Positions 1-55,026 of a stretch of 55,026 bases of DNA are shown here, in pieces (position 1 is the stretch's first letter; each line of letters opens with the position of its first letter). The translations under genes were made by a program, and so were the position numbers. The DNA lies in the NCBI GenBank assembly GCA_021810565.1, contig JAJZIM010000015.1:1-55026 (forward strand), read 5' to 3'. Source of the stretch: Bacillota bacterium. Its GTDB lineage: Bacteria; Bacillota; Sulfobacillia; JAJZIM01. The notes under the pieces were generated by a model. It was given only the letters and a program-made list of their open reading frames with translations, ran no database searches and was not told the origin of the DNA.

Positions 1-130
1 GCGCTAAGGCCCATGCCCCTGGCCTTGCCGGCCTGAGGCATGGGGCCACGGGGCCAGGAGAGCCTGGGAAAGGCGTGGTGGGGTCCTCAGGCAGAACCCC
101 ACGGCTTCAGCCGTGGGAGAGCGTCAGTGT
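1..130 (+). mobile_element. 3' tail of a TnpB-family transposon gene with its right end
   Basis: Reading the third frame from base 3, the translation is a Gly/Pro/Arg-rich tail that ends in TPRLQPWE, the kind of tail TnpB proteins have where the gene runs into the transposon right end. Bases 98-117 form a perfect hairpin, CCCACGGC-TTCA-GCCGTGGG, followed by GAGCGTCAG, typical of IS200/IS605 or IS607 right ends and of the 3' end of the guide (omega) RNA. The RuvC part of the gene would lie to the left of the window. Family assignment is from recalled motif similarity; the exact element boundary is inferred. Confidence 0.5.
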
Positions 131-163
131 GTACACGAATATGACTCGAGGGAGCGACTACCC

Positions 164-451
164 ATGCGCTTGGTCACGGTGCGCGAGCTTCGCAGTCGAA
201 CCGCGAGCCTCTTCAACGAATTGTCCGAGGCCGGGGAGTTGGTCATAACCTCCAACGGACGGCCCGTCGCCTTGCTCACTCCCCTCAGGGAAGCAGGGTT
301 CGAGGACGAACTCGCGGCCCTGCGTCGCATGCGCGCCACCTTGGCCCTGAACGAACTCCAACGCCGGTCGGTGCAAGAAGGGCTGGACCGCCTGTCGGAG
401 GAAGCGATCGAGCGGGAGATCGAGCACACGCGTCGCGAGCGCAAGGCTTGA
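164..451 (+). CDS. Phd/YefM-family antitoxin of a type II toxin-antitoxin pair
   Basis: A 95-residue protein beginning MRLVTVRELRSRTASLFNEL, with the Phd/YefM N-terminal fold: a strand, a helix holding the VRELRSR motif, then the hairpin LVITSNGRPVALLTPL. The C-terminal half is charged and helical, as expected for the part that wraps the toxin. ATG 164 is preferred over earlier in-frame starts because GAGGGAG lies about ten bases upstream and the conserved fold begins there. The stop codon TGA (449-451) shares its last base with the start of the PIN toxin gene, so the two are translationally coupled. Antitoxins of this family bind their own promoter; a GTGTACAC palindrome at 129-136 is a possible operator, but this is weak. 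Confidence 0.85.
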   Translation: MRLVTVRELRSRTASLFNELSEAGELVITSNGRPVALLTPLREAGFEDELAALRRMRATLALNELQRRSVQEGLDRLSEEAIEREIEHTRRERKA

Positions 452-876
452 TGTCCCGTCCCGCCCTGATCCTGGACACCAACGTGTTGGTGAGCGGCCT
501 TTTGAACCCCGCCGGCGCGCCGGCGGACGTCCTGCGCCTCGTGCTGGCCGGGCACGTCCGGCTCGCCCACGACGCCCGGATCGTCGCCGCATACGAGGCG
601 GTGTTACACCGCCCCCGCCTCCGTCTGGACCCCGCCCTGACCGCGATCCTTTTGCGTGGTCTGACGGCGGAAGGTATAATCGTGGCCGGCGTTCCCCTGC
701 GCCACCGGCTGCCGGATCGGGATGACGAGCCGTTCCTGGAGGTGTGCCTGGCTGCCGGGCCCGGAGCCGCCTTGCTCACCGGCAATCTGCGCCACTACCC
801 CGAACCGGCGCGGGCCGGGGCCGTGGTCCTGGGTCCACGCGAATGGCTGGAGCGTTGGCGCCAGGGCAAGGCGTAG
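451..876 (+). CDS. PIN-domain toxin (VapC-like, COG1569 type)
   Basis: A 141-residue PIN-domain protein, the ribonuclease partner of the antitoxin just upstream. The N-terminal ILDTNVLVSGLL carries the first catalytic aspartate in the DTN motif. A middle acidic residue is in AAYEAVLHRPR. The C-terminal acidic cluster is PDRDDEPFLEVCL, followed by LLTGNLRHY, the usual PIN ending. All acidic positions look present, so the nuclease is probably active. It is expected to cleave RNA when freed from its antitoxin. The start ATG 451 overlaps the antitoxin stop by one base. The PRLRLDP and LTGN motifs match the 'putative toxin-antitoxin system toxin component, PIN family' rather than classical VapC. 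Confidence 0.85.
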   Translation: MSRPALILDTNVLVSGLLNPAGAPADVLRLVLAGHVRLAHDARIVAAYEAVLHRPRLRLDPALTAILLRGLTAEGIIVAGVPLRHRLPDRDDEPFLEVCLAAGPGAALLTGNLRHYPEPARAGAVVLGPREWLERWRQGKA

Positions 877-1109
877 GGGACGAGGGCGGCCATTTCGCCC
901 CTTATGGACCCGCTATTAGACCGGGTCCCGTACCGGACCGCCCCCCTCCCCCGAGACGCCGCGAGTGATCCGCCCGCCGTCGCCAGGCCGGAGAGCTCCC
1001 GCGGCTTTCGGACGTCGCCGCGGTCCGCCTGCGCCTCATCCTGTCGACGAGCGGCCTGACCCGGGGGAGGCCTGGCCGGGACCACGCCGGAAACCACGGA
1101 GACTCCCCT

Positions 1110-1142
1110 GGTCTAGACCGGTTCCGAGGGCCGGTATAGAAT
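1110..1142 (+). promoter_or_regulatory. Possible promoter/operator of the second antitoxin
   Basis: The stretch 877-1187 has no convincing gene. It contains a perfect ten-base palindrome GGTCTAGACC at 1110-1119 and a TATAGAAT box at 1135-1142, placed about 45 bases before the second antitoxin start. The palindrome could be where the antitoxin represses its own promoter. No good -35 box is visible, so this is tentative. Confidence 0.3.
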
Positions 1143-1187
1143 GCGGCGGGGCTGAACAACTGGCCGGAGGTCTGGGCCACGCATTCG

Positions 1188-1427
1188 GTGGGCGCTTTCG
1201 ACGCCAAGACCAACCTGGGCCGACTGCTGGACCTGGTGGAACATCAGCGGAAGCATATCACCATCACCCGGCACGGCAAACCGGTGGCCATCTTGTGCCC
1301 TGTCGCCGCCAAGCAGTCCGAGGAACGTCAGGCGGTCATTGCGGCGATAAAAGCCTTCCGACAGGGCAAACGGTTGGGGGGCGCGAGGTCCATCCGCGAA
1401 CTGATCGACGAGGGACGGCGGTTGTGA
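1188..1427 (+). CDS. Phd/YefM-family antitoxin, toxin partner broken
   Basis: A 79-residue protein with a clear Phd/YefM core: VGAFDAKTNLGRLLDLVE, then ITITRHGKPVAILCPV. The reading frame stays open upstream through WPEVWATHS, so the true start could be a few codons earlier. GTG 1188 is used because no better codon is seen, although GGAGG at 1166-1170 is 17 bases away. Two bases after the stop an ATG opens MIVAANA, which resembles the start of a VapC toxin, but the similarity ends within about seven codons where an insertion-sequence end begins. The antitoxin therefore survives without an intact adjacent partner. A frameshifted PIN gene follows at 1842 beyond the insertion debris. Confidence 0.7.
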   Translation: MGAFDAKTNLGRLLDLVEHQRKHITITRHGKPVAILCPVAAKQSEERQAVIAAIKAFRQGKRLGGARSIRELIDEGRRL

Positions 1428-1448
1428 TGATTGTAGCTGCCAACGCTT

Positions 1449-1515
1449 TTTGTCATCGCCAATTCCAGATGGCAATGTGCACGGCTACCCACACTGGCCG
1501 ATGTCATCATACCCA
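1449..1515 (+). repeat. Diverged insertion-sequence end
   Basis: This stretch aligns by eye with the reverse complement of about 3285-3355: both carry TTTGT..CATCG, then ATTCCA, GGCAATGT or GACAATGT, and CTGGCCG. It starts exactly where the VapC-like reading frame after the second antitoxin stops making sense. It is most simply an old insertion-sequence end that interrupted that toxin. The rest of 1516-1778 shows no gene. Confidence 0.4.
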
Positions 1516-1778
1516 ATCATACTGCCAGGCCTCCAACCCTCCACCCTTGCAGTGTTGAGGTTTCTGCATAGCCCGCCCGTCACCGAAGACTGACGCAGAC
1601 CCGTCAGCAATGCCCTCCCAACAGCCTGAGGCCAACGCAGGCCTGCTCTCAGGGTCTTGGTACGTCTCTATCTCGGCACATGCCCCTCAACCGAAGCTGA
1701 GGTGTGCCTACACGAGAAAGACCCGAGATTGACAACGCGTTATGCGGCTCCATGGCTGCCATCAGTCCCCCATTGTGC

Positions 1779-1836
1779 CGGTGGCAATGTCACCGGCCAA
1801 ACCCCCCGAAATCAGGACAAATAAATCGGCCATCTA
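1779..1836 (+). repeat. Left copy of a long inverted repeat (insertion-sequence end)
   Basis: Bases 1779-1836, from GTGGCAATGTCACCGGCC to CGGCCATCTAC, are repeated almost exactly in inverted orientation at about 3242-3299. The block has spaced GGCC and TGTC units such as GGCCAAACC and TCAGGACA, resembling the multiple terminal repeats of IS21-type elements as I remember them. No transposase lies between the two copies; instead they enclose a broken PIN toxin and the coiled-coil gene. The family call is a guess; the inverted repeat itself is directly seen. Confidence 0.6.
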
Positions 1837-1841
1837 CAGTG

Positions 1842-2180
1842 ATGACCTTCGTTCTGGATGCTTGGGTCACCCTGCCGTGGTTTCTCGAAGACGAAGACGA
1901 CCCCTACGCCATGTCCTTGCCGGATTCCCTGAGGGAAGCGCAAGCGGTGGTGCCTGGGCTGTGGGCACTGGAGATCGGCAACGGGCTGTCGCCAACGACT
2001 GACCCCGGCCGAAGGCGGTCAGGCCCGACGTCTGCCGCGCTCCCTGGACATCGAGATGCATCAACATCCGACGGTCGACCGCCTATTATCGGTCGCTCGA
2101 ACCCATGAGTTGGCGGTGCACCATGCCGCTTATCTGGAAGCAGCCATGCGGCATCAGCTTCCTCCATCCACTGCGCCGCA
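1842..2180 (+). pseudogene. Frameshifted PIN-domain toxin
   Basis: The first half begins MTFVLDAWVTLPWFLEDEDD and continues SLREAQAVVPGLWALEIGNGL, a PIN toxin N-terminus with the first aspartate and the acidic E of ALEIGN. The frame is then lost near 1990. The expected C-terminal half reappears in another frame as ARTHELAVHHAAYLEAAMRHQLP, where a working toxin would read HDAAYLELA. The aspartate expected in that last motif reads histidine. The gene starts directly after an insertion-sequence end and has at least one frameshift, so it is dead. It may have been the partner of the antitoxin at 1188-1427. Confidence 0.65.
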
Positions 2181-2619
2181 TCAGACGGCACCGCGGCGAT
2201 TCACCCCAAAGCCCACGCAGCCGCCTCCGCCGCCGCCTCCGCCGCCGGGACCACCTACTCCACCGCAACGGCCACCCCCCGCGCAGTTCCTCGGTGCGCG
2301 GCCGCGCAAGCCGCGGCCCAAAGAACTACCGGCCAGGTCACCCGAAAAAAGCTTCCCCACCCCGCCTAGCCCAGGGCGCCGGATCGTTCCCAGCAACGCC
2401 CTGGGCCGGACGCGCTTTCATGCCCGGACAGTTCTGGCAACCATACCATCGAAGGTGCTGGAGGTGGATGCTTGAGCACCACCTGGGGGTCACGGGCGCC
2501 TTTTGCAATCTTCCGACTTTTCTCTCGACGTTTATCCCCCTCTCCTGCACCCCGCACTCCGTGCTCCAACGAGTCAGCCACGACTTTTTCGGCCGCCGGT
2601 CGCTGTTGGCGCCCCTCAT
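2181..2619. other. Stretch without a recognisable gene
   Basis: Open frames here translate to low-complexity Pro/Arg-rich sequence caused by a CCG/CCT-rich run around 2215-2300. I see no ribosome binding site, domain or repeat that would support a gene. It separates the dead toxin from the coiled-coil gene on the other strand. Confidence 0.5.
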
Positions 2620-3144
2620 CTACGCTCCGGGGATAAGCAGCTTGGCCAACAGCCCGAGCACAGCCAGCAGGAGCAGCCCCAGAGACCAAGTGCGCAGGGA
2701 GTTGATCTCTCTACGAAGATCCCTCATGTCCTGGTGCATTAATTCGAAACGCTTGCCCGTATCTTCGCGCATCGCTTCGAAATGCTTGCCCGTATCTTCG
2801 CGCATCGCTTCGAAATGCTTGCCCGTATCTTCGCGCATCGCTTCGAAACGTTTGTCCGTGTCTTCGCGCATCGCTTCGAAACGCTTGTCCGTGTCTTCGC
2901 GCATCGCTTCGAAACGCTTGTTCATGTCTTCGCGCATCGCTTCGAAACGCTTGTTCATGTCTTCGCGCATCGCTTCGAAACGTCTCTCTAGGCTTTCGAA
3001 ACTCTTGCCCGTGCCTTCGCGCAGGACATCCATCCGCTTGTTCAGGTCTTCCAGCCGCTGCAGGACCAGCCAAGTGGGGCTGACCCGCTCCTCCGGTCCC
3101 TGGGGGCCTTCCGGACCCATCGCGGCAGCCGCTTCATCCGCCAA
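2620..3144 (-). CDS. Coiled-coil protein of 11-residue repeats with a C-terminal membrane anchor
   Basis: A 174-residue protein of unknown role. A Pro/Gly-rich N-terminus (GPEGPQGPEE) is followed by a long helix in which an 11-residue unit, KRFEAMREDTD and variants, is repeated about eight times. The protein ends in one hydrophobic helix, WSLGLLLLAVLGLLAKLL, which would place the coiled coil in the cytoplasm as a tail-anchored rod. The start is TTG 3144, with AAGGTGG about nine bases upstream and a good promoter just before it. The same plan of long repetitive coil plus C-terminal membrane helix is seen in the gene at 32453-33190, although the repeat units differ. It lies inside the insertion debris but has its own promoter and an open frame. 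No function is claimed. Confidence 0.75.
   Translation of the reverse strand: MADEAAAAMGPEGPQGPEERVSPTWLVLQRLEDLNKRMDVLREGTGKSFESLERRFEAMREDMNKRFEAMREDMNKRFEAMREDTDKRFEAMREDTDKRFEAMREDTGKHFEAMREDTGKHFEAMREDTGKRFELMHQDMRDLRREINSLRTWSLGLLLLAVLGLLAKLLIPGA
2740..3003 (-). repeat. 33-base tandem repeats inside the coiled-coil gene
   Basis: Units starting CGCTTCGAAA recur at exactly 33-base spacing from 2773, 2806, 2839, 2872, 2905, 2938 and 2971, with a partial unit before. Units differ by only a few bases, in a pattern of neighbouring pairs, which points to recent expansion by slippage or unequal exchange. The period equals 11 codons, so gain or loss keeps the frame. Confidence 0.9.
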
Positions 3145-3168
3145 TGCCGGTCACCACCTTGCCGCTAC

Positions 3169-3197
3169 ATTATATCCTGCTCCGCCGAAATGGGCAA
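3169..3197 (-). promoter_or_regulatory. Promoter of the coiled-coil gene
   Basis: On the minus strand TTGCCC (3197-3192) is followed after 17 bases by TATAAT (3174-3169). It sits 25 bases upstream of the TTG start at 3144. This is a close match to a vegetative sigma-A promoter with ideal spacing. Confidence 0.65.
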
Positions 3198-3241
3198 GGC
3201 TGGCTGCCAGAAAACTCAGGCAGGCTGCAGCGCGGCAGGTG

Positions 3242-3350
3242 TAGATGGCTGATTTCTTTGTCCTGATTTCGGGGGTTTTGGCCGGTGACATTGCCACCGG
3301 CCAGCGTAGATGGCCGAGGACATTGTCACTTGGAATCGACGATGTCACAA
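3242..3350 (-). repeat. Right copy of the long inverted repeat and a further insertion-sequence end
   Basis: Bases 3242-3299 are the inverted partner of 1779-1836. The sequence continues with another GGCC/TGTC-rich end, GGCCGAGGACATTGTCACTT, to about 3350, which is also related to 1449-1515. The three blocks look like nested ends from related insertion sequences that have lost their transposases. Confidence 0.6.
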
Positions 3351-3361
3351 AGCCTTGGCAC

Positions 3362-3507
3362 CTACAACAGGCGTGCACCTTCAGTTGCCCGTTCGGCACC
3401 TTCCACGGCAGACTCTCGCAGATCGTCTGGGCCGGTTCCGTCAGGCTCAGACCCGGAAAACGCTCGGCTGTCCGGCGGATCAGTTCCAGGTCCGCCGTGC
3501 TGAACAA
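3362..3507 (-). pseudogene. N-terminal stub of a transposase-like (DUF4338-type) gene
   Basis: From ATG 3507 the minus strand encodes MFSTADLELIRRTAERFPGL and then LTEPAQTICESLPWKVPNGQLKVHACC. This pattern of a helical start and 'R.EL...ICE.L.W..PNG.LK...C' matches, from memory, the N-terminal helix-turn-helix region of DUF4338/DruA-type transposase-like proteins. The frame then runs into the insertion-sequence end and loses meaning. It is a remnant, not a working gene; the family call is tentative. Confidence 0.4.
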
Positions 3508-3620
3508 CCGATCCCCGATCCAAAACGGCGGATCCCATCGTGTAGCCGTGGCCTACCACCCCGATACCATCAACTCTTAAGTTCCAAGCTGAAGAGACTG
3601 CCTGACATGGATATAAATGA

Positions 3621-3650
3621 AGGAGGGCCTCCCTAAGGGGTGGCCCTCTT
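3621..3650 (-). terminator. Probable terminator after the S53 protease gene
   Basis: GAGGGCC (3623-3629) and GGCCCTC (3642-3648) form a seven-base-pair GC-rich stem 15 bases past the protease stop. On the minus strand it is followed by CTTCATTT, a weak U-tract. Confidence 0.55.
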
Positions 3651-3664
3651 CCATTGCTTTTGTC

Positions 3665-6600
3665 CTACGCTTTACCGATATAACCCAGATATTTGGCCAG
3701 GACAGCCGCAGCCTGAGCCCGGGTGGTCAGCCCCGTCGGCTGGAAGGTGCCGTTCGGGAACCCGGCCATCAGCCCGGCACCCACCGCCGCCTCCACCCCC
3801 GACTGGGCATAGGGAGCAATGCTCGCGGCATCCGAGAACTGGCTCAGGGATCCCGTGGGAGCGGAACTTCCGAGCAGCTTGGCCAGCATCACCGCCATCT
3901 GCTCCCGGGTGATGGAACCGTTGGGATCGAAGGTGGTGGAACTTACGCCCGCCACCAGTCCCGCGTTGTAGGCCGCCGCCACGTAGGGCGCGTACCAGGC
4001 CGAAGGGGACACATCCGTGAAGGGACTCGTCCCGGAGGCCACCGGCGCCAATCCCTCGGCCTTCACCAGGAGGGTGGCGAACTGCGCCCTGGTCAGGGTT
4101 CCGTTGGGGTCGAAAACCCCCGGAGCCATGCCGGCCACCAGATGCGCTCCCAGCAGCGTGTCCACCGCGCTCCTGGCCCATGGGGCCTGGCTCAGGTCGC
4201 TGAAGGTGGCGGTATTGGCCAGCACCCCATAGATGCTGAAGTGGGGCAGGTTCGCGCTGATGGTGTCGTTGCTGGTATCCACCTTGCCCCCAACCCAGGT
4301 CCAGGTGTTGGTGGCCGGGTTGTAGCCATACACTCCCAGGCGCAACGGGCTCAACCCGCCCAGGGCACTCGGATTGTACTGGAAGGTGGCCGGCACGGGC
4401 TGGGACGGCTCAGCCCCGTTGGCGGTGGAGATGCTCCACTGGGGGCTGGCCCCCACCATCCCAGCAGCCACGGTGTAGGCCTGGGCCGTCGGGATCGCAT
4501 CGACGTTCACCGTCACCGTGGCGGAGAAGGCCCCGGCAGGAACGTTCAGGACGACGGAGTTGTCAGCCATGGCCACCGTCCCCCCAGCCGTCGTCACCGA
4601 CACGCTCGCCGAGGTAGAGGTATTGGTGGGTGAGGTGGATGTCGGACTGGATGCCGGGGCACCCCCGCTCCCACCGGCTCCTCCGCAGCCCGTGCACGGC
4701 GCCGACTGGACCTGGAAGTAGCCGGTCAGCGTGCCGTCCACCGGATCGGTCAGCTGCACCTGGTACGACCCGCTGGGCAGTCCCGCGTTCAGATCGAAGG
4801 TGAAGTACCCGTTGCTGACCACCGTCGGGTTGGACCACCAACCTGGCTCCGACTGCCCGTTGTAGCTCAGGGTCATGGTGGGCGGGTAGGCACTCCAGTT
4901 GGTGTTGCTCCCGTAAACCGCCATGGCCACCGGTCCGGTGTAGTTGTAGGGCAGGGTCGCGGGCGCCACGGTCAGGGACGGCGATGCCGCCATGACCGTG
5001 AGGGGAATGCTCATGGACACCCCACCGGTGATGTCGTTAACCACCACGTCGTACTCCCCCGGGGCCAGGCCGGCCGGCAGGGTGAACGAGGCGGCGGTGT
5101 AGCTGGTGACGGTGGCCTCCACCGCCGGGTTGGGCGGATTAAGGTCGATGGCCGTCTCCTGATTCGCCGCGTACACCACCTGCGCCGTCACCGCTCCCGA
5201 AGCGAAGGCGGAGTTCACCCCGGTGATATCGATGGTGGTCGGGCTGTAGCCGGCCGTCACGGAAGTCGGACTGACGCTGCCTGCCTCCGCCCCCACGTCC
5301 AGGGAGGCGGTCAGGGTGCCGTCGGTCGAGTCGGTCACGCTGATGTTGCCCTGCCCGTCCGGAAGACCGCTCACCATGGTGAAGGTCAACCTGGTGGGGC
5401 TTTGCACCTGGACGTTACTGACATATTCGTTGCCGTTATACTTCAGGGACACGGTGGTCCCCGCGCCGAAGTGGGTGTTCACGCCGCTGATGGTGATGGT
5501 CTGGGCGGCGTAATTCGGCGCCAAGGCCGTGGGGCTGGCGGTGATGCTGGGCGGATAGCTCGGCGCAAGGTTCGTCAGGTAGCTCAAGAGGGCCTGGAAA
5601 TCCGGCGTGCCCCAGCCGGTCACCGGGTTCCAGCCGTCAGATGCGTAGTAGGGGCCCACGCCTCCCGACGCCATGGTGTCGTTGTCCCCGATGTACACCT
5701 GGTGGAACACCGTGGTGTAGGAGCTGGACTGGCCAAGCTGGTACAGCGTCGGGTTGAAGTAGCCCAGGGGCGGCTTCCCGGCGTTGCCGAGGGCTTGGTC
5801 CACCAGGGCCACCAGCCCGGCCCAGGACGGGGCGGCGACGCTGGTGCCGATGTAGCCGCCGAGAGAGCCGTTCACGTAGGCCGCGGTGCCCGCCCCGCCG
5901 TTCAGGGCCACGTCCGGAACGCCGCGAAATCCGAGGTTGCTCCCGATGCTGTACACGTTGTTGTACGTGGTCTCCGCCGGCGTCTGCCAAGCGGGGGCTT
6001 GGAAGTGGGGGCTGAAGCCGCCGCCGCTGCCGTAGTAGTAAGGTGGGGGGGTGTTCGCGCCGCAGTAGCCCAAGCCCTCTTGGCAATTCCACACCGTCTC
6101 CCCGCCGTAGGCCCCGTCGGCCGTGGGGTTCAGGACGGTGGCCCCCACGCCCGTCACGTAGGGATCGGACGCCGGAAACTGCGGGGTAACCGTCGTGCCC
6201 CCGGAACCGTAGGCCCCGTTGTCTCCGGAGGACGCCAGCAGGGTCATGCCCTCGGCCGCCCCTTGGGCGAAGAGGGCGTCCATGGTGGACCGATAAGCCT
6301 GGGGCAAGTTCGCATCGGTAGCGCCCCAACTCATGCTCAGCACGTTGGCCGCGTGCTGCACGACGGCCTCGTTGACGGCCTCCTCCAGGTATGCCGAGGA
6401 GTTGTTGACGGCCTCGTAAACGTTGACCGCGGCGCCGGGAGCCAGGGAGTGGACCATCTCCACGTCCAAGGTGGCCTCGCCGGACCCGCCGTTGAAGTCA
6501 ACCGAGGGCGTGCCCCCCACCCCGATCTGGTCGGGCGTGAAGGATGGCAATCCGTAGGTGGCGTCGAAGCTGTTCACGTCGCTCTGGTTAATGGCGTTCC

Positions 6601-7351
6601 AGATCACGATGTCGACGGTCTGCCCCGTGCCGTAGACGGAACCGTACACCGGCAGCACGTTGTAGGCCTTCTCGATGCCCAAAGGCGTGAAGCCGTCGGC
6701 CCCGTCATACACGCTGTTGGAGACCGCTCGCCCCGCCGGCAACTGCACCGGCTGCAACCCGGTGTGGAAGGCGGGGAAGTTGTCCAAACCGGCGATGGAC
6801 TGGATGATGCCGGCCAAATCCGAAGGCACCTGAGGCTTCGTCACATTGGCAAAGTAGGTGTTGCCGCCTACGCTGTAGTTCCGGAAGGTCACCCCGAAGG
6901 CGCTGGCCGCCTGGCCCAAGGTGCCCTGGGCCACCACGATCAGGCGGTTGGACGGGGTTTGAACCTCAAACCCTTGGTTTTGCAACCAACCCACTACCAA
7001 GTGGTAATCGGTGGCACTCGGCGCATACTGCGCCACAAACTGCGCCGGAGTCAGGGGCGGGGCGCCTCCCGCGTGGACCGCGGCGGCCGCCGCCTGCAGG
7101 CCGCTCGGGTTGGGGAGCCTCAGCCCGATCACCAAAGTCACCGACTGGTTGAGATCAGGGGCCTGTCCCGTACTTGGAACGGTCCCCGCCGCCACCGCCG
7201 GCAACCGGTTGCCCGCCAAGGGCACGGCCCCGCTCTCTGGGCTCGGCTGGTAAGTTTGCGCCATCGCCGCCCCCACCGCCAATTGCAGCAGGGCTCCGGC
7301 GGCAACCAAAGCCAGCAGCGTTCTCCCCGTCCTGCCTCTCCAACGGATCAA
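3665..7351 (-). CDS. Secreted sedolisin (S53, kumamolisin-like) protease with three SLH domains
   Basis: A 1228-residue exported endopeptidase. Residues 1-31 are a signal peptide ending AMA. Residues about 35-200 are the S53 pro-domain (LGQAASAFGVTFRNY). The catalytic domain follows, with Glu292 and Asp296 in GEATLDVEM, the oxyanion Asp377 in SSGDNG, and Ser504 in GTSVAAPSW. WNPVTGWGTPDF near its end is the calcium-binding loop. Then come several immunoglobulin-like/IPT-type repeats (each with ..YN/..TTI.I.GVN..F..G), a Ser/Thr-rich linker near SPTSTSPTNTS, a ZU5-like stretch, and three S-layer homology domains from about residue 1050 to the end. The TTG start at 7351 has AAGGAG eight bases upstream. 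S53 enzymes usually work at acid pH. SLH domains bind pyruvylated wall polymer, which fits csaB in the neighbouring operon. Confidence 0.93.
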   Translation of the reverse strand: MIRWRGRTGRTLLALVAAGALLQLAVGAAMAQTYQPSPESGAVPLAGNRLPAVAAGTVPSTGQAPDLNQSVTLVIGLRLPNPSGLQAAAAAVHAGGAPPLTPAQFVAQYAPSATDYHLVVGWLQNQGFEVQTPSNRLIVVAQGTLGQAASAFGVTFRNYSVGGNTYFANVTKPQVPSDLAGIIQSIAGLDNFPAFHTGLQPVQLPAGRAVSNSVYDGADGFTPLGIEKAYNVLPVYGSVYGTGQTVDIVIWNAINQSDVNSFDATYGLPSFTPDQIGVGGTPSVDFNGGSGEATLDVEMVHSLAPGAAVNVYEAVNNSSAYLEEAVNEAVVQHAANVLSMSWGATDANLPQAYRSTMDALFAQGAAEGMTLLASSGDNGAYGSGGTTVTPQFPASDPYVTGVGATVLNPTADGAYGGETVWNCQEGLGYCGANTPPPYYYGSGGGFSPHFQAPAWQTPAETTYNNVYSIGSNLGFRGVPDVALNGGAGTAAYVNGSLGGYIGTSVAAPSWAGLVALVDQALGNAGKPPLGYFNPTLYQLGQSSSYTTVFHQVYIGDNDTMASGGVGPYYASDGWNPVTGWGTPDFQALLSYLTNLAPSYPPSITASPTALAPNYAAQTITISGVNTHFGAGTTVSLKYNGNEYVSNVQVQSPTRLTFTMVSGLPDGQGNISVTDSTDGTLTASLDVGAEAGSVSPTSVTAGYSPTTIDITGVNSAFASGAVTAQVVYAANQETAIDLNPPNPAVEATVTSYTAASFTLPAGLAPGEYDVVVNDITGGVSMSIPLTVMAASPSLTVAPATLPYNYTGPVAMAVYGSNTNWSAYPPTMTLSYNGQSEPGWWSNPTVVSNGYFTFDLNAGLPSGSYQVQLTDPVDGTLTGYFQVQSAPCTGCGGAGGSGGAPASSPTSTSPTNTSTSASVSVTTAGGTVAMADNSVVLNVPAGAFSATVTVNVDAIPTAQAYTVAAGMVGASPQWSISTANGAEPSQPVPATFQYNPSALGGLSPLRLGVYGYNPATNTWTWVGGKVDTSNDTISANLPHFSIYGVLANTATFSDLSQAPWARSAVDTLLGAHLVAGMAPGVFDPNGTLTRAQFATLLVKAEGLAPVASGTSPFTDVSPSAWYAPYVAAAYNAGLVAGVSSTTFDPNGSITREQMAVMLAKLLGSSAPTGSLSQFSDAASIAPYAQSGVEAAVGAGLMAGFPNGTFQPTGLTTRAQAAAVLAKYLGYIGKA

Positions 7352-7478
7352 TTACCTCACTCCTTCCTCGTACTCCCGCCCGGCTGCTACCCTCGCCTTC
7401 CCTTCTATGGGATTGCCCTTCCTTTTCCCGAGACGATTCGACAAGAGTCTTCCGCTGTAGCCATTCAATGCCTCCGCC

Positions 7479-7509
7479 ATTATACCTCCATCTTCCAACT
7501 CCCCGTCAA
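7479..7509 (-). promoter_or_regulatory. Likely promoter of the S53 protease gene
   Basis: On the minus strand TTGACG (7509-7504) and TATAAT (7484-7479) are separated by 19 bases, two more than ideal. The start codon is about 125 bases downstream, giving a longish leader. The remainder of the 7352-7681 gap has no gene. Confidence 0.5.
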
Positions 7510-7681
7510 CCACCCCCAGACCCTTCCTGCGTCCCTCCCAGGCGTTGCTCCTTGCTCTACAGTATCCGTTCTTCTCCTAGCTCCATCTGCCACCGTTTCC
7601 CACCCTTTTCCTTCCTTCGCGCCCCGCCCGACAAAAAACCACCGGTCCGCGCACCCCGGTGGCCCCTCCCGCTCCCCTCCC

Positions 7682-9211
7682 TCAGGCCCTCCCGCCCCGC
7701 CCCAGCCGGCGCACGGCCGAGCGCACCTCCCCCACCCCCAAAAGCCACGCCGCCGCGAAGAAGCTCCCCAAGGCCGCCAGCAGGAACAGCCCCACCTGCG
7801 CCGCCCAGCCCCAAAGCCCCCCGGGCAGGCCCAGGATCTCCGGGCGCACCGCCCACACCACGCCAGCGCACACCCCGGTGGCCAGGGCCAATCGCCACAG
7901 GGAGACGCCGAAGCCTCCCCCCGCCCCCAGGGACACCCGGCGGTACAACAGCCCGGCCAGCACCAGGCTGCCCGCCCAGGCCGCCCCCGCCGTGCCCAGG
8001 GCCAGCCCCCCCTGGGCCAGGGGGTGGATCAGCAGGAAGTCCAGGAGGATGTTCACCCCCACCCCCGCCGCCCCCACCCAGGCGGGGGTGGCCGTATCCC
8101 CCAGGGCATAGAAGGCGCGGGCGAACAGGTCCCGCAGGGCCATGGGCAAAAGCCCCAGGGCGAAGAAGGTCAGGGCGAAGGCGGTCACCCGGGTGTCGTG
8201 GGCCAGGAAGGCCCCCCGCTGGAAAAGCACCGCCACCACCGGCCCCCCCGCCAAGAGCAGGAACACGCTCAGGGGCAAAAGCACCGCCGCCAGATACACC
8301 CCGAAGCGCTCCACCTCCCGGCGCAGGGCCGGGACGTCCCCCGCCAGCTCCGACAGGCGCGGCAACAGCGGCACCGTCACCGCCCCCACGAACAGCCCCA
8401 GGGGCAGCTCCAGCACCCGCCCGGCATAGTTCAGGGCCGAGACGCTGCCGGGGGGAAGCCCCGAGGCGAAGATCCGGTCCACGAACAGGCCCAGTTGCCC
8501 CACCGAGGCCCCCGCCGCCATGGGCCACAACAGCCGGCCGACTTGGCGCAGCGCCGGGTCACGCGTCGAGAAACTCAGCGCGGGCGCCACCCCCCGGAAC
8601 AAGAGGGCCGCCAGCACCGCCAGCCCCTGCAGGGTGTACCCCGCCGCCACCCCCAGGGGGATGCACCAAAAGCCCAGCGGGCCGTGCAGAAACACCACCG
8701 CCCCGATCACGCCCAGGCTGGCCAGCCCCGGCCCGATGCTTGGCGCCAGGAAGTGCCCCTGGGCGTTCAGCACGCTGCCGGCCACCCCCAGGAAGGCCAC
8801 CCAGACGAGCACCGGAGTGACGATCCGGAACATGGGCACCGCGATCCGATCGGTGGCCGCGGGGAAGGCCGGCGCCAGAAGGTGCAGGATCGCCGGCGCC
8901 GCCGCCACCCCCACCACCGCCGCCAACAAGGCCGCCGGCAGGCTCCAGCCCAAAAGCAGCCCGAACAGCCGGCGCGTGCCCGCCCGATCCCCGCGCAGCC
9001 GGGTCAATAGCGGCACCGCCGCCGCGTTGAAGGCCCCCGGCACCACCGCCATCAGCACCGTGGGCAGGGTGGTGGCCACCACGTAGGAGTCGGTGACCGC
9101 CGACATGCCGAAGACCTGGGCGATCAGAAGCTCCCGGAGAAAGCCCAGCACCCGCCCCACCAGGGTGGTCCAAAAGACCGTCCCCACCGCCCGGGAAAGC
9201 CTAGTGCCCAC
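7682..9211 (-). CDS. murJ: Lipid II flippase MurJ / MviN-family oligosaccharide flippase
   Basis: A 509-residue multipass protein of the MviN/MurJ branch of the MOP flippase superfamily, with about 14 membrane segments. The N-terminal SRAVGTVFWTTLVGRVLGFLR and the following GMSAVTDSYVVATTLP match the conserved MurJ start, including the arginine-rich first helix and the TDSYVVA motif. FVDRIFASGLPPGSVSALNYAGRV is the family's central signature, and LARAFYALGDTATP the later one. It flips an undecaprenyl-linked precursor from the inner to the outer face of the membrane. As last gene of an envelope-polysaccharide operon it may carry a secondary-polymer unit rather than lipid II; sequence alone does not decide. 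The GTG start at 9211 overlaps the upstream glycosyltransferase gene by 11 bases. Confidence 0.88.
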   Translation of the reverse strand: MGTRLSRAVGTVFWTTLVGRVLGFLRELLIAQVFGMSAVTDSYVVATTLPTVLMAVVPGAFNAAAVPLLTRLRGDRAGTRRLFGLLLGWSLPAALLAAVVGVAAAPAILHLLAPAFPAATDRIAVPMFRIVTPVLVWVAFLGVAGSVLNAQGHFLAPSIGPGLASLGVIGAVVFLHGPLGFWCIPLGVAAGYTLQGLAVLAALLFRGVAPALSFSTRDPALRQVGRLLWPMAAGASVGQLGLFVDRIFASGLPPGSVSALNYAGRVLELPLGLFVGAVTVPLLPRLSELAGDVPALRREVERFGVYLAAVLLPLSVFLLLAGGPVVAVLFQRGAFLAHDTRVTAFALTFFALGLLPMALRDLFARAFYALGDTATPAWVGAAGVGVNILLDFLLIHPLAQGGLALGTAGAAWAGSLVLAGLLYRRVSLGAGGGFGVSLWRLALATGVCAGVVWAVRPEILGLPGGLWGWAAQVGLFLLAALGSFFAAAWLLGVGEVRSAVRRLGRGGRA

Positions 9212-10337
9212 TGCCGTCCTGCGCCAGGGCGGCAGTAATCCGCCCCAGCCGCTCCTCCCAACTGTTGGCCCGGGCCGCCGCCGCCAGCGCCGCCGGGTCG
9301 TGAACGCCCCTACCGGCCAGAAGCTCCCCCACCGCCCGGCAGAAGGCGTCCGCGTCGGGGCTCACGTGCACCACCCCCGCCAAGGGGGCCAGCTCCGGCA
9401 GGGCGGTGGCCACCACCTCCCGCCCCGCCGCCAGGTACTCATAGACCTTGATAGGGTTCACCCCCCGGGTGAGCGGCGTGTTCCGGAAGGGAGCCAGGCA
9501 AAGGGCGAAGCCCTGCACGTAGCCGGGCAGCTCAGCGTAGGGCACCGGCCCCAGGAAGTGCACCCCCCGCATCCCGGCCAGCTCCCCCGGGTCGGCCAGC
9601 ACCGGCCCCGCCAGCACCAGGCTTACCCCGGGGTGCTCCCGCACCACCCGGGCCAAAAGGCCGGTGTCGATCCACTCCCCCAAGGCCCCCACGAAGCCCA
9701 GCCGTGGGGGGAGCACGTCCACCAGCGCCGCGGGCAGCGGCCGGGGCGCGGCGAAATGGTCCACGTCCCCCCCGTTGGGAACGAGTAGCACCCGCCGGCC
9801 GCTCTCCCGCCCCAGGCGCTCGGCCAGGGTGCCGGCGGAGGCGAAGACGAAGTCGGCGCGCACCGCCAGCTCCCGCTCCAGGCGGCGCACCAGCCCCGGG
9901 TCCAAAAGCCCCCGGAAGGCGGCGTGGTCGTCCGCGCAATCGTAGATCACCCGCCCCGGGGCCAGCGTCTCCACCAGGTCCACCGCCCCCGGCAGCCAGC
10001 TCCAAAGGTAAAAATCCTTCCAGCCCAGGACCGCCAGGCTCCCCGTCAGCTCCCCCGCCAGGCGCCCCATGTTCAGCCGGTTCACCCGCCGGAAGACGTT
10101 GCCCAAGGGCTGGGCCAGCCGGGGCCGATGCACCCAGATCCCCGCCGAGACCGCCCGGGGGTTTGCCCCCGGCGCCGCCCCCGGCGGTCGGCGCAAGGCC
10201 CCCAGCCAGGTCACCGACGGGTCCACGTAGAGCACCTGGGTGCCCAGGGCCGCCAGCCGGGACAAAAGCTGCTGCGGGCGCGCCCACACCCCCTCCCAGG
10301 GGGTGGGTCCCAGGGCCAACAGCCGCGCCGGGGTCAT
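9201..10337 (-). CDS. Glycosyltransferase, TuaH-like (GT-B fold)
   Basis: A 378-residue GT-B glycosyltransferase. The opening PTPWEGVWARPQQLLSRLA resembles TuaH and similar teichuronic-acid or exopolysaccharide transferases, whose N-terminus has W.G...R..Q. IYDCADDHAAF is a family hallmark. LVPNGGDVDHF marks the hinge region, and the donor-binding motif is in PIKVYEYLAAGREVVAT, where the usual E..A.G.PVV pattern is recognisable. It should transfer a sugar from a nucleotide donor to a lipid-linked envelope oligosaccharide on the cytoplasmic side. Its ATG overlaps the stop of the preceding transferase gene by four bases (ATGA), and its own end overlaps murJ, so all three are co-translated. Confidence 0.85.
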   Translation of the reverse strand: MTPARLLALGPTPWEGVWARPQQLLSRLAALGTQVLYVDPSVTWLGALRRPPGAAPGANPRAVSAGIWVHRPRLAQPLGNVFRRVNRLNMGRLAGELTGSLAVLGWKDFYLWSWLPGAVDLVETLAPGRVIYDCADDHAAFRGLLDPGLVRRLERELAVRADFVFASAGTLAERLGRESGRRVLLVPNGGDVDHFAAPRPLPAALVDVLPPRLGFVGALGEWIDTGLLARVVREHPGVSLVLAGPVLADPGELAGMRGVHFLGPVPYAELPGYVQGFALCLAPFRNTPLTRGVNPIKVYEYLAAGREVVATALPELAPLAGVVHVSPDADAFCRAVGELLAGRGVHDPAALAAAARANSWEERLGRITAALAQDGSGH

Positions 10338-11431
10338 TCCCCTTCCTCCAGCACCGCGTCGTAGACCGCCTCGGTGCCCCGGGCGAAGCTCTCCAAGGCG
10401 AAATCCCGGCGGTAGCGCTCCCGGCCGGCCTCCCCCAGGCGCCGGGCCAAATCAGGATCCCCCAGGAGCCGCATAAGGGCGTCGGCCAGGCTTTGCGGGT
10501 CGGCGGGCGGCACCAGCAGGCCCGTCTCCCCCTCCGCCACCAGCTCCCGCACCCCGCCCACCCGGCTGGCCACCACCGGCAGCCCCGCCAGCATGGCCTC
10601 CAGCACCGCCAGGCCCATCCCCTCCATCAGGGAGGGCAGCACGAAGACGTCCAAGGCCGGCAAGAGCTCCACCGGCCGCTCCCGAAAGCCCAGGAAGCGC
10701 GCGGGAGGGGCAAGCCCCAGCTCCCGGCCCTCCCGCTCCAGCGCGCCCCGCTCGGGTCCGTCCCCCACCACCACCACCTGGCAGGCCACCCCCCGGCGCT
10801 GCAGGATGGCTGCCGCCTGCAACAGATAGCGCACCCCCTTCACCGCGTGCAGACGGGCCACCGTGCCCACCGTAGGCCCCGGGGCCAGCCCCAGGTCCCG
10901 GCGCGCCGCCGCGGGCTCCGGCAGGCGGGAGGGCTCGGCCACCCCGTTGTACACCACGTGGATCTTGCGCCGGGGCACCCCCCGGCGGATCAGGTCCGCC
11001 GCCACGCTCTCGGACACGGCGATGAAGTGGTCGGACAGGGACAGGGACAAATTGTCCACCCCCACGGCCACGGTCCGGCGCACCGAGCTGTCGTAGTCGT
11101 AGGCGATCAGGGAGTGCACCGTGGTCAGCACCGGCCGGCGGGTGGCCCTGCCCGCCAGCCGTCCGATCAGGTTCGCCCGCACCCCGTGGGTGTGCACAAA
11201 GCGCGCCCCGGTCTCGCGCACCAGGGCCGCCAGCTCCCGCACCCCCCGGGAGCGGCGGCAGGGCACGCCGTCCCCCAGGCGGCTCGCCAGGTCGTCCCGC
11301 CCCAGGGACACGTAGGTGGGAGCGAAGCGGGACCGGTCCAGCACCCTGAGCAGCGTGGCCAGGTACTCGGCCCCCCCGCCCTGGTCGCCGCCGCCGTACA
11401 CCACGAGGAAGGGCACGGGATTGCCGCTCAA
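10334..11431 (-). CDS. Glycosyltransferase family 4
   Basis: A 365-residue GT4-type glycosyltransferase. The N-terminal domain starts PFLVVYGGGDQGGGAEYLA, with the glycine-rich acceptor loop, followed by HTHGVRANLIGRLAG. FIAVSESVAADLIRRG and VVYNGV mark the domain boundary. In the C-terminal domain, TVGTVARLHAVKGVRYL and VFVLPSLMEGMGLAVLEAMLAGLPVVAS contain the donor-binding E-x7-E motif. A retaining transfer of a hexose from a nucleotide sugar is expected. The TTG start at 11431 has GGGAGG about eight bases upstream. It sits in the envelope polymer operon just before the TuaH-like gene. Confidence 0.9.
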   Translation of the reverse strand: MSGNPVPFLVVYGGGDQGGGAEYLATLLRVLDRSRFAPTYVSLGRDDLASRLGDGVPCRRSRGVRELAALVRETGARFVHTHGVRANLIGRLAGRATRRPVLTTVHSLIAYDYDSSVRRTVAVGVDNLSLSLSDHFIAVSESVAADLIRRGVPRRKIHVVYNGVAEPSRLPEPAAARRDLGLAPGPTVGTVARLHAVKGVRYLLQAAAILQRRGVACQVVVVGDGPERGALEREGRELGLAPPARFLGFRERPVELLPALDVFVLPSLMEGMGLAVLEAMLAGLPVVASRVGGVRELVAEGETGLLVPPADPQSLADALMRLLGDPDLARRLGEAGRERYRRDFALESFARGTEAVYDAVLEEGE

Positions 11432-11450
11432 GTCTCAGCCTCCCGTCGGC

Positions 11451-12239
11451 TCAAGGCAAAAGGTTCGCCCGGGGCAGCTTCCGCGGCGCCCTGACGGCCG
11501 GTCCCTCGTAGCTGAGGTTGATCCGGCTGGCCTGCCACAGCCCCGGCCTTCCGGCCACCGGCACCGTCACGTAGGTCTGGAGCTGATACAGCCGGCCGTT
11601 GCCCGCCGCGTAGCGGCCGGCGTTGCCGTGGCCGATCCACAGGATCACCCGGGCCGGGGCCGCCGCCGCCTGGCCGGCCAGGACCTTGCCCCCCGGCCCC
11701 AGCAGCGAGCTCAGCTTCCCCGCCGTGGTGTCCAGGGCGTACACCCGGCACAGCACCGGTCCCACGTGGCTGTCGGGGAGGCGCCGGGCCGTCCCCGCCA
11801 GGGAGTTCAGCCCCGCCAGTCGGCCCAGGGGATCGGGCGAGGCCTGACGCCCCGGCACCAGGTGCCAACCCTTCCTGCCCTCCCGATACAGGCGATGGCG
11901 GGCGTAGTAGAAGCGCTGGGAATAAAGGGGGGTGAACAGCTGGCCCAGGTAGCGGCCGTGATCGGCCTGCACGCTGAAGGTGGTCTCGGAGTAGCAGTAC
12001 TGGCAGGTGTGGGAGTTATAGTTGCCGTTCTCGGTGACCGCGAAACCGCTCCAGCCCCAGCGCCCGTGGGGCAGATGAGCCAGGGAGCGGGCCAGGCGCG
12101 CCGCAAAGGCCGCCGACACGGGGACGCCCGGCACGTCCTGCAGGGTGATGGGCGGTGCCGGGGGCGGCGGCGCACACCCCGCGGCCAAAAGCGCCAGCAG
12201 GCTCAGGGCCGCTCCCAGGCGACCCCATTTCCTAAGCAT
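11451..12239 (-). CDS. Predicted lipoprotein of unknown function with a CxxC motif
   Basis: A 262-residue lipoprotein. The lipobox is LLAAGC, so the mature protein would begin at a cysteine followed by a proline-rich spacer (APPPPAPP). Beyond that I recognise no family. GNYNSHTCQYCYSETTFSV holds a CxxC pair; LWIGHGNAGRYAAGNGRLYQL and YEGPAVRAP near the end look like beta strands. It overlaps the large membrane protein upstream by eight bases and is followed 19 bases later by a glycosyltransferase, so it belongs to the polysaccharide operon. A role in handling the assembled polymer outside the membrane, together with the adjacent membrane protein, is plausible but unproved. Confidence 0.75.
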   Translation of the reverse strand: MLRKWGRLGAALSLLALLAAGCAPPPPAPPITLQDVPGVPVSAAFAARLARSLAHLPHGRWGWSGFAVTENGNYNSHTCQYCYSETTFSVQADHGRYLGQLFTPLYSQRFYYARHRLYREGRKGWHLVPGRQASPDPLGRLAGLNSLAGTARRLPDSHVGPVLCRVYALDTTAGKLSSLLGPGGKVLAGQAAAAPARVILWIGHGNAGRYAAGNGRLYQLQTYVTVPVAGRPGLWQASRINLSYEGPAVRAPRKLPRANLLP

Positions 12240-13887
12240 GCCGCACCGCCCCCTTCCTCCGGGAGAGCCGCCAGGCCAGGGCGCCCAGCACCAGCAAGAC
12301 GGTCACGCCCTGGGTGGCGGGCTCCAGGGGCAGGGTCTGCGGCCGGAACACCCCCACGGCGTTCCCGTACAGGGTGGCGAAGACCAGGTCCTGGGAGTGC
12401 GCCCCCTGCAGGGGTGCCAGCTTGGCGAACAGGACCTGGGGCAGGTACACGTGCCACAGGGGAGTGAAACCCTCGCCGTTCCATCGCAGGGCCTCCAGAT
12501 AGGGGGCCTTGATCAGGGTGGGCACCGGGGTCTTGTCCAGGGCCAGCACCACCGGAGCGCTGCCCTGCCCGAAGGGACCCGCCGCCTGGAAGCGGAAGGT
12601 GTGGTCCGGGGCGCGCCACAGGAGCCGGTAGCCCCGTCCCGGGGCGTACCCCACCACCGCCGCGCGGGTCTCCAGGTCGTTCACCAGCAGCACCTGGGGT
12701 CCGGGTCCGATGCGGGCCACCTGCACCTGGACCCGCGGCACGTCCGGCAGCCGGGCCGAGCTTGGCACCCGGAACAACAGCCGGGGCTGGGCGCCCAACC
12801 GGACCACGGTCAGATCCAGCCCCTGCAGCACCAGGTCCGGGCGCCCCCCGGGCCCCAGGGTGCCCACCCCCACGATGCGCTGGGCGCGGGTGGGAAAGCG
12901 GAACGATCGGCCCCGGTAGCGTCCGGTGAGCGCCCCGTGGGCGAGCACCACCCCGGACAGCCCGTAGGGCTGGCCCTGCCAGGAGGGCAACAGGTCCGCC
13001 GCGTGGGATCCGGTCGGCAGGTTGCCCACCTTGGCCTGCAGCCGGTCCCAGCCGCCCCGGGCCGCCTGGGCTGACCCCACCGCCTGGTCCAAGAAGGCCC
13101 CCGACCACGCCCCGGGATTCAGGGCCAAACCGGCCGCCGCCGCCGGCTGCAGGCGCTGTTTGAGGGTGTAGCCCACGCCGGCGGAGTACAGCCGGAAATG
13201 GGGCCGCGCCACCGGCAGGTAGGTGAAGTCGGGCCGCACCGCCGCGGCTATCCCGGCGGCGTGACCGGTCACCGACCGAAAGCCGCCGCCCTGCCAGGAC
13301 CAGGTCTCAAACACGCGGGGGGCGGTGCGCGGATCCACCGTCTTGCCGCGGCGCCAGGGCGCCTGGGCCGCCACCGCCAGGTCCATGCCGCCGCGGCCGG
13401 ACGGCACGAAGGCCACCTGGGGGATATTGTCGGTGCGCTTGGACTGCAGGGGCGGGGTGGCCCACACCCGGTTGAGATGCGGCACCTCGTGCAGCCAGGA
13501 GCTGGGCAGTTGCGCCGCCGCCAGGGAGAGCACCAGGATCAGGGCGTAGCGCCCCGGGGACACCCGCACCGTCCAGCGCCCCAGGAAGAACAAGAGCACC
13601 ACCATTCCCACCGCCTCCACCGCCCCCAGGGCCTTGCCGATGACCGGCGGGGAGGCGAAGACGGCGAAGAACAGGCTGTGCCAGCCCTTGAACAGGAAGA
13701 TGAACAAAAGGGCCTGCACCACCAGGCGCAGCCGCCACCGCGGCGGCAGCGCCCAGATCCCCAGGGCCGTCACTCCCGCCGCCAGGATCACCCCGGGATA
13801 GGCGTAGCCGATGGTCAGGGGCAGCACTCCCCAGTAGTACCAGGGAACCAGAAAGGCCAGGCCCAAGGCCACCCAGAGGGTGCGCAT
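12232..13887 (-). CDS. Envelope membrane protein of unknown function
   Basis: A 551-residue protein with four or five membrane helices in the first 130 residues (from MRTLWVALGLAFLVPWYYWG to YALILVLSLAAAQLP), a large exported region of about 380 residues, and one C-terminal helix (VTVLLVLGALAWRL) ending in basic residues. The exported part has repeated beta-type segments such as VGVGTLGPGGRPDLVLQGLD and GQGSAPVVLALD, which resemble FG-GAP/VCBS beta-propeller blades, but I cannot assign a family. The ATG at 13887 overlaps the stop of the O-antigen-ligase-like gene (TGATG). The start 30 codons earlier is rejected because it lies inside that gene. It probably works with the lipoprotein that overlaps its end. 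Confidence 0.75.
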   Translation of the reverse strand: MRTLWVALGLAFLVPWYYWGVLPLTIGYAYPGVILAAGVTALGIWALPPRWRLRLVVQALLFIFLFKGWHSLFFAVFASPPVIGKALGAVEAVGMVVLLFFLGRWTVRVSPGRYALILVLSLAAAQLPSSWLHEVPHLNRVWATPPLQSKRTDNIPQVAFVPSGRGGMDLAVAAQAPWRRGKTVDPRTAPRVFETWSWQGGGFRSVTGHAAGIAAAVRPDFTYLPVARPHFRLYSAGVGYTLKQRLQPAAAAGLALNPGAWSGAFLDQAVGSAQAARGGWDRLQAKVGNLPTGSHAADLLPSWQGQPYGLSGVVLAHGALTGRYRGRSFRFPTRAQRIVGVGTLGPGGRPDLVLQGLDLTVVRLGAQPRLLFRVPSSARLPDVPRVQVQVARIGPGPQVLLVNDLETRAAVVGYAPGRGYRLLWRAPDHTFRFQAAGPFGQGSAPVVLALDKTPVPTLIKAPYLEALRWNGEGFTPLWHVYLPQVLFAKLAPLQGAHSQDLVFATLYGNAVGVFRPQTLPLEPATQGVTVLLVLGALAWRLSRRKGAVRHA

Positions 13888-15146
13888 CAGTCCGCCTCCC
13901 CGGCCAGGCGCGGCCACAACAGGCTCATGGCCACCATGGACCAGAAATAGGTGTTGAGGAAGGGGGTGGCGAAGATGTTCTCCACCCCGTTGTGCAGCAC
14001 CACCACCAGCACCCCCGCGAACAGCCCGGCCCCCAGGGCGTAGCCCGGGCGGCCCTTGAGGTGTCGCCAGGAGCGGAAGGCGGCCCGGGCCGCCAGGAAC
14101 ATCAGGACCACCAGGGCGATGAGCCCGGGCAGCCCCTCCTCCCCCATGGTCTTGGCATAGTAGTTGTCGGCGTAGGGGGATCCCAGGTAGTTGGCCGCCA
14201 CCGCCCCGCCGTAGTGGCCGGTGCCCGCCCCGGTCAGCGGCGCCACCGCCAGGTGGTAGAAGGCCAGGCTCCAGCGGTAAAGCCGCCCGTTCTGCTCACT
14301 GGCCCGGAGATAGGGCCAGGAGACGATCTGCTCCAGATGGTGCAGCACCGGCGGCAGCAGGACTCCGGCCAGCCCCAGGACCAGGACGCCGGCGAAGAGG
14401 CGCCGGTCCAGGAAATAGGAGGTCACCAAGGCGGACAGCCCGATGGACAGCCACGCCCCCCGGGAGAAGGTCACCAGCAGGGCGGCCACCAGGATCAGGG
14501 CTGCCGCCACCAAAACGGCCCGGGCCAGGCGACGCCGCTCCTGCCAGGCCAGGGCCGCCGTGATGGGCAGCATCATCGCCATGTAGTCCCCCAACACGTT
14601 GGGGCTTTGCACGATGGAGAAGGCCCGGGTGGTCAGGGTGGAGTGCACCCCCAGCCACTGATAGGGCACCGAGGCTCCCGTCTTGTACTGGTACAGGCCG
14701 TACAGCCCGACCAGGGCCGCCACCACCACCGCCTCCCAGATCAGGGTCAGAAACAACCGGCGGCCGCTGACCAGGTTGGCCACCAGGAACAGGGCCAGCA
14801 TGTACTCGCAGATCCCGCGCCAGCCCTGGATCCCCACGATGATGTCGCCCATGTTCACGAAGATCCCGGCGGCGATCAGGGCCATGAACAGACCCACCAT
14901 GCGGCCGAAGGGGATCCGCACCGGTTCGGTGCCGTCCAGGTAGCGCACCAGCCACACCAGGGCCAACAGCCCGAACACGGCGTTGATCCAAAGCGGTCCC
15001 AAGATGGCCAGGAAATGCGCGTGTCGGGGCAGCACGTCCCGCAAGAACCAGTCCACGATGGGAAAGGCGAAGATCAGGGCCAAGAGCGCGTTCCCCACCG
15101 CCTTGTGACGCAGGAGGTTCACCCCTCCCACAAAGAGGTTATCCAT
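13887..15146 (-). CDS. O-antigen ligase / Wzy-family polymerase-like membrane protein
   Basis: A 419-residue multipass protein with about 11-12 membrane helices and the Wzy_C/O-antigen-ligase layout. SPNVLGDYMAMMLPITAAL is the typical conserved block. LLVTFSRGAWLSIG contains the signature SRGA motif. GRLYRWSLAFYHLAVAPLTGAGTGHYG gives the large external loop with its conserved R and G.G pattern, and VVLHNGVENIF the late motif. Such proteins join lipid-linked sugar units into polymers, or ligate polymer to an acceptor, on the outer face of the membrane. Its ATG has GGGGAGG about six bases upstream. It is the probable polymer-forming step of this operon. Confidence 0.85.
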   Translation of the reverse strand: MDNLFVGGVNLLRHKAVGNALLALIFAFPIVDWFLRDVLPRHAHFLAILGPLWINAVFGLLALVWLVRYLDGTEPVRIPFGRMVGLFMALIAAGIFVNMGDIIVGIQGWRGICEYMLALFLVANLVSGRRLFLTLIWEAVVVAALVGLYGLYQYKTGASVPYQWLGVHSTLTTRAFSIVQSPNVLGDYMAMMLPITAALAWQERRRLARAVLVAAALILVAALLVTFSRGAWLSIGLSALVTSYFLDRRLFAGVLVLGLAGVLLPPVLHHLEQIVSWPYLRASEQNGRLYRWSLAFYHLAVAPLTGAGTGHYGGAVAANYLGSPYADNYYAKTMGEEGLPGLIALVVLMFLAARAAFRSWRHLKGRPGYALGAGLFAGVLVVVLHNGVENIFATPFLNTYFWSMVAMSLLWPRLAGEAD

Positions 15147-15208
15147 CCGACCGCCTCCCCGTTGATATGTCCCTTAAGGTTTCCGCACGACGCCCCGCGG
15201 CTCCTGCC

Positions 15209-16045
15209 TCAAACCAGGCCGCGATGGGGACGAAATCCTTCCCCCAACACCTCGTGGACATCCCCCACCACCATGAAGGCCCCGGGGTCCGTCCGCCGCA
15301 CCAGTTCCTTCAGCCGGGCCATCTCGGAGCGCGCCACCACCACCAGCAGCACCTCCCGCTGGCGTCCCGTGTACATCCCCCGCGCCGGAAAGGTCGTGGC
15401 CCCCCGCCCCAACCCCTCCAACACCCCCCGGGCCAACTCCTCCGAACGCTCGCTGACGATCCACACCGCCCGGGAGTAGTCCAGCCCCTCCTGCAACAGA
15501 TCTACCACGCGGCTGGAGACGAACAGGGCCAGCAGGGAATACAGGGCCACCCGCAAGGTCAAAGCCGCCCCGGTCAGGGCCATCACCACGAAATCCGCCG
15601 CCAAGAGCCCCTGCCCCACGGTCAGGAAGCTGTAGCGGGAGAGCAGCCGCGCCACTATATCCGTCCCTCCCGTGCTGCCCTGCACCCGGAAGACCAGCCC
15701 CAGGCCCAGCCCCGACATGGCCCCCCCGTAGACCGCGGCCAGGAGCGGGTCGCCCGTCAGGGCGGGCACCCGCAGGACCTCCACCCAGAAGGACAGGGCC
15801 AGGATGCCGTAGAGGGTCTTCACCCCGAAGCGCATCCCCAGCAACCGGCCGCCCAGGAGCACCAGCGGCAGGTTCAGCCCCGCGATCACCGCCCCCACCG
15901 GCAGCCCCCACAGGTAGTGGGCCACCACGGCCAAGCCCGTCACCCCGCCGTCGTTCAGGCGGTTGGGAATCAGGAAGAAATTCAGGCCCAGGGCCGTGAC
16001 CGCCGCGCCCAAGGTCAGCTGCGCGTAAGCCCAAAGCGCCCTCAC
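15209..16045 (-). CDS. YitT-family membrane protein with DUF2179 domain
   Basis: A 278-residue protein of the YitT family (DUF161 plus DUF2179). The membrane part begins LTLGAAVTALGLNFFLIPNRLNDGGVTG, the classical YitT motif, and repeats with VFRVQGSTGGTDIVARLLSR. The soluble C-terminal domain, SRAVWIVSERSEELARGV to FMVVGDVHEVLGEGF, is DUF2179. The biochemical role is not established; homologues are often called uncharacterised or putative transporters. The GTG at 16045 overlaps the preceding stop (GTGA), which supports this start over the longer open frame. Confidence 0.88.
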   Translation of the reverse strand: MRALWAYAQLTLGAAVTALGLNFFLIPNRLNDGGVTGLAVVAHYLWGLPVGAVIAGLNLPLVLLGGRLLGMRFGVKTLYGILALSFWVEVLRVPALTGDPLLAAVYGGAMSGLGLGLVFRVQGSTGGTDIVARLLSRYSFLTVGQGLLAADFVVMALTGAALTLRVALYSLLALFVSSRVVDLLQEGLDYSRAVWIVSERSEELARGVLEGLGRGATTFPARGMYTGRQREVLLVVVARSEMARLKELVRRTDPGAFMVVGDVHEVLGEGFRPHRGLV

Positions 16046-16755
16046 CTCCCCTTCCCCCGCTCCCGCAGCACCGCCCAGACAAAGGCCGGCAGCACCAGGG
16101 AGCGCCGCCAGCGCCGGGGCTGGACCGCCAGCCGGAACAGCCACTCCAGGCCGACGCGGCCCATCCACGCCGGCGCCCGGGGCACCCGCCCGGCGAACAC
16201 GTCCAGGGCGCCCCCCACGCCCATGGCCAGGGGCACCCCCAAGGCCTCCCGATGGGCGGCCAGCCACCGCTCCTGGCGGGGGGATCCCAGGCCGACCAAC
16301 AAAAGCGCGGGCGCGGCGCGGCGCACGGCATCCAGCACCGCCGACTCCTCGGCCCTCGTGAAATACCCCTGGGCGGTGCCCACCACCCGCACGGCCCGAT
16401 GGCGCTCGACCAGGTGCTCGGCCGCCGCCGCGGCCACCCCCGGTCGGCCCCCCAAGAGGAAGGTCGGATGCCCCTCGGCCAAGAGCGCCTCCGCCAGCTC
16501 CACCCCCGGCAAGCGGGGGAAGCGCCCGTAGCCCAAAAGCCTCCCCGCCAGCACCACCCCCGCGCCGTCGGGCAGCACCAGATCCGCCGCCGCCAGGGCC
16601 GCGGCAAGCTTCGGATCCCGCGCGGCCCGAAAGAGCATCTCGGCGTTGGCGGTGGCCACCAGGTGCGTCCCCCCCGCCAGGAAGGCGTGCAAGCGCTCTT
16701 CCGCCTGCTCGGCGTCCAGAAAGTCCACGCCCACCCCCAGGACCTGCCGCCTCAC
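16042..16755 (-). CDS. tagA: WecG/TagA/CpsF-family glycosyltransferase (GT26)
   Basis: A 237-residue GT26 enzyme. VLGVGVDFLDAEQAEERL is the family start, HLVATANAEMLFRAARDP the next block with the conserved N-E pair, LVLPDGAGVVLAG holds the catalytic-region aspartate of the PDG motif, and LLLVGLGSPRQERWLAAH carries the G.P.QE.W signature. AMGVGGALDVFAG and RAPAWMGRVGLEWLFRL complete it. TagA adds N-acetylmannosamine to undecaprenyl-PP-GlcNAc, an early committed step in wall polymer synthesis. The GTG at 16755 overlaps the csaB stop (GTGA) and gives the usual family length. Confidence 0.92.
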   Translation of the reverse strand: MRRQVLGVGVDFLDAEQAEERLHAFLAGGTHLVATANAEMLFRAARDPKLAAALAAADLVLPDGAGVVLAGRLLGYGRFPRLPGVELAEALLAEGHPTFLLGGRPGVAAAAAEHLVERHRAVRVVGTAQGYFTRAEESAVLDAVRRAAPALLLVGLGSPRQERWLAAHREALGVPLAMGVGGALDVFAGRVPRAPAWMGRVGLEWLFRLAVQPRRWRRSLVLPAFVWAVLRERGKGR

Positions 16756-17840
16756 GGGCGCCTCCCGGCGGCCAGCGCCAGGGTCGCGGTCTTCAGGGCC
16801 AGCTGGCGCAGCTCCCCGCGCCGCGCCCCCAGTTCCGCCCCGATCTCCTCCCGCCGCCCCAGGACCTCCCGGGCGGCCGCCTCCAAGGCTGCCGCGTCGG
16901 CGTCGGCCAGGGGCGACACCGCCCGGCGCCCCACGGAGCGCAGGAAACGGTCCACCTTGGGGTCGTAGGACAGGCCCAAAAACGGTACCGCCCCCATGGC
17001 CGCGAAGATCAGGGAGTGCAGGCGCACCCCCACCAGGAGATCCAAGGCGGCCACCACGTCCAAAAGATCGACCGCGCCGCCGGTCACCCCCAGCACCCGT
17101 CCGGGACGCTCCTGCAGCGAGGCCACCTCGCGGCAAGCCCACACGTCCCCCGGGTCCTGGAAGGGCAGGTAGACCACCCGCAGGCCCAGGCGTTCCTGCA
17201 GGGCGTCGGCGAAGGCGGCCAGCTCCCGCTTCCAACGCTCCCCGCCCGGCCAGGGGCGCAGGGCCAGCCCCGCCCAGGGGCCCTCCCCCAGCCCCTGGCG
17301 AAGCAGCAAGGTCCGGCCCCGCCCCGGATCCGGGGGCGCCAGGGCCAGGGCGGCGTCGGCGGTAACCTCCACCGCCACGCCCGCCACTCCCAAAGACAAA
17401 AGCTCGGCGCGGGACTCCTCGTCGCGCACCGCGATGCATTGGACCCGGCTCAGGGCCCAGCGGGTGAGCACCCGGTCGGCCGGCTCCTCCAGCGGACCCA
17501 CCCCCTGGGCATACACCGCCACGGGCACCCGCAGGTAGCGGGCCAGGGCGATGACCCCCAGGTAATACAAAAGGCTGCGGCGGCTGGTGCTGTCCTGCAG
17601 CAGGCTGCCGCCCCCGGATAGCACCAGGTCGGCCCCGGCCACCGCCCGCACCACCCCGGCCATGTCCCCCCGGAAGACCGCCTCGATGCCGTGCTCGGCG
17701 CGGGTGCGCTGCGGGTCGGCGGAGATGGCCGCGACCTGTACCTCGGGATCCCGGGCGCGCAATCCCCCCACGATGCCCCGCAGGGAGGCCTCGTCCCCGG
17801 CGTTGCCGAAGCCGTAGTAGCCCGAGATCACGATGCGCAT
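16752..17840 (-). CDS. csaB: Polysaccharide pyruvyl transferase CsaB
   Basis: A 362-residue protein starting MRIVISGYYGFGNAGDEASL, the near-invariant opening of CsaB. ADLVLSGGGSLLQDSTSRRS and VAVYAQGVGPLEEPADR are further family motifs, with SRVQCIAVRDEESRAEL and a C-terminal VRLHSLIFAAMGAVPFLGLSYDPKV. CsaB transfers a ketal-linked pyruvate from phosphoenolpyruvate to a secondary wall polymer, making the ligand that S-layer homology domains bind. It is the first gene of the operon that runs through tagA to murJ. The presence of an SLH-domain protease at 3665-7351 gives it an obvious local client. The ATG at 17840 is used, as the upstream extension is not conserved in kind. Confidence 0.93.
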   Translation of the reverse strand: MRIVISGYYGFGNAGDEASLRGIVGGLRARDPEVQVAAISADPQRTRAEHGIEAVFRGDMAGVVRAVAGADLVLSGGGSLLQDSTSRRSLLYYLGVIALARYLRVPVAVYAQGVGPLEEPADRVLTRWALSRVQCIAVRDEESRAELLSLGVAGVAVEVTADAALALAPPDPGRGRTLLLRQGLGEGPWAGLALRPWPGGERWKRELAAFADALQERLGLRVVYLPFQDPGDVWACREVASLQERPGRVLGVTGGAVDLLDVVAALDLLVGVRLHSLIFAAMGAVPFLGLSYDPKVDRFLRSVGRRAVSPLADADAAALEAAAREVLGRREEIGAELGARRGELRQLALKTATLALAAGRRP

Positions 17841-17912
17841 GGCCGGCCCAGAGGCTTCACCTCCCGCACCTAAAAGCCTTCCCCGCCGGGGGCGGCGCCG
17901 ATACGGCAAGAC

Positions 17913-17960
17913 AGGGCGCCCCGTGCTGCACGGTCGCCCTGCTCCCCGCCTTCGGCGGGG
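17913..17960 (-). terminator. Two hairpins between the PHP gene and csaB
   Basis: On the minus strand CCCCGCC-GAA-GGCGGGG (17960-17944) comes 13 bases after the PHP-gene stop, followed by a larger stem AGGGCG...CGCCCT (17940-17913) with an inner CCGTGC/GCACGG pair. Neither has a U-tract. They may end the upstream transcript or shape the csaB leader. Confidence 0.4.
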
Positions 17961-17972
17961 ACCCGCCCCGCC

Positions 17973-18671
17973 CTACTCCCAGCCGCTGGCGTGGGCCGCG
18001 GCGCCGCCGTGCACCCGACGGCTGTGCATCTGCTGCAGGTAGTGGATGTGGTGCGCCACGCTCCAGGCGCGACCGCCCCGCTGGGTCAAGCCCTGCTCCA
18101 GGCAACGGCGAAGCTCGGCGGCGCTGGAACCGGCGAAGCAGGTGTAGGACCGGCCCACGTGCTCCAGCAGGTGGGCGTCGCTGCCCACCGCCAGCGGCAG
18201 CCCGCAGTGGCGGCGGTTGAGGCGCACGGCCTTGCGCCGGTGCAGCCTGCCGCCGTAGGTGGGACTGAACAGCTCCACCGCGTCCACCTCGGACGCCCAG
18301 CGCAACAATGACGCCGCGCTGAAGCCGTCCCAGGGGCTCATGGGATGGGGCACGATGGCCAAGCCGCCCTGACGGCGGATCTCCCGCAGCACCATGGCCA
18401 CGGGACGGCCCGGCTCGATGGGCTCCCGCAGGAAAAGGGCCAACAGATGCCCCTCGTCGGTGTCCACTTCCTCTCCCGGGATCACCTCCACCCCGTAGTG
18501 GCCGGCCAGGTCGACCGCCTCCAGCGCCCCCGCCATGGTGTTGTGGTCCGTCAAGGCCACCACCTGGATCCGCCGCGTCCGGCATGCCGCCAGGATCTGG
18601 GGCACGGTGGCGAAGCCATCCGGACTGTGGCACGAGTGCACGTGCAGGTCCGCCCTGCCGGTTAATTCCAC
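17973..18671 (-). CDS. PHP-domain metal-dependent phosphoesterase
   Basis: A 232-residue PHP-domain protein. ADLHVHSCHSPDG is the HxH motif, ALTDHNTMAGA the DHN motif, EVIPGEEVDT the metal-binding glutamate, AIVPHPMSPWDG the HP motif, and LPLAVGSDAHLLEHVG the final DxH motif. All metal ligands look present, so it is likely an active phosphoesterase acting on a nucleotide or phosphorylated small molecule, in the manner of YciV/Trpt-type enzymes; substrate unknown. GTG 18671 follows a GGGGGG stretch. It lies 21 bases after the exported bactofilin-like gene and may be its operon partner. Confidence 0.85.
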   Translation of the reverse strand: MELTGRADLHVHSCHSPDGFATVPQILAACRTRRIQVVALTDHNTMAGALEAVDLAGHYGVEVIPGEEVDTDEGHLLALFLREPIEPGRPVAMVLREIRRQGGLAIVPHPMSPWDGFSAASLLRWASEVDAVELFSPTYGGRLHRRKAVRLNRRHCGLPLAVGSDAHLLEHVGRSYTCFAGSSAAELRRCLEQGLTQRGGRAWSVAHHIHYLQQMHSRRVHGGAAAHASGWE

Positions 18672-18692
18672 TGTCTCGAAAACCCCCCTACG

Positions 18693-19526
18693 CTAGGCTG
18701 TCGGTCGGGACCGCGCCGGCAGACCCCTGCCGGCCATCAAGAGACCCCCCAGGCTCAGGAAAGCCGCCGCCAGGAAAACCATCCCGCCCACCACGGGCAG
18801 AAAGGACGCCACCTGCAAAACCCCCATCCCCAGCGCCGTCTTCCCCGCCGGCGAGGTGGGCGCCGCCAGCAACACCCGCTGGGAGCGCTCCCCGATGAGG
18901 TGCGCCAGCCCGGTCATCCCCAGGAAGGCGGCCAGGGCGGTTAGCCCCAACACGGCCAGGGCCAGGGGAATCCCCACCAGGCTTACCGCCAGCAGCAGGA
19001 ACAACAGCAGAGCCAGGAAAACCGTCAGAACCCCCGCCAGGGCCGCCCGCCCGGGGCGGTGCGCCACGCCGGCCCCCACCGTCTGCACGAAGCCCGGGAA
19101 GAACAGCCCCACTCCCGCCGCCAAGAGCACCGCCCCCAGGGCCAAGAAGGCCCGCAAAAGATCGTACAAGAAGATGGCCGAGGCCATGTCCCCCAGATCC
19201 CCCAGATCCAGCCGGGACAGGTCCATCTGGAAGGTACCACCCCGCACGTAGGCCCCGGGGGCCACGCTCAGCCGCCCTCCCAGCACCCCCACCGATCCCT
19301 GCACCCGGGCTCCCGATCCCAAGGTCAGCCGCCCGCCCACCAGGAACACGTCTCCCCGCACCGTCCCCTCCACCACCACCCCGCGCCCCACGGCCAGAAT
19401 GCCGTGCACCCGGGTGCTCCCCGCGGGCACCACCAGCGGCGCCAAGGGAGGCTTGGCCGCCCAGGCCGTCCCCGCCGTGAGGAGGATCCCCAGGGCCAGG
19501 GCCGCCGCGGGGAGCGCCGACCTCAA
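18693..19526 (-). CDS. Exported bactofilin-like (polymer-forming) membrane protein
   Basis: A 277-residue protein. A signal peptide (LPAAALALGILLTAGTAWA) is followed by a beta-helical stretch of short repeats, TRVHGILAVGRGVVVEGTVRGDVFLVGGRLTLGSG and so on, the pattern of polymer-forming bactofilin domains. After residue 110 come about four membrane helices with LLFLLLAVSLVGIPLALAVLG and a C-terminal pair. An outside beta-helix fused to an integral membrane domain recalls proteins controlled by ECF sigma factors. The TTG at 19526 overlaps the anti-sigma stop (TTGA) and places the signal peptide correctly. It is third in the sigma / anti-sigma operon, so it may be the main effector of that stress circuit. 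Confidence 0.75.
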   Translation of the reverse strand: MRSALPAAALALGILLTAGTAWAAKPPLAPLVVPAGSTRVHGILAVGRGVVVEGTVRGDVFLVGGRLTLGSGARVQGSVGVLGGRLSVAPGAYVRGGTFQMDLSRLDLGDLGDMASAIFLYDLLRAFLALGAVLLAAGVGLFFPGFVQTVGAGVAHRPGRAALAGVLTVFLALLLFLLLAVSLVGIPLALAVLGLTALAAFLGMTGLAHLIGERSQRVLLAAPTSPAGKTALGMGVLQVASFLPVVGGMVFLAAAFLSLGGLLMAGRGLPARSRPTA

Positions 19527-19990
19527 CTCGGATCCGACAGGGTGCGGCCCAGGAGCACCCCGGACCCCACCACTCCGACGGCCAAAAGGGCCATGACGAT
19601 GCCCTGCAACAGCGGCAACTGGGACATCAACCTGCCGGCAACCCAAACGAAATCGAAGGAAACGCGACTCAGGAAGGCGGGCAGCCACAAAGGATCCAAC
19701 TCCCCCTGGGCCGCCCCGTAGAGGATCACCAGCCCTGCCAGCAGCGCCACGCGCCGGAGCCGCTGCCGGCGGCGCACCCAGCGCACCCGCCGCAGCATGC
19801 CCTCCACCAAATCGGCCGGGGCCGGCGGCTCGGGCAAGCCCGCCAGGATCCGGCGCAGGGCCGCCGCCTCGGCCTGGCGCCGACGGCACCGGCCGCATTC
19901 AGCCAGATGTGAGCGCACTCCGGTGGCCGCCTCCTCCGGCAGGCCGCTGCGGGCCAGCTCCTCCAAGTCCTCGGCCTCGGGACAGCTCAC
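19523..19990 (-). CDS. Zinc-finger anti-sigma factor (membrane-bound)
   Basis: A 155-residue anti-sigma factor. The N-terminal anti-sigma domain has SCPEAEDLEELARSGLPEE and the zinc ligands HLAECGRC (HxxxCxxC). A basic linker, RVRWVRRRQRLRR, leads into a membrane helix VALLAGLVILYGA and a second hydrophobic helix near the C-terminus (GIVMALLAVGVVGSGVLL). It should hold the sigma factor encoded just upstream at the membrane and release it on a signal. GTG 19990 overlaps the sigma stop codon (GTGA), tight coupling that keeps the two proteins balanced. Confidence 0.88.
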   Translation of the reverse strand: MSCPEAEDLEELARSGLPEEAATGVRSHLAECGRCRRRQAEAAALRRILAGLPEPPAPADLVEGMLRRVRWVRRRQRLRRVALLAGLVILYGAAQGELDPLWLPAFLSRVSFDFVWVAGRLMSQLPLLQGIVMALLAVGVVGSGVLLGRTLSDPS

Positions 19991-20526
19991 CACGTCCCCC
20001 CCTCTCCGTCCAACCGCTCCCGCAACCCCCGCCGCGCCCGGTGGATCCGGGATTTCACCGTGCCCAGGTTCAGATCCAGGATGGCGGCGATCTCCTGGTA
20101 GCTGCGGTCCTCCAGGTCCCGCAACACCAGCACCACCCGCTCCTCCCTGGGCAGGGCGTTCAGGGCCCGGCGCACCATGGCCGCCGTCTCGCGCCGCTCG
20201 GCCTCCTCCTGGGGATCGGTGCCGCCGGGCAGGGCCGCCCCGTCCAGCTCCACCTCCACCGGGGTGCGCCGCCGCAGGCGATCCACGGCCAGGTTGGTGA
20301 CCAGCCGGTACAGCCAACTGCGCACGGTGACCTCGCCCCGGAATCGCCCCAGGGACTGGTAGAACCGGACCGCCGCCTCCTGGGCCAACTCCTCCGCGTC
20401 GGCAGCGTTTCCCAACAGCCGATAGCTCAGGTTGAAGATGAAGCGGCTGTGACGGGTCAGCAGCACTTCGAAGGCCTGCTCATCCCCCGCCCGGCAAAGC
20501 GCCAGAAGATCCGCGTCCTCTTCCAA
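19987..20526 (-). CDS. ECF-family RNA polymerase sigma factor
   Basis: A 179-residue group IV sigma factor. Region 2 is LLTRHSRFIFNLSYRLLGNAADAEELAQEAAVRFYQSL with the -10 recognition part VRSWLYRLVTNLAVDRLRRR. Region 4, ALPREERVVLVLRDLEDRSYQEIAAILDLNLGTVKSRIHRARRGL, is the helix-turn-helix that reads the -35 element. It is made with the overlapping zinc-finger anti-sigma. The TTG start at 20526 has GGAGGGGAG about nine bases upstream. A GGAAC/CGTC promoter directly upstream suggests that it transcribes its own operon. Confidence 0.92.
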   Translation of the reverse strand: MEEDADLLALCRAGDEQAFEVLLTRHSRFIFNLSYRLLGNAADAEELAQEAAVRFYQSLGRFRGEVTVRSWLYRLVTNLAVDRLRRRTPVEVELDGAALPGGTDPQEEAERRETAAMVRRALNALPREERVVLVLRDLEDRSYQEIAAILDLNLGTVKSRIHRARRGLRERLDGEGGTW

Positions 20527-20563
20527 GGCCCAGGCTCCCCTCCGGCTGCTCCCGTTACCATAT

Positions 20564-20589
20564 GACGAGAGACAACACGCAAAAGTTCC
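20564..20589 (-). promoter_or_regulatory. Candidate ECF-type autoregulated promoter
   Basis: On the minus strand GGAAC (20589-20585) and CGTC (20567-20564) are 17 bases apart, a spacing and sequence typical of ECF sigma promoters, and lie 38 bases before the sigma start, directly after the prfB stop. A vegetative promoter is not evident here. Confidence 0.55.
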
Positions 20590-21679
20590 CTAGCGGTGCC
20601 GCTCCAGGAAGGCCTTGATGAAAGGATCCAGGGCGCCGTCCAGCACCCCCTGGACGTTGCCCACCTCCACCCCGGTGCGGTGGTCCTTCACCAGGGAGTA
20701 AGGCTGCAGCACGTAGGAGCGGATCTGGTTACCCCAGGCGATTTCCCCTCGCTCCCCACGAATCTCCCCGATCTCCCGCTCCTTCTCCTCCAGCTTCAGC
20801 TCCAACAGCTTGCCCAAAAGGATCTTCATGGCCGTCTCCCGGTTGGCATGCTGGGAACGCTCGTTCTGGCAGGACACCGCGATCCCCGTGGGCAGGTGCG
20901 TGATGCGCACCGCCGACTCCGTCTTGTTCACGTGCTGCCCCCCGGCGCCGCCGGAACGGAAGGTGTCGATGCGCAGCTCCTCGGGCCGCACGTCCACCTC
21001 CAGGGCATCCTCGATCTCCGGCAGCACGTCCACGGAGGCGAAGGAGGTGTGCCGCCGCCCCGAGGCGTCGAAGGGGGAGATGCGCACCAGCCGGTGCACG
21101 CCCCGCTCGGCCCGCAGGATGCCGTAGGCGTTCTCGCCCCGCACCAGGAAGGTGGCGCTCTTCAGGCCCGCCTCCTCCCCCGCCAACAGGTCCAGCACCT
21201 CCACTCGGAAGCCGCGCCCCTCGGCCCAGCGCGTGTACATGCGCACCAGCATCTCCACCCAATCCTGGGCGTCGGTGCCCCCCGCCCCGGCGTGCAGGGA
21301 GAGGATGCAGTTGCGCCGGTCGTAGCGGCCGGAGAAGAGCTGGGCCAGCTCCATGGCCTCCACCCGCTGCACCAGTTGGGCGAACTCCGCGCGCACCTCC
21401 TGGAGCACGGCGGCGTCCCCCTCCGCCAGGTCCGCCAGCTCCGTCAGGTCGGCCGCCCCCCGCTCCAAGGCGGAAAGCTCGTCCAGCGGCGAGCGCAGCG
21501 TCGCCAATTCCTGGGACAGCCGCTGCGCTTGGGGCGGGTCGTCCCAGACTCCCGGGCGGGCCAGGGCCTCCTCCAACTGCGCTATCCGTGCCGCCCTGCC
21601 GGCCGGGTCAAAGAGACCTCCTAAGGCCCTGGATCCGCTCACCTGCCGCGGCCAATTCCTGCTTCAACTCTTCATTCAT
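20590..21679 (-). CDS. prfB: Peptide chain release factor 2 with programmed +1 frameshift
   Basis: RF2 reads UGA and UAA stops and triggers peptide release. Translation starts at ATG 21679 (GAAGGAG nine bases upstream) with MNEELKQELAAAGERIQGL and meets an in-frame TGA at 21610-21608. The main frame then continues DPAGRAARIAQLEEAL to the stop at 20590. The class motifs are RISPFDASGRRHTSFASV (the SPF stop-recognition motif) and RSGGAGGQHVNKTES (the GGQ catalytic motif). The joined length of about 362 residues is normal for RF2. It is not a pseudogene: the frameshift site is the classical autoregulatory one. secA lies just upstream on the same strand. Confidence 0.96.
21607..21622 (-). promoter_or_regulatory. 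prfB programmed +1 frameshift signal
   Basis: The minus strand reads AGGAGGTCTCTTTGAC: an internal Shine-Dalgarno sequence three bases before the slippery CTT, followed by TGA and C. Low RF2 slows termination at TGA, CTT slips to TTT, and full RF2 is made. Confidence 0.95.
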
Positions 21680-21725
21680 GCGCATCCACTCCTTCGATCT
21701 TCCTTCCCGCCCCCACCCGCCGGCC

Positions 21726-24230
<2,505 letters not shown>

Positions 24231-24250
24231 CAGATCACCTCCCCGCGCGC

Positions 24251-24276
24251 ACAAAAGAGGAACCGCAAAGGTTCCT
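24251..24276 (-). terminator. Terminator-like hairpin in the secA leader
   Basis: On the minus strand AGGAACC (24276-24270), a five-base loop and GGTTCCT (24264-24258) are followed by CTTTTGT. It has the shape of an intrinsic terminator and lies between the predicted secA promoter and the start codon 21 bases downstream, so it may act as an attenuator. Confidence 0.55.
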
Positions 24277-24295
24277 TGTTACCGCTGCCGAGCCT

Positions 24296-24324
24296 ATTTT
24301 ATCACTTCGTCCTAAGGGTGGCAA
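24296..24324 (-). promoter_or_regulatory. Predicted secA promoter
   Basis: TTGCCA (24324-24319), 17 bases, TAAAAT (24301-24296) on the minus strand. The predicted transcript would begin near 24289, giving a leader of about 60 bases that contains the hairpin at 24251-24276. Confidence 0.6.
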
Positions 24325-24346
24325 CTCGCCTGGGACGGCGCGCCGC

Positions 24347-24946
24347 TCACGGCAGAACGTAGGTGGCCAGCCGCCGGTTCACCGCCGCCAGCACCGCCCT
24401 GGCCGCCGCCTCCGCCAGGTCCTCCTGCCGCCACGACGCGCCTATCAACAGCGCCCCGTCCTGTACCGCGGCCAGCGCCGCCAGCACCACCCCGTGCCCG
24501 CCCACCGTCGCCAGACCCACGTCCCGCAAGGCGAAAAGGTCGGAGCCCAGGCAGCGGTTGAGTCCCTCCACCGCGGCCGCCGCCCCGGCCTCCGCCAGAT
24601 CCTCCCCCGTCCCGGATCCCCGGGCGACCAAGCCGTGGAAGGACATGGCCACCTTCACCGACGACCCGCCGCGGTCCCGCCGCACAGCCACCAGATCCAG
24701 GCGCAGCCTTCCGCGCTCCTCCTCCCCCAGTTGGGTGAGGCTGACGGTGGAGGGAGCCACCTCCCGGTCGCAATGCTCGCGCAGGAAGTCCCGCACCGCG
24801 GTGATGACCGCGGCAGGGTCGTCCCCGCCGCGGTCCACCACGTACACCCCCGCCACCTCGCCTCGCTCGTCCAGGGCGACCCTGGCCGCGAGGAAGCCGA
24901 AGGTTTCCCGCAGCCCCCGCTCGCACCGGCGGTGGTCCTCCTCCAT
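24347..24946 (-). CDS. Conserved hypothetical protein with a LeuA-regulatory-domain-like pattern
   Basis: A 199-residue soluble protein of unknown role. The N-terminal third is charged (MEEDHRRCERGLRETFG, DERGEVAGVYVVDRGGDD). The C-terminal part contains two similar segments, HGLVARGSGTGEDLAEAGAA leading to VEGLNRCLG, and ALLIGASWRQEDLAEAAARAV leading to LAAVNRRLA. The 'G.G...D..EA...A...a.NR' pattern looks like the allosteric dimer domain of 2-isopropylmalate synthase. That likeness is from pattern reading only. It stands between hpf and secA, where other Firmicutes often have comF-like genes; this protein is not ComF. ATG 24946 is used. Confidence 0.6.
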   Translation of the reverse strand: MEEDHRRCERGLRETFGFLAARVALDERGEVAGVYVVDRGGDDPAAVITAVRDFLREHCDREVAPSTVSLTQLGEEERGRLRLDLVAVRRDRGGSSVKVAMSFHGLVARGSGTGEDLAEAGAAAAVEGLNRCLGSDLFALRDVGLATVGGHGVVLAALAAVQDGALLIGASWRQEDLAEAAARAVLAAVNRRLATYVLP

Positions 24947-24956
24947 CCCGCCCCGC

Positions 24957-25487
24957 CTAGTGCTCGGGCTCGATCAGGCCGTAGTCGCCCGAGCGGCGCC
25001 GGTACACCACGTTCACCTGCTCCGTCATGGCGTTGGTGAACACGAAGAAATCGTGCCCCAACAGGTTCATCTGCAAGATGGCCTCGTCCACGTCCATGGG
25101 TTTCAGGGGAAAGCGCTTGTGCCGCAGCAGCGGCTCGCCGCCCCCCTCCTCCGCCACCCCCTCCGACCAGTAGGAGGTGACCTTGGATCCGGCCTGGCGG
25201 AAACGCCGGGCCAGCTTGGCCCGATATTTCTCGATCTGCCGCTCCAGCTTGTCCAGCACCAGGTCCATCGAGGCGTACATATCGTCGGTCCGCTCCACAC
25301 CCCGCAGCAGGAATCCGTCCAGGGGAACCGTGACCTCCACCTGGTGGCGCCCCCGCTCCACCTCCAAAGTCACCTGCGCCTGGAATCCCGGCCCGACGTA
25401 GCGGTCCAGCTTCCCCAGCTTTTTGTGGACGTAGTCCCGCAAGGCGGGCGTGACGTCCAGGTTCTTGCCGCGCACAGTGACTTCCAT
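24957..25487 (-). CDS. hpf: Long-form ribosome hibernation promoting factor
   Basis: A 176-residue long HPF/RaiA. The N-terminal ribosome-binding domain runs from MEVTVRGKNLDVTPALRDYV through DDMYASMDLVLDKLERQIEKY, the family signature. After a linker, the C-terminal dimerisation domain is KRFPLKPMDVDEAILQMNLL followed by GHDFFVFTNAMTEQVNVVYRRRSGDYGLIEP. The long form dimerises 70S ribosomes into inactive 100S particles in stationary phase. ATG 25487 is preferred, as AAAGGGG is nine bases upstream; an ORF start three codons earlier would overlap that site. Confidence 0.95.
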   Translation of the reverse strand: MEVTVRGKNLDVTPALRDYVHKKLGKLDRYVGPGFQAQVTLEVERGRHQVEVTVPLDGFLLRGVERTDDMYASMDLVLDKLERQIEKYRAKLARRFRQAGSKVTSYWSEGVAEEGGGEPLLRHKRFPLKPMDVDEAILQMNLLGHDFFVFTNAMTEQVNVVYRRRSGDYGLIEPEH

Positions 25488-25517
25488 GGCTGCCAACCCC
25501 TTTCCCGTGGTGTGGTT

Positions 25518-25591
25518 CTGAAGCTATATTTCGGCGCCCCGCTCCGGTATACCTGCCGGGGTTGCCGCCGGGCGCCGAAATCCTCCTTCAG
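25518..25591 (-). other. Long imperfect hairpin between the ASKHA gene and hpf
   Basis: CTGAAG (25518-25523) pairs with CTTCAG (25586-25591), and inside it ATTTCGGCGCCC (25528-25539) pairs perfectly with GGGCGCCGAAAT (25570-25581). The loop holds a smaller CCGG...CCGG stem. The stop codon of the upstream gene lies within the outer arm. It has no U-tract, so its role as terminator, processing site or hpf leader is open. Confidence 0.6.
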
Positions 25592-27153
25592 GAGGCGCCG
25601 CGCCTGGCCGCTAGGCGCTCCCGGACGGATGGAAAGCGGCCTTCGTCGGTGTGGGGCAGGAAGAGGGCGGCGGAGAACAGCTCCATGAACCCGGCCTCGG
25701 CGTTCAGCTCCAGGTAGGACACCCGGCCGCGGATGTCCGCTAGCTCCCGCCGCGCCCGACGGGAGACCAGGGCCAGACGCGCCCCCTCCAGGGAGGCGTT
25801 GCCCAAGGGCACGAAGCGCCCAGGCGGCAGGTCGGGCAAGAGCCCGATGTTCACCGCCTGTGCTACGTCCACATAGTTGGCGATGGCCCCGGCCAAGTAG
25901 ACGTGGGCCAGGTCGGCGGCGGCCAGACCCACCCGGGCCAGGGCCAGCTCCACGGCGGCATGCATCCCCGCCTTGGTCCGCAGGAAGTTGCGCAGGTCCG
26001 TCTCGTCCAAGGTGATGGCCCTGCCGTCGGCCGTCTGGTCCGCGTTTACCAGCACGAACTCCTCCCCCTCCCGGAAGCGCCCCGTGCGGTCCACCACCCC
26101 GCTCAGGAACAGCTCCGCCACCGCGTCGATCAGCCCCGAGCCGCAAAGCCCCCGGGCCGGCTCGCCGCCCAAGGTGCGGTAGGATACACGGCGGGTGGCC
26201 GGGTCGATGGTGAGGTGCTCCACCGCCCCGGGCGCCGCCCGCATGCCGTGTTTGACCACCCCTCCCTCGAAGGCCGGGCCCGCCGCCCCGGCCGCCGCCA
26301 CCAGCCAGTCGGCCCCCCCCAGCACCAATTCCCCGTTGGTGCCCACGTCCACGAAAAGGGACACCGCCTCCTCGCGGTGCATCCCGGAGGAGAGCACCCC
26401 CGCCAGCACGTCCCCCCCTACGAAGCTGCCCACGTTGGGCAGGCACCACACCGGCGCCCGGGGGAAAAGCCCCAGCCTAAGCTCCGCGGCGGCCACCGGC
26501 TCGGGGGCGTTGGCCGCGGGCAGGTAGGGCTCCCGGGAGATGGCCGCCGGGTCCAGCCCCAGGAGCAATTGGGTCATCACCGTGTTCCCCGCCACCACCG
26601 CGGCGCAGATGTCCGCGGGGGTTCCCCCCGCCGTCGTCGCCAGCCGGTTTGCCAGGTTCCCGATGCTGCACGCGGCCCGCCGGGAGAGGTCCTCCAGCCC
26701 CCCCTCCCGATCCGCCCAGGCGATGCGGGTCAACAGGTCGTCCCCCCGCGCGATCTGCTCGTTCAGGGACGAGGCGCGCCCCAGCACCTTCCCGTCCGTC
26801 AGGTCCACCAGCTGGGCCGCCACGGTGGTGGTGCCCAGATCCACCGCCAGGCCCCACACCCGCTGCGGCCCCGGCGGCCGCACGTCCAGCACCAGGCCCG
26901 AGTCGCGGTGCACCAGGGCCACCGCCCGCCAGTCCTGGGCGCGCAAAAGACCGCCCAGACGGCGCAGCACCGCCAGGGGCAGCCGCCACCGCCCCGGCAG
27001 GGCGCGGTCCAGGGCGTCGAGAAAACGCTCCCGGTCCCCCCGGTTGTCGGACAGGCTCGGTCGGTCCAGCTCCAGGGTCACGGCGCACACCAAGGGTTCC
27101 AGCGGCAACGCGCCGGCGGAGCGGCCCTCGCTCAAAATGGGATCCTCGGACAA
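25588..27153 (-). CDS. ASKHA-fold protein related to corrinoid-activation factor RACo (DUF4445)
   Basis: A 521-residue protein of the DUF4445/RACo family, ATPases that reactivate corrinoid enzymes. WGLAVDLGTTTVAAQLVDL is the phosphate-1 ATP motif, ASSLNEQIARGDDLLTRI follows, AVVAGNTVMTQLLLGLDP and LFVDVGTNGELVLGG continue the actin-like fold, and GLCGSGLIDAVAELFLSGVVDRTG and VYLAGAIANYVDVAQAVNIGLLP complete it. Characterised RACo proteins start with a 2Fe-2S ferredoxin domain carrying four cysteines; none is visible here, so this is a shortened form. TTG 27153 has GGGGGAGGGAG about six bases upstream. No corrinoid methyltransferase genes are in the window, so the substrate is unknown. Confidence 0.8.
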   Translation of the reverse strand: MSEDPILSEGRSAGALPLEPLVCAVTLELDRPSLSDNRGDRERFLDALDRALPGRWRLPLAVLRRLGGLLRAQDWRAVALVHRDSGLVLDVRPPGPQRVWGLAVDLGTTTVAAQLVDLTDGKVLGRASSLNEQIARGDDLLTRIAWADREGGLEDLSRRAACSIGNLANRLATTAGGTPADICAAVVAGNTVMTQLLLGLDPAAISREPYLPAANAPEPVAAAELRLGLFPRAPVWCLPNVGSFVGGDVLAGVLSSGMHREEAVSLFVDVGTNGELVLGGADWLVAAAGAAGPAFEGGVVKHGMRAAPGAVEHLTIDPATRRVSYRTLGGEPARGLCGSGLIDAVAELFLSGVVDRTGRFREGEEFVLVNADQTADGRAITLDETDLRNFLRTKAGMHAAVELALARVGLAAADLAHVYLAGAIANYVDVAQAVNIGLLPDLPPGRFVPLGNASLEGARLALVSRRARRELADIRGRVSYLELNAEAGFMELFSAALFLPHTDEGRFPSVRERLAARRGAS

Positions 27154-27412
27154 TGCTTCTCCCTCCCCCGCGAGATACGGGAAAACTTCGCCTTGGCACG
27201 GGCGGGAACCTGCCCCGCCGCCGGTCAATTTGCGCACGGCCAGCGACCCCGGCCGTTGGGATGGGCCGGAGCACCGAGGTGATGCGCCGATACCGAGGCG
27301 TACGGAAAGGAGCCTTGCACCCCGATGGCCCTTGCGGTATCATGAATTAGCGAGGGAGAAAAAAGAAATCAGCGGGTCCCCGGAGATCCAACGGGTTTGT
27401 GAGGCGAGGACG

Positions 27413-27592
27413 ATGGAATTGCGAAGCTTTCCACGTCCACGCAGGCCGAGCAAAAAGCGTTATTGGAACACGGCAGCGGTAGAAATCGGCGGACAAAAGG
27501 TATTAGTGCAGTCTTTAGAAAATGATTTCGACCTGGATTCTTGGTTGGAACGCAATCCTTCCGCTATCCGTCGATTACCAGCGGGCATCTAA
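27413..27592 (+). CDS. Small protein of unknown function
   Basis: A 59-residue reading frame starting MELRSFPRPRRPSKKRYWNT and continuing VEIGGQKVLVQSLENDFDLDSWLERNP. A GAGGCGAGG motif is a few bases upstream. It is less GC-rich than the flanking genes. I recognise no family. It could be a real small gene or the end of a degraded mobile-element gene. A second short frame (27596-27661) follows but has little to support it. Confidence 0.35.
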   Translation: MELRSFPRPRRPSKKRYWNTAAVEIGGQKVLVQSLENDFDLDSWLERNPSAIRRLPAGI

Positions 27593-27955
27593 GCGATGGC
27601 GGCTGACGACATGATGCATCACCCCGATGTGCTAGAAGCCATCCGACACCATAAAGCATGAACAACCGCCTACGATGGCCCCGGGAAGCCAGGGATTTTC
27701 TGCTGTTCCCAGTCAGGTCTTCGCACCCGCGGGCGGCCTTGTTCCGGACTGTTTCGCTGTCTTCCGGGTATCCGAAGCTGTACCCGCCCGCTAGATCCCA
27801 ACCTTTATCTGGATACCGGGTCATGGCTGTGACCTATCCGTTCTTGGTCCCATGCCGCTCGGGACCAGGCTCCGGGGACATCATCGCTGCCCTGGATGGC
27901 CGAAGGCCCCGTTGAATGACGCTCGTGGTTTGTCTCAACAGGGGGTTTTGTCATC
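27593..27955. other. Stretch without a convincing gene
   Basis: Several short open frames on both strands, none with a domain or good ribosome site. The local GC is lower than in the flanking genes. It may be old insertion debris. Confidence 0.45.
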
Positions 27956-28576
27956 GTGGAGGACCAGAACAAGTACCTGCCCGGCCTGCGCCAAGCCGCC
28001 CAAGCCTTCGCCGCCGGCGATCCCTCGGGCATGGCCTGGGCCAGCGGCGTGCCCTACGACCCGGCCGCGGGCGCCTTCACCCTCACCTATTTCGGCACGC
28101 GCTACATCATCCGCCATCCCTCCGGGGCGGTGGAGGGGCCGGCCGATCCCGACGAGGGGGAGGGGCGCGCCACCCGGCGCAAGATCTGCTTCCTGCACTA
28201 CCTGACCCAGGCCACCGGCGGGGAGGTCGCAGGCCGCTGGCTCTCCTATCGCCAGATGAAGGGCGGCCAGTTCCACTTCAACGTGTTCCGCACCGAGGCC
28301 CTGGCCCCCCTGGCCCGGCGCTTCGGCGAAGACCTGGCGGCCCTGCGCCGCGCCGGGGCCGCCCTGGGCGGCGAGCCCCTGGACTCGGGCGACGCCGCCT
28401 ACTTCTTCCTACCGCTGCCCCAGGTGCGGCTGGGCTTCATCCTCTACGCCGGCGACGCCGAGGAGGAGGCCGCGGCCAACATCGTCTTCGACGCCGCGGC
28501 CGGGGAGCATCTGCCCACCGACGACCTCGCCTTCCTGGCCGAGGACATCACCCGCCGCCTCATCGCCGCCGCCTGA
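27956..28576 (+). CDS. DUF3786 family protein
   Basis: A 206-residue soluble protein that looks like the DUF3786 family: YFGTRYIIRHPSGAVEGP, KICFLHYLTQATGGEVAGRWLSYRQMKGGQFHFNVF and FFLPLPQVRLGFILYAGDAEEEAAANIVFD follow the family's order. Its function is not known; relatives occur in anaerobic bacteria and archaea. The GTG at 27956 has AGGGGG ten bases upstream. It converges on proA, and the two stop codons abut with no space for a separate terminator, which is unusual. Confidence 0.75.
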   Translation: MEDQNKYLPGLRQAAQAFAAGDPSGMAWASGVPYDPAAGAFTLTYFGTRYIIRHPSGAVEGPADPDEGEGRATRRKICFLHYLTQATGGEVAGRWLSYRQMKGGQFHFNVFRTEALAPLARRFGEDLAALRRAGAALGGEPLDSGDAAYFFLPLPQVRLGFILYAGDAEEEAAANIVFDAAAGEHLPTDDLAFLAEDITRRLIAAA

Positions 28577-29830
28577 CTACTCCCGCACCTGCCCCTGGCC
28601 CAGCACCACGTACTTGGTGCTGCAGATCTCCCGCAGTCCCATGGGGCCCCGGGCGTGCAGCTTCTGGGTGCTGATGCCGATCTCCGCCCCCAGGCCGAAC
28701 TCGTAGCCGTCGGTGAAGCGCGTGGAGGCGTTGTGATAGACCGCGGCGGCGTCCACCTCGGTCAGAAAGCGCCGCGCCCGCTCGGTGTCCTCGGTGACGA
28801 TGGCCTCCGAGTGCCGGGTGCCGTGGCGGTTGATGTGGGCGATGGCCTCGTCCAGGCTGTCCACCACCCGCACGGCGTAGACCAGATCCAGAAACTCCGT
28901 GTCCCAGTCCGCCTCGCTGGCCGGCAGCGCCTCGGGCAGGATGGCCCGGGTGTCCGCACAGCCCCGCAGCTCCACGCGATAGGGGGCCACGGCGGCGGCC
29001 AGCCGCGGCAGAAAGGCATCCGCCACCGCCCGGTGCACCAGGAGCGTCTCCGCCGCGTTGCACACGGCCGGGTTGGAGACCTTGGCGTTGACGGCAATGC
29101 GCACCGCCTGGTCCAGATCCGCCGCGCGATCCACAAAGACGTGGCAGTTGCCCACCCCCGTCTCGATCACGGGCACCCTGGCCTCCTCCAGCACCCGGCC
29201 GATGAGGCCGGCGCCGCCGCGGGGGATCAAGAGGTCCACCAGTCCCCGCAGGCGCATCAGCTCCACCGCGGCCTCCCGGCTGGTGTCCTCCACCATCTGC
29301 ACGGCGTCCGCCGGCAGTCCGGCCTGGGTCAGGGCCTCCCGCATGGCCTCCACCAGGACGCGGTTGGTCTCCACCGCCTCGGATCCCCCCCGCAGCAGCA
29401 CGGCGCTGCCCGCCTTCAGGCACAATGCGGCGGCGTCCACGGTCACGTTGGGCCGCGCCTCGTAGATCATGGCGATGACCCCCATGGGCACCCGCACCTT
29501 GCGGATCACCAGACCGTCGGGCCGCACATGCTCCTCCACCACCTCGCCCACGGGATCCGGCAGGGCCCGCACGTCCGCGATGCCCGCCACCACCCGCTCC
29601 AGCCGCCGCCGGTCGAAGGAGAGCCGGGCCAGCATGGGCCCCGTCAGGCCCTCCTCCCGAGCGCGCTCCTCGTCCTCCTGGTTGGCCCGCTCCACCTCGG
29701 CGGCACGCCGCAAAAGGGCCTGGGCCATCAGCTCCAGGGCCCGGTCCTTGTCCTCCCGCCGGACCGTCCCCAGCACCCGGGCCGCCGCCTGGGCCCGCAC
29801 CGCCTGGGCGGCCACCCGTGAACCGCTCAT
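28577..29830 (-). CDS. proA: Glutamate-5-semialdehyde dehydrogenase (gamma-glutamyl phosphate reductase)
   Basis: A 417-residue ProA, the NADPH-dependent second step of proline synthesis, turning glutamyl-5-phosphate into glutamate-5-semialdehyde. Family motifs are VPMGVIAMIYEARPNVTVDAAAL, GSAVLLRGGSEAVETN, VDLLIPRGGAGLIGRVLEEARVPVIETGVGNCHVFVD, and the active-site region VSNPAVCNAAETLLVH with the catalytic cysteine. ASTRFTDGYEFGLGAEIGISTQKLHARGPMGL is the C-terminal signature. ATG 29830 overlaps the proB stop (ATGA). Confidence 0.96.
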   Translation of the reverse strand: MSGSRVAAQAVRAQAAARVLGTVRREDKDRALELMAQALLRRAAEVERANQEDEERAREEGLTGPMLARLSFDRRRLERVVAGIADVRALPDPVGEVVEEHVRPDGLVIRKVRVPMGVIAMIYEARPNVTVDAAALCLKAGSAVLLRGGSEAVETNRVLVEAMREALTQAGLPADAVQMVEDTSREAAVELMRLRGLVDLLIPRGGAGLIGRVLEEARVPVIETGVGNCHVFVDRAADLDQAVRIAVNAKVSNPAVCNAAETLLVHRAVADAFLPRLAAAVAPYRVELRGCADTRAILPEALPASEADWDTEFLDLVYAVRVVDSLDEAIAHINRHGTRHSEAIVTEDTERARRFLTEVDAAAVYHNASTRFTDGYEFGLGAEIGISTQKLHARGPMGLREICSTKYVVLGQGQVRE

Positions 29831-30654
29831 CTCAAAGACTCCTTTCCCTGCGTCTTGCGCTCGGCCGGGAGAAACAGCGTCCCCGCCTCCCCCGCCAGCG
29901 CCGCGCGCAGCACGCCGTTTTCGCCGCCGTCGGCGATGACCACGGCGCTACCCCGGCTGGTGGCCAATCGGGCCGCCGCCAGTTTGGTGCGCATCCCTCC
30001 CGTACCCCGGGAGCTTCCCGCACCGCCGGCCCACTCCTCCATCTGGGGGGTAACCTCCCGCACCCGGCGGATCAGCTGCGCCGTGGCGTCCCGGCGCGGG
30101 TCGCCGGTGAACAGACCGGCCACGTCGGAGAGCAGCACCAGGAGCTCGGCCTCCACCAGGTCGGTCACCAGGGCGGAGAGGGTGTCGTTGCCCCCGGCAC
30201 GGTCCTCCTCCCGGATCTCCTCCACCGCCACCGAGTCGTTCTCGTTGACCACCGGCACCACCCCCCACTCCATCAGGCGCAGCAGGGTGCGCCGCAGGTT
30301 CTGGCGGCGATGCGGGTCGCGCAGGTCCTCCCGGGTCAAAAGCACCTGCCCCACGGTCTGGCCGTACTCCGCGAAACAGCGCTCGTAGGCGTGCATCAGC
30401 ACCCCCTGCCCCACCGCCGCCAGGGCCTGCTTGTCCACGATGCCCCGCCCGCCCTGGGACAGCCGTCCCCGGCCGGCGGCGATGGCGCCCGAGGTTACCA
30501 GGAGCACCTGCCGCCCCTCTCCCCTGAGGTCCGCCAGCTGGCGCGCCAGCCGCTCCAAATTGGCGTGGTGGATGCCCCCCGTGGGGTGGGTGACCGTGGA
30601 GCTGCCCACCTTCACCACCAGGCGGCGCACCCCGCTCAAGGCGCCCTCAGACAT
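29827..30654 (-). CDS. proB: Glutamate 5-kinase
   Basis: A 275-residue ProB that phosphorylates glutamate at the gamma carboxyl, the first step of proline synthesis. LVVKVGSSTVTHPTGG opens the amino-acid kinase domain, VLLVTSGAIAAGRGRLS follows, PVVNENDSVAVEEI and GGNDTLSALVTDLVEAELLVLLSDVAGLFTGDPR hold the substrate-binding residues, and GTGGMRTKLAAARLAT closes the domain. The PUA domain that many ProB proteins carry at the C-terminus is absent, so this is the short form. It overlaps proC by eight bases and proA by four. Confidence 0.96.
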   Translation of the reverse strand: MSEGALSGVRRLVVKVGSSTVTHPTGGIHHANLERLARQLADLRGEGRQVLLVTSGAIAAGRGRLSQGGRGIVDKQALAAVGQGVLMHAYERCFAEYGQTVGQVLLTREDLRDPHRRQNLRRTLLRLMEWGVVPVVNENDSVAVEEIREEDRAGGNDTLSALVTDLVEAELLVLLSDVAGLFTGDPRRDATAQLIRRVREVTPQMEEWAGGAGSSRGTGGMRTKLAAARLATSRGSAVVIADGGENGVLRAALAGEAGTLFLPAERKTQGKESLR

Positions 30655-31465
30655 CGTACTCCCGACCCATTTCCCGGGAGCGCGCCGTAGCCCGGAGCAC
30701 CGCCTCCCGAACCGCCTGGACCAGGCCGCGCTCCTCCAGGACCGCCAACCCGACCACGGTGGTCCCCCCGGGGGAGGAGACCGCCCGTCGGAGCGCCGCC
30801 GGATCCTCCCCCGTGCCGGAGAGCATGCACCCCGCGCCGTAGACGGTCTGGACCGCCAGCTCCCGGGACAAGGCGGGATCCAGCCCTGCCGCGCGTCCCG
30901 CCGCGATCAAGGCCTCGGTGAACAGATAGACGTAGGCGGGGCCTGAGCCGGACAACCCCGTCACCGCGTCCAGGTCGGCCTCGCGCACCCGATAGGTCCG
31001 GCCCACGGCGCCGAATATCTTTTCCGCCCTGCCCAACTCCTCCGGGCCCGCCCAGCGTCCCCCCGCCAGGGCCGTGACCGCCGCCCCCACCCGGCAGGAG
31101 GTGTTGGGCATGGCCCGGACCACGGCCACCTGGGGCGCCAGGCGACGCTCCAGACCGGCCAGGGAGATTCCCGCCGCCACGCAGATCAAAAGCTGTCCGG
31201 GACCAAAAAGGCCCCCTATCTCCGCCAGCACCGGGGCCACGTCCTTGGGCTTTACCGCCAGCACCACCGTGGCGCAGGAGGTGGCCACCTCCCCCTTTTC
31301 GGCCGGGCGCACCCCGAACTCCTGCCGGTAACCCTCCAGGCGCGAGCGGTCGCTCCGGTTGGCCAGCCACACCTCCTCCGGACGATACACCCCCGCCGCC
31401 AGCACTCCCGGCAACAGCGCCGCCACCAAGGACCCCGCCCCGATGAAACCCAAAGTACCCTCCAC
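30647..31465 (-). CDS. proC: Pyrroline-5-carboxylate reductase
   Basis: A 272-residue ProC, the final proline step, reducing pyrroline-5-carboxylate with NAD(P)H. The Rossmann start is TLGFIGAGSLVAALLPGVL; VVLAVKPKDVAPVL and LLICVAAGISLAGLERRL follow; VVRAMPNTSCRVGAAVTAL is a family signature, as is AVTGLSGSGPAYVYLFTEALIAAG. The GTG at 31465 is chosen because GGGGAGG lies eight bases upstream and the fold starts here; the longer open frame runs into the T-box leader. It leads the proC-proB-proA operon. Confidence 0.95.
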   Translation of the reverse strand: MEGTLGFIGAGSLVAALLPGVLAAGVYRPEEVWLANRSDRSRLEGYRQEFGVRPAEKGEVATSCATVVLAVKPKDVAPVLAEIGGLFGPGQLLICVAAGISLAGLERRLAPQVAVVRAMPNTSCRVGAAVTALAGGRWAGPEELGRAEKIFGAVGRTYRVREADLDAVTGLSGSGPAYVYLFTEALIAAGRAAGLDPALSRELAVQTVYGAGCMLSGTGEDPAALRRAVSSPGGTTVVGLAVLEERGLVQAVREAVLRATARSREMGREYDV

Positions 31466-31486
31466 CCCGCCCACCTCCCCGCCAGC

Positions 31487-31512
31487 AAAAAACCCGTCCC
31501 AAAGGACGGGCC
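31487..31512 (-). terminator. Regulated terminator of the proline T-box
   Basis: CCCGTCC and GGACGGG form a seven-base-pair stem with a three-base loop, followed on the minus strand by TTTTTTG. The T-box antiterminator would compete with its 5' arm. Confidence 0.9.
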
Positions 31513-31709
31513 TGAACCCGCGGTGCCACCTTTCTTGGCCCTCCGGGCCGGAGAGCCCCCTCGCGCCGGTTAACGGCCGACCGCCGGGTGGCTCCTCGCC
31601 ACCGGCTCCGGGGTGGGTTCGGCGCACGTGTCCGACCGGGCTTTGCAGCCGGGAGCCCGGCTCTCTGGGCGGCGGCGACACGCCTACTGGTCCCCCTCGA
31701 CGCCTTTAC
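31487..31709 (-). promoter_or_regulatory. T-box riboswitch of the proline operon
   Basis: The minus strand carries AAGGTGGCACCGCGG (31532-31518), the conserved T-box that pairs with an uncharged tRNA acceptor end, followed directly by an intrinsic terminator. Near the 5' end lies ACCAGTAGG, the AGTA element of the Stem I specifier loop. Opposite it, in a plausible helix, is CCG (31622-31620), a proline codon, then AA. This would let uncharged tRNA-Pro switch on proC-proB-proA. The specifier assignment is inferred from pairing by eye. Confidence 0.88.
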
Positions 31710-31715
31710 CGCTTC

Positions 31716-31721
31716 ATTATA
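31716..31721 (-). promoter_or_regulatory. -10 box of the proline-operon promoter
   Basis: TATAAT on the minus strand, about seven bases before the presumed leader start. The expected -35 region reads TTTCCC or similar and is weak, as is common where an extended leader controls expression. Confidence 0.5.
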
Positions 31722-31865
31722 CCGGCAAAAGGTTGCCAGGGAAAGGGGGATTGCCGGGAATGCTCGACGATTCCCGGCAATTTCGCGCCATGGCGGCCGC
31801 ATTCCGCCCCAAGACTCGGCCTTGCTCCCCCTGGCATCCCGCCATTAGCCCACGAGTCCGAGCCT

Positions 31866-32306
31866 CTAACCGGCCTCGCCTGGAGTCAGCCGATCCTCCT
31901 CCACCGCCCGCGCCGCCTGCTGCGGATCGGCGAAGTAGCCCCAGGCCGCCGGCACCGGCGCCATCTTGTGCGCGGACACCCCCTGGGGCACCGCCGCCAC
32001 CTCGTAGGCCCCGTCCGGCAGGCGCCCCACGTAGACCTGCTCCCCCGGCGCGGGCCGCAGGCTGCGCAGCGCCCGCACCGCCCGCTCCCGGTGGTCCGGC
32101 CGCGGCACACCCCCCCGCTCCAGGGCGTCCAGGGCCAGGGAGATCACCTGGGTCATGGGCACCCCCAGCCGATCGGCCGCCTCCCGCAACCGCGCGGCGT
32201 CCGCCGTGCGCACCCGGATCTGGGTCGGGCAGCCCGCCTGATCCCATCCGCCCCGCTGCCGGCCGCAGCCGGCGCGCGGTCCGCCCATCATCATCGCCAT
32301 CATCAT
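31866..32306 (-). CDS. Ribbon-helix-helix (CopG-like) regulator with Met-rich start
   Basis: A 146-residue protein. It begins MMMAMMMGGPRAGCGRQRGG, then a ribbon-helix-helix pattern TQIRVRTADAARLREAADRLGVPMTQVISLALDALE: a short strand, helix, turn and helix. The C-terminal part (YVGRLPDGAYEVAAVPQGVS) is of unknown kind. Such proteins bind DNA as dimers and often repress their own gene. ATG 32306 has GGAGG seven bases upstream. The methionine- and cysteine-containing N-terminus could sense metal, but that is speculation. A strong promoter with direct repeats precedes it. Confidence 0.6.
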   Translation of the reverse strand: MMMAMMMGGPRAGCGRQRGGWDQAGCPTQIRVRTADAARLREAADRLGVPMTQVISLALDALERGGVPRPDHRERAVRALRSLRPAPGEQVYVGRLPDGAYEVAAVPQGVSAHKMAPVPAAWGYFADPQQAARAVEEDRLTPGEAG

Positions 32307-32324
32307 GATCCCACCTCCGGGGGT

Positions 32325-32353
32325 AGTGTATCATGTAACTAGTAACCTGTCAA
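32325..32353 (-). promoter_or_regulatory. Promoter with direct-repeat operator before the ribbon-helix-helix gene
   Basis: On the minus strand TTGACA (32353-32348), 17 bases, TACACT (32330-32325). The spacer holds a direct repeat, GTAAC at 32335-32339 and again at 32342-32346 on the plus strand, seven bases apart. Repeats within the promoter spacer are typical operators for ribbon-helix-helix repressors. Confidence 0.65.
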
Positions 32354-32415
32354 CATCGCTTGGGGGCTGGCCCTCGGGGTCGGTGGAAGATATGGCTCGT
32401 ATTGGCGCAAACCGC

Positions 32416-32444
32416 TTGCCTTCGGCCCCGCCTCCTGCTATATT
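32416..32444 (+). promoter_or_regulatory. Promoter of the second coiled-coil gene
   Basis: TTGCCT (32416-32421), 17 bases, TATATT (32439-32444). The -10 box is only nine bases before the ATG at 32453, so either the leader is very short or the start lies a few codons later. Confidence 0.55.
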
Positions 32445-32452
32445 GAGAAGGA

Positions 32453-33190
32453 ATGGTGGTGCACGCCGTGGCGGTGAACTGGGAAGAGCGGTACCTGTCC
32501 CAAATCGAGGCCGGCATCGAGGATCTGCGGGACCGCTACGGCGAGCTGGACGCCAAGCTGGACCGTTTTCGCACCGAGATCAAGGAGGACATCGGCAACC
32601 TGCGCACCGAGCTCAAGCAGGACATCGCCGAGCTCGGGGGAGGCCAGACCAGCCTGCGCACCGAGCTCAAGCAGGACATCGCCGAGCTCGGGGGAGGCCA
32701 GACCAGCCTGCGCACCGAGCTCAAGCAGGACATCGCCGAGCTCGGGAGAGGCCAGACGAGCCTGCGCACCGAGCTCAAGCAGGACATCGCCGAGCTCGGG
32801 AGAGGCCAGACCAGCCTGCGCACCGAGCTCAAGCAGGACATCGCCGAGCTCGGGAGAGGCCAGACCAGCCTGCGCACCGAGCTCAAGCAGGACATCGCCG
32901 AGCTCGGGAGAGGCCAGACGAGCCTGCGCACCGAGCTCAAGCAGGACATCGCCGAGCTCGGGGGAGGCCAGACGAGCCTGCGCACCGAGCTCAAGCAGGA
33001 CATCGCCGAGCTCGGGGGAGGCCAGACCAGCCTGCGCACCGATCTCAAGCAGGACATCGGCAACCTGCGCACCGAGCTCAAGCAGGACATCGCCGAGCTG
33101 CGCGGTGACTTCAAAAGCCTGCAAAGAAGTCTGCTCTTCGGCTTCGTGGCGGTGATCGCCGTCTCGCTGCTCGTGCATTTCCTGCGCTAG
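32453..33190 (+). CDS. Coiled-coil protein of 18-residue repeats with a C-terminal membrane anchor
   Basis: A 245-residue protein of unknown role. After VNWEERYLSQIEAGIEDLRDRYGELDAKLDRF, an 18-residue unit LRTELKQDIAELGGGQTS is repeated eight times with almost no variation, then partial units, then DFKSLQRSL and a C-terminal membrane helix LLFGFVAVIAVSLLVHFL. It should form a rod anchored to the membrane by its tail. The glycine/polar segment in each unit breaks the heptads at regular steps. GAAGGA directly abuts ATG 32453, so the true start may be GTG 32459 or 32468. It shares its overall plan with the gene at 2620-3144. Confidence 0.78.
   Translation: MVVHAVAVNWEERYLSQIEAGIEDLRDRYGELDAKLDRFRTEIKEDIGNLRTELKQDIAELGGGQTSLRTELKQDIAELGGGQTSLRTELKQDIAELGRGQTSLRTELKQDIAELGRGQTSLRTELKQDIAELGRGQTSLRTELKQDIAELGRGQTSLRTELKQDIAELGGGQTSLRTELKQDIAELGGGQTSLRTDLKQDIGNLRTELKQDIAELRGDFKSLQRSLLFGFVAVIAVSLLVHFLR
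32600..33031 (+). repeat. 54-base tandem repeats inside the coiled-coil gene
   Basis: Units beginning CTGCGCACCGAGCTC start at 32600 and recur every 54 bases through 32978, giving eight full copies, then a shortened set at 33032 and 33065. Copies differ only at a few sites (GGGGGA or GGGAGA; ACCAGC or ACGAGC), showing recent expansion. The period is 18 codons, so copy number can change without loss of frame. Confidence 0.95.
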
Positions 33191-33207
33191 CCGACCGGAT
33201 CCGATCC

Positions 33208-33238
33208 GGGGGGCCGCCTGCGGGCGGCTCCCCTTTTT
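33208..33238 (+). terminator. Intrinsic terminator after the coiled-coil gene
   Basis: GGGGGCCGCC, a short loop and GGCGGCTCCCC are followed by TTTTT on the plus strand, 18 bases after the stop. Confidence 0.85.
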
Positions 33239-33252
33239 CCCCTTCCCCCGCC

Positions 33253-33930
33253 CTACAGCAGGCTCACCTCGTTGATCTGCAGGTGGAACTTGCAGTTCAG
33301 GAAGGCGGCCGCCCGGCGGCACATCACCATGCGGCTCAGGAAGATCTCGAAGTAGTCCATCACCGGGGAGATCTGGGTGTCCACCGACAGCTCCAACACG
33401 ATGCGTTCTCCCGGCGCGTCCACCCGCAGGAAGGAATGCTTCACCGCGAAGTTCACCCGGTCGTGGATATCGAACTCGGCGGGCTTCGGGTTTTGCACCC
33501 GGCTGGCGTGCACGTCGGACTTGTCCGCCAGGATCACCGCCGCCGAGACGTCGCTCAGCGGCTGGCCGTACTCCTCCTCGTGGTTGCCCACCGCGGCGGC
33601 CACCACCGCCAACTCCTCGGGCTCCATCCCCATGCCCCGCAGGATGCTCCAGGACAAAAGGGCCGAGGCTTGGCCGTGCTCGTGCCGTCCCAGCATGTTC
33701 CCGATGTCGTGCAAATAGCCGGCGATGGCGGCCAGTTCCGCCAGCCGTTGCGGCCGTTCCAGGCGGGCCAGGATGTTGTTGGCGATGTGGGACACCAGGC
33801 CCGCGTGGCGGAAGCCGTGCTCGGTGTAGCCCAGGGCCGCCATGTGCTCATTGGCCTTGCGGATGTACAGCTCCACCTCGGGGTTGTTCTTGACGTCCTC
33901 CAGGGTCACCGCCTGCAGCGCATCAGCCAT
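33253..33930 (-). CDS. HD-domain phosphohydrolase
   Basis: A 225-residue HD-superfamily protein. HGFRHAGLVSHIANNIL gives the first metal histidine, AAIAGYLHDIGNMLGRHEHG the HD pair, and VAAAVGNHEEEYG and VILADKSDVHASRV further metal ligands. The C-terminal half (FLRVDAPGERIVLELSVDTQISPVMDYFEIF) resembles a sensory or binding domain. It probably hydrolyses a phosphorylated or nucleotide substrate that is not identifiable. ATG 33930 has GAGAGGAG upstream and is preferred; an in-frame ATG at 33981 lies close to the adjacent IS607 element and overlaps the end of tnpB. The insertion upstream may have replaced the native promoter. Confidence 0.82.
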   Translation of the reverse strand: MADALQAVTLEDVKNNPEVELYIRKANEHMAALGYTEHGFRHAGLVSHIANNILARLERPQRLAELAAIAGYLHDIGNMLGRHEHGQASALLSWSILRGMGMEPEELAVVAAAVGNHEEEYGQPLSDVSAAVILADKSDVHASRVQNPKPAEFDIHDRVNFAVKHSFLRVDAPGERIVLELSVDTQISPVMDYFEIFLSRMVMCRRAAAFLNCKFHLQINEVSLL

Positions 33931-33952
33931 GTCCGCCCCACTCCTCTCGCTG

Positions 33953-35236
33953 TCATCGGAAACGTGTGCAAACATACTCATCGCACGCCGCCACTTTTTC
34001 CCGATGTTTTACCTGGCCGTCATTGGCCGCAGCCTCCTGCCTTCCTGCTTCCTCCAGCCGGCTCGCGAAGCGTTTCCGCCCCGTGGAGGCCCGCTGTCCG
34101 CAGGCGTCACTTTCCGTGGGACCCACGGTAGTCTTCGCCATCCGAAGTCCCTCCCGAAGAACTTTCCGGGAGGCGTGAAGATCTCGGTCCTCCGGGTGGT
34201 TGCACGCCGGACAGACGAACACCCGGTCGGCCAGGGTGAGCGTCTCGTGTTTTGCGCCGCACTTGCGGCATTCCCGGGAGGAGGGGAAGAAGCGGTCCAC
34301 GGCGATCACCCGGCCGCCCATCCTGGCCGCCTTGTACTCCAGTTGGCGGCGGATCTCGCCCCAGCCGACGTCCGCGATGGCCCTGGCAAGACTGTGGTTT
34401 TGCATCAGGCTCATTACGCCCAGGTCCTCGACGGCGATCAGGCCGTACTTGCAGGTGATGCCGGTGGTCAGCTTGTGCGTCCAGTCCCGCCGGAGGTTGG
34501 CGATCCTGCGGTGCAGCCGCGCCAGGCGCAGCTTGGCCTTTTCCCGGTTGCTCCCGCCCTTCTTCTTGCGGGAAAGCTGCCGGGACAGCCGCCGCAGCTT
34601 TTTGAGGTTTTTCGCCAGAGCCTTGGGAGGAGCGTAGGTTTTCCCCGTGGACAGGACGGCGGCGGCCCTCAGCCCGAGGTCGATCCCCACCGGCGCTTGG
34701 CTTTCGCGCCGGACGGGAGCCTCCGCGACTTCCACCTGCACCGCCACGAACCACCTGTCCGCCTCCCGGGAAACGGTGGCCCCGAGAATTTTGCCCTGGA
34801 ACCGAAGCTCCTCCGTGAGCCTCACCCAGCCGACGTGCGGCAGCCGGATGCGCTTCCCGTCAATCACGAACTGGTCGTTGAACACGTAGAACTTGTCACG
34901 GCATCGCCCCTTCCGCTTGAACTTGGGCCGCATGGCCCTGCGGGTGCCCTTCCGCTTGAGATCCCGGAAGTAGTTGGCCCATGCAGTTCCCAGGTCGGCC
35001 AAGGCCGCCTCCGGGGCGCACTTCGTCACCTCGTACATCCAGGGGAACTGTTCCCGCTTGATCCGGTTGAGTTCCGCCTTGAGGCGATAGTGATCCACCT
35101 TCTCCCCGGCGGCGTAAAGCTCGCTCCATCGGGCCAGCCCCCAGTTGTAGGCGAACCGCGCCGTGCCGCAGGCCTTGCGGAAATACGTCTCCTGGGCCTG
35201 GGCGGGCCGCATCTCGATCTTGTGCGCCAGGATCAC
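33953..35236 (-). CDS. tnpB: TnpB RNA-guided endonuclease of IS607
   Basis: A 427-residue TnpB, the RNA-guided nuclease related to Cas12. The N-terminal domain is EMRPAQAQETYFRKACGTARFAYNWGL. The RuvC catalytic residues look intact: Asp in PVGIDLGLRAAAVLSTG, Glu in LIAVEDLGVMSLM, and Asp in HPEDRDLHASRKVL. The zinc ribbon is CRKCGAK...FVCPACNH. The C-terminal tail (ACGQRASTGRKRF onward) is low-complexity, as expected where the guide RNA scaffold overlaps the gene. GTG 35236 overlaps the tnpA stop (GTGA). It helps the element persist by cutting sites from which it has excised. Confidence 0.92.
   Translation of the reverse strand: MILAHKIEMRPAQAQETYFRKACGTARFAYNWGLARWSELYAAGEKVDHYRLKAELNRIKREQFPWMYEVTKCAPEAALADLGTAWANYFRDLKRKGTRRAMRPKFKRKGRCRDKFYVFNDQFVIDGKRIRLPHVGWVRLTEELRFQGKILGATVSREADRWFVAVQVEVAEAPVRRESQAPVGIDLGLRAAAVLSTGKTYAPPKALAKNLKKLRRLSRQLSRKKKGGSNREKAKLRLARLHRRIANLRRDWTHKLTTGITCKYGLIAVEDLGVMSLMQNHSLARAIADVGWGEIRRQLEYKAARMGGRVIAVDRFFPSSRECRKCGAKHETLTLADRVFVCPACNHPEDRDLHASRKVLREGLRMAKTTVGPTESDACGQRASTGRKRFASRLEEAGRQEAAANDGQVKHREKVAACDEYVCTRFR
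33960..34170 (-). ncRNA. Candidate omega (guide) RNA of the IS607 TnpB
   Basis: In TnpB elements the guide RNA overlaps the 3' end of tnpB and reaches into flanking DNA. The tail-coding region here contains ACCGTGGGTCCCACGG, a hairpin at 34114-34128, and GC-rich pairs. The position is inferred from family knowledge; the exact ends are unknown. Confidence 0.3.
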
Positions 35237-35847
35237 GGCACGGTCGCCTCCTCATCCTTAATCATGGCGACGATGCTTTTCTTATAACGTCGCAGTCCGT
35301 ACAATCGGGAGGAGAAGCAATGGACTATAGACAAGAGATCCTTGACCATTTCCTGCTCGGGCGAGAGGCTTTGTGCATTCATCACAATAATTTCTGTCCC
35401 ATGACTGCGGCAAAAAGCCTCAAACCATTCATAACCAAAACGAACCAACCGATCTTTGTGGGCAATGACGATTTCCTTGATCTCTCCGGCCTCCACCCGC
35501 CGCATTAATTCGACAAACCGCTTGCGTTGATAGTTAAGACCGCTGCCCACATCTTCCAAGCGCAAATCCACCTGACGTCCAGATGCTATACAGAACTGCT
35601 CCACGGCCTCTCGTTGGCTTTGCAAGTCGTTCTTCTGACCACCGCTGGAAACGCGGCAATAGGTGGCGCTCAAGCGGCGGGTAGGCTTGCGGCCTGTGGT
35701 CTGGAGATAATCCTCCCAGGTGTAGTAGCGCCGATTGGTGGGGGTGCGCTTGGCCTTGAGAATTCCCTTGCGATCCCACCGTTGCAGCGTTCCGGTGGTT
35801 CGCCCTACGAGTTGCCCAAACTCCTTTGGAGAAAACACGTCTTTCAT
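35233..35847 (-). CDS. tnpA: IS607-family serine recombinase/transposase
   Basis: A 204-residue IS607 transposase. An N-terminal MerR-like DNA-binding part, FSPKEFGQLVGRTTGTLQRWDRKG and RYYTWEDYLQTTG, precedes the serine recombinase domain: SATYCRVSSGGQKNDLQSQ has the catalytic serine, followed by LRLEDVGSGLNYQRKRFVELMRRVEAGEIKEIVIAHKDRLVRFG. This N-terminal helix-turn-helix order is the mark of IS607 as opposed to other serine recombinases. It moves the element by a double-strand exchange using a covalent serine link. The gene appears complete. Confidence 0.95.
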   Translation of the reverse strand: MKDVFSPKEFGQLVGRTTGTLQRWDRKGILKAKRTPTNRRYYTWEDYLQTTGRKPTRRLSATYCRVSSGGQKNDLQSQREAVEQFCIASGRQVDLRLEDVGSGLNYQRKRFVELMRRVEAGEIKEIVIAHKDRLVRFGYEWFEAFCRSHGTEIIVMNAQSLSPEQEMVKDLLSIVHCFSSRLYGLRRYKKSIVAMIKDEEATVP

Positions 35848-35877
35848 GCCTACATTTTATCATGAATAATTATCTTG

Positions 35878-36249
35878 TCAATGATTAGTTCGATCCTCCC
35901 CCGTCCGCTCGAGGTGCCCTCGCACCCGCCGACAGACCTCGTCGGGGCTCAACCCATCGGTGATCACGTAAAGATCGGCAGCCTCGCGCACCCGGCGCAG
36001 ACGCTCCCGCTGGCGCCGGTGGCGCTCGGGATCCCAGCCCGCCTTGCCCCGCGCCAAGGTGGTGCGCCAGTCGCAGTCCAGAAATACCAGCCGGCGTCTG
36101 CCGGGTCCGGGCCACCCCTCGGCCCGACGGCTGTGCTCCAGGGCCAGGGCCCGGGCCGGAAAGCCCGCCTGGGTCAAAAGCCGAGCCAGGGTGCTCTTGC
36201 CCGACCCGCAGACCCCGGCGACCAGCACGCGGACCTCCCGGCGGCTCAC
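35878..36249 (-). CDS. Small P-loop ATPase/kinase-like protein
   Basis: A 123-residue protein with Walker A VCGSGKSTLARLLTQAGFPA and a Walker B-like RLVFLDCDWRTTLAR. The rest (DLYVITDGLSPDEVCRRVRGHL) is consistent with a small nucleoside-kinase-like P-loop fold. The substrate is unknown. GTG 36249 overlaps the stop of the COG3044 ATPase (GTGA), so it is the last gene of that operon. The IS607 left edge begins right after its stop, so a few native C-terminal residues may have been changed by the insertion. Confidence 0.65.
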   Translation of the reverse strand: MSRREVRVLVAGVCGSGKSTLARLLTQAGFPARALALEHSRRAEGWPGPGRRRLVFLDCDWRTTLARGKAGWDPERHRRQRERLRRVREAADLYVITDGLSPDEVCRRVRGHLERTGEDRTNH

Positions 36250-37907
36250 CGCAGGAGCTGGGCCACCGCCAGGTCGGGCAGCCGGTTCCACGCCGCCCCC
36301 AGCTCATACAGCCGGGGGAGGGCATAGTCCCCGGGAACCCCTTGCGGTGAGCACCGGTCCAGATCCGCCGCCACCTCGGCCAGGAACTCCACCAGCACCT
36401 CCCGCAGCGGCCGGCGCCCGTCGGCGTCGAAGCGGCGCAGGATGTCCGCCACGGCGCGAGTCTGGCCCGGTTCCACCAACTGGTCCAGAAAGGACAGATC
36501 CACCTCCTCCCGCCCGTAGCGTATGCGGTCCGGCCCGAGGGCCGAAACCCTGCGGCCGGGATCGTCCCCGCGGCGACAGGGCACCCGCGCCACCGGCGCC
36601 GGAAAGCCCGACGCCTCCGACCGGCGGGCCGGTCCCGCCGCGGCCGCCGCCCGGGCCTCCTGCGTGGCGTCCCGCGGCCGGTATTCCTCCAGGAGCACCA
36701 CCCGATCCGCCACGGCGAAATAGTCGCCGCAGCCGCCCAGGGCCAGCACCGTGGACACCCCCCGCTCCTCCCACAGGGGCCGCACCCGGTCCACGAGGGG
36801 AGTGATGGGCTCCTGGTCCTTGGCCACCACCCGCTGCATGAGGGCGTCGCGCACCAGGAAGTTGCCGGCGCTCTTGTCCTCGTCCAAAAGCAGCACCCTC
36901 GCTCCCAGCTCCAAGGCCTCCAGGATGTTGGCCGCCTGGGAGGTGCTGCCGCTGGCCGATTCGGTGGCGAAATCCGCCGTTTCCACGCCTCCCGGCAGCT
37001 GCGCGAGGAAGGCCGACAAGTCCACCCGGGTCACCCGCCGCCCGTCCTCCGCGCGCACCTTCACCGCGTCGCGATCGGTGAGCAAAAGCTCCCGGCCGTC
37101 GTCCGGCACGTGGTCGTAGACGCCGCGCTCCAGGGCGGAAAGCAGGGTGCTCTTGCCGTGGAAGCCGCCGCCGATGAGCAGCGTGACTCCCCGGGGCAGG
37201 GCCATCCCCCGCACCGGACCGGCCCGGGGCAGGCGCACCGTGGCGGCCAGCTCCGGCGGGGGAAAAAAGGCCACCGCCCCGGCCATGGGACGCTGGCTGC
37301 GCCCGCTCTCCCGGGGGAGCACCGCGCCGCCGGGCACGAAGGCCACCCAGCCCCGCCGCTCCAGCTCCCCGCGCAGGAAGTCCCGGTCGTCGGCCAGGTA
37401 CACCCAGCGCGCCAGCTCCTCCCTAGGAAGGGCGGCGTAGCGCAGGGAGCCCGCCACCCGTCCCCTCAGGTCCTCTTCCAACAGGCGCAGGGCCCGGCGT
37501 CCCAGCACCGTGCGCCCCTTGGCCGGCAACTCCACGGCGCAGCGCAGCCGCACGGCGCCGTCGGCCTCCACGCGCAGGCTGTTGCGGGGCAGCACCTCCT
37601 GGCCCCCGCAATCCACCACCACGCGACCCCGGCCCTCCCGCCCCAGGCTTTGCGCCGCCCGGGCCGCGCGCCGCGCCAGGTAGTCCGCCAGGGCCACCCG
37701 GCGGGAGGCGGTGGCGAAAAGCTCCGCCGGGAAGCCGGCCTGGTTTGCCGCCAGCCGAAAGCACACCCGCGAGGGCGGCGCGAAGGGGTCGGCCTGCACC
37801 CGCTCCACCACCAACTCCCCCTCGGGGTAGGCAAAGCGGCCGGCCAGCTCCCGGTAGGCGGCGTAGCTGCGGCCGTCGATGCGCGCCAACACCTCGGATA
37901 GGTGCAT
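36246..37907 (-). CDS. Predicted ATPase of the ABC class (COG3044)
   Basis: A 553-residue protein with the COG3044 layout. The N-terminal domain starts VLARIDGRSYAAYRELAGRF and includes PSRVCFRLAANQAGFP. The ATPase part has Walker A GVTLLIGGGFHGKSTLLSALERGVYDH, an ABC-signature-like segment FATESASGSTSQAANILEAL, and Walker B ARVLLLDEDKSAGNFLVRDALMQ. VSTVLALGGCGDYFAVADRVVLLEEYRP follows. It lacks a membrane domain, so it is not a transporter subunit. The role of this family is not known to me. ATG 37907 overlaps the stop of a tiny membrane-protein gene (TGATG). Confidence 0.82.
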   Translation of the reverse strand: MHLSEVLARIDGRSYAAYRELAGRFAYPEGELVVERVQADPFAPPSRVCFRLAANQAGFPAELFATASRRVALADYLARRAARAAQSLGREGRGRVVVDCGGQEVLPRNSLRVEADGAVRLRCAVELPAKGRTVLGRRALRLLEEDLRGRVAGSLRYAALPREELARWVYLADDRDFLRGELERRGWVAFVPGGAVLPRESGRSQRPMAGAVAFFPPPELAATVRLPRAGPVRGMALPRGVTLLIGGGFHGKSTLLSALERGVYDHVPDDGRELLLTDRDAVKVRAEDGRRVTRVDLSAFLAQLPGGVETADFATESASGSTSQAANILEALELGARVLLLDEDKSAGNFLVRDALMQRVVAKDQEPITPLVDRVRPLWEERGVSTVLALGGCGDYFAVADRVVLLEEYRPRDATQEARAAAAAGPARRSEASGFPAPVARVPCRRGDDPGRRVSALGPDRIRYGREEVDLSFLDQLVEPGQTRAVADILRRFDADGRRPLREVLVEFLAEVAADLDRCSPQGVPGDYALPRLYELGAAWNRLPDLAVAQLLR

Positions 37908-38008
37908 CAGCGCACCAGGGCCGGCAGCACCATGGCCACCGAGGTCAAGAGGAAGGCGATCAGCACCAGGTAGACCACCCACACGTAGAGCCGCCGGAAC
38001 TTGCGCAA
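37907..38008 (-). CDS. 33-residue single-pass membrane protein
   Basis: A very short gene: LRKFRRLYVWVVYLVLIAFL and then TSVAMVLPALVR. A basic N-terminus precedes one hydrophobic helix, so the N-terminus would stay inside. TTG 38008 has AGGAG nine bases upstream. Its stop overlaps the COG3044 ATPase start (TGATG), and the DUF362 gene ends six bases before it, so it is embedded in the operon. The coupling suggests it is real and may recruit the ATPase to the membrane. Confidence 0.55.
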   Translation of the reverse strand: MRKFRRLYVWVVYLVLIAFLLTSVAMVLPALVR

Positions 38009-38013
38009 ATGCC

Positions 38014-39150
38014 TCAACTCCTCTTGCGGCGCACCCGCTCCAGGTAATACTCCCGCTCCCCCAGGCCCAGCTCCCGGGCATACTCCAGGACCAGCTCCGG
38101 CCGCTTGCCGTGCAGCCGCCCCAGGAGGTTCCCCGGCTCGGCGATGCCCCGGTCGGCGGCGCGGGACAGGGGCAGGGGAACCGCCGCGTCGATCAGGTCG
38201 AGGGAGGCCTGGTCCACCGCCACCGGATCGTCGCCCACCAGGATCCCCTGGTCCTGGACCACCGGCGTGTCCGCCGAGGGCATGCAATCGCACTCCGGCT
38301 GCACCTCGAGCACGAAGTTCACGTACAGCACCTTGCCCGGCCCGAAGGTGGACAGCACCGCCCGGGCCGCCTCGGCCATTCCCCGGGCGAACAGCTCCTC
38401 GGACAGGGGCAGGGACAAGGCGCCGTCCTCGCAGGAGCGCACGCAGCGCCCGCACCGGTCGCAGCGCGCCTCCTCCAGCTCCCAGCGCTCCCGCACCTCG
38501 ATGCGGATGGCCCCCACCGGGCAGATCTTGGCGCAGGTGAGGCACCAGGTGCACCGCTCCCGCTCCCAGGCCGGGGGGCGGTTCTCCAGGGTGTGCAAAT
38601 GCCCGCGGTTGGTCTGGTTGGCGCGGTTCCGGGTGCCCAGGCCGCCCATGGCGATGTTCTTCAGGGCGCCTCCGAAGCCGGGCCCCATGTGGCCCTTGGC
38701 GTGGGTCAGCACCACCATGGCCGGAGCGTCGTGGACCGCCGAGGCCACCCCCACCTCCTGCACCAACCGGCCGCCCTCCACCCGCACCGGCACCGAGTCC
38801 CGGCCGAAGATGCCGTCGGCCAGGATCACCGGCGCCCCGCAGGTGTGGTGGGTGTAGCCGTTGGCCGCCGCCACCTCCAGATATTCCAGGCCGGGGATGC
38901 GGGTGGTCTCGGCCACGAAGGGCTTGCCGCCCGCCTGGCGCACCGCCTCCACCACCTTGCGCACGAACACCGGCCGCACCGTGCGGAAGGCGCCCTGGGA
39001 GCCCAGGTGCAGCTTGACCGCCACATAGTCCCCCGGCGCCACGCAGCGTTCCAGGCCGGCTCGGGACAGGAGCTCCTCCAGCTTGGCCGGCAGACTCCCC
39101 TCATATTCCGGATCGTGGGCCCGGGCGTCGGCGAAGAGGACCCGCTTCAA
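38014..39150 (-). CDS. DUF362 protein with two 4Fe-4S clusters
   Basis: A 378-residue DUF362/ferredoxin protein. The DUF362 part runs from VLFADARAHDPEYEG through VAVKLHLGSQGAFRTVRPVF and LTHAKGHMGPGFGGALKNIAMG. The ferredoxin part has two cluster motifs, CTWCLTCAKICPVGAI and CDRCGRCVRSCEDGAL, each CxxCxxCxxxC. After it comes VNFVLEVQPECDCMPSADTPVVQDQGILVGDDPVAVDQASLDL, the family's C-terminal block with extra cysteines. It is likely an electron carrier or iron-sulfur enzyme of unknown substrate. TTG 39150 overlaps the cupin stop (TTGA). Confidence 0.85.
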   Translation of the reverse strand: MKRVLFADARAHDPEYEGSLPAKLEELLSRAGLERCVAPGDYVAVKLHLGSQGAFRTVRPVFVRKVVEAVRQAGGKPFVAETTRIPGLEYLEVAAANGYTHHTCGAPVILADGIFGRDSVPVRVEGGRLVQEVGVASAVHDAPAMVVLTHAKGHMGPGFGGALKNIAMGGLGTRNRANQTNRGHLHTLENRPPAWERERCTWCLTCAKICPVGAIRIEVRERWELEEARCDRCGRCVRSCEDGALSLPLSEELFARGMAEAARAVLSTFGPGKVLYVNFVLEVQPECDCMPSADTPVVQDQGILVGDDPVAVDQASLDLIDAAVPLPLSRAADRGIAEPGNLLGRLHGKRPELVLEYARELGLGEREYYLERVRRKRS

Positions 39151-39485
39151 GCCTCTCCCCCCGCCCGGCCGTAGCGGTCCTCCAGGCGCACCACATCCTC
39201 CACCTCGGGCGTGGACACCTCGAACAGGGTCAGGTCCGACAGGGCCGTCAGGCGGTGGCGGGTGCCGGGAGGGATGGTTACCGCGTCGCCCGGGCCCACC
39301 CGCCGCGTCTCGTCCCCCAGGACCAGCTCGGCCTCCCCGCTTTGGAAGTACATGGTCTCCAGCTTCACCCGGTGGTACTGCAGGCTGAGGGACTCTCCGC
39401 GGCGCACCTCGATGATCTTGCCCACGTAGCGATCCGTCTGAGCCCACCAGACCTCCCGCCCCCAGGGTTTGGGCACCACGCGCAT
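39147..39485 (-). CDS. Cupin-domain protein, mannose-6-phosphate-isomerase-like
   Basis: A 112-residue single cupin: MRVVPKPWGREVWWAQTDRY, then GESLSLQYHRVKLETMYFQSGEAELVLG with the metal-binding H/E pattern, and VTIPPGTRHRLTALSDLTLFEVSTPEVEDVVRLEDRYGR. This ending is typical of the small C-terminal cupin of phosphomannose isomerase type II (ManC-like) proteins standing alone. It may isomerise or bind a sugar phosphate. ATG 39485 has GGGGGAG eight bases upstream. Confidence 0.8.
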   Translation of the reverse strand: MRVVPKPWGREVWWAQTDRYVGKIIEVRRGESLSLQYHRVKLETMYFQSGEAELVLGDETRRVGPGDAVTIPPGTRHRLTALSDLTLFEVSTPEVEDVVRLEDRYGRAGGEA

Positions 39486-39551
39486 GAACGCTCTCCCCCT
39501 TTCCCTCTCCCCACCTATCGTATCCGTCACCGCTCCCCGACGCAAGGGCGG

Positions 39552-41449
<1,898 letters not shown>

Positions 41450-41471
<22 letters not shown>

Positions 41472-42373
41472 TGTTCCGCCAGGACGGCCGCCATGGCCCC
41501 GTCCCCCACCGCCGTGGCCACCTGCCTGAGCGGCGTGGCCCGCACGTCGCCGGCGGCGAACACGCCGGGACGGGAGGTCCGAAGCTCGGCGTCGGTCACC
41601 ACATAGCCGGAGGCGTCCAAGTCCACGAAGCCGTGCAGGAAGGTGGTGTTGGGAAGGATGCCCACGAAGACGAAGACCCCCTCCCCCGGCAGGGCCCGGG
41701 TCTCGCCGGTCTTGACGTTCCTGACCCGCACCCCGTTGACCACCTGATCCCCCAGGACCTCCTCCACCACGCTGTCCCAGACGAAGTCCACCTTGGGATT
41801 GGCGAAGGCCTTCTCCTGCAGCACCTTGGTGGCCCGAAGCTGGTCCCGGCGATGGATCACGGTCACCCGGCTGGCGAAGCGGGTCAGGAAGGTGCCCTCC
41901 TGGACCGCCGTGTCGCCGCCTCCCACCACGAAGACATGCTGGTCGCGGAAGAAGGCCCCGTCACAGGTGGCGCAGTAGGAGACGCCGCGCCCCTGCAAAT
42001 GGTCCTCCCCCGGCACCCCCAGCTTGCGGTGGGTGGCCCCGGAGGCGATGATGACGGTGCGGGAGCGCCGCTCCCCGCCGGTGGTGGCCAGGACGAACTC
42101 GTCCCCCTCCTGGGCCACCCGCTCCACCTCGGAAAGCTCCAACTCGGCCCCGAACTCCTCGGCCTGCCGTCGCATCAGGTCCGACAGCTCGGCCCCGCTC
42201 ACCGCGTCGGGAAAGCCGGGATAGTTGGCCACCTCGTCGGTGGTGGCCATCTGCCCCCCCGGCAGCCCCTGCTCCAACACCAGGGTGGAGAGCCTGGCCC
42301 TGGCCGCATACAGGGCCGCCGTCAATCCCGCCGGTCCCCCGCCGATGATGGTCAAATCCTTCACGTCCGCCAT
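41450..42373 (-). CDS. trxB: Thioredoxin reductase (FAD/NADPH)
   Basis: A 307-residue TrxB. DLTIIGGGPAGLTAALYAARA is the FAD site, LPGGQMATTDEVANYPGFPDAVSG follows, SYCATCDGAFF carries the redox-active cysteine pair, VFVVGGGDTAVQEGTFL the NADPH site, and GVFAAGDVRATPLRQVATAVGDGAMAA the second FAD block. It passes electrons from NADPH to thioredoxin. ATG 42373 has GAAGGAGG seven bases upstream. It sits between gatD and selB; thiol reduction and selenium metabolism are linked, so the pairing with selB is sensible. Confidence 0.96.
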
Positions 42374-42388
42374 GTCTATGTACCTCCT

Positions 42389-43126
42389 TCAACGTCTGCC
42401 GCCCGGGCGGTGCAGCAAGGCCCGGTGGGCCCGCTCCTCCGCCGCGTCGTCCAGGGGTGAAAGCTCCACCGGCCGGCCAGCCCGGTGCTCCATGGCCCGC
42501 CGCAGCAGGTAGTCGGCCAGGGCCGGATTCTTGGGCAGCACCGCCCCGTGCAGGTAGGTGCCCACCACCCCCCGCCACACCGCTCCCTCGGTGCCGTCCT
42601 CCCCGTTGTTGCCGAACCCCGCGCGCACCCGGGCCAGGGGGGTAACCCCCTCGCCCAGGAAGGTCCGTCCGGAGTGGTTCTCGAAACCCACCAGCGTGGC
42701 CCCCCCCAGGGGTGGGCTCTCGGCCACCACGTCGCCGATGAGACGGCGCTCCCCCGCCTCGGTGTGGGCGTCCAGGAGGCCGAGCCCCGGAATCTCGTCC
42801 CCCTGGGCCGGACGGTAGTGGCGCCCCAACAGCTGATATCCGCCGCAGATGGCCAGCACCGCCGCCCCCTGCTCCACCGCCCGCCGCAGGGAGGCGGCCT
42901 TCTCCTCCAAGAGGTCCCGGAAGATCAGCTGCTGGGAGCGGTCCTCCCCACCCCCCAGGAAGATCAGGTCGGCCTCTCCCAGGTCGAAGGGATCCCCTAG
43001 GCCCACCCGGCGCATCTCCACCTCCCAGCCGCGCCACGCGGCGCGCCGCTCCAGGGCGATCACGTTGCCCCGGTCGCCGTACAGGTTCATCAGCTCCGGG
43101 TACAGGTGCGCGATGCAAACCTGCAT
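42389..43126 (-). CDS. gatD: Lipid II isoglutaminyl synthase glutaminase subunit GatD
   Basis: A 245-residue type I glutamine amidotransferase of the CobQ/GatD kind. CIAHLYPELMNLYGDRGNVIAL is the GatD start, DLIFLGGGEDRSQQLIF follows, and AVLAICGGYQLLG holds the nucleophile cysteine. VGFENHSGRTFLG and GVVGTYLHGAVLPKNPALADYLL hold the later catalytic-region residues, including the histidine. It releases ammonia for MurT, which amidates the glutamate of lipid II. It starts at ATG 43126, two bases after the murT stop. Confidence 0.93.
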   Translation of the reverse strand: MQVCIAHLYPELMNLYGDRGNVIALERRAAWRGWEVEMRRVGLGDPFDLGEADLIFLGGGEDRSQQLIFRDLLEEKAASLRRAVEQGAAVLAICGGYQLLGRHYRPAQGDEIPGLGLLDAHTEAGERRLIGDVVAESPPLGGATLVGFENHSGRTFLGEGVTPLARVRAGFGNNGEDGTEGAVWRGVVGTYLHGAVLPKNPALADYLLRRAMEHRAGRPVELSPLDDAAEERAHRALLHRPGGRR

Positions 43127-43128
43127 CC

Positions 43129-44499
43129 TCAAACCCTCCAGAAGCGGCGGGCCCAGCCCCGCCGCGCCATGTCCGCGCGCAGCTCCAGCAGGGCGGTGTA
43201 GGTGGGCAGCACCCAGACCACGCCCCCGGCGCCGATGCCGGCCAGGGCGCGCTCCAGCGCCGTGATGGGCCGCTCGATCACCGAGACGCGCTGGGGCGGC
43301 ACCCCGGCGTACTTCAGCCGCAAGGCCATGTCCGCGGCGCGAATGCCGGAGGCGATGATGCGGGAGGACGCCCCGGCCAGGGGCTCGAAATCCACGTCCC
43401 ACAGCCAGGACACGTCGGTGCCGTCGGCATAGCGGTCGTTGATGGCCAGGACCAACACCTGCTCCCCCCGCTCCTGGCCCAGGGTGCGCAGCACCTGGTT
43501 GAAGCCGACGGGGTTCTTCACCAGGGCCAAGCGCACCTCCCGGCCGCGCACCCGCAGCCGCTCCATCCGGCCGAAGACGGTGCTGTATTCGGCCAGGTCC
43601 CGCCCCAGGGCCGGCACGTCCTCTCCCATGGCCCAGGCTGCCGCCAGGGCTCCCAGGACGTTGTACACATTGTACAACCCGGGCAGGGGGAAGGTGAACT
43701 CCAGCTCCCCCCGGGGCGTCGCCACCGTCAGCCGGGCCCCCTCCGCCCGGGGCCGCAGGCGGCGCAGGCTGATCGCCGGCTCCGGGCGGGCCAGGCCGCA
43801 CTCGGAACAGGCCCAATGGCCCAGGTGGGCATAGAAATATCGCCGGTAGCCGAGCGGCTGCCCGCACCGGCAGGTGCGCGCCTCCGCCGCGTGCTCCCGC
43901 CGGGAGGTGCCCAGGGAGGCATCGTCGACCCCGAAGTACACCGCCCGCAGATCGGTACCCTCCGCCAGTCCGGCCACCAGCGGATCGTCCGCGTTCAGGG
44001 CCAGGAAGCCCCCGGGCCGAAAGTGCGCCAAGCCCCGGCGCACCAGCTCCACGGAATGCTCCAGCTCGCCGTAGCGGTCCAACTGGTCGCGGAAGAAGTT
44101 GGTCACCACCCCGCCGACGGGTGAGAGCTCGGCCGCCGCCCGCGGCATGGTGGCCTCGTCCACCTCCAGGACGGCCAGTTCCGCTCGCAGACGGCCCCAG
44201 GGGTCGCACTCGGTCAGGAAGGCCGTGGTCAACCCCACCAGCAGGTTGGCCCCGGCAGCGTTGTGGCACACCCGGTGCCCTCGGCGCAGCATCCCCGCCA
44301 GCAGGTTGGCGGTGGTGGTCTTGCCGTTGGTGCCGGTCACCAAAAGGCTGCCCGTCCCGACCTGGGCGGCCATCCGCCGCAGAAAATCCGGCTCCAGGGC
44401 GAGCACCACCCGGCCCGGCAGGGTCGACCCGCCGCGCCCCGACCAGCGGCTCAGCTGCCGGGTGAGCTTGCCGGCTCCCACGGCTACCGTCTGGCGCAT
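43129..44499 (-). CDS. murT: Lipid II isoglutaminyl synthase subunit MurT
   Basis: A 456-residue Mur-ligase homologue. LLVTGTNGKTTTANLLAGML is the ATP-binding P-loop, HNAAGANLLVGLTTAFL and VVTNFFRDQLDRYGELEHSVELV are family blocks, and CRCGQ...ACSECG is the four-cysteine zinc ribbon characteristic of MurT. ALVKNPVGFNQVLRTL and VLAINDRYADGTDVSWLWDVDFE lie in the C-terminal DUF1727 domain. With GatD it converts D-glutamate in lipid II to D-isoglutamine, a common feature of Gram-positive walls. ATG 44499 has AAGGGGG upstream. It heads the operon murT-gatD-trxB-selB and onwards. Confidence 0.95.
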   Translation of the reverse strand: MRQTVAVGAGKLTRQLSRWSGRGGSTLPGRVVLALEPDFLRRMAAQVGTGSLLVTGTNGKTTTANLLAGMLRRGHRVCHNAAGANLLVGLTTAFLTECDPWGRLRAELAVLEVDEATMPRAAAELSPVGGVVTNFFRDQLDRYGELEHSVELVRRGLAHFRPGGFLALNADDPLVAGLAEGTDLRAVYFGVDDASLGTSRREHAAEARTCRCGQPLGYRRYFYAHLGHWACSECGLARPEPAISLRRLRPRAEGARLTVATPRGELEFTFPLPGLYNVYNVLGALAAAWAMGEDVPALGRDLAEYSTVFGRMERLRVRGREVRLALVKNPVGFNQVLRTLGQERGEQVLVLAINDRYADGTDVSWLWDVDFEPLAGASSRIIASGIRAADMALRLKYAGVPPQRVSVIERPITALERALAGIGAGGVVWVLPTYTALLELRADMARRGWARRFWRV

Positions 44500-44522
44500 C
44501 CTTTTCCCCCTTCACCCGCTTA

Positions 44523-44552
44523 ATTTTAACCGAAGGGATGCCCTCCTGGCAA
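44523..44552 (-). promoter_or_regulatory. Predicted promoter of the murT operon
   Basis: TTGCCA (44552-44547), 18 bases, TAAAAT (44528-44523) on the minus strand, 24 bases before the murT start. It closely resembles the predicted secA promoter. Confidence 0.6.
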
Positions 44553-44688
44553 ACCCACCGGCGATGCCGTTTCGGGCCCGCCGGCGACCGATCCGGTTTG
44601 GTTTCCCCCGGGATGTGCGCCTCGCCGATGCACCCCCGGGTCGCGCGGGGCATAAGCTGCCGGAAGGAAGACCGGAAGGGAGGTGTTT

Positions 44689-44814
44689 ATGGAGATGCTG
44701 CCTTCTTTGCCGACCGGCAGGCTGGCGCCGTTGGGGTGGGCCCTGCTGGGGCTCGGCACCCTGCTCCTGGTGTTCACCGGTCCCTGGGGCAAGAAGTTCG
44801 CCCCCGGCGAGTGA
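44689..44814 (+). CDS. 41-residue single-pass membrane protein
   Basis: A short protein, MEMLPSLPTGRLAPLGWALL then GLGTLLLVFTGPWGKKFAPGE, with one hydrophobic helix. ATG 44689 has a strong GGAGG six bases upstream, which supports translation. It opens a cluster of small plus-strand genes that run toward the split subtilase. The family is unknown. Confidence 0.6.
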   Translation: MEMLPSLPTGRLAPLGWALLGLGTLLLVFTGPWGKKFAPGE

Positions 44815-44866
44815 TGGTGCCGGGGATTCCGGGCGAACCATCCTCGGAGAGGAGCGTACACAGAGC

Positions 44867-45439
44867 ATGACCGACAGCATGCCGCTGACCCTGGCCCAAC
44901 AGCGCCTGGGCATCCACCGTTTGGGCCGGCCGGAGCACCCCAAGGCGGCGGTCCCCGCCGCCGATCCCGGCGTCGCCGCCGCCAGCGCAGCCGCCCTGCT
45001 GCCGGTGGACCTCGCCGAGCTTGCCCCCGATCCCGCCCCCCCTCCCGACGCCTTCCCGGATCCCGATCCGGCCCCCGCGGCGGTAGCCGATCCGCCGCCG
45101 GAACCCGAGGCCGCCGCCTTGACCGCGCCATCGCGCCCGCCCACGGCGGATCCCCCCCTGGCCGCCATCCGGGAGCTGTCCGCCGGGATCTACGACCTGG
45201 GGCGCAGGATCCAGGCCACCGCCTTGCACCTGGAATCCCTCTACGACCTATGGGCCCTGCCCGCGGAGGAGTACGAGGCAGCCCATCCCGCCGCCGCGGG
45301 GCCGCGACCCGCCGCGCCCCTCCCCGACCACCGGGGTATGGACCTGAAGACCCTGTTGGAGTTCCTCGGCTCCTCGGACATCCTGCGGCTGATGGCGGAC
45401 AAGGTGCTGGCCGCGACTCGGGAATCGTCCCCCCGCTAG
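44867..45439 (+). CDS. Hypothetical Pro/Ala-rich protein
   Basis: A 190-residue protein of unknown function. The start PLTLAQQRLGIHRLGRPEHP is followed by a long low-complexity Ala/Pro/Asp segment (about residues 25-95). A better-ordered end, AIRELSAGIYDLGRRIQATALHLESLYDLWAL and MDLKTLLEFLGSSDILRLMADKVL, is helical. AGAGGAG lies about 12 bases before ATG 44867. It is the second gene of a small cluster. Confidence 0.6.
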   Translation: MTDSMPLTLAQQRLGIHRLGRPEHPKAAVPAADPGVAAASAAALLPVDLAELAPDPAPPPDAFPDPDPAPAAVADPPPEPEAAALTAPSRPPTADPPLAAIRELSAGIYDLGRRIQATALHLESLYDLWALPAEEYEAAHPAAAGPRPAAPLPDHRGMDLKTLLEFLGSSDILRLMADKVLAATRESSPR

Positions 45440-45456
45440 GGGCGGGGGGAGACGGC

Positions 45457-45780
45457 ATGGACGCCCCGGTGGACGCGGATCTGGAACGGCTGCTGGCGCT
45501 GCTCGCCCGCCCCCTGCCCTACCTCCCCGCCCCCGTGGGCCGGCTGCTGACCCGCTGGCGGTTGGCGCTCACCCGGGTGCCGGTGGTGGTGCAATTGCGG
45601 CCAGGATGCGCTCCCGAGCGCCTAATCCGCTGGGTGCGGCACCGCCACGGTCGGCCGGGTCCCGCCTTGGAACTGGCCGACGCCTTCGCCGCACAACTGC
45701 CGGTCGCCGCCTTGGAAGAACTGCGGCGGGATCCGGAGGTGACCCTGGTTGTCCTGGACCGAACCGGGCACGCCCTGTGA
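45457..45780 (+). CDS. Small protein resembling a stand-alone subtilisin propeptide (I9-like)
   Basis: A 107-residue protein. From about residue 42 the pattern VVVQLRPGCAPERLIRWV, then ALELADAFAAQLPVAALEEL, then RRDPEVTLVVLDRTG follows the inhibitor I9/subtilisin pro-domain: a first strand, helix, a central A.A..LP strand, helix and a last strand ending 'dp.V..v..D'. There is no protease domain after it. ATG 45457 has GGGGGGAG eight bases upstream. It is convergent with the broken subtilase gene at 46069. It might inhibit or help fold a subtilase. The assignment is by pattern only. Confidence 0.5.
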   Translation: MDAPVDADLERLLALLARPLPYLPAPVGRLLTRWRLALTRVPVVVQLRPGCAPERLIRWVRHRHGRPGPALELADAFAAQLPVAALEELRRDPEVTLVVLDRTGHAL

Positions 45781-46039
45781 ACCGCGGCCCCCCGCCCACC
45801 CCCTGCGGCTGGCCCTGGTAGGAGCGCTGGGCTTCGTCACCTGGCAAGTGGGCATCGACACCGCCAACCGGCGCCTGTCGCCGCCGCGGGTGTACCTGGA
45901 GAACACCATGGCCGGCGTCCTCTTCGGCCTGTTGAGCGGCATGTACTGGCCGGGTCTCGGCTACGCCCAGTTCATCGCGCTGACGGCCTTCCTGGCCGGC
46001 CTGGTCAGCACCCTGCTCTTCAAGCTGCTGCGCATTTGA
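45749..46039 (+). CDS. Small membrane protein of unknown function
   Basis: A 96-residue protein with two or three hydrophobic segments, LALVGALGFVTWQVGI, AGVLFGLLSGMYWPGLGYAQFIAL and LAGLVSTLLFKLL. TTG 45749 has GGAGGTGA nine bases upstream and lies inside the end of the I9-like gene (32-base overlap), so the two are coupled. No family is recognised. Confidence 0.55.
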   Translation: MSWTEPGTPCEPRPPAHPLRLALVGALGFVTWQVGIDTANRRLSPPRVYLENTMAGVLFGLLSGMYWPGLGYAQFIALTAFLAGLVSTLLFKLLRI

Positions 46040-46068
46040 GGGGGAGCCGCCCGCGAGGCGGCTCCCCC
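46040..46068. terminator. Shared hairpin between convergent genes
   Basis: GGGGGAGCCGCC, a four-base loop and GGCGGCTCCCCC form a long near-perfect stem between the plus-strand cluster and the minus-strand subtilase fragment. It has no clear U-tract on either strand but probably serves both. Confidence 0.65.
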
Positions 46069-46470
46069 TCATCCGGCGGCCGCGGCGCGCCCTCCCGCGG
46101 CCGCCTGAGCGTCCAGATAGCCGCTCCCCTGCACGTCAGGGGGGTAGCCGCGGTCCTGGGCCGTACCGAGGAGGCGCTCCTTGAGGGCGTCGGGAGACAA
46201 GGTGGGCTCGAGGCACAGCATTTGAGCCGCCACCCCCGCCGCCAGGGGCGTGGCCATGGAGGTGCCCGACAGTTCGAAGTAGTGCTGGCCCACCCGGGCC
46301 GCCGCCAGCTTCTTGTCCAGATAGGAGCCGGGCGCCCGCAGGGAGATCACCCGCACCCCCGGGGAGAGCAAATCCGGCTTGGTGACGCCGTCCGTCGTGG
46401 GACCGCGGCTGGAGAAGGGAGCCACCACGTCGTCGGGGCGCGGTACGGTGCGCCGGTCGTCAGAAGGTCC
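46069..46470 (-). pseudogene. 3' half of a subtilisin-like (S8) protease gene
   Basis: The last 130 or so residues of the recombinase reading frame are not recombinase: they read VGPSDDRRTVPRPDDVVAPF, FSSRGPTTDGVTKPDLLSPGV and FELSGTSMATPLAAGVAAQML, the end of an S8 subtilase, with the catalytic serine in GTSMATP. The catalytic Asp and His, the signal peptide and the pro-domain are missing. The other half is not found anywhere in the window. The join to recombinase sequence is near 46465-46490, in the subtilase 'vtVGA.dd' strand. Confidence 0.85.
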
Positions 46471-47928
46471 AACATGTGATCCGTCTGCCGGATGGACCCG
46501 GCCCTCCAAGACCACCTTGCCCGTACGGTCCACGGTGATGCGAGTGACGAGCCGCAGCAGGACGTTCCGCCGCTCGTCCAAGGACATGGCCGATCCGGCG
46601 TCCTGCCGCAGGACAGCTAGCCATTCCAAGACCGGGCCTAAGTCCATGGGTACACGGGAGGCGTGTTTTGCCGCCCGGTCCTGGGCTTCGAGTATAGCCA
46701 GTTGGGCATCTATCCGCCGCAGGTTCTCCCGCACCTCGTCCAGCTTGGCCATGCCCTCTGCCACCAAAACCAATAGATTGCGCCGCCCACTTTGGAGCTT
46801 GTCCATTTGGCTCCTCAGCCGCTTCAAATCTGACCCCCGGCCTATGTCCTCCGATCGCACGGCCAAGAGCGAGCGCCAGAAGTCCTCCGGCCTGCCAAGG
46901 TAATCCTGGACGGTGGTCCAAACCGTAGCGTCCAGGTTGTCCATCCGGTGGTACCCGTTGGGGCACCGCCCCCCATCGCCGCGCTCCATCTGGCCCTGGC
47001 GATTTAGGCAGACGTAATAGGAGGCGAGACCCGGCACCGGTCGCTTGCGAAAGGCCCGCAGGGAAGCCCCGCATTCCCCACACTGCAGGATTCCCGACAG
47101 AAGCGCCGGGTTATTGGTGCCAGACCTGCAGCGGCGAGAATTTTCCATCAGTAGTGCGTTTGCAGCCGCGAAGGTCTCTGGGACCACGATGCGCGGGCAG
47201 GCCACGAAAATCCGCCGGCCCTCATTGTCCGTCCCTTGGGACAACATCCCGGCGTAGGCCGTTATCCTAAGGATGCGCAGCACCTCGCCGCGATCCCAGT
47301 CCCCTCCCTTGGGCGCGGCAATGCCGTCCCGATTCAGTCCCCGGGCCACACTGGGACTGCCCATGCCCGAGATGTATTCCTGAAAGATCCTGCGTACCAC
47401 CTCGGCTTGGTCCTCCCGAACCCGGACCTCTTTGACGACCTTGTCGTATGCGTATCCGTACATGTTGCTCGGTGGACAGGCCACCCCTCCCAAGGATGCC
47501 TTTCGGCGCTTCCCCCTTATCGTCCGCTGCCGGATCTTCTCCCGCTCCATCTGAGCCATAGCTCCGCGAATGGATAGGAAGAACCGCCCCTCGGAGGTAT
47601 TCTCCCAAGTCATGTCCACGAAGACGATGCGCACCCCGTTGTGGGTGATTTCATCGGTAACGACCAAGAGGTCCACGGTGTCCCGTGATAGACGGTCTGG
47701 ATCCATGACCACCAGACCGCACAGATCCGCGGCGTTCCTCAGCCGCTGCATCGCCGGCCTTTTGAGGGTGGAGCCGGAGTGGCCCTCGTCAATGAACTCG
47801 ATTATATCAGCCCCCGGGAATTCCTCCAGCGCCCTGCGGCGGCATCTATCCAGCTGGTCTCCCAAGGAGTAGCCATGCTTCGCCTGTTCATCCGTGGACA
47901 CCCTCACGTAAATGCCCACTTTCACCAA
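46069..47928 (-). CDS. Large serine recombinase (integrase), reading into a subtilase remnant
   Basis: A 619-codon frame. The resolvase catalytic domain is KVGIYVRVSTDEQAKHGYSL (catalytic Ser), IEFIDEGHSGSTLKRPAM and DPDRLSRDTVDL. The recombinase domain follows (PPSNMYGYAYDKVVKEVRV; GSPSVARGLNRDGIAAPKG). A zinc ribbon, CGECGASLRAF...YYVCLNRQG...RCPNGYH, and a coiled coil (KRLRSQMDKLQSGRRNLL) come next, then the usual end RLVTRITVDRTGKVVLEG. From about 46470 the frame is subtilase. Such enzymes integrate and excise prophage or conjugative elements. TTG 47928 has GGAGG nine bases upstream. The original recombinase stop has probably been replaced by host sequence at the attachment site. Confidence 0.9.
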   Translation of the reverse strand: MVKVGIYVRVSTDEQAKHGYSLGDQLDRCRRRALEEFPGADIIEFIDEGHSGSTLKRPAMQRLRNAADLCGLVVMDPDRLSRDTVDLLVVTDEITHNGVRIVFVDMTWENTSEGRFFLSIRGAMAQMEREKIRQRTIRGKRRKASLGGVACPPSNMYGYAYDKVVKEVRVREDQAEVVRRIFQEYISGMGSPSVARGLNRDGIAAPKGGDWDRGEVLRILRITAYAGMLSQGTDNEGRRIFVACPRIVVPETFAAANALLMENSRRCRSGTNNPALLSGILQCGECGASLRAFRKRPVPGLASYYVCLNRQGQMERGDGGRCPNGYHRMDNLDATVWTTVQDYLGRPEDFWRSLLAVRSEDIGRGSDLKRLRSQMDKLQSGRRNLLVLVAEGMAKLDEVRENLRRIDAQLAILEAQDRAAKHASRVPMDLGPVLEWLAVLRQDAGSAMSLDERRNVLLRLVTRITVDRTGKVVLEGRVHPADGSHVGPSDDRRTVPRPDDVVAPFSSRGPTTDGVTKPDLLSPGVRVISLRAPGSYLDKKLAAARVGQHYFELSGTSMATPLAAGVAAQMLCLEPTLSPDALKERLLGTAQDRGYPPDVQGSGYLDAQAAAGGRAAAAG

Positions 47929-48067
47929 GTACCGGCACCTCCCTTTCCGCCTTTGAAAGCGCCTGCCGTACGATCTCCCTCCGGGCATCTTCCGCCGCTT
48001 CCGGCTCTGGATATGCACCCCATGTCACCACGTATTCGACAAGCACCTGCATACTCTTCTTTTCCAT
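47888..48067 (-). CDS. Small protein overlapping the recombinase start
   Basis: A 59-residue protein, MEKKSMQVLVEYVVTWGAYP then EPEAAEDARREIVRQALSKAER. AAGGAGG is about 11 bases upstream of ATG 48067. It overlaps the recombinase start by 41 bases, so the two are co-translated. Small partners of serine integrases include directionality factors; whether this is one is unknown. It has a strand followed by a charged helix but no recognisable DNA-binding motif. Confidence 0.55.
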   Translation of the reverse strand: MEKKSMQVLVEYVVTWGAYPEPEAAEDARREIVRQALSKAEREVPVLGESGHLREGVHG

Positions 48068-48200
48068 GGGGTGCCCCACCTCCTTTTCAAAGCTATGCTC
48101 GATCTCACCCAGGACGGCCCTGTTCCCCTGCCTCCCGGTCCTCCAGAACCTGACACACGGCACACGTTCCATGCCTGGGAGCTAGTCCAGCGCCTCCCAC

Positions 48201-48230
48201 GAAAAGGCCCCGGGGATTTCCCCAGGGCCT
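48201..48230 (-). terminator. Terminator in the recombinase leader
   Basis: On the minus strand AGGCCCTGGGG-AAAT-CCCCGGGGCCT is followed by TTTTCG. It lies downstream of the predicted promoter at 48322-48351 and upstream of the recombinase operon, so transcripts must pass it. Confidence 0.8.
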
Positions 48231-48321
48231 CAGGCCGTCTTATGGACATACTTATCGGGCGACGCTAGAGTGACATGTGCAAATTTTCAGTTTAATTCCT
48301 CATATTCCTTTTTTCGGCCGC

Positions 48322-48351
48322 ATTATATCCTGGTGGGGGCCTACCTGTCAA
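48322..48351 (-). promoter_or_regulatory. Strong predicted promoter of the recombinase operon
   Basis: TTGACA (48351-48346), 18 bases, TATAAT (48327-48322): both hexamers match consensus on the minus strand. It overlaps the 3' end of the upstream helix-turn-helix gene and leaves a leader of about 250 bases before ATG 48067. Confidence 0.75.
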
Positions 48352-48595
48352 TAGGCTCCGAACAATTTTTCTGGGAAACTTGCTGCGGCCGCCCTGTAGG
48401 TTCGTGGTACCAGGTTGTGGTCGGTGTAGTTCCCCTGGCTGTCACCGTAGGCTCCTTGCATCGCGGTAGACGTAGGCCCGCGCGGGAGGCCGCCTTGCGA
48501 ATGGCTGCGGCGCTTACCTGAAGTTCGGCGGCGATCCTTTTTGCGGGCCAGCCCCGCCTTATCAGACGGAGGATTTGTTCCTGGGGAATGTTCAT
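48341..48595 (-). CDS. Small helix-turn-helix protein
   Basis: An 84-residue protein. The N-terminal MNIPQEQILRLIRRGWPAKR then IAAELQVSAAAIRKAASRAGLRLP forms a resolvase/homeodomain-like helix-turn-helix; the remaining 45 residues are polar and probably flexible. GGGAGGAGGG precedes ATG 48595. It is divergent from the XRE regulator and has its own promoter at 48696-48724. It probably takes part in controlling the element. Confidence 0.65.
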   Translation of the reverse strand: MNIPQEQILRLIRRGWPAKRIAAELQVSAAAIRKAASRAGLRLPRCKEPTVTARGTTPTTTWYHEPTGRPQQVSQKNCSEPIDR

Positions 48596-48695
48596 GGGAG
48601 ACCCTCCTCCCGTTCTCTGGCAGGATTCCGGCGCGCTGTGCCGAAAGGAACAAGACAGGCAGACCTTGCCACGGCTATGTTCGTTGTGCACACCC

Positions 48696-48724
48696 ATTAT
48701 AATGTTCGCTATACATACAGTCAA
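48696..48724 (-). promoter_or_regulatory. Promoter of the helix-turn-helix gene, overlapping the divergent XRE promoter
   Basis: TTGACT (48724-48719), 17 bases, TATAAT (48701-48696) on the minus strand. The palindrome ATTATAAT at 48696-48703 also supplies a TATAAT on the plus strand, 41 bases before the XRE start. ATGTTCG occurs at 48677-48683 and 48702-48708 and could be a regulator site. Confidence 0.6.
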
Positions 48725-48743
48725 GAGGTAAGGGGCGGTTCGC

Positions 48744-49085
48744 TTGCCCTCCCTTGGACAACGGATCAAGGAACTTCGGACGGCACGGCGCTTCTCTCAG
48801 GAGCGGCTAGCAGCCATGGTGAACGTGCCCCGTTCGGCCATCGCCAATTACGAACGCGGCGCCTACCGCCCAAGCCTGGACGTGCTGGTGCGGCTCGCGG
48901 ATTGCCTCGGCGTGTCACTCGACTACCTGGTCGGCCGGGAGGACGCCATTGTCGCGGCCGAGGCGACCGCCAGGTACAACGTGGGTCCTGACCCCGAGCA
49001 CGTAGCTGAGGTGCTGGCCGAAATGGAGACCCTGCTGAAGCGGCTTGAAAACCTGCGGAGCAAACTGTTGCGGATGCTGCGCTGA
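48744..49085 (+). CDS. XRE-family transcriptional regulator
   Basis: A 113-residue protein with an N-terminal Cro/CI-type helix-turn-helix, LGQRIKELRTARRFSQERLA, AMVNVPRSAIANYERGAYRP and LVRLADCLGVSLDYLVGRED, followed by a helical C-terminal tail AEVLAEMETLLKRLENLRSKLLRML likely used for dimerisation. TTG 48744 follows AAGAGGTAAGGGG. It is divergent from the small helix-turn-helix gene over a shared promoter region, the layout of a lysogeny-type switch. Confidence 0.85.
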   Translation: MPSLGQRIKELRTARRFSQERLAAMVNVPRSAIANYERGAYRPSLDVLVRLADCLGVSLDYLVGREDAIVAAEATARYNVGPDPEHVAEVLAEMETLLKRLENLRSKLLRMLR

Positions 49086-49167
49086 TTCTGGCCCCCACCA
49101 TTTACGACGCACGACTTCCTCGTCGCGTCACACCTCCGGGCAAAACTTCCTGGGCGAGGTGACTTGC

Positions 49168-50703
49168 TTGGAGCCGCACGAGGCCCTGGAGGCCCTGGTC
49201 AACTCCCACCAGTCCCGGGTGCAGGCGATTGCCTTCCGCATCCTGGGCTCCAGGCACGAGGCGGAGGACGTGGCCCAGGAAGCGTTTCTGAGGGCCTACG
49301 AACTGCTCAAGAGGGGGGAAGCGATAAAGAACCCGGGCGCATGGCTGGCCCGGGTAACGACGAACCTTGCTATAGGCAGGACCCGATTGGCGGAGCACCG
49401 GCTTGCGACAAACTTTGATCCCACGGCGGAGGACGGGGCCGTCTGGAGCAAGGCGGCCGACGACGCTGATCCTGGGGAGACCGCCGCCCGGCGGGCGGTG
49501 GCGGACTTGGTTTGGCGGCTGTCAGCCAAGCTCCCCGCGAGGTACCGCGCGGTGCTGGCCCTACGGACCATTGAGCAGATGGACTACCCCGAGATAGCAG
49601 AGGCCCTGGCCATCGGCCATGGCAACGCCAGGATGCTCTTCTCCCGCGCCAGGGAGGCCCTGCGCCGGGAGGTCATCCGCAACCTCGACCGGCGGGCCGT
49701 GGTCACCCCAGAGTGCAAGCCCGTCCTGGCCGACCTTCCCCGGTTCCTTGACAACCAGTTGCCCACAGAGCGCATGCGGGAGGTGGCCGAGCACCTGTCG
49801 GCCTGCCGGGCGTGCGCCCTGACGGAGCAGACCTGCCGCGACAGCTTGTTCGGGGTGGATTTGTGGCCGCTGCTTCTATCTAACCTGGCGGGGAACCTGC
49901 CTCAAGAGAAACCGTCCGTTCCGATTACAGGCGGGAAGTCGCGGCTGCATTCACTCGCCAAAAGGTGGGCGCGGGAGGGACCCGTCAGACTTGCGGCGGT
50001 GGCGCTCCTATCAGTATTGGTTGGAGGAGGCCTGGTTGCCGCGATGATGCACCCGCACAGTCCTTCTCCAAAACCGAGGCAGCCGGTCGGCGCGAAGGCG
50101 ACCGTGGTGCCTACCAAGCATTCTCCGGTGCACTCTCCTGTGCCGCAGACGAATACCGCACCCCAGCCGTCTTCCTCCGGCACCTTGAGGCCAACCCAGC
50201 CAGCCCCTCCCACGACGACCACTAGCCTGTATCCCTCTCTCGTGCTGCCAAGCACCAGCTTTTCTGTCGGGGGGACGTACTTCACGCTGGTGGCCGTTAG
50301 CATGACGGCTGGGGAAACGGTGAACGGGATCACCTGTCTGGCCTACACGCCGGTAGTCAACATCCTTGCCGATCCGTCATCTTCGGCCCCTTTCCCCTAT
50401 CCCTTCAGTGTTCAACTCGAAGGAATGACGTTCAAGGGGCCTGCAGTTACGGGGCAGCTTCCCAACGATGCAGAGACGTGTGGCTCCTCCTACTTTGCCG
50501 ACATGGGTACCCAGAGCAAAACCTATCCAGGCCCTGTAGGAGGAACCACCTGGTCCACACCTGACCTGACGGGTGCGCTGGTTTTGGATGCGAATCTCCC
50601 GGTGCAAGTGTCTGCCGGAGTTAGCAGCGTGATTGTTGTTGTTAGTGCAAACGGCAGCGGGAAGACGGCTAGCGTTCCAGTGAAGTGGAATAGCGCTACA
50701 TAG
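49168..50703 (+). CDS. Single-chain ECF sigma / anti-sigma / transmembrane / exported-domain protein
   Basis: A 511-residue protein joining parts that are normally separate. Residues 10-75 are sigma region 2 (AFRILGSRHEAEDVAQEAFL; NPGAWLARVTTNLAIGRTR) and 118-172 sigma region 4 (LPARYRAVLALRTIEQMDY; PEIAEALAIGHGNARMLFSR). Residues 183-222 are a zinc-finger anti-sigma domain (LPRFLDNQLPTERM; HLSACRAC, with H209, C213, C216). One membrane helix spans 273-293 (VRLAAVALLSVLVGGGLVAA). A Pro/Thr/Ser-rich linker leads to an outside beta-rich domain with cysteines in GITCLAYTP and ETCGSSYF. TTG 49168 has GAGGTG nearby. The sigma part would be tethered to the membrane under its own anti-sigma and must be freed, probably by proteolysis. 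Fused sigma/anti-sigma proteins are known in some actinobacterial ECF groups. Confidence 0.85.
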   Translation: MEPHEALEALVNSHQSRVQAIAFRILGSRHEAEDVAQEAFLRAYELLKRGEAIKNPGAWLARVTTNLAIGRTRLAEHRLATNFDPTAEDGAVWSKAADDADPGETAARRAVADLVWRLSAKLPARYRAVLALRTIEQMDYPEIAEALAIGHGNARMLFSRAREALRREVIRNLDRRAVVTPECKPVLADLPRFLDNQLPTERMREVAEHLSACRACALTEQTCRDSLFGVDLWPLLLSNLAGNLPQEKPSVPITGGKSRLHSLAKRWAREGPVRLAAVALLSVLVGGGLVAAMMHPHSPSPKPRQPVGAKATVVPTKHSPVHSPVPQTNTAPQPSSSGTLRPTQPAPPTTTTSLYPSLVLPSTSFSVGGTYFTLVAVSMTAGETVNGITCLAYTPVVNILADPSSSAPFPYPFSVQLEGMTFKGPAVTGQLPNDAETCGSSYFADMGTQSKTYPGPVGGTTWSTPDLTGALVLDANLPVQVSAGVSSVIVVVSANGSGKTASVPVKWNSAT

Positions 50704-50968
50704 GCCATAGAAGATACTCCAATCCGAAAGAAGGATCTGTCCTTGCCGCCCATGCCGCACATCCTCCCGTCCTCCGTCTTGTGTCAAACGAAATATGGCC
50801 CTTACGGGAGCCGTAGGGCACGAAAAAGTCGGCCGGATGGCCAGTTTATTTTACACAAGGGGCATTGTGGAAAGTGGACGTCGGACCATTTCCCGCGGAA
50901 ACCGCTCCCTCTTGACCCAGTTAAGTTCCGCACATAAAAAATCTACCTAAGTCAACTGTTGCTGAGAT
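50704..50968. other. Intergenic stretch between convergent genes
   Basis: No gene seen. GCCCTTACGG (50798-50807) and CCGTAGGGC (50811-50819) can form a hairpin with one bulge and may be a terminator. The stretch is AT-richer than the flanks on its right side. Confidence 0.4.
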
Positions 50969-52321
50969 TTAATTTAACTGCTTCTTCCCCCCAAGCACGA
51001 ATAGTGCCGCCTCAAACACGGCCCAGGCAGACTGGCGCAACGCAGCGGCTTCATCGCGCTTTGCTTTAGCCGCCTGCGTACGGGCGTTCAGGTCAATCAG
51101 CAGCGTCTGCTGACGATCTACCCCAATCTCTGGAATAAGCAGGCCAGACACTTCCTTACTGTTGATGGATGCCAAATTTGTAGTTCGTTTGGCTTTGCTG
51201 AGAAAGTACGCTTGCCCATAACTGCTGTTAATTACCGCCAGCGCATACTCAGGCAACAGTCGATTCCGATCCACCCGGATGCGCAGAACGTGGTTCTGAT
51301 GAACGCAATCCGCGATCTCGCCTCCCCAGATAGCGCCGCGCCCGACCAAGTCCGGGCTGTTGCCTTCGCATAGGAGCACGTCACCAACCTCCAAGCGTAG
51401 TTTCGGCATGTCCGCATCGGGTACGTTGATGTACTTGATCTCACGCAGATCAAGTACGCCCCGCTGCACATTGGCCACTCGCAAATACGGACGAGCATGC
51501 ATCCCCGGCCTGTTGGCTGGGGATTTCTGGATTCCATAGCTGACCTTGGCCAACTGGCCTAGTGGAGTCAGCGCGCCTCTGCCAACTATAACCGACTCCT
51601 GCTTCTGTGTCTGTGCACGCAGGATCCCGTCGTGGCTCCAACGCTCCACTTCCTTAAACCGCGCCACGAACACCGACCGATCCGGCAGCGGTGATGGTGA
51701 CGCCACGCCGAGCGCCGCTTCGAACACCCGCCAGCCAGCACGCTCGATGGCTTCGGCTTCTTCCTCCAGGGCCGCGGCGCGCGCCAGGGCATCGACATAG
51801 GCGGTAACCAAGGTATCCTGTTCATCCAGAGCGGGCACCGGGACTTCGAGCGTCAGGAACCCGTCCGGCGTAACACGCTTGCGCCCGCTGGTGCCAGATG
51901 CCTTGCGCTTCAGGTCGGCCTGAAAGTGCTCAGCTCGCAACAGATAGTGCAGGTAGTCGGCACGCAGCTTGTCAGCCTTGGGCGTGAAGACCGGGTACTC
52001 GCTGGTCACGACCGCCTTCGGGATGCTGGCCGGGATCAATCCAACGGCGCCATTGCGCGCGTCGATCTTCGAGAACACCAGGTCACCTGGATAGGCAGCG
52101 AACATTGCACCCTTGAAGGCATCGGCACGCGCGCGCGGTAGCACCTCACCCGAGAATTTGATGGTGATGGCCTGCCAATCACCAAAAGAGCCGTTCATCC
52201 GCACTAGCTCACGCCGCTTGGTTAGCAGTTTCCGCAATGGTAACATCGGGTATGGACTGATGCGGCTTGTCGATCTGTCGTTCTCGATCCAGCGTTCGAT
52301 CGCCCTCCACCGTTGGATCAC
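50969..52321 (-). CDS. hsdS: Type I restriction-modification specificity subunit HsdS
   Basis: A 450-residue HsdS. Two target-recognition domains are visible, each followed by a helical spacer: the first around YPGDLVFSKIDARNGAVGLIP and SEYPVFTPKADKLRADYLHYLLR, ending VPVPALDEQDTLVTAYVDALARAAALEEEAEAI; the second around KVSYGIQKSPANRPG, YLRVANVQRGVLDLREIKYI, GDVLLCEGNSPDLVGRGAIW, ending LLIPEIGVDRQQTLLIDLNARTQAAKAKRDEAAAL. It chooses the bipartite DNA sequence that HsdM methylates. GTG 52321 overlaps the hsdM stop (GTGA). Base composition is much less GC-rich than the core genes, a sign of transfer. Confidence 0.92.
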   Translation of the reverse strand: MIQRWRAIERWIENDRSTSRISPYPMLPLRKLLTKRRELVRMNGSFGDWQAITIKFSGEVLPRARADAFKGAMFAAYPGDLVFSKIDARNGAVGLIPASIPKAVVTSEYPVFTPKADKLRADYLHYLLRAEHFQADLKRKASGTSGRKRVTPDGFLTLEVPVPALDEQDTLVTAYVDALARAAALEEEAEAIERAGWRVFEAALGVASPSPLPDRSVFVARFKEVERWSHDGILRAQTQKQESVIVGRGALTPLGQLAKVSYGIQKSPANRPGMHARPYLRVANVQRGVLDLREIKYINVPDADMPKLRLEVGDVLLCEGNSPDLVGRGAIWGGEIADCVHQNHVLRIRVDRNRLLPEYALAVINSSYGQAYFLSKAKRTTNLASINSKEVSGLLIPEIGVDRQQTLLIDLNARTQAAKAKRDEAAALRQSAWAVFEAALFVLGGKKQLN

Positions 52322-54741
52322 GCAGTGGAGGGCTCCGGAAAATTTGGCATGGTCTCCGCTTGCGCGCCAGTGGCAATCCAAGCCTCAAATTCGCGGTAGG
52401 CCTTGAGCAGCCCAGGTAGTTCGTTGGGCACACCTTCGCCAGTCTCGCCGGTAGAGGTGATGCCCACGACCTTTGGTGCAGCCATGAATACAGGATAGTC
52501 GAACAACTCGCGCACGCGTGCCCATAGGGCTGCGGTATGGGCCTCATCGATGGCTTTGTACGTCGCTTTTAATTCCGACAGCAGTACATTACAACGCTCC
52601 TGCACCGCGGCCAGTGCTGCGATGGCCTTCTTTTTCAGTTCGATGGTGGCCTTGCTGTATTTCGTGGCAGCCTTACTCTGCCAGATCGGCTTGCCTTGCA
52701 GAGTGGGCCTGACCTGGCGTGGGTAAGCCGGCGCTTCGCCACGCTGCCAGGGTGGTAGCACACGATTGATGCCCAACGCGCTCAGCTCGGTCAACAAACA
52801 TTGCAGATCGGAGTCTTCCCCGTTGACAATTCGCGGAGCATAGGCGGCATGGGCGTCGCTGCGCTGTTGGTCGAATCCAGCATCCAACTCGGCGTGGGCC
52901 TGCGTCCAGGCAGACTCCCACTGCGCCGTTTCCTCATCTGTAAACTTGCGCAGAAACACCAGCGAGGCCTTGACCGTAGTCTTGCTGGAATGGAAGGTTT
53001 TCTCTGGCAGGCCAACTACGGCTAACAGTTTGGCTTTGCCTTCTGCCCAACGGCGCAGCCAAGCCAACGAGGGATTATTGAGGTTGCCATCAGGCAGAAC
53101 GATACCCATTCGGCCACCAGGCTTGAGCAGGTTCAAGCAGCGCTCGACGAAGATAAGCTCGGTGGGGCGATTGTTTTTGCCCTTGCCAATCTCAAACAAA
53201 TCGAGGATGGGCGTCTTGGCGGCGGCGGCTTGCAACAGACGACGGTGGCTTTGCTCCCACGCGTCTCCGTAGCCGCGAACACGACACCGTTGTAGGTAGG
53301 CAACATCTTCCGGCACACGGGTCTCGTCACTGCCACCAACCTTCTGATCAGCTCCGACATTGGAGCCGAAGGGCGGATTAGTAAGCACGACATCAAACCG
53401 CCCGTTGAAGATGCCGTTTATGTCGAGCAGACCATCGTGGTAATGGATGCCGCCGTGCCCGTCGCCATGCATGATCATGTTCATCTTGGCAGTACGAGCA
53501 GCGCGCGGTTCGGCATCGGTACCGTAAATACATTGCCAAGCCAGGCGGCCGACGCGGGTGTCGATAGGCTGATTATCGTTGCCGCTAGGCAACAATTGTT
53601 GGTTAAGTCGGGCAAAGGCTTCTTCGATTCGCTGCTCTTCTTCTTCCTCAGGCAGGCCCAAAGCTTCGATGCGAGCCCGCTCCTCATCTTTCTGCTGCTG
53701 GATGTCAGCCACAATCTGAGCGCGCACGTGTTCGAAGGCGCGGATCAAAAACCCGCCGGAACCGGCTGCCGGATCACATATGAGCTCACCCTCCTTGGGA
53801 TTGAGCAGCTCGACCATGAACTCCACCAAAGGGCGCGGAGTGAAGAACTGGCCCAACTCACCACGAAAGGTGGTGCCAAGGAACTTTTCGAAAGCCAGCC
53901 CCTTAACGTCATCACCGGTTTTAGAAAGGTCGAAACGTTCAAGATGCTTGACAATACGACGGAAGGTTTCCTCTGAGATGTCAAGCTTGTCTGTAGGGGA
54001 GAATAGATCATCAGCCCGATAGTAGGTCTTCGTCTGCTCGAACAGGCTGTCGTGCACTGCAGCATCGGTGGGCAAACGCACCTGAGCTCGCCGGTCGAGG
54101 TACTCAGTGGTAAAGGTGCCATATAAGCCAGAACGTTCTATGTACATCTTGATAAATAATATTTTCGATATGGTGTCAAAGGCTCGCCCGGGATCCATCT
54201 TGTGAACATCGCGCAAGATATTATGGCACTCTAACAGCAGATCTTGAAACTCCTTGCGGTTGAAGGCCCGCAGAGATTCACGGATTTCATTCAAACGCCT
54301 GGCGTCACCCCAATCTGTAGCCCTAGGGATCTCGTTAATAGCGACAAACTCCCCAGGCACGCCAGGCACCACTTTGAACACCGCGGTGTGGCGGGCATTG
54401 GTGGCGATAAAGAATTCGCAGCCTGTGGCCCGGCTATAGGACTCTCCCTGATAGTAATCGCGCTCCTGAATTTCAATGGTGTCAGTTTTACATTCGACTA
54501 CTAGCACAGGTGTTCGGTTAGCAATTCTATCAGTTGGTGATTGCCAAACCACGATGTCGGCACGAGGGCTTTTGCGACCGTGTTGTGTGCGCCGTTCTTG
54601 GTCCATCTGATCTAACGAATATCCGTAGTGCTCAACCAGCGTGCGGACAAAACGCTGGCGAACAAGTTCCTCCGGCTTGCTCGTAATGTCGCGCCATTCG
54701 TTGCGCAACGGAATCCACAGCCAACTGCCTTCCTGATGCAA
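52318..54741 (-). CDS. hsdM: Type I DNA methyltransferase HsdM with fused HsdR-N-like nuclease domain
   Basis: An 807-residue protein. Residues 20-150 look like a type I HSDR_N domain with a PD-(D/E)xK pattern: Asp62 in SPRADIVVW and Glu83-x-Lys85 in VLVVECKTD, then YYQGESYSRATGCEFFIATN. HsdM N- and catalytic domains follow: FEKFLGTTFRGELGQFFTPR, DPAAGSGGFLIRAFEHV (SAM motif I), and VVLTNPPFGSNVG (NPPF, adenine-N6 motif IV), then LNLLKPGGRMGIVLPDGNLN. It would methylate adenine with HsdS. No HsdR helicase is in the window. TTG 54741 is the first start in this frame; no ribosome site is visible and a neighbouring frame is open upstream, so the exact start is uncertain. Confidence 0.9.
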   Translation of the reverse strand: MHQEGSWLWIPLRNEWRDITSKPEELVRQRFVRTLVEHYGYSLDQMDQERRTQHGRKSPRADIVVWQSPTDRIANRTPVLVVECKTDTIEIQERDYYQGESYSRATGCEFFIATNARHTAVFKVVPGVPGEFVAINEIPRATDWGDARRLNEIRESLRAFNRKEFQDLLLECHNILRDVHKMDPGRAFDTISKILFIKMYIERSGLYGTFTTEYLDRRAQVRLPTDAAVHDSLFEQTKTYYRADDLFSPTDKLDISEETFRRIVKHLERFDLSKTGDDVKGLAFEKFLGTTFRGELGQFFTPRPLVEFMVELLNPKEGELICDPAAGSGGFLIRAFEHVRAQIVADIQQQKDEERARIEALGLPEEEEEQRIEEAFARLNQQLLPSGNDNQPIDTRVGRLAWQCIYGTDAEPRAARTAKMNMIMHGDGHGGIHYHDGLLDINGIFNGRFDVVLTNPPFGSNVGADQKVGGSDETRVPEDVAYLQRCRVRGYGDAWEQSHRRLLQAAAAKTPILDLFEIGKGKNNRPTELIFVERCLNLLKPGGRMGIVLPDGNLNNPSLAWLRRWAEGKAKLLAVVGLPEKTFHSSKTTVKASLVFLRKFTDEETAQWESAWTQAHAELDAGFDQQRSDAHAAYAPRIVNGEDSDLQCLLTELSALGINRVLPPWQRGEAPAYPRQVRPTLQGKPIWQSKAATKYSKATIELKKKAIAALAAVQERCNVLLSELKATYKAIDEAHTAALWARVRELFDYPVFMAAPKVVGITSTGETGEGVPNELPGLLKAYREFEAWIATGAQAETMPNFPEPSTA

Positions 54742-54916
54742 TGTGCCGTGTTGAATGGGGAGCTTTGCTCAAAATTAAATTTTCCGCCCCGGTTAACTGG
54801 CAATATCAGTCATAAAGGGTGGTCAATAACCAGCGGGAAGGCCGGCATAATTTCCAGTCCGGGACGATATGGTGCTTAATACCATTCATGGCACTGATAC
54901 TAAGGAGCCGGAAAAC
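54742..54916. other. AT-richer gap upstream of hsdM
   Basis: No gene. On the minus strand a TTGACC at about 54822-54817 with a poorly placed TATTGC could be a weak promoter. The stretch nearest 54916 may contain the end of the insertion sequence whose transposase tail follows. Confidence 0.3.
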
Positions 54917-55026
54917 ATTAACCTGACTTTTGCTTGTGGGGTAGAACCGAATAATTCCAGTCGCCGTGGAAGGCATCCCGCCGGAGGTTGACGGTAGCCA
55001 ACTCGTCGTCCAAAACGCGAGTGCCG
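54917..55026 (-). pseudogene. C-terminal end of an ISAzo13-like transposase (cut by window edge)
   Basis: The minus strand from the window edge reads TRVLDDELATVNLRRDAFHG then DWNYSVLPHKQKSG and stops at 54919-54917. The 'FHG(D/E)WNY' ending is characteristic, from memory, of ISAzo13-family (Rhodopirellula-type DDE) transposases. Only about 36 codons are inside the window, so it cannot be judged intact or broken. Confidence 0.5.

Follow-up and report, generated by a model that had tools for sequence, protein, structure and literature searches.

The window analysed here (the whole 55,026-nucleotide stretch of DNA, contig C98 of a 115-contig, 3.18-Mb draft genome, G000) very probably contains one end of an integrative conjugative element (ICE) of at least 32.8 kb, which a large serine recombinase (LSR) inserted partway through a host gene encoding an S8 subtilase. 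Both halves of the subtilase gene are present in the genome on two contigs, where they are broken at the same pair of codons and share a 6-bp core, with the LSR at one end of the element and a conjugation operon at the other. The two ends are made up as follows.

46069 to 47928, minus strand: fused frame of the LSR and the C-terminal part of the subtilase (sequence, Pfam)
46069 to 46455, minus strand: 3' part of the host S8 subtilase, 128 aa plus stop, with the catalytic Ser in GTSMATP (PF00082 positions 182-284; gap-free join with the N-terminal half on contig C23 against relatives)
46456 to 46461, minus strand: attachment core GACGAC, common to both element ends (junction comparison; partner copy C23:24274-24279)
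46462 to 47928, minus strand: LSR, 489 codons before the core, reading outward into the subtilase 3' part (Pfam, SD)
46462 to 55026, no strand: part of the element in the window, 8.6 kb, continuing past the contig end (GC, Pfam, junction comparison)
G000:C23:1-24273, no strand: the other element end (Pfam, NCBIfam)

The original prediction held that the recombinase frame runs without a stop into the C-terminal part of an S8 protease including GTSMATP, and this is confirmed by Pfam and by the reading of a single stop-free frame from a TTG start at 47928 to a stop at 46069. The recombinase start was chosen by SD position, with GGGAGGTG well positioned 5' of this TTG. The frame matches Resolvase (2.5e-32), Recombinase (1.5e-16) and Zn_ribbon_recom (1.5e-10), the three domains of an LSR, all intact and all above the Pfam cut-off, followed in the same frame by Peptidase_S8 positions 182-284 of 288 (2.6e-16). 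Joining of the recombinase in frame to the C-terminal part of the split gene would by itself be expected in one case out of three, since the host gene is of course open in its own frame beyond the junction, and as such is weak evidence of function. Alignments with homologous LSRs that cover the C-terminus stop near residue 465-480, so that the core probably lies beyond the end of the LSR domain and only the tail is probably swapped on integration. No close relative of the LSR was found among the genome-contig and viral-contig collections searched, the best match within the class having 37-38% identity, and there are thus no sister elements from which to deduce its site specificity. Further long frames with a recombinase, found elsewhere in the class, were considered as additional fusions, and on inspection mostly resembled upstream extensions or off-frame tails in GC-rich DNA.

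The Asp/His half of the protease is missing at the window locus, as had been predicted, and was located elsewhere in the same genome in the expected orientation. A search of the genome with Peptidase_S8 identified five places, only one of which, C23:24196-24786(-), was limited to the first part of the model. The corresponding 324-codon frame (G000:C23:24223-25197, minus strand) covers Peptidase_S8 positions 1-183 and carries the prodomain and the Asp, His and oxyanion-Asn motifs; it ends ...ITVGAMDDGQPCVQMTAQSKVGGG*, with its stop 16 codons beyond the break. This half exactly complements the half in the window, and on both sides of the break GACGAC is read as the codons GAC GAC. A split and complement of this kind, in which homology stops and starts at the same codon, is far beyond chance. 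In nine relatives of the same class both parts lie in one uninterrupted gene in which the spacing across the junction is preserved, at the distance that the GACGAC join predicts (33 bases from one fixed alignment end to the other, or its equivalent). The rejoined protein is 55-58% identical to four aligned relatives, without an indel at the junction. When 154 genomes of the class were compared, close matches (E <= 1e-60) outside this genome always lay in one open frame, and a truncated copy of the subtilase was seen in this genome only; the possibility that relatives share the fused gene and have no empty site is thus not borne out. The host flanks showed no synteny with relatives, the subtilase itself alone being conserved, and the empty site was therefore read from the gene alone. 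Our genome has one other similar paralogue, on contig C42, which is uninterrupted and 49% identical. With NCBIfam, the subtilase matched S8 models below their cut-offs only. The subtilase is perhaps an orthologue of B. subtilis AprX. A small gene adjoins the split subtilase and is convergent with it (window 45250-45780, plus strand, from an internal ATG); its product resembles the prodomain of that subtilase (33% over 99 aa, E 4e-7) and is possibly a free-standing propeptide inhibitor.

As the genome is a draft in which the two junctions lie on different contigs, chimeric contigs or a chromosomal rearrangement in the subtilase gene could have produced unrelated breakpoints. We consider this extremely unlikely, as the breaks fall at the same codon, have a common core, and lead to the LSR and to conjugation genes respectively. 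Allowing for the draft state of the assembly, we regard both the interruption and the point at which it falls as established, and the two halves, the core and the relatives agree with the prediction of an LSR-borne element inside a subtilase gene, with one attachment junction in the window.

The 24 kb of the element on C23 is mostly a same-strand conjugation module. From the core to about 6 kb on this contig, the genes run in the same sense as the subtilase and encode a Toprim zinc-ribbon protein, a pentapeptide protein, a MobP3 relaxase (169 bits against the NCBIfam cut-off of 150), a VirD4 coupling protein (T4SS-DNA_transf, 3.3e-15 in Pfam), two SSBs, TrbL (TrbL_4), RadC, a VirB4/TraG ATPase (P-loop_TraG, 1.5e-21) and an actin-like ParM. 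Past the conjugation genes, a methyltransferase and an AAA protein are encoded, and a CRISPR array of 10 repeats lies where the contig ends. Because relaxase, coupling protein, VirB4 and integrase occur together, though on two contigs, and GACGAC forms direct repeats at both junctions, the element is on its gene content an ICE, of at least 32.8 kb (24.3 + 8.6 kb visible, with the middle missing). No capsid, portal, terminase or tail family was found by Pfam among the predicted proteins scanned, in an element of which the interior is incomplete. This interior is unassembled and the ends of C23 and C98 do not overlap, C23 beginning near the CRISPR array, and as such we infer the continuity between the two ends. 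Mobility of the ICE is predicted from its genes, and the element may be immobile.

Homologues of the first gene of the element, encoding the Toprim zinc-ribbon protein, are found at G000:C48:14105-14716(-) (58%) and, in a second genome, at G001:C174:7242-7823(+) (54%), the latter near VirD4-, RadC- and actin-like genes in a related conjugation module with the same order. The CRISPR array on C23 (112-817), which lies at the contig end on the element side of the junction, has 37-nt repeats, as do arrays at C33:20804-22396 and C76:1721-3323, with one or two fixed base differences between arrays. No CRISPR spacer matched the element better than chance.

The part of the element in the window has a GC content of mostly 51-66%, against about 70% in host DNA, and besides the LSR contains the following features.

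47888 to 48067, minus strand: frame of 59 codons that has a strong SD and overlaps the start of the recombinase; it may encode a directionality factor, a guess from its size and place only (sequence)
48204 to 48231, minus strand: GC-rich hairpin of 12 bp and a short run of T, located between the promoter and the recombinase and perhaps an attenuator (folding)
48322 to 48351, minus strand: perfect sigma-70 consensus TTGACA-18-TATAAT directed at the recombinase (12/12)
48744 to 49085, plus strand: Cro/CI-type HTH regulator (Pfam HTH_3, 1.5e-17)
49045 to 50703, plus strand: ECF sigma factor that includes zf-HC2 and is extended at the C-terminus; its true start is probably later (Pfam Sigma70_r2, Sigma70_r4_2, zf-HC2)
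50969 to 52381, minus strand: type I restriction specificity subunit (HsdS-like), cargo (Pfam Methylase_S, 6.1e-5, slightly above the cut-off)
52318 to 54741, minus strand: DNA methyltransferase with HSDR_N_2 and N6_Mtase, cargo (Pfam, 4.2e-30 and 7e-33)

Shuffling of the promoter region gave 0.5 promoter-like matches of at least 9/12. The 121-nt leader with the hairpin had a z of -1.87, and the hairpin was not called in a terminator scan. The 59-codon frame had no homologue among the fetched loci, and an Rfam scan of the element part of the window gave no match. The methyltransferase resembles the MADS defence methyltransferase MAD2, at a score below the NCBIfam cut-off.

The junctions allow both attachment sites to be proposed. 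Joining the element ends gives a candidate attP of ...CACATGTTGGACCTTCT-GACGAC-GGGCAACCATGTGTAC..., or in its other written form ...GGACCTTCT GACGAC GGGCAACCATG..., while the candidate attB is ...GGGGGCGATG GACGAC CGGCGCACC.... The joined attP contains an imperfect inverted repeat, the centre of which is one base inside the core; equally good repeats were found in 2.3% of random joins, so that this moderately significant feature may be regarded as supportive of the site and not decisive. The candidate attP extends over the last part of the LSR gene, and the short repeat sits both in the target and in the 3' end of the integrase gene, as in elements of the rumA type. The stop of the subtilase half on C23 overlaps the GTG of the first transfer-side gene.

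From this arrangement, it is likely that the recombinase would cross the site on the circular element with GACGAC in the subtilase gene, and since the recombinase gene ends within the region of attP, the LSR and its target would exchange their 3' ends in frame upon integration. The recombinase would lose a 16-codon tail (GQPCVQMTAQSKVGGG) and gain the 128-aa C-terminal part of the subtilase, while the N-terminal part of the subtilase would gain the 16-codon tail and its stop. In the integrated state the protease would be without its catalytic Ser and presumably inactive, and excision would restore its gene. In the circle, the LSR transcript from the perfect sigma-70 promoter would cross attP, and the LSR frame would end where it overlaps the GTG with which the transfer operon's first gene starts, such that circularisation would place this operon behind the recombinase promoter, as in Tn916. 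We infer these circle-dependent steps of transcription from layout only. In Tn916, transfer genes are expressed only after circularisation, in an element with a tyrosine integrase, low target specificity and proven antitermination (canT) (PMC11658703); the element described here would likewise have its transfer genes behind an outward-reading promoter only after circularisation, as predicted from the layout, and differs in having an LSR rather than a tyrosine integrase.

The fused recombinase-subtilase, with a predicted length of about 619 aa, may also be made, as originally suggested, and it can be asked if it has its own selected function, for example with the C-terminal domain keeping the recombinase in a mode for integration. 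A good promoter precedes the fusion, which is in frame, and exchange of the 3' end of an integrase can alter its behaviour, as for int of myxophage Mx8, which contains attP within the gene and acquires a new 3' end on integration (PMC6070905). Mx8 is similar to the present case in this change of the integrase 3' end on integration, and differs in being a phage in a lysogenic context. However, an in-frame result would be expected one time in three, the same exchange changes the frame in the rumA ICEs (PMC4701971), and no second independent case of a recombinase-subtilase fusion was found in our search among genomes of the class. We therefore regard a selected function for the fusion as improbable. 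A more elaborate proposal, which we consider equally doubtful, is a two-way switch at one site, by which a single state of the DNA would govern both the activity of the protease and the competence for transfer, while the direction of the recombinase would be set by the swapped tail. When integrated, the protease promoter would lead into the transfer operon and the recombinase would bear the 128-aa protease tail; when excised, the protease would be whole, and the recombinase promoter, with its coupled 16-codon tail, would drive the transfer operon.

The serine-integrase ICEs found in rumA of Streptococcus can be considered the nearest documented case to the LSR-mediated ICE insertion that we favour. 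These carry Tn1549- and Tn5252-type conjugation modules and have short direct repeats (2-21 bp), with one copy in rumA and one in the integrase gene, and their integration exchanges the 3' parts of the two genes with a change of frame (PMC4701971). The present element has in common with these a single LSR, an attP at the 3' end of the integrase gene and a reciprocal exchange of 3' ends. In contrast, its target is not rumA but an S8 subtilase, cut in the middle of the catalytic domain, both products of the exchange stay in frame, and it has a MobP3 relaxase and a host in a Bacillota lineage that is probably near Symbiobacterium and Thermaerobacter.

The element had originally been compared with the interruptions of sigK and comK in Bacilli, and this stands in so far as a gene-splitting element is concerned, but not as to a sigK- or comK-type prophage, as this is on its gene content an ICE with conjugation genes, and its recombinase is at the 3' side. 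LSR elements that split genes of spore-formers, with demonstrated excision, include sigK-skin, gerE-gin, spsM-SPbeta and yabG-yin (PMC5595907, PMC4191935, PMC10747680). As in these, an LSR element here splits a protein gene at a short core in a predicted spore-former, with both halves kept in frame as expected of an intervening element, and as in yin the interrupted gene is a protease gene. Skin, SPbeta and yin are prophage-like and gin is non-phage, none being described as conjugative, in contrast to the ICE here, and the recombinase of skin and of yin comes after the 5' part of the split gene, whereas here it is at the 3' half and fused to it.

The original prediction further suggested that the element may act as a regulatory switch. 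In a switch of the skin, gin or yin type, excision on a cue (for example in the mother cell during sporulation) would rebuild a protease on which the host depends. Consistent with this, the catalytic motifs of both subtilase halves and all LSR domains are intact, related cases are known in gerE, spsM and yabG, and the host is a predicted spore-former because spoIVA (783 bits) and an intact sigK-like gene are present. The best phage match of the LSR is also the integrase of Alicyclobacillus phage MMB025 (33%). This phage is probably the Alicyclobacillus phage integrated in sigK in PMC13141910. Nevertheless, no link of the subtilase to sporulation or to a sporulation sigma factor was found, intact motifs would be equally expected of a recent insertion, and the element is an ICE with its own interest in transfer. 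A regulatory switch is as such unlikely. A promoter scan upstream of the subtilase, for the sigma-70 pattern only, called nothing. Somewhat less unlikely, and a tentative possibility, is that this is a recent or decaying insertion that is effectively irreversible, with the protease knocked out and the element a stable island. The fused C-terminus could weaken the recombinase, and the uninterrupted paralogue on C42 may make loss of the protease tolerable; on the other hand, there is no frameshift or stop in the LSR or conjugation genes examined.

With integration of an ICE by its LSR into the subtilase gene, a protease gene would join the few known targets of serine-recombinase ICEs, here in a lineage of spore-formers that has been little studied, and the case provides exact attP and attB candidates. 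In a limited full-text search of the literature we found no paper on an LSR element in a subtilase gene, and a search on aprX and prophages gave nothing relevant by title and abstract. The arrangement is of a known kind, but as far as this limited search reaches, both the choice of target and the swap in frame seem to be without precedent. Exchange of C-termini in frame would be a convenient case in which to ask if the state of integration is sensed through the recombinase's own tail, and the element raises the question of whether conjugative elements, besides prophages, act as reversible gene interrupters in spore-formers.

We note that in a relative from the class (locus L082, G060:C48:13000-18500) the frame of a serine recombinase continues into the C-terminal region of an apparent sporulation-type sigma factor. 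The genome of this relative has no full-score SigK, and the locus is perhaps a skin-like element, the C-terminus of its recombinase being ambiguous. Three more large serine recombinases are encoded in the genome studied here, on contigs C18, C78 and C111, and the host may carry several such elements.
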